Source of the DNA: Omnitrophica bacterium RIFCSPLOWO2_01_FULL_45_10
Lineage (GTDB): Bacteria > Omnitrophota > Gorgyraeia > 2-01-FULL-45-10
DNA length: 10,954 nucleotides
NCBI GenBank assembly: GCA_001804165.1
Contig: MHFL01000016.1
Coordinates: forward strand, 10,176 to 21,129
Direction: 5' to 3'
A model generated the notes under the pieces. It saw only the letters and a list, made by a program, of their open reading frames with translations. It did no database searches and had not been told where the DNA came from. Below are positions 1-10,954 of the stretch, in pieces. Numbering within the stretch: the stretch's first letter is position 1; each line of letters begins with the position of its first letter. A program made the translations under genes and the position numbers.

Positions 1-1001
1 TCGGCATCTACATACCTGAAGAGTACGGGGGGTTGGGCGGCGGTGTCATGGAACTCTGCCTCGCGACAGAAGAATTGTCAAGGGCGTGCGGGGCCATAGC
101 GCTCGGATTCGCCGGCACTGCCTTAGGGACGTATCCTATTTTATTATACGGCAATGACGAACAAAAAAAGAGATTCCTCCCTGATATAGCCAAAGGCAAG
201 AAATTAGCCGCCTTTTGCATAACGGAGGCCGAAGCCGGCTCTGACGCGGGAAGCATAAAGACTCATGCTAAGAGAGAAGGCGATCATTACATCCTGAACG
301 GGACGAAACAGTGGATTACAAATGCCGGCGAGGCCGATGTCTATACCGTCATCGCCATAACTGACAAGGCGAAAGGGGCCCGTGGGGCGAGCGCCTTAAT
401 CGTTGAAAAGGGCACAAAAGGATTAGAATTCGGAAAGAAAGAAAAGAAACTGGGCATTCGCGCCTCCGCGACTCGCGAGGTCATATTTACGGATTGTAAG
501 GTCCCGAAAGAGAATCTATTGTCCAAAGAAGGGATGGGCTTCATAGTCGCGATGAAGACCTTTGACAACTCCCGTCCAGGCGTGGCCGCGCAGGCAGTCG
601 GCATAGCGCAAGGCGCTTTGGATCTGGCATTAGATTATTCGAAGAAGAGGGTCCAGTTCGGCTCCCCCATATCGAGTTTTCAGGCGATACAGCATATGTT
701 AGCCGATATGGCGACTCAAACTGAGGCGGCGCGGGCGCTTGTCTACGCTACCGCGAGAATGGTGGATTCCGGCGCGAAGACTATATCAAAGGAATCGGCC
801 ATGGCGAAGGTTTACGCGAGCGACGTCGCCATGAAGGTAGCGGTCGACGCTGTCCAGGTTTTCGGCGGATACGGTTATATGAGGGACTATCCGGTAGAAA
901 AGTTTATGCGGGACGCGAAGATAACGCAAATTTATGAAGGGACGAATCAGATCCAGCGCAACATCATCGCCGCGCATCTTATCAAGGAGAGCCTTCGCTA
1001 G
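1..1001 (+). CDS. Acyl-CoA dehydrogenase, 5'-truncated by window edge
   Basis: FAD-dependent enzyme that forms or reduces the alpha-beta double bond of an acyl-CoA and exchanges electrons with an electron-transfer flavoprotein in the cytoplasm. The frame is open from the window edge (first full codon at base 3) and begins GIYIPEEYGG, a typical internal acyl-CoA dehydrogenase sequence. The real start therefore lies upstream, and the TTG at 33 is not a start. The family signature CITEAEAGSDAGS is at 216-254. The second signature, starting QVFGGYGYMRDYPVEKFMRD, lies near the C-terminus. The catalytic base is the Glu of IYEGTNQIQR (codon 936-938), the position used in short/medium-chain and butyryl-CoA dehydrogenases and not that of isovaleryl or long-chain enzymes. 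About 333 residues are visible of a usual ~380. The gene is followed after 19 bases by etfB, so the two are probably co-transcribed. The substrate cannot be read from sequence; butyryl-, caffeyl- or another enoyl-CoA are options. Confidence 0.96.
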   Translation, partial: GIYIPEEYGGLGGGVMELCLATEELSRACGAIALGFAGTALGTYPILLYGNDEQKKRFLPDIAKGKKLAAFCITEAEAGSDAGSIKTHAKREGDHYILNGTKQWITNAGEADVYTVIAITDKAKGARGASALIVEKGTKGLEFGKKEKKLGIRASATREVIFTDCKVPKENLLSKEGMGFIVAMKTFDNSRPGVAAQAVGIAQGALDLALDYSKKRVQFGSPISSFQAIQHMLADMATQTEAARALVYATARMVDSGAKTISKESAMAKVYASDVAMKVAVDAVQVFGGYGYMRDYPVEKFMRDAKITQIYEGTNQIQRNIIAAHLIKESLR

Positions 1002-1020
1002 TGCAAGCAAGTAGTAAACC

Positions 1021-1803
1021 ATGAATATAATCGTTTGCATTAAACAAGTCCCGAATACTACGGATGTCAGAATCGATCCCGTGACAAACACACTCATTCG
1101 CGAAGGGGTTGAGAGCGTAATAAATCCGTTCGATACCTATGCCATTGAGGAGGCGGTCCGGCTAAAAGAGAGGTTCGGAGGCAAGGTTACTGTAATCACG
1201 ATGGGGCCGCCGCAGGCGGAATCGGCTTTAAAAGAGGCGATATCTTTAGGATGCGATGAGGCAATACTCGTCAGCGACAGGAAATTTGCCGGCTCGGATA
1301 CCTGGGCGACAAGTTACACATTATCCCGCGCTATAAAAAAGATAGGCGCCTCTGACATAATAATATGCGGGAAACAGGCGTCCGACGGCGATACGGCCCA
1401 GGTCGGGCCGGGCATATCAGCGCATCTCGATATACCGCAGGTTACTTACGTCAAAAGAATAGAGGAGATCGCGAATAACACGGCGAGAGTCGAGCGGATG
1501 ACCGAAGAGGGGTACGACGTTATTGAAACGCCAATACCCTGCCTTATCACAGTGGTTAAAGAGATCAATACTCCTCGGCTTCCTTCGCTGAAAGGCATGA
1601 TGAAGGCGAAGGCCGCCCAGATTTTAAAATGGTCCGCCCAAGACATAGGATGCGACGCCAAGAATATAGGACTGGATGGCTCTCCCACGCGAGTCGTTAA
1701 GATATTCACGCCGCCTCCGAGAAAGGGCGGGGAAATGTTGAAAGGCGACGCGGCTGATGTTGCGAAAAGGTTAACGGAACTTTTGAAGGACGTTGTAATT
1801 TAA
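1021..1803 (+). CDS. etfB: Electron transfer flavoprotein beta subunit
   Basis: Beta subunit (260 aa, normal family length) of the heterodimeric electron-transfer flavoprotein that accepts or delivers electrons for the upstream acyl-CoA dehydrogenase. The protein starts MNIIVCIKQVPNTTDVRID, the classic EtfB N-terminus, and has the conserved NPFDTYAIEEAVRLKE segment. The nucleotide-binding stretch GKQASDGDTAQVGPG lies at about residues 119-133. The EtfB signature, with ERMTEEGYDVIE followed by TPIPCLITV, is near residues 160-182. The ATG at 1021 is chosen because it gives the canonical N-terminus. No strong Shine-Dalgarno sits directly upstream (the nearest AGGAG lies inside the acd gene, ~30 bases away), so coupling to acd translation is likely. 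The adjacent ferredoxin-fused EtfA suggests an electron-bifurcating Etf in which EtfB would bind NAD(H). That role is inferred from family knowledge and is not proven by residues I can check here. Confidence 0.96.
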   Translation: MNIIVCIKQVPNTTDVRIDPVTNTLIREGVESVINPFDTYAIEEAVRLKERFGGKVTVITMGPPQAESALKEAISLGCDEAILVSDRKFAGSDTWATSYTLSRAIKKIGASDIIICGKQASDGDTAQVGPGISAHLDIPQVTYVKRIEEIANNTARVERMTEEGYDVIETPIPCLITVVKEINTPRLPSLKGMMKAKAAQILKWSAQDIGCDAKNIGLDGSPTRVVKIFTPPPRKGGEMLKGDAADVAKRLTELLKDVVI

Positions 1804-1804
1804 T

Positions 1805-3013
1805 ATGGGGAATTCCGAATCTATAAAAGTAATTTTGGAGAAATGCACGGGATGCAAACTCTGCGTCAGGGCATGTCCCTTCGGCGCTATTGAAGTGTCT
1901 AACAAGAAGGCGATAATAGACCTATCCAAATGCAACCTTTGCGGCGCGTGCGCGGATTCATGCAAATTCGAAGCGATAGTGCTTGAAAAGAGTATATTAG
2001 AGAAAAAAGACTTGAGCGCATATAAGGACGTCTGGGTATTCTGCGAGCAGAAGAAAGGCAAGATTCAGACGATTGCGTTTGAACTTTTGGGCGAAGGCAA
2101 AAGGTTGGCGAAAAAATTAGGCGTGAAGCTCTGCGCCGTCATTTTAGGCGACGGTCTATCGTCGAGCGCGGAGGAGTTATCATCCCGCGGAGCCGACAAG
2201 ATTTACCTGATTGAGGCGCAACAGCTCAAAAGTTATCAGGATGAGCCATATACGAACATCCTTGTGGAACTTATTAAGGAATATAAGCCCGAAGTCATCC
2301 TTTGCGGGGCAACGACGATAGGGCGTAGTCTCATCTCGCGCGTGGCGGTGAGGATAGACGCCGGCCTCACCGCGGACTGTACGGGCCTCGACATAGATGA
2401 GGAAAAGCGCCTGCTCCTTCAGACGCGTCCGGCATTCGGCGGCAATATCATGGCCACAATCATCACTCCGAATCACAGGCCGCAAATGGCCACCGTGCGC
2501 CATAAGGTAATGAAAGAAGCCGATGTCGACAGATCGAAACGGGCAGAAGTTATAAAGAAAAATTATCCTGATAATTTTTTAAAATCTAGAACTAAAATCC
2601 TGGACATTGTAGAAGAGATAGAAGAGACCATAAATTTGGCCGAGGCGGACATCATCGTTTCCGGCGGAAGAGGCGTAGGGGGAGGAGAAAATTTCTCTAT
2701 AATTAAAGAACTTGCCAAGGCGCTGGGCGGCGCTGTGGGCGCCTCAAGAAGCGCTGTCGACGCCGGTTGGATGCCATATTCTCATCAAGTGGGCCAAACA
2801 GGGAAGACAGTATGCCCTAAACTTTATATTGCCTGCGGCATCAGCGGTCAGATTCAGCACCTGATAGGAATGCAGTCATCAAAAGTCATAGTAGCGGTAA
2901 ATAAAGACCCGGATGCCCCAATATTTAAGGTCGCGACTTATGGGATTGTAGGGGACCTTTTCGAAGTTGTGCCTGCCCTGGCTAAAGAATTCCGCACGAT
3001 CCTTAATAAATAA
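1805..3013 (+). CDS. etfA: Electron transfer flavoprotein alpha subunit with N-terminal 2x[4Fe-4S] ferredoxin domain
   Basis: Alpha subunit of the Etf, 402 aa against ~320 for a plain EtfA. The extra length is an N-terminal ferredoxin module. The first [4Fe-4S] motif is C14-x2-C17-x2-C20-x3-C24-P and the second C43-x2-C46-x2-C49-x3-C53; all eight cysteines are present. The EtfA N-terminal fold follows (from ~75), then the FAD-binding domain with GGRGVGGGENF (from residue 287) and the EtfA signature LYIACGISGQIQH (340-352). The ATG lies one base after the etfB stop, and GAAGGA at 1785-1790 is a rather distant ribosome site, so translational coupling is likely. Known relatives with this fusion include CarE of the caffeyl-CoA reductase complex and the Etf subunit of bifurcating lactate dehydrogenase. 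The ferredoxin domain probably passes electrons between the flavins and a soluble ferredoxin. Last gene of the operon; no terminator immediately follows the stop. Confidence 0.96.
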   Translation: MGNSESIKVILEKCTGCKLCVRACPFGAIEVSNKKAIIDLSKCNLCGACADSCKFEAIVLEKSILEKKDLSAYKDVWVFCEQKKGKIQTIAFELLGEGKRLAKKLGVKLCAVILGDGLSSSAEELSSRGADKIYLIEAQQLKSYQDEPYTNILVELIKEYKPEVILCGATTIGRSLISRVAVRIDAGLTADCTGLDIDEEKRLLLQTRPAFGGNIMATIITPNHRPQMATVRHKVMKEADVDRSKRAEVIKKNYPDNFLKSRTKILDIVEEIEETINLAEADIIVSGGRGVGGGENFSIIKELAKALGGAVGASRSAVDAGWMPYSHQVGQTGKTVCPKLYIACGISGQIQHLIGMQSSKVIVAVNKDPDAPIFKVATYGIVGDLFEVVPALAKEFRTILNK

Positions 3014-3053
3014 GCCGTTATTGTTAAGGTATAAAAAAGTATGATTTTTGCTC

Positions 3054-3082
3054 TTGACACTTGCTCTTTAATCACGTATATT
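3054..3082 (+). promoter_or_regulatory. Predicted sigma70-type promoter
   Basis: A perfect -35 box TTGACA (3054-3059), a 17-base spacer and a -10 box TATATT (3077-3082) give near-consensus spacing and sequence. It lies 41 bases after the etfA stop and ~120 bases before the first ATG of the giant ORF. Transcription would start near 3089-3090 and leave a leader of ~115 bases. The region is AT-rich, which raises the chance of fortuitous -10 boxes; the full TTGACA at correct spacing is the main support. Confidence 0.55.
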
Positions 3083-3102
3083 TAATATAAGACGATAGAA
3101 CT

Positions 3103-3150
3103 ACTTGCCTGCATTATAAATAAGGCAGAACATAGGCAAGTAATTTTTTT
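3103..3150 (+). terminator. Hairpin with U7 tail: etf-operon terminator or leader attenuator
   Basis: ACTTGCCT (3103-3110) pairs perfectly with AGGCAAGT (3134-3141) and is followed by AA and seven T (3144-3150), as in an intrinsic terminator. The same left arm can instead pair TGCCT (3106-3110) with AGGCA (3123-3127), so two mutually exclusive hairpins are possible, as in an attenuator. The hairpin begins only ~14 bases after the predicted transcription start. It could therefore end a short ~60-nt RNA, control read-through into the giant gene, or simply terminate the etf operon. I do not recognise a known riboswitch class. Confidence 0.5.
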
Positions 3151-3203
3151 CATTCAATAATTTATCGATTTAAAAAGTTTCACAATAGAAAGACCTTTTA
3201 GAT

Positions 3204-6200
3204 ATGTTAGACGCTAGAACTATAAAAAATAGGGACAGACACCTATTTGAGATAAATAACAAAAATAGGTGTCTGTCCCTATTTTTATTGTTTAAACGCG
3301 TAACCGCCTTTATTACTCTTGTTGCTTTTACCGCTACAACATTAGGCGCTGATTATGCCTGGGCCGCCAGACCATCTGTGGAGCTTGCTAGCGTCGGCTC
3401 TGACAGAGCTGGCGGCTCTGGGCTGATTAAGGAATTCAATGTCGAAACCTTTGCCCTCCCCGAATACCTCGGCCGTATAAAAGGCACCTGGTATCCGTCA
3501 TCCACCCTTCGACGCGGCCATCAGTCAAACAAAGGCCTTGCTCAGGGTGAATCACTTCCTTCGGTCGTGATTCACATCCAGGACGCCCATTGTAACTACG
3601 CGGCTCAGCACAAGATTACTGAAATTATAGAGTATCTCACAAAAGAATACGGAATAGACGTAATCAATCTCGAAGGCGGCGCCAAGGATTACGATCTTGG
3701 CGTATTTAACAGGATAGAAGACAAGGCAGTAAGGGAAAAAGTCGCGGACGAGTTCGTCAAAGAAGGCATGGTAAACGGCGCCGAATACTTCGCCATAAAT
3801 AATCCTAATAAAGTCGCCTTGTGGGGCATCGAGGATGCGAATCTATATTCAGAGAATCTAAAAATATATAGAGATTTCCTTAAATATAAAGACGAGATCG
3901 AGAAACATTTAAAAACTTTAAATCATATATTGAATAATCTGAAACTCCATATTTATTCAAAAGAACTTCTCGAACTTGATACAAAATATACCCAATATAA
4001 AGACGAGAAATTACAGTTTAAAGACTACCTCACTTATCTTATTCAAAAGGCTTCCACTTCCTTGTCATTGCGAGGCCGCGAAGCGGCCGAAGCCAGCGGC
4101 CTTGCCGCTAGGCAGGCAATCTCCTTCACGAATGTATACCTCCTTAACCAATCACTCGAACTGGAAAAGGAGATAGACTTCAAAAAAGCGAACAACGATC
4201 GCGACCAATTGATTGACAGGCTCCATAAACGGCTTTCGAAAGTCGAACTCGAAGAACTCGTCTTGAAGACAGTCGAATTCAAGTCCGAGAAACTCCCTCT
4301 TCACAATTTCTACAACTATCTCTTTAAAAAGGCAAAGGAGTCGAACATACGAGTAGAAGATTTCCCGGCGCTCGAAAAATATATAACCTATATATCGCTT
4401 TACGCGAATATCGATAAATCTAAAATAACGGCTGAAATGGATGCTCTCGAGAATGACATTAAAGCTCGCCTTTACGAAAACGATGCGCAGAAAGAACTGG
4501 GTATATTATCCAAGAACCTGACGATAGTCAAGAATTTATTCAATACGACATTGACGAAAGAGGATTACGATTATTACAAAGCGAATGAAGATTCTTTCAG
4601 CGTGAGACAATATGCCTCATTCATAGAAAAATATGCCCAGCGTTATAAAATTCAGGCAACCCTCGATAAAGACATAACTTCGCTAGACTTCCGCCGCGAA
4701 GAGATATCGAAGTTTTACGAGTATTCACTTAAACGCGACGAAGCGTTTTTGAGGAATATAAAATTTAAGGGTCAAGGGTTAAGGGTCACGGGTCAAGAAC
4801 AACAAACTGCAATACTGATCACGGGCGGTTTCCACACCGAGAATCTCTCTAATCTCTTCAAGGATAATAACATCTCCTACGTCTCGATAATGCCGAACTT
4901 CAAGGACAATGGCGAGGAATGCCGGTACTTTAAATTATTGGCCGGTGAAATGCCATGGAAAGATAATAAGCTATATTTTGCCATATCCCATGCCGTAACT
5001 TCACCCAAGACCTCGCTAATGCAGATAGCTTCCATGAATACATCCCTTCGTGATAAAGGGTGGACTGCAGAACAGATAGGAGAATATAACGGCGCTGTAA
5101 TAGAAAAAATGGTAAGGGTTACGCATAATTCTGACATAACAAAAGTGACGATAGAAAATGGCTCCAGCGCAGTCTTTGTTTTTGAAAAAGGAGAATCTGT
5201 CCGCCTTTCGCTTGGTGAGGTTTTGGTTGAAATATACGGTGAAGAAGGCCCCGACCAGGCCGCCACAGTTGCACCCGAATCGCCGGAGACTGGGCGCGCC
5301 TCGGCGCCTGTCCGCCGAAGCTCCAGCGGAGGGCCTGAGTTGAAGAGCGAAGGCGGAAGCGGGGAGGCGTATGAGGATATTGATGAACTAACAAGAGCGC
5401 TTGAGCCATTTGTGGAATTTAATGAATATGGACCCGTAGGTCTTGAGCCGTCTCAAGAGATATTGCCTGAGCATATTCAGAGACTTGAGGCGACACTTGA
5501 AAGTAAGGATGAGGATATCGCTTTTCTGGCGGCGCACTGCCTTCTGCTTCAACCTGTTCAAGATAAGGCGATAGGCCTTAAGGAACTTCGCGCAGTGGCC
5601 GCACGCATAACAGCAGATATCGAAAAATTCCAAGTCGCATCTGAAAAGTACGAATTCGCGAATGCTATCCTAATTTACACAAAACTAATTGCTGACATAG
5701 ACGAAACACTGTCTACAACACAAATGGACGAACTTACCCTCTATGCGCTTGGTATCGTAAGAGAAACAATTGCCAAGGATATGCGTTACGTGCGGCTTGA
5801 CAAAATTTTCGCCCCGATACCGAAGGCATTTTCGCATCCATTCTTTGACTACACCCTTATAGGAACGATGAGCATATACTATGGCTTTATCTTCTATCTC
5901 GCTCCTCTCCTTGCTCTTTTATATCTCCCCGCGCATGTCGCATCATCGTTTCTCTTGGCCCGAGTGGCGGCCGCCAAATGGGGTTTCAGAGAGAATCCGA
6001 TAGAGGGTATGCGCAAAACCAAGTATCGCATCATCGCGCATTATGCGGCAGCGATTTCGATAGTCTTAGCCGGCTTTTGGATGGCCGGCAATATGGGTTT
6101 AAGAGCCATTCGTTACGATGAAAAACGTGTTCCCGCTCCAATATATCGCCAGGAGCGAGACCTTGAGCAAAAGTTACGCGAACAAAGAAAACTCAATGAG

Positions 6201-9200
6201 GAATTGCGAAAAAAACTGAAGCAGGACGAGAGGAAGAAAGAAGAAGAAAAAAAGGAGCGTGAGAAAGGCCCCCTTGCGCCTCTTGAGAAAGCGGGCAGAA
6301 TCGCGATGACTCCTCGTGGTGACGCCCGCGCCTCGGCGAGCGGGGAGGGACCATCTCAAGGAGAGAGCGAGATCCTTCGTTGGGCAGAAAATGCCGGCCG
6401 TCTGAATAAATATATTAACAGTTCTCTGAGAGCGGTGACAACCCACGATTCGGCCGTAAAGGAATTGGCTGAGTTGAAGAGAAGAGATGAGGAAGGATAT
6501 GAGATTATAGGAAATAATGTTGTCATCAACAGAAATCCCGAAGAATTGAAAGGCCGCCCCAAATTTGAGCGCAACGGCCCGTTTATAGAATTTGACGGCG
6601 CCCTGCGTAAAAACGAGAAAATATATATACTCGAGACGATGTCTTCGAAATGGGAAACCTCGCGAAAGGTCGGCGACAAATTACTTGCTATCCGTGACAA
6701 TTTTGATTATATCAACGGCGTTTTAAGAGAAAGAGGCATAATCGTCGATAAAGAAAATATTAATGGCGTGATAGTCGCGATTTCAGGCTCACAGGAACGC
6801 GCGAGAGCGATAAGGAAAAAAATAAACGAATTCGTTATATTTCACAATGTCTTCGGACCAAAACGATTCGATTTTACTGTTTCCGTAGATAGGGCTGCCA
6901 GCATCGAGCCGTCCAAAGAAACCCGCGCCTCGGTCCCTCGCGAGAGCGCCTCGGGGCAGGCGAGCGGTTCCGGGATACCCGCTATCTCTTTGTCCGATTT
7001 GCATTTTGTCGACGCAGGCGAAATAATAATGCCCCCGCGTTCGACAATCCGCTCGTTGAAAAATATATTCAAGCAATGGAAGGGTAAAGAGGTATTTAGC
7101 TCTCCTCTTATTGGTTCAGATGATGTTCTTATGGCGCTTGTCTCTATTTCTTTAATATCAATTCTGACCGAACTTATTTTATTATTCAATGGTTATGGGC
7201 TCCCTGTGGCTCCCGTATCTTTATTGTTCTTCGTGGCCATTGCCAATAACCAACGTATTCAGGAAATGAGTAGCGGCCTGTTGGTTTCAAACAGCGCTAC
7301 GGAATATCAGGATAGTTCAGAAACCGCGCGGCTGGACAACGATTTATTCATGCCGGTAAAGAGATTTAAGTCAGATACAGGGTGGAAAGTAGTCTGGACA
7401 AGCCTGCCATATTTATTGGCTAAACCGGAAATTGAGTCACGGCGCCTTATATTAAATATCGGCTGGGTGATGGCGAATGAAAAAGATAGAGATAATAACC
7501 GGCTATCCTATCTTGATAAACTGCTCAACAACGTTCACAACAGCATACAGGATCTCGAGAAACTGCGGCTGCCGCAACAGTCGCTTGGAACTAAACCTGA
7601 TGAAACCAGAAATACGGCCATAAATATGCTTCTTTCAGGAGACGATTCATGGGTTGGCTTCATGGACATGGCAAAGGCAGGTTTAAGGAATGTAGTAACC
7701 GGCCGGGAAAATATGGATCTAGTCATTGGCGAAGCGTTCAATATAATCAAGGAATTTCTTGAGACGGGATACAACGGCGCGGTATTTAAAATCGGCGGCG
7801 ATGAAATAGGGTTAGTCCTGCCGGCAGAACTTAGGTTAGAAGATGTACGGATAGCGCTTATAAAGGCGCAGCAACGTTTGGTTGATAATTTCGCCAAGAG
7901 AGGTATGCAAGTGCCGTTTGAGCCGGCTGGCTGTGTGAGAGTTAAAAATACATTAATGGAGATAAACGGAAGGCATGATATTAACAAAAAGGCCGATGAA
8001 CTCTTAACCATAAATCTGAAATATGCGGAGACACTGCAGGGGTTGGCAAAAGAAACAAGCGATGACGGGATCATGGATTTAGTGCGGGTTGAAGAGGAGT
8101 TTGTGGCGCAGGGAGAAACAGACATATCTATCCTTTCTCGGAAAGATCGGAAAGAACTGAATGCCGCGCGTAAAAAGATGGAACCTTTAGGATATGAATT
8201 AGAAGAAGACTATCCATCCATTAAACGCAGGAATCTTTGGGAGGTGATAGATAATGCGAGCAGTCAAAATGTACCTGCCGTATATCTTGCCAGAGCTCCT
8301 CCGGATTCATTCTATGTAATACGAGTATACGGCCGCCGCAAGATCCAAGTGCTCAAGATAACCTCGCGGTATAGGGCCTTGAATCTAAAGACAAAAGTGG
8401 CCTTTGAGGAAGTGCTTAAGGCATCAGGCCGAGAAGGAAAAAGGAGAAGCGACGCCTTTACCTATTATGGCTTTAAAGCGCCGCAGGACGCCTCTCGAAT
8501 ATATGAAAATACAGGCCATGAGCGCGGCAATGACTGGATAAAATTGGAGAATCTCGGAATATATAGGGCGTTCGAGGCGTTGAATGGAAAATTATCGGAT
8601 CTTGAAATCTTACAAATGTTGGACGAAGCCTCCGATTTAGTCAATTTCTACACAATAAAAAGACCATCCGGAAAAGATGAAAGCCCCGAACGCAGAAACT
8701 TGAGTTTTAATGTTGTGTTCGATGCCTCTGAAGTAAATACAGACGATATATGGGTCGTTGAGGATCACAGTATTGCCGGGGCTCTTATGCCTATTCTTGA
8801 GCAACTCAACGAAGCGAGAGAAAGCATCTTAAGGGAGGGTTTTGACGGCCATGGGGGGATAGAGTTTCGAACCGCTGATGTAGGCAAGAGATCCCCCGAG
8901 GTTAAATCATACGAATTGAATAGAAATAACTGGGAAATGATTCTTGCTGAGAATGAGGCCGCCCGCTTAGCCCGCGCGCAGAGAGCCAAACGCGAACTCG
9001 AAGAAGCGGACAAAAGATTGTGGGAGAGTTTCAGATTTATTCTCGCGAAATATTCTATACCCGAAACTGCTGAAGCGCCTGAAGAACTTATGGATGCGCC
9101 GTTCTCGCAGGTTAGCAAACGAAATTTGATGGATGTTCTGGAAAGATTGAAGGAAACAGGCCGTGACGCGGGATTGGCAAAGAAGATTATGGCAATAGTG

Positions 9201-10954
9201 GGGAGCGAACCTAAGAAAGAGAGCGAGGATTTATCGGCGTTGCGGCTCAATTCATATTATCGCGGCTATGGATTTGAAAATACGGCATCTGTTATAGGCG
9301 GGGGGAGACCCTCGGCCGAAATAAATTTCTCTTTGGAAGGAAAGGAATTTTTGGAAAAAGAGGAAACAGGTGGCGGCGCTCTCTTAAAGATACAGGGATT
9401 CGCGATTGTTTTTGCCGATGAGCGTAATGCCAACATACCGCGGGAGCAAGGCGTTTATTACAAGGCGTTGCTCTATGACGTAGCGGCCGTGAGAGAAACC
9501 ATTGATTCCCATTTCGATTTCCTGAATAAAAGATTGCAGAATCAGACAGAGGTTTCACTGAAACGCGGCATGAACGCCGCCGAAATCAAAGTATTGATGA
9601 AATTTATAGTAGACACAGACAATCCCCTGCAAGGCCTTTTCTTCGGTTATCCGGAAGGCGCTGTTCGTCTCTATATTGGCAAAGCGGAAGAACGTTTTAA
9701 CGGCGGCTTTGAATTAAGCGGTCTCATTGACCGCGTTACCGGTAAAAGCAAATTACTTACTCCATTTGCGGGATTCATAACGAGCGAAGAGACGCTGGAT
9801 GAGTCTATTGACGCCTCTCTCAGGGCATGGGAGGGATGGTATAGAGTGACTCATGTTCTGGAATCGGTGGATCGCCTTGGTCATGTTATTTCTGAACATG
9901 CGATAGACGGTGAGGAGTTGGGAAAAGACGCGGTGGAGACAAGAGTTCCTGTTAGCGCGGTAACAGGTCTTTCAGGTAGTCCCCGCGCTTCAGCGAGCGG
10001 AAAAAGACAAACCGCCTCCTTTGATTTATTGGATAAAGTGAATGCTAGCCAATGGTTGGGCGGTGAAGATTCGCTCATGATGAGGGCCCTTGGGATAAAA
10101 GGCGAGATCAGGCTCACATCGGATGAATTTAAGAGCCGAAGCGCGACCATTATGAGATTAAATCAATTTAAGGAAGAAAATAATCTAAACGAGAAGAAAG
10201 ACGTTGTATTGGTATATTATTTCGGTCCTTCTCAAGCGGGCGGCACAGACCGCGTGATGAGGATGGTCGCCGGTACAATTGAGAAATTGAAAGAAAGAGC
10301 TGAATCCATAAGTACGTATTCGGCGTGTAATTTCGAGACCGACTCAGGCCCGTTTCTTTTCGAGCATACTATCGCTTTAGAGCCGACTGAAAAGACAATA
10401 GAGATCGTTGTCAGGTATGTCGCCGAAAATATGCGGAACGGCGCGGCCATAGAACAATGGTCACGAGCCCGAAAGGCTATTCTGAATGAGCATTTCAAAG
10501 ATTACGATCTTATAAGTAACGCCGTGAATTTATATCCTATGATTGAATTTGACAGGCTTTATGGCGGGGACCTGGATTTTAAAGAAAAGGATGAATTTGA
10601 CGAATCCATCACCCTGTCTTTAGTGTCATTGAATGATTTTGTAGAGTTGGGTCTATTAAATGACGATAACGTCAAAGAATTGGAACAGGCCAAGAATGCC
10701 GTATCGCGGGCAGGCGACGAAATTTATGTCAAACGGATAAGTATTTATAAAATTTTGAGAAATAAATGGGCCAAAGAAACAAGCGGCGGTAACACCCTGG
10801 CCGAGATCAATAAACGTTTACTAAGAAAATTAGCTGAGATGAAAACCGCTGCGGAAAAAGCAGGCAGGGATCCGAACGAAGCCAAAAAGATATTCAAAAG
10901 GCTTCTAATCAGTACCGGCCCTTATGCCTTGAAAGCAAAAATAAGAGGTCAACC
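3204..10954 (+). CDS. Giant multi-module exported/membrane protein, 3' end outside window (at least 2583 aa)
   Basis: One frame runs from ATG 3204 to the window end with no stop. ATG 3204 is the first ATG after an in-frame TAG at 3186, with a weak AGAAAG 11 bases upstream. TTG at 3288 (residue 29) is an alternative start that would place the signal peptide at the N-terminus. Modules in order: signal peptide 29-54; palindrome-rich spacer ~98-124; TIKI/ChaN-like domain ~119-575 with a long helical insert; Arg-Ala-Ser linker 697-721; helical region 722-880; membrane segments ~884-907 and ~944-966; charged coiled coil ~983-1025; linker 1041-1049; possible degenerate nuclease-like fold ~1095-1235; split linker 1240-1256; hydrophobic hairpin ~1308-1347; GGDEF-like domain ~1480-1610; unassigned 1611-2259, with a coiled coil ~1916-1950; linker 2260-2267; unassigned to the end. 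Overall function unknown. A membrane-anchored sensory or surface polyprotein is a guess. Low-complexity linkers and multi-domain length recall giant ORFs of Omnitrophota. Confidence 0.9.
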   Translation, partial: MLDARTIKNRDRHLFEINNKNRCLSLFLLFKRVTAFITLVAFTATTLGADYAWAARPSVELASVGSDRAGGSGLIKEFNVETFALPEYLGRIKGTWYPSSTLRRGHQSNKGLAQGESLPSVVIHIQDAHCNYAAQHKITEIIEYLTKEYGIDVINLEGGAKDYDLGVFNRIEDKAVREKVADEFVKEGMVNGAEYFAINNPNKVALWGIEDANLYSENLKIYRDFLKYKDEIEKHLKTLNHILNNLKLHIYSKELLELDTKYTQYKDEKLQFKDYLTYLIQKASTSLSLRGREAAEASGLAARQAISFTNVYLLNQSLELEKEIDFKKANNDRDQLIDRLHKRLSKVELEELVLKTVEFKSEKLPLHNFYNYLFKKAKESNIRVEDFPALEKYITYISLYANIDKSKITAEMDALENDIKARLYENDAQKELGILSKNLTIVKNLFNTTLTKEDYDYYKANEDSFSVRQYASFIEKYAQRYKIQATLDKDITSLDFRREEISKFYEYSLKRDEAFLRNIKFKGQGLRVTGQEQQTAILITGGFHTENLSNLFKDNNISYVSIMPNFKDNGEECRYFKLLAGEMPWKDNKLYFAISHAVTSPKTSLMQIASMNTSLRDKGWTAEQIGEYNGAVIEKMVRVTHNSDITKVTIENGSSAVFVFEKGESVRLSLGEVLVEIYGEEGPDQAATVAPESPETGRASAPVRRSSSGGPELKSEGGSGEAYEDIDELTRALEPFVEFNEYGPVGLEPSQEILPEHIQRLEATLESKDEDIAFLAAHCLLLQPVQDKAIGLKELRAVAARITADIEKFQVASEKYEFANAILIYTKLIADIDETLSTTQMDELTLYALGIVRETIAKDMRYVRLDKIFAPIPKAFSHPFFDYTLIGTMSIYYGFIFYLAPLLALLYLPAHVASSFLLARVAAAKWGFRENPIEGMRKTKYRIIAHYAAAISIVLAGFWMAGNMGLRAIRYDEKRVPAPIYRQERDLEQKLREQRKLNEELRKKLKQDERKKEEEKKEREKGPLAPLEKAGRIAMTPRGDARASASGEGPSQGESEILRWAENAGRLNKYINSSLRAVTTHDSAVKELAELKRRDEEGYEIIGNNVVINRNPEELKGRPKFERNGPFIEFDGALRKNEKIYILETMSSKWETSRKVGDKLLAIRDNFDYINGVLRERGIIVDKENINGVIVAISGSQERARAIRKKINEFVIFHNVFGPKRFDFTVSVDRAASIEPSKETRASVPRESASGQASGSGIPAISLSDLHFVDAGEIIMPPRSTIRSLKNIFKQWKGKEVFSSPLIGSDDVLMALVSISLISILTELILLFNGYGLPVAPVSLLFFVAIANNQRIQEMSSGLLVSNSATEYQDSSETARLDNDLFMPVKRFKSDTGWKVVWTSLPYLLAKPEIESRRLILNIGWVMANEKDRDNNRLSYLDKLLNNVHNSIQDLEKLRLPQQSLGTKPDETRNTAINMLLSGDDSWVGFMDMAKAGLRNVVTGRENMDLVIGEAFNIIKEFLETGYNGAVFKIGGDEIGLVLPAELRLEDVRIALIKAQQRLVDNFAKRGMQVPFEPAGCVRVKNTLMEINGRHDINKKADELLTINLKYAETLQGLAKETSDDGIMDLVRVEEEFVAQGETDISILSRKDRKELNAARKKMEPLGYELEEDYPSIKRRNLWEVIDNASSQNVPAVYLARAPPDSFYVIRVYGRRKIQVLKITSRYRALNLKTKVAFEEVLKASGREGKRRSDAFTYYGFKAPQDASRIYENTGHERGNDWIKLENLGIYRAFEALNGKLSDLEILQMLDEASDLVNFYTIKRPSGKDESPERRNLSFNVVFDASEVNTDDIWVVEDHSIAGALMPILEQLNEARESILREGFDGHGGIEFRTADVGKRSPEVKSYELNRNNWEMILAENEAARLARAQRAKRELEEADKRLWESFRFILAKYSIPETAEAPEELMDAPFSQVSKRNLMDVLERLKETGRDAGLAKKIMAIVGSEPKKESEDLSALRLNSYYRGYGFENTASVIGGGRPSAEINFSLEGKEFLEKEETGGGALLKIQGFAIVFADERNANIPREQGVYYKALLYDVAAVRETIDSHFDFLNKRLQNQTEVSLKRGMNAAEIKVLMKFIVDTDNPLQGLFFGYPEGAVRLYIGKAEERFNGGFELSGLIDRVTGKSKLLTPFAGFITSEETLDESIDASLRAWEGWYRVTHVLESVDRLGHVISEHAIDGEELGKDAVETRVPVSAVTGLSGSPRASASGKRQTASFDLLDKVNASQWLGGEDSLMMRALGIKGEIRLTSDEFKSRSATIMRLNQFKEENNLNEKKDVVLVYYFGPSQAGGTDRVMRMVAGTIEKLKERAESISTYSACNFETDSGPFLFEHTIALEPTEKTIEIVVRYVAENMRNGAAIEQWSRARKAILNEHFKDYDLISNAVNLYPMIEFDRLYGGDLDFKEKDEFDESITLSLVSLNDFVELGLLNDDNVKELEQAKNAVSRAGDEIYVKRISIYKILRNKWAKETSGGNTLAEINKRLLRKLAEMKTAAEKAGRDPNEAKKIFKRLLISTGPYALKAKIRGQ
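3225..3286 (+). repeat. 24-bp perfect inverted repeat over the N-terminal codons of the giant gene
   Basis: Left arm 3225-3248 and right arm 3263-3286 are exact reverse complements over 24 bases with a 14-base loop. The core of the right arm reads AATAGGTGTCTGTCCCTATT. As RNA this is a very stable hairpin starting 21 bases after ATG 3204 and ending one base before the alternative start TTG 3288. I recall the GGTGTCTGTCCCTATTTT-type sequence as a dispersed palindromic repeat in environmental genomes, but cannot check this. It encodes the non-conserved-looking residues 8-28 ahead of the signal peptide, which suggests insertion into the leader or start region. Confidence 0.85.
3288..3365 (+). 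other. Predicted signal peptide of the giant protein (residues 29-54)
   Basis: Residues 29-54 show a Lys-Arg pair, a hydrophobic core (VTAFITLVAFTATTLGA) and an A-x-A cleavage motif, YAWA before ARP, with predicted cleavage after Ala54. Counted from TTG 3288 this is a standard 26-residue Sec signal; counted from ATG 3204 it has a 28-residue N-terminal extension encoded by the inverted repeat. It implies that the following TIKI/ChaN-like domain is outside the cytoplasmic membrane. Confidence 0.75.
3502..3575 (+). repeat. Cluster of nested palindromes within coding sequence
   Basis: CACCCT (3503-3508) faces AGGGTG (3544-3549), and the flanks CCCTTCGAC and GCTCAGGGTGA resemble the widespread REP-type core CCCTTCGACAAGCTCAGGG, here pulled apart by ~20 bases bounded by GGCC and GGCC. 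A perfect 9-bp hairpin follows: GTGAATCAC (3547-3555) with GTGATTCAC (3567-3575). The segment encodes residues ~100-124, a polar spacer (TLRRGHQSNKGLAQGES) between signal peptide and first domain, so it is probably tolerated as a linker. The repeat identity is recalled, not searched. Confidence 0.5.
4065..4124 (+). repeat. 60-base REP-like palindromic element inserted in frame
   Basis: The element starts TCATTGCGAGG and ends GGCAATCTCC. It contains two perfect hairpins, GGCCGC-GAA-GCGGCC and AGCGGC-CTT-GCCGCT, and outer arms ATTGC/GCAAT. This matches the CATTGCGAGG...GCAATCTC dispersed palindromic repeat that I recall from many genomes, usually intergenic. Its length is exactly 20 codons and it adds residues 288-307 (SLRGREAAEASG, then LAARQAIS), an Ala/Arg-rich stretch unlike the surrounding Lys/Glu/Tyr-rich helices. 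Small open frames on both strands here are by-products of the GC-rich repeat. Confidence 0.85.
4767..4794 (+). repeat. Heptanucleotide tandem repeat, four units
   Basis: Units AAGGGTC, AAGGGTT, AAGGGTC, ACGGGTC lie head to tail, encoding residues 522-531 (KGQGLRVTGQ) just before the ITGGFH motif. The unit length is not a multiple of three, so gain or loss of one unit would shift the frame. Confidence 0.8.
5292..5366 (+). repeat. RAS-linker palindrome copy 1, split by a 51-base insertion
   Basis: Core CGCC-TC-GGCG (5297-5306) is followed by 51 bases (5307-5357) and then the expected downstream half AGCGGGG (5358-5364). The insertion is exactly 17 codons and has its own palindromic sequence around TCCGCCGAAGCTCCAGCGGA. 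The protein reads GRASA, then an Arg/Ser/Gly-rich insert, then SGE (697-721). It separates the TIKI-like domain from the helical region. Confidence 0.75.
5853..6102 (+). other. Two membrane segments (residues ~884-966)
   Basis: The first hydrophobic segment is ~884-907 (TLIGTMSIYYGFIFYLAPLL and on) and the second ~944-966 (IAHYAAAISIVLAGFWMAGN). They are joined by a strongly basic loop (RVAAAKWGF and GMRKTKYR), which by the positive-inside rule should face the cytoplasm. This fits an exported N-terminal domain. A charged Lys/Glu/Arg coiled coil (residues ~983-1025, ending near 6278) follows directly. Confidence 0.7.
6324..6350 (+). repeat. RAS-linker palindrome copy 2 (intact)
   Basis: Intact hairpin: CCCG (6325-6328), CGCC (6329-6332), loop TC, GGCG (6335-6338), bulge AG, CGGG (6341-6344). 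It encodes ARASASGEG at residues 1041-1049, between the coiled coil and the possible nuclease-like module. Confidence 0.85.
6486..6908 (+). other. Possible degenerate PD-(D/E)XK-like alpha/beta module (residues ~1095-1235)
   Basis: Residues FIEFDG (Glu1129, Asp1131) followed 13 residues later by IYILETMSSKW (Glu1144) resemble the strand-Asp-strand-Glu core of restriction-endonuclease-like folds. The lysine expected two residues after the Glu is Met1146, with Lys1149 nearby, so catalysis is doubtful. Later strands (GVIVAISG) and helices fit an alpha/beta fold. This is a weak call from pattern only; it may be an unrelated fold. Confidence 0.2.
6921..6969 (+). repeat. RAS-linker palindrome copy 3, split by a 27-base insertion
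   Basis: CCCG (6922-6925), CGCC (6926-6929), TC, GG (6932-6933), then 27 extra bases (6934-6960), then CG-AG-CGG (6961-6967). Removing the 27 bases restores the intact hairpin exactly. The insertion is nine codons. The protein reads TRAS-VPRESASGQ-ASG (residues 1240-1255). It separates the possible nuclease-like module from the hydrophobic hairpin and GGDEF region. Confidence 0.8.
7125..7244 (+). other. Hydrophobic hairpin, membrane segment(s) ahead of the GGDEF domain
   Basis: Residues ~1308-1328 (VLMALVSISLISILTELILL) form a clear hydrophobic helix. A tight turn (NGYGLP) leads to a shorter hydrophobic run ~1333-1347 (VAPVSLLFFVAIA). Whether the second run spans the membrane decides which side the GGDEF-like domain is on. 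Confidence 0.55.
7641..8033 (+). other. Divergent GGDEF (diguanylate cyclase-type) domain, residues ~1480-1610
   Basis: The signature FKIGGDEIGLVLP (1528-1540) matches the GGDEF active-site hairpin with Ile replacing the last Phe. Upstream, VGFMDMAKAGLRN aligns with the metal-site strand: Asp1488, Asn1496 and Asp1505 fall at the +0, +8 and +17 spacing of Asp327, Asn335 and Asp344 in PleD. The Asp1488 to GGDEF-acid distance (45) is close to PleD's 43. Downstream KKADELLTINLKYAE matches the ADxALYxAK helix. The product-inhibition RxxD motif is absent and the N-terminal DxLTGLxNR motif is not recognisable. Known family members make cyclic di-GMP from two GTP. Here activity is uncertain, but the fold is well supported. 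Confidence 0.7.
8034..9977 (+). other. Unassigned part of the giant protein (residues ~1611-2258)
   Basis: Open coding sequence with no family I recognise. Visible features are a beta-rich patch (AVYLAR, FYVIRVYGRRKIQVLKI, ~1695-1730), a charged coiled coil (~1916-1950), a Gly-rich GGGRPSAE near residue 2032 and a strand-rich patch LFFGYPEGAVRLYIGK (~2148-2163). No stop, frameshift or intergenic signal is present. An intact RAS linker follows at 2260. Confidence 0.5.
9981..10003 (+). repeat. RAS-linker palindrome copy 4 (intact)
   Basis: CCCG (9982-9985), CGCT (9986-9989), loop TC, AGCG (9992-9995), bulge AG, CGG (9998-10000). The inner pair is T-A where copy 2 has C-G, so pairing is kept by a compensatory change. 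It encodes PRASASGK at residues 2260-2267 and separates two unassigned regions. Coding continues from here to the window end with no recognised family (about 315 residues visible). Confidence 0.85.

Follow-up and report, generated by a model that had tools for sequence, protein, structure and literature searches.

The end of one contig in an Omnitrophota genome carries a giant open reading frame (ORF) in which a short, self-complementary element recurs at intervals along the coding strand. This raises the question of what is being maintained at these sites, the DNA, the RNA or the peptide, and what it does for the protein. The window, by which we mean the whole 10,954-nt stretch of DNA analyzed here, lies at the end of contig C16 in the source genome G000 (1.43 Mb in 64 contigs, 86.7% complete), and searches of Pfam and NCBIfam with its giant ORF returned no family match. 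The layout of this ORF is as follows:

3204..10952, + strand: giant ORF, 2583 aa or more, with no stop before the contig ends
3300..3365, + strand: signal-like hydrophobic segment VTAFITLVAFTATTLGADYAWA (by eye)
3372..5273, + strand: N-terminal module (HIQDAHCNYAAQ), with matches in family genomes and many proteins
5295..5363, + strand: linker 1, RASA-PVRRSSSGGPELKSEGG-SG, 69 nt
5313-5330, + strand: intact hexapeptide RRSSSG within linker 1
5364..6326, + strand: module 2, including stretches that look hydrophobic by eye
6327..6344, + strand: linker 2, RASASG (CGC GCC TCG GCG AGC GGG)
6345..6923, + strand: module 3, probably nuclease-like, predicted folded core about 6450-6851
6924..6968, + strand: linker 3, RASV-PRESASGQA-SG, 45 nt
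6939-6956, + strand: intact hexapeptide RESASG within linker 3
7605..9875, + strand: module 4, containing KIGGDEIG
9984..10001, + strand: linker 4, RASASG (CGC GCT TCA GCG AGC GGA)
10002..10952, + strand: module 5, truncated where the contig stops

The KIGGDEIG of module 4 is, by eye, what we take to be a GGDEF-like sequence, and the conserved block of this module recurs in two other proteins, P0044 (44% identity) and P0069 (43%). Two further repeats are read in frame within the ORF. A perfect 24-nt inverted repeat near its start (3225-3286, coding NRDRHLF) is nearly duplicated on contig C10 (9658), where a Y1 transposase gene lies ∼120 bp away, and a second repeat, TCATTGCGAGG...GCAATCTC, lies inside the N-terminal module (4065-4125) and is resembled by a stretch that interrupts an ORF, presumably PheT, at L010:677.

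The palindromic core and its reading frame

The earlier note on this DNA proposed four copies of a palindromic core in the window, all read in the same frame. Allowing up to three mismatches, the core CCCGCGCYTCRGCGAGCGGG is found at two sites, exactly at 6325 and with one mismatch at 9982, against a mean of 0.01 in shuffled sequence (0/200 shuffles reach 2). The other two proposed copies, at 5292 and 6921, retain only the left half, having CGCGCCTCGG in common before they diverge, and both correspond to longer linkers. All four sites nevertheless carry one peptide, R-x-S-[AST]-S-G.

Both the recurrence of the core and its single reading frame extend beyond the window to the rest of the source genome. 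G000 has 14 core sites at up to three mismatches, seven of them in one ORF on C64, and every one of the 14 is read in the same frame from the sense strand of a long ORF; 13 read RASASG or RASTSG (the latter once) and the remaining site, on C37, reads RAPASG. In three related genomes (G001, G020, and G026) the near-palindromes are also in frame (5/5), and of 16 background sites elsewhere, 5 have their longest open frame in the RASASG register. The palindrome search covered the source genome, 117 relatives and 384 genomes of the phylum, and beyond these four genomes a 17-mer (at most one mismatch) gives single or few matches per genome. Two of those five background sites, one each in G060 and G085 (L038 and L039), read RASASG in an open frame.

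Selection on the peptide and copying of its DNA

Counting all forms, G000 contains 35 linkers in seven ORFs, comprising 16 RASASG, nine other hexapeptides (RQSASG, RQSTSG, RASTSG, RHSASG, RYSASG, and RSSASG), seven linkers of 23 residues and three of 15. The three related genomes carry the same peptide, with very different codons in G026, which belongs to the same order as G000 and to another family. This genome encodes a 5320-aa ORF with 18 strict copies and a 4870-aa ORF with 12; the former is part of a 7810-aa protein (P0122) with 21 copies, and a search for relatives of this giant recovered only P0122, its own longer record.

From chosen stretches of the four genomes we pooled those ORFs that reach 500 aa and contain the motif once or more (18 ORFs, 40,361 aa). 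These ORFs, picked because they hold the motif, contain 85 copies (37 in G026, 35 in G000, 8 in G001, and 5 in G020) against 0.18 expected from composition. Among near-matches in which every other fixed position is intact, Arg is kept in 85/88, the first Ser in 85/93, the small residue in 85/87, the second Ser in 85/96, and Gly in 85/89. Position 2 is free, accepting at least 12 residues, and the sequence flanking the motif in the pooled ORFs holds little information and no conservation. The Arg position uses all six codons, with 33 nonmodal synonymous codons to 3 replacements where one-step neutral change would give 3 to 6 (p 4e-13, a rough value since the ORFs were selected for the motif and the copies treated as independent); the corresponding figures are 55 to 4 for Gly, 56 to 8 for the first Ser, and 13 to 11 for the second. 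Neither the motif-based choice of ORFs nor the nonindependence of copies makes synonymous changes outnumber replacements. This large excess of synonymous change, together with the free second position and the unconserved flanks, makes it well supported that selection acts on the peptide R-x-S-[AST]-S-G. The second Ser is encoded by AGC in 72 of the 85 copies from the four genomes and by AGT in one, a bias that peptide selection alone does not explain.

A degenerate search for RASASG in G000 gives 27 matches, 11 in the reversed control; 24 of the 27 code RxSASG. Of these, 23 are read in frame, either in long ORFs or in a short ORF of C2 (265 aa) or C64 (283 aa), and the out-of-frame RxSASG match at C34:1859 is taken as chance. 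The same search falls below its control in G005, G017, and G023, congeners of G020, and an any-codon search for RASASG in the family genomes mostly shows no clear excess over the reversed control (16 vs. 5 in G000).

Synonymous codons agree among the RASASG copies of G000 at a level of 0.558, compared with 0.226 expected from codon usage and 0.307 at the top of 500 simulations, and among the 23-residue linkers at 0.767 compared with 0.251. Synonymous identity above that given by codon usage shows that linker copies multiplied inside G000 as coding DNA. A 51-nt stretch coding PVRRSSSGD..L.SEGG fills the precise interval from RxSA to SG in seven linkers. The end codons of these linkers vary (for example, AGA GCG AGC GCG / AGT GGC; CGG CAA AGC GCG / AGC GGA; CGC GCC TCG GCG / AGC GGG). 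Its six matches in G000 are all in frame in long ORFs, none lying between genes, and a search of the 384 phylum genomes for its core gave just one site, with one mismatch, in each of two genomes. The 15-residue form is RAS[AV]-PR[EQ]SASGQA-SG. The nuclease-like stretch of the window has 28% protein identity to that of C48 with the linker counted in, yet the 15-residue linkers after these two stretches show only 6 differences in 45 bases, suggesting that the linkers are younger than the modules, have undergone conversion, or are under DNA-level constraint too. One and the same joint has plain RASASG in P0003 and the long form in C48. Each of the ten longer linkers (seven of 23 residues and three of 15) contains an intact RRSSSG, RESASG, or RQSASG, which is expected if the hexapeptide is needed.

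Module joints and distribution in Omnitrophota

The proposal that the copies mark domain borders is supported. Linker flanks are more disorder-prone than the median of other sites for 33 of the 35 linkers in G000 and for 46 of 51 in a second count (TOP-IDP scale), and 0/50 linkers fall inside Pfam hits where 5.6 are expected (P 0.003). The latter test used the best stretch per Pfam family in ORFs other than that of the window, which has no Pfam hit; counting a low-complexity hit in C37b (16.6 bits, cut-off 100), 1/52 linkers lie inside (P 0.017). In the window, linkers 2 and 3 fall on either side of the predicted nuclease-like core of module 3 and outside it. We consider a nuclease-like fold probable for this module based on VIA-align, conserved residues and a NERD hit in a relative, the related module of C48 having the Pfam NERD match. 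A Foldseek search with the nuclease model returned no match at E 0.001, and large proteins searched with the nuclease stretch likewise yielded no relative at E 0.001.

Several of the giants start with signal-like segments (by eye), and a C-terminal domain of about 200-250 aa is common to C33, C48, C60, C2, P0003, and P0122. A profile of these six tails detects the domain in five more proteins among 120 listed relatives of the N-terminal module and in two ORFs of L237, each time at the end or close to it. The modules strung between these ends are unrelated to one another, and include a dehydrogenase, helix-turn-helix and sigma-70 regions, an M48 peptidase, an acetyltransferase, a deaminase, a phosphodiester glycosidase, and a nuclease-related domain, with HEAT, methyltransferase, protein kinase, and sugar enzyme modules in the giants of G026.

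The N-terminal module of the window ORF has matches in 24 of 26 family genomes (325 matching proteins, of which 120 were listed) and zero in G020, a genome with 6% contamination. Among the 120 listed relatives the motif occurs nine times, in four proteins. Motif-like sites are present in 2/19 giants (20 stretches), and 81 ORFs of 79 named loci hold two motif copies against 0.44 expected. The repeated peptide is thus rarer than the N-terminal module, and most relatives of that module are without it. At the joint of linker 1, relatives have the broken forms RRSPSG (P0085) and RASASK (P0001). Two other family genomes repeat unrelated linkers of their own in giants (L084 and L097), with near-identical codons, one resembling KPEQPSTPAAGVAPQGPSPI and present four times (G019) and the other SYPPGGE-like (YPPGGE) and present five times (G010). 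The rarity among relatives, the unrelated linkers of the other two genomes, and the broken linker 1 joints are the strongest evidence against a seam that this protein family needs without exception.

A proposed recognized seam, its alternatives, and known systems

We favor, at a probability of roughly 45%, the reading that R-x-S-[AST]-S-G is a recognized seam, most likely cut by a protease after export. The seam would be a short peptide that a few Omnitrophota use where modules meet in their giant, probably exported, proteins, and its strict Arg, two Ser, and Gly suggest that another protein recognizes it. A protease cutting the seam after export would release the modules, so that the gene works as a polyprotein. 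We choose a protease as the partner because the motif stands at joints that are likely exposed, between complete modules, and has a fixed Arg. Of the roles suggested earlier, protease-cleaved polyprotein spacers are the candidate that best fits the later evidence, the cutting itself being inferred. The RAPASG of C37 and the unrelated linkers repeated in two genomes count against this reading. The fuller proposal of a bacterial polyprotein family, in which giant exported chains link unrelated enzymes through one hexapeptide cut by a dedicated protease and the cut-site DNA is copied in frame to make new joints, is more tentative, and we would put the odds against it.

A simpler possibility is that a flexible linker-coding stretch was copied with or between modules and that no partner reads it. 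The excess synonymous identity of both linker classes, the disorder-prone flanks, and the unrelated linkers repeated in other genomes would all follow from such a passive spacer. It would also be expected to tolerate Lys for Arg or Ala, Gly, or Asn for Ser, but these replacements are rare even though synonymous codons vary, and the motif is kept intact in all ten longer linkers; we regard a passive spacer as unlikely, though well worth keeping in view. The earlier note also raised a mobile palindrome tolerated as a flexible linker. A REP- or RPE-like element landing in frame would suit the palindromic core, the near-identical copies, the 51-nt stretch that recurs at one fixed position in seven linkers despite their differing end codons, the further in-frame repeats of the window ORF, and the three Y1 transposase genes of G000. 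Copying as coding DNA in G000 is the part of this idea that stands. A free mobile palindrome is unlikely, given that 14/14 near-palindromes and 6/6 matches to the 51-nt stretch are in frame with none between genes, that in the 384 phylum genomes the 51-nt core elsewhere amounts to single one-mismatch sites in two genomes, and that residues stay constant while codons diverge, G026 sharing the peptide but hardly the codons; we assign the mobile element a low probability. A similarly low one attaches to a modification or attachment site, with both Ser glycosylated or surface-linked and Arg and Gly serving as recognition residues. The two retained Ser, the disorder-prone flanks, and the signal-like N-termini are compatible with it, but the motif is absent from relatives with the same N-terminal module.

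RNA hairpins that pace the folding of modules, another of the roles suggested earlier, are very improbable. The core is self-complementary, and under the structure first proposed two pairs show one double change each. One of these is the paired change from C-G to T-A, which is true for the two full window copies. The pair concerned would enclose a loop of only 2 nt, and the predicted fold leaves its bases unpaired. In a set of 11 distinct copies both of its bases change together once and the pairing is lost twice; one further pair shows a single double change. The covariation score is equaled by 45/500 shuffles and is not significant, and the predicted fold has zero pairs changing on both sides. 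Folding z values are unremarkable, both for five window stretches (-0.34, -0.85, -0.95, -0.62, and +0.75) and for two stretches from other ORFs (-0.01 and -1.79). Over the 85 copies, the third base of the Arg codon pairs with that of residue 4 in 42 cases compared with 38.5 in shuffles. The other pair is found 19 times against 10.7 shuffled in G000, an excess that shared descent can cause, and 12 times against 10.1, no excess, in G026.

If the recognized seam that we favor is a cut site, it represents a bacterial polyprotein strategy with one repeated site; if it is uncut, the seam remains a plain example of in-frame copying of a short peptide that selection then preserves where modules join. 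In either case a fixed seam allows the giants to be divided into modules for separate expression, naming, and assay. Omnitrophota giant ORFs have been described as very long, with few annotated domains and obscure functions (PMC10066038, in part), and the main text of that description, in the portion available, makes no mention of a repeated seam motif and uses "linker" and "polyprotein" 0 times. In the open-access literature examined on Omnitrophota linkers, PMC11573180 included, we found no description of such a seam, and neither RASASG nor "bacterial polyprotein" was found in open-access literature.

Rickettsia palindromic elements have a stable hairpin, which the folding z values here, -1.79 to +0.75 over seven stretches, do not show. 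They are ∼150 bp long with about half in genes, and resemble the present case as short dyad-symmetric repeats found in frame in unrelated proteins (PMC10969869, in part). In-frame insertion into ORFs is shared by all 14 near-palindromes. In contrast to the Rickettsia elements, the linkers measure 18, 45, or 69 nt, none of the 14 near-palindromes or six 51-nt sites lies between genes in the incomplete genome G000, and the copies stand at joints, their residues conserved even as codons diverge. PARCEL repeats are likewise peptide repeats from dyad-symmetric coding DNA that spread within genomes (PMC2996958, in part). They are tandem 25-residue amphipathic units, whereas the hexapeptides are dispersed between modules, the spacing from one motif start to another being 21 to 1020 residues in G000 and 10 to 1072 in P0122.

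MARTX multifunctional autoprocessing proteins possess a built-in cysteine protease domain that cuts the linkers between modules (PMC11266601, in part). A Pfam hit to such a domain was found neither in the scanned ORFs at E 0.01, several of which are incomplete, nor in the window ORF at E 1. The giants resemble MARTX in combining unrelated functional modules in one chain, and their linkers likewise lie between modules, where those of MARTX are handled sites and cutting of the seam is our prediction. As a polyprotein, such a giant would free its modules much as the linkers between MARTX effectors are cut.
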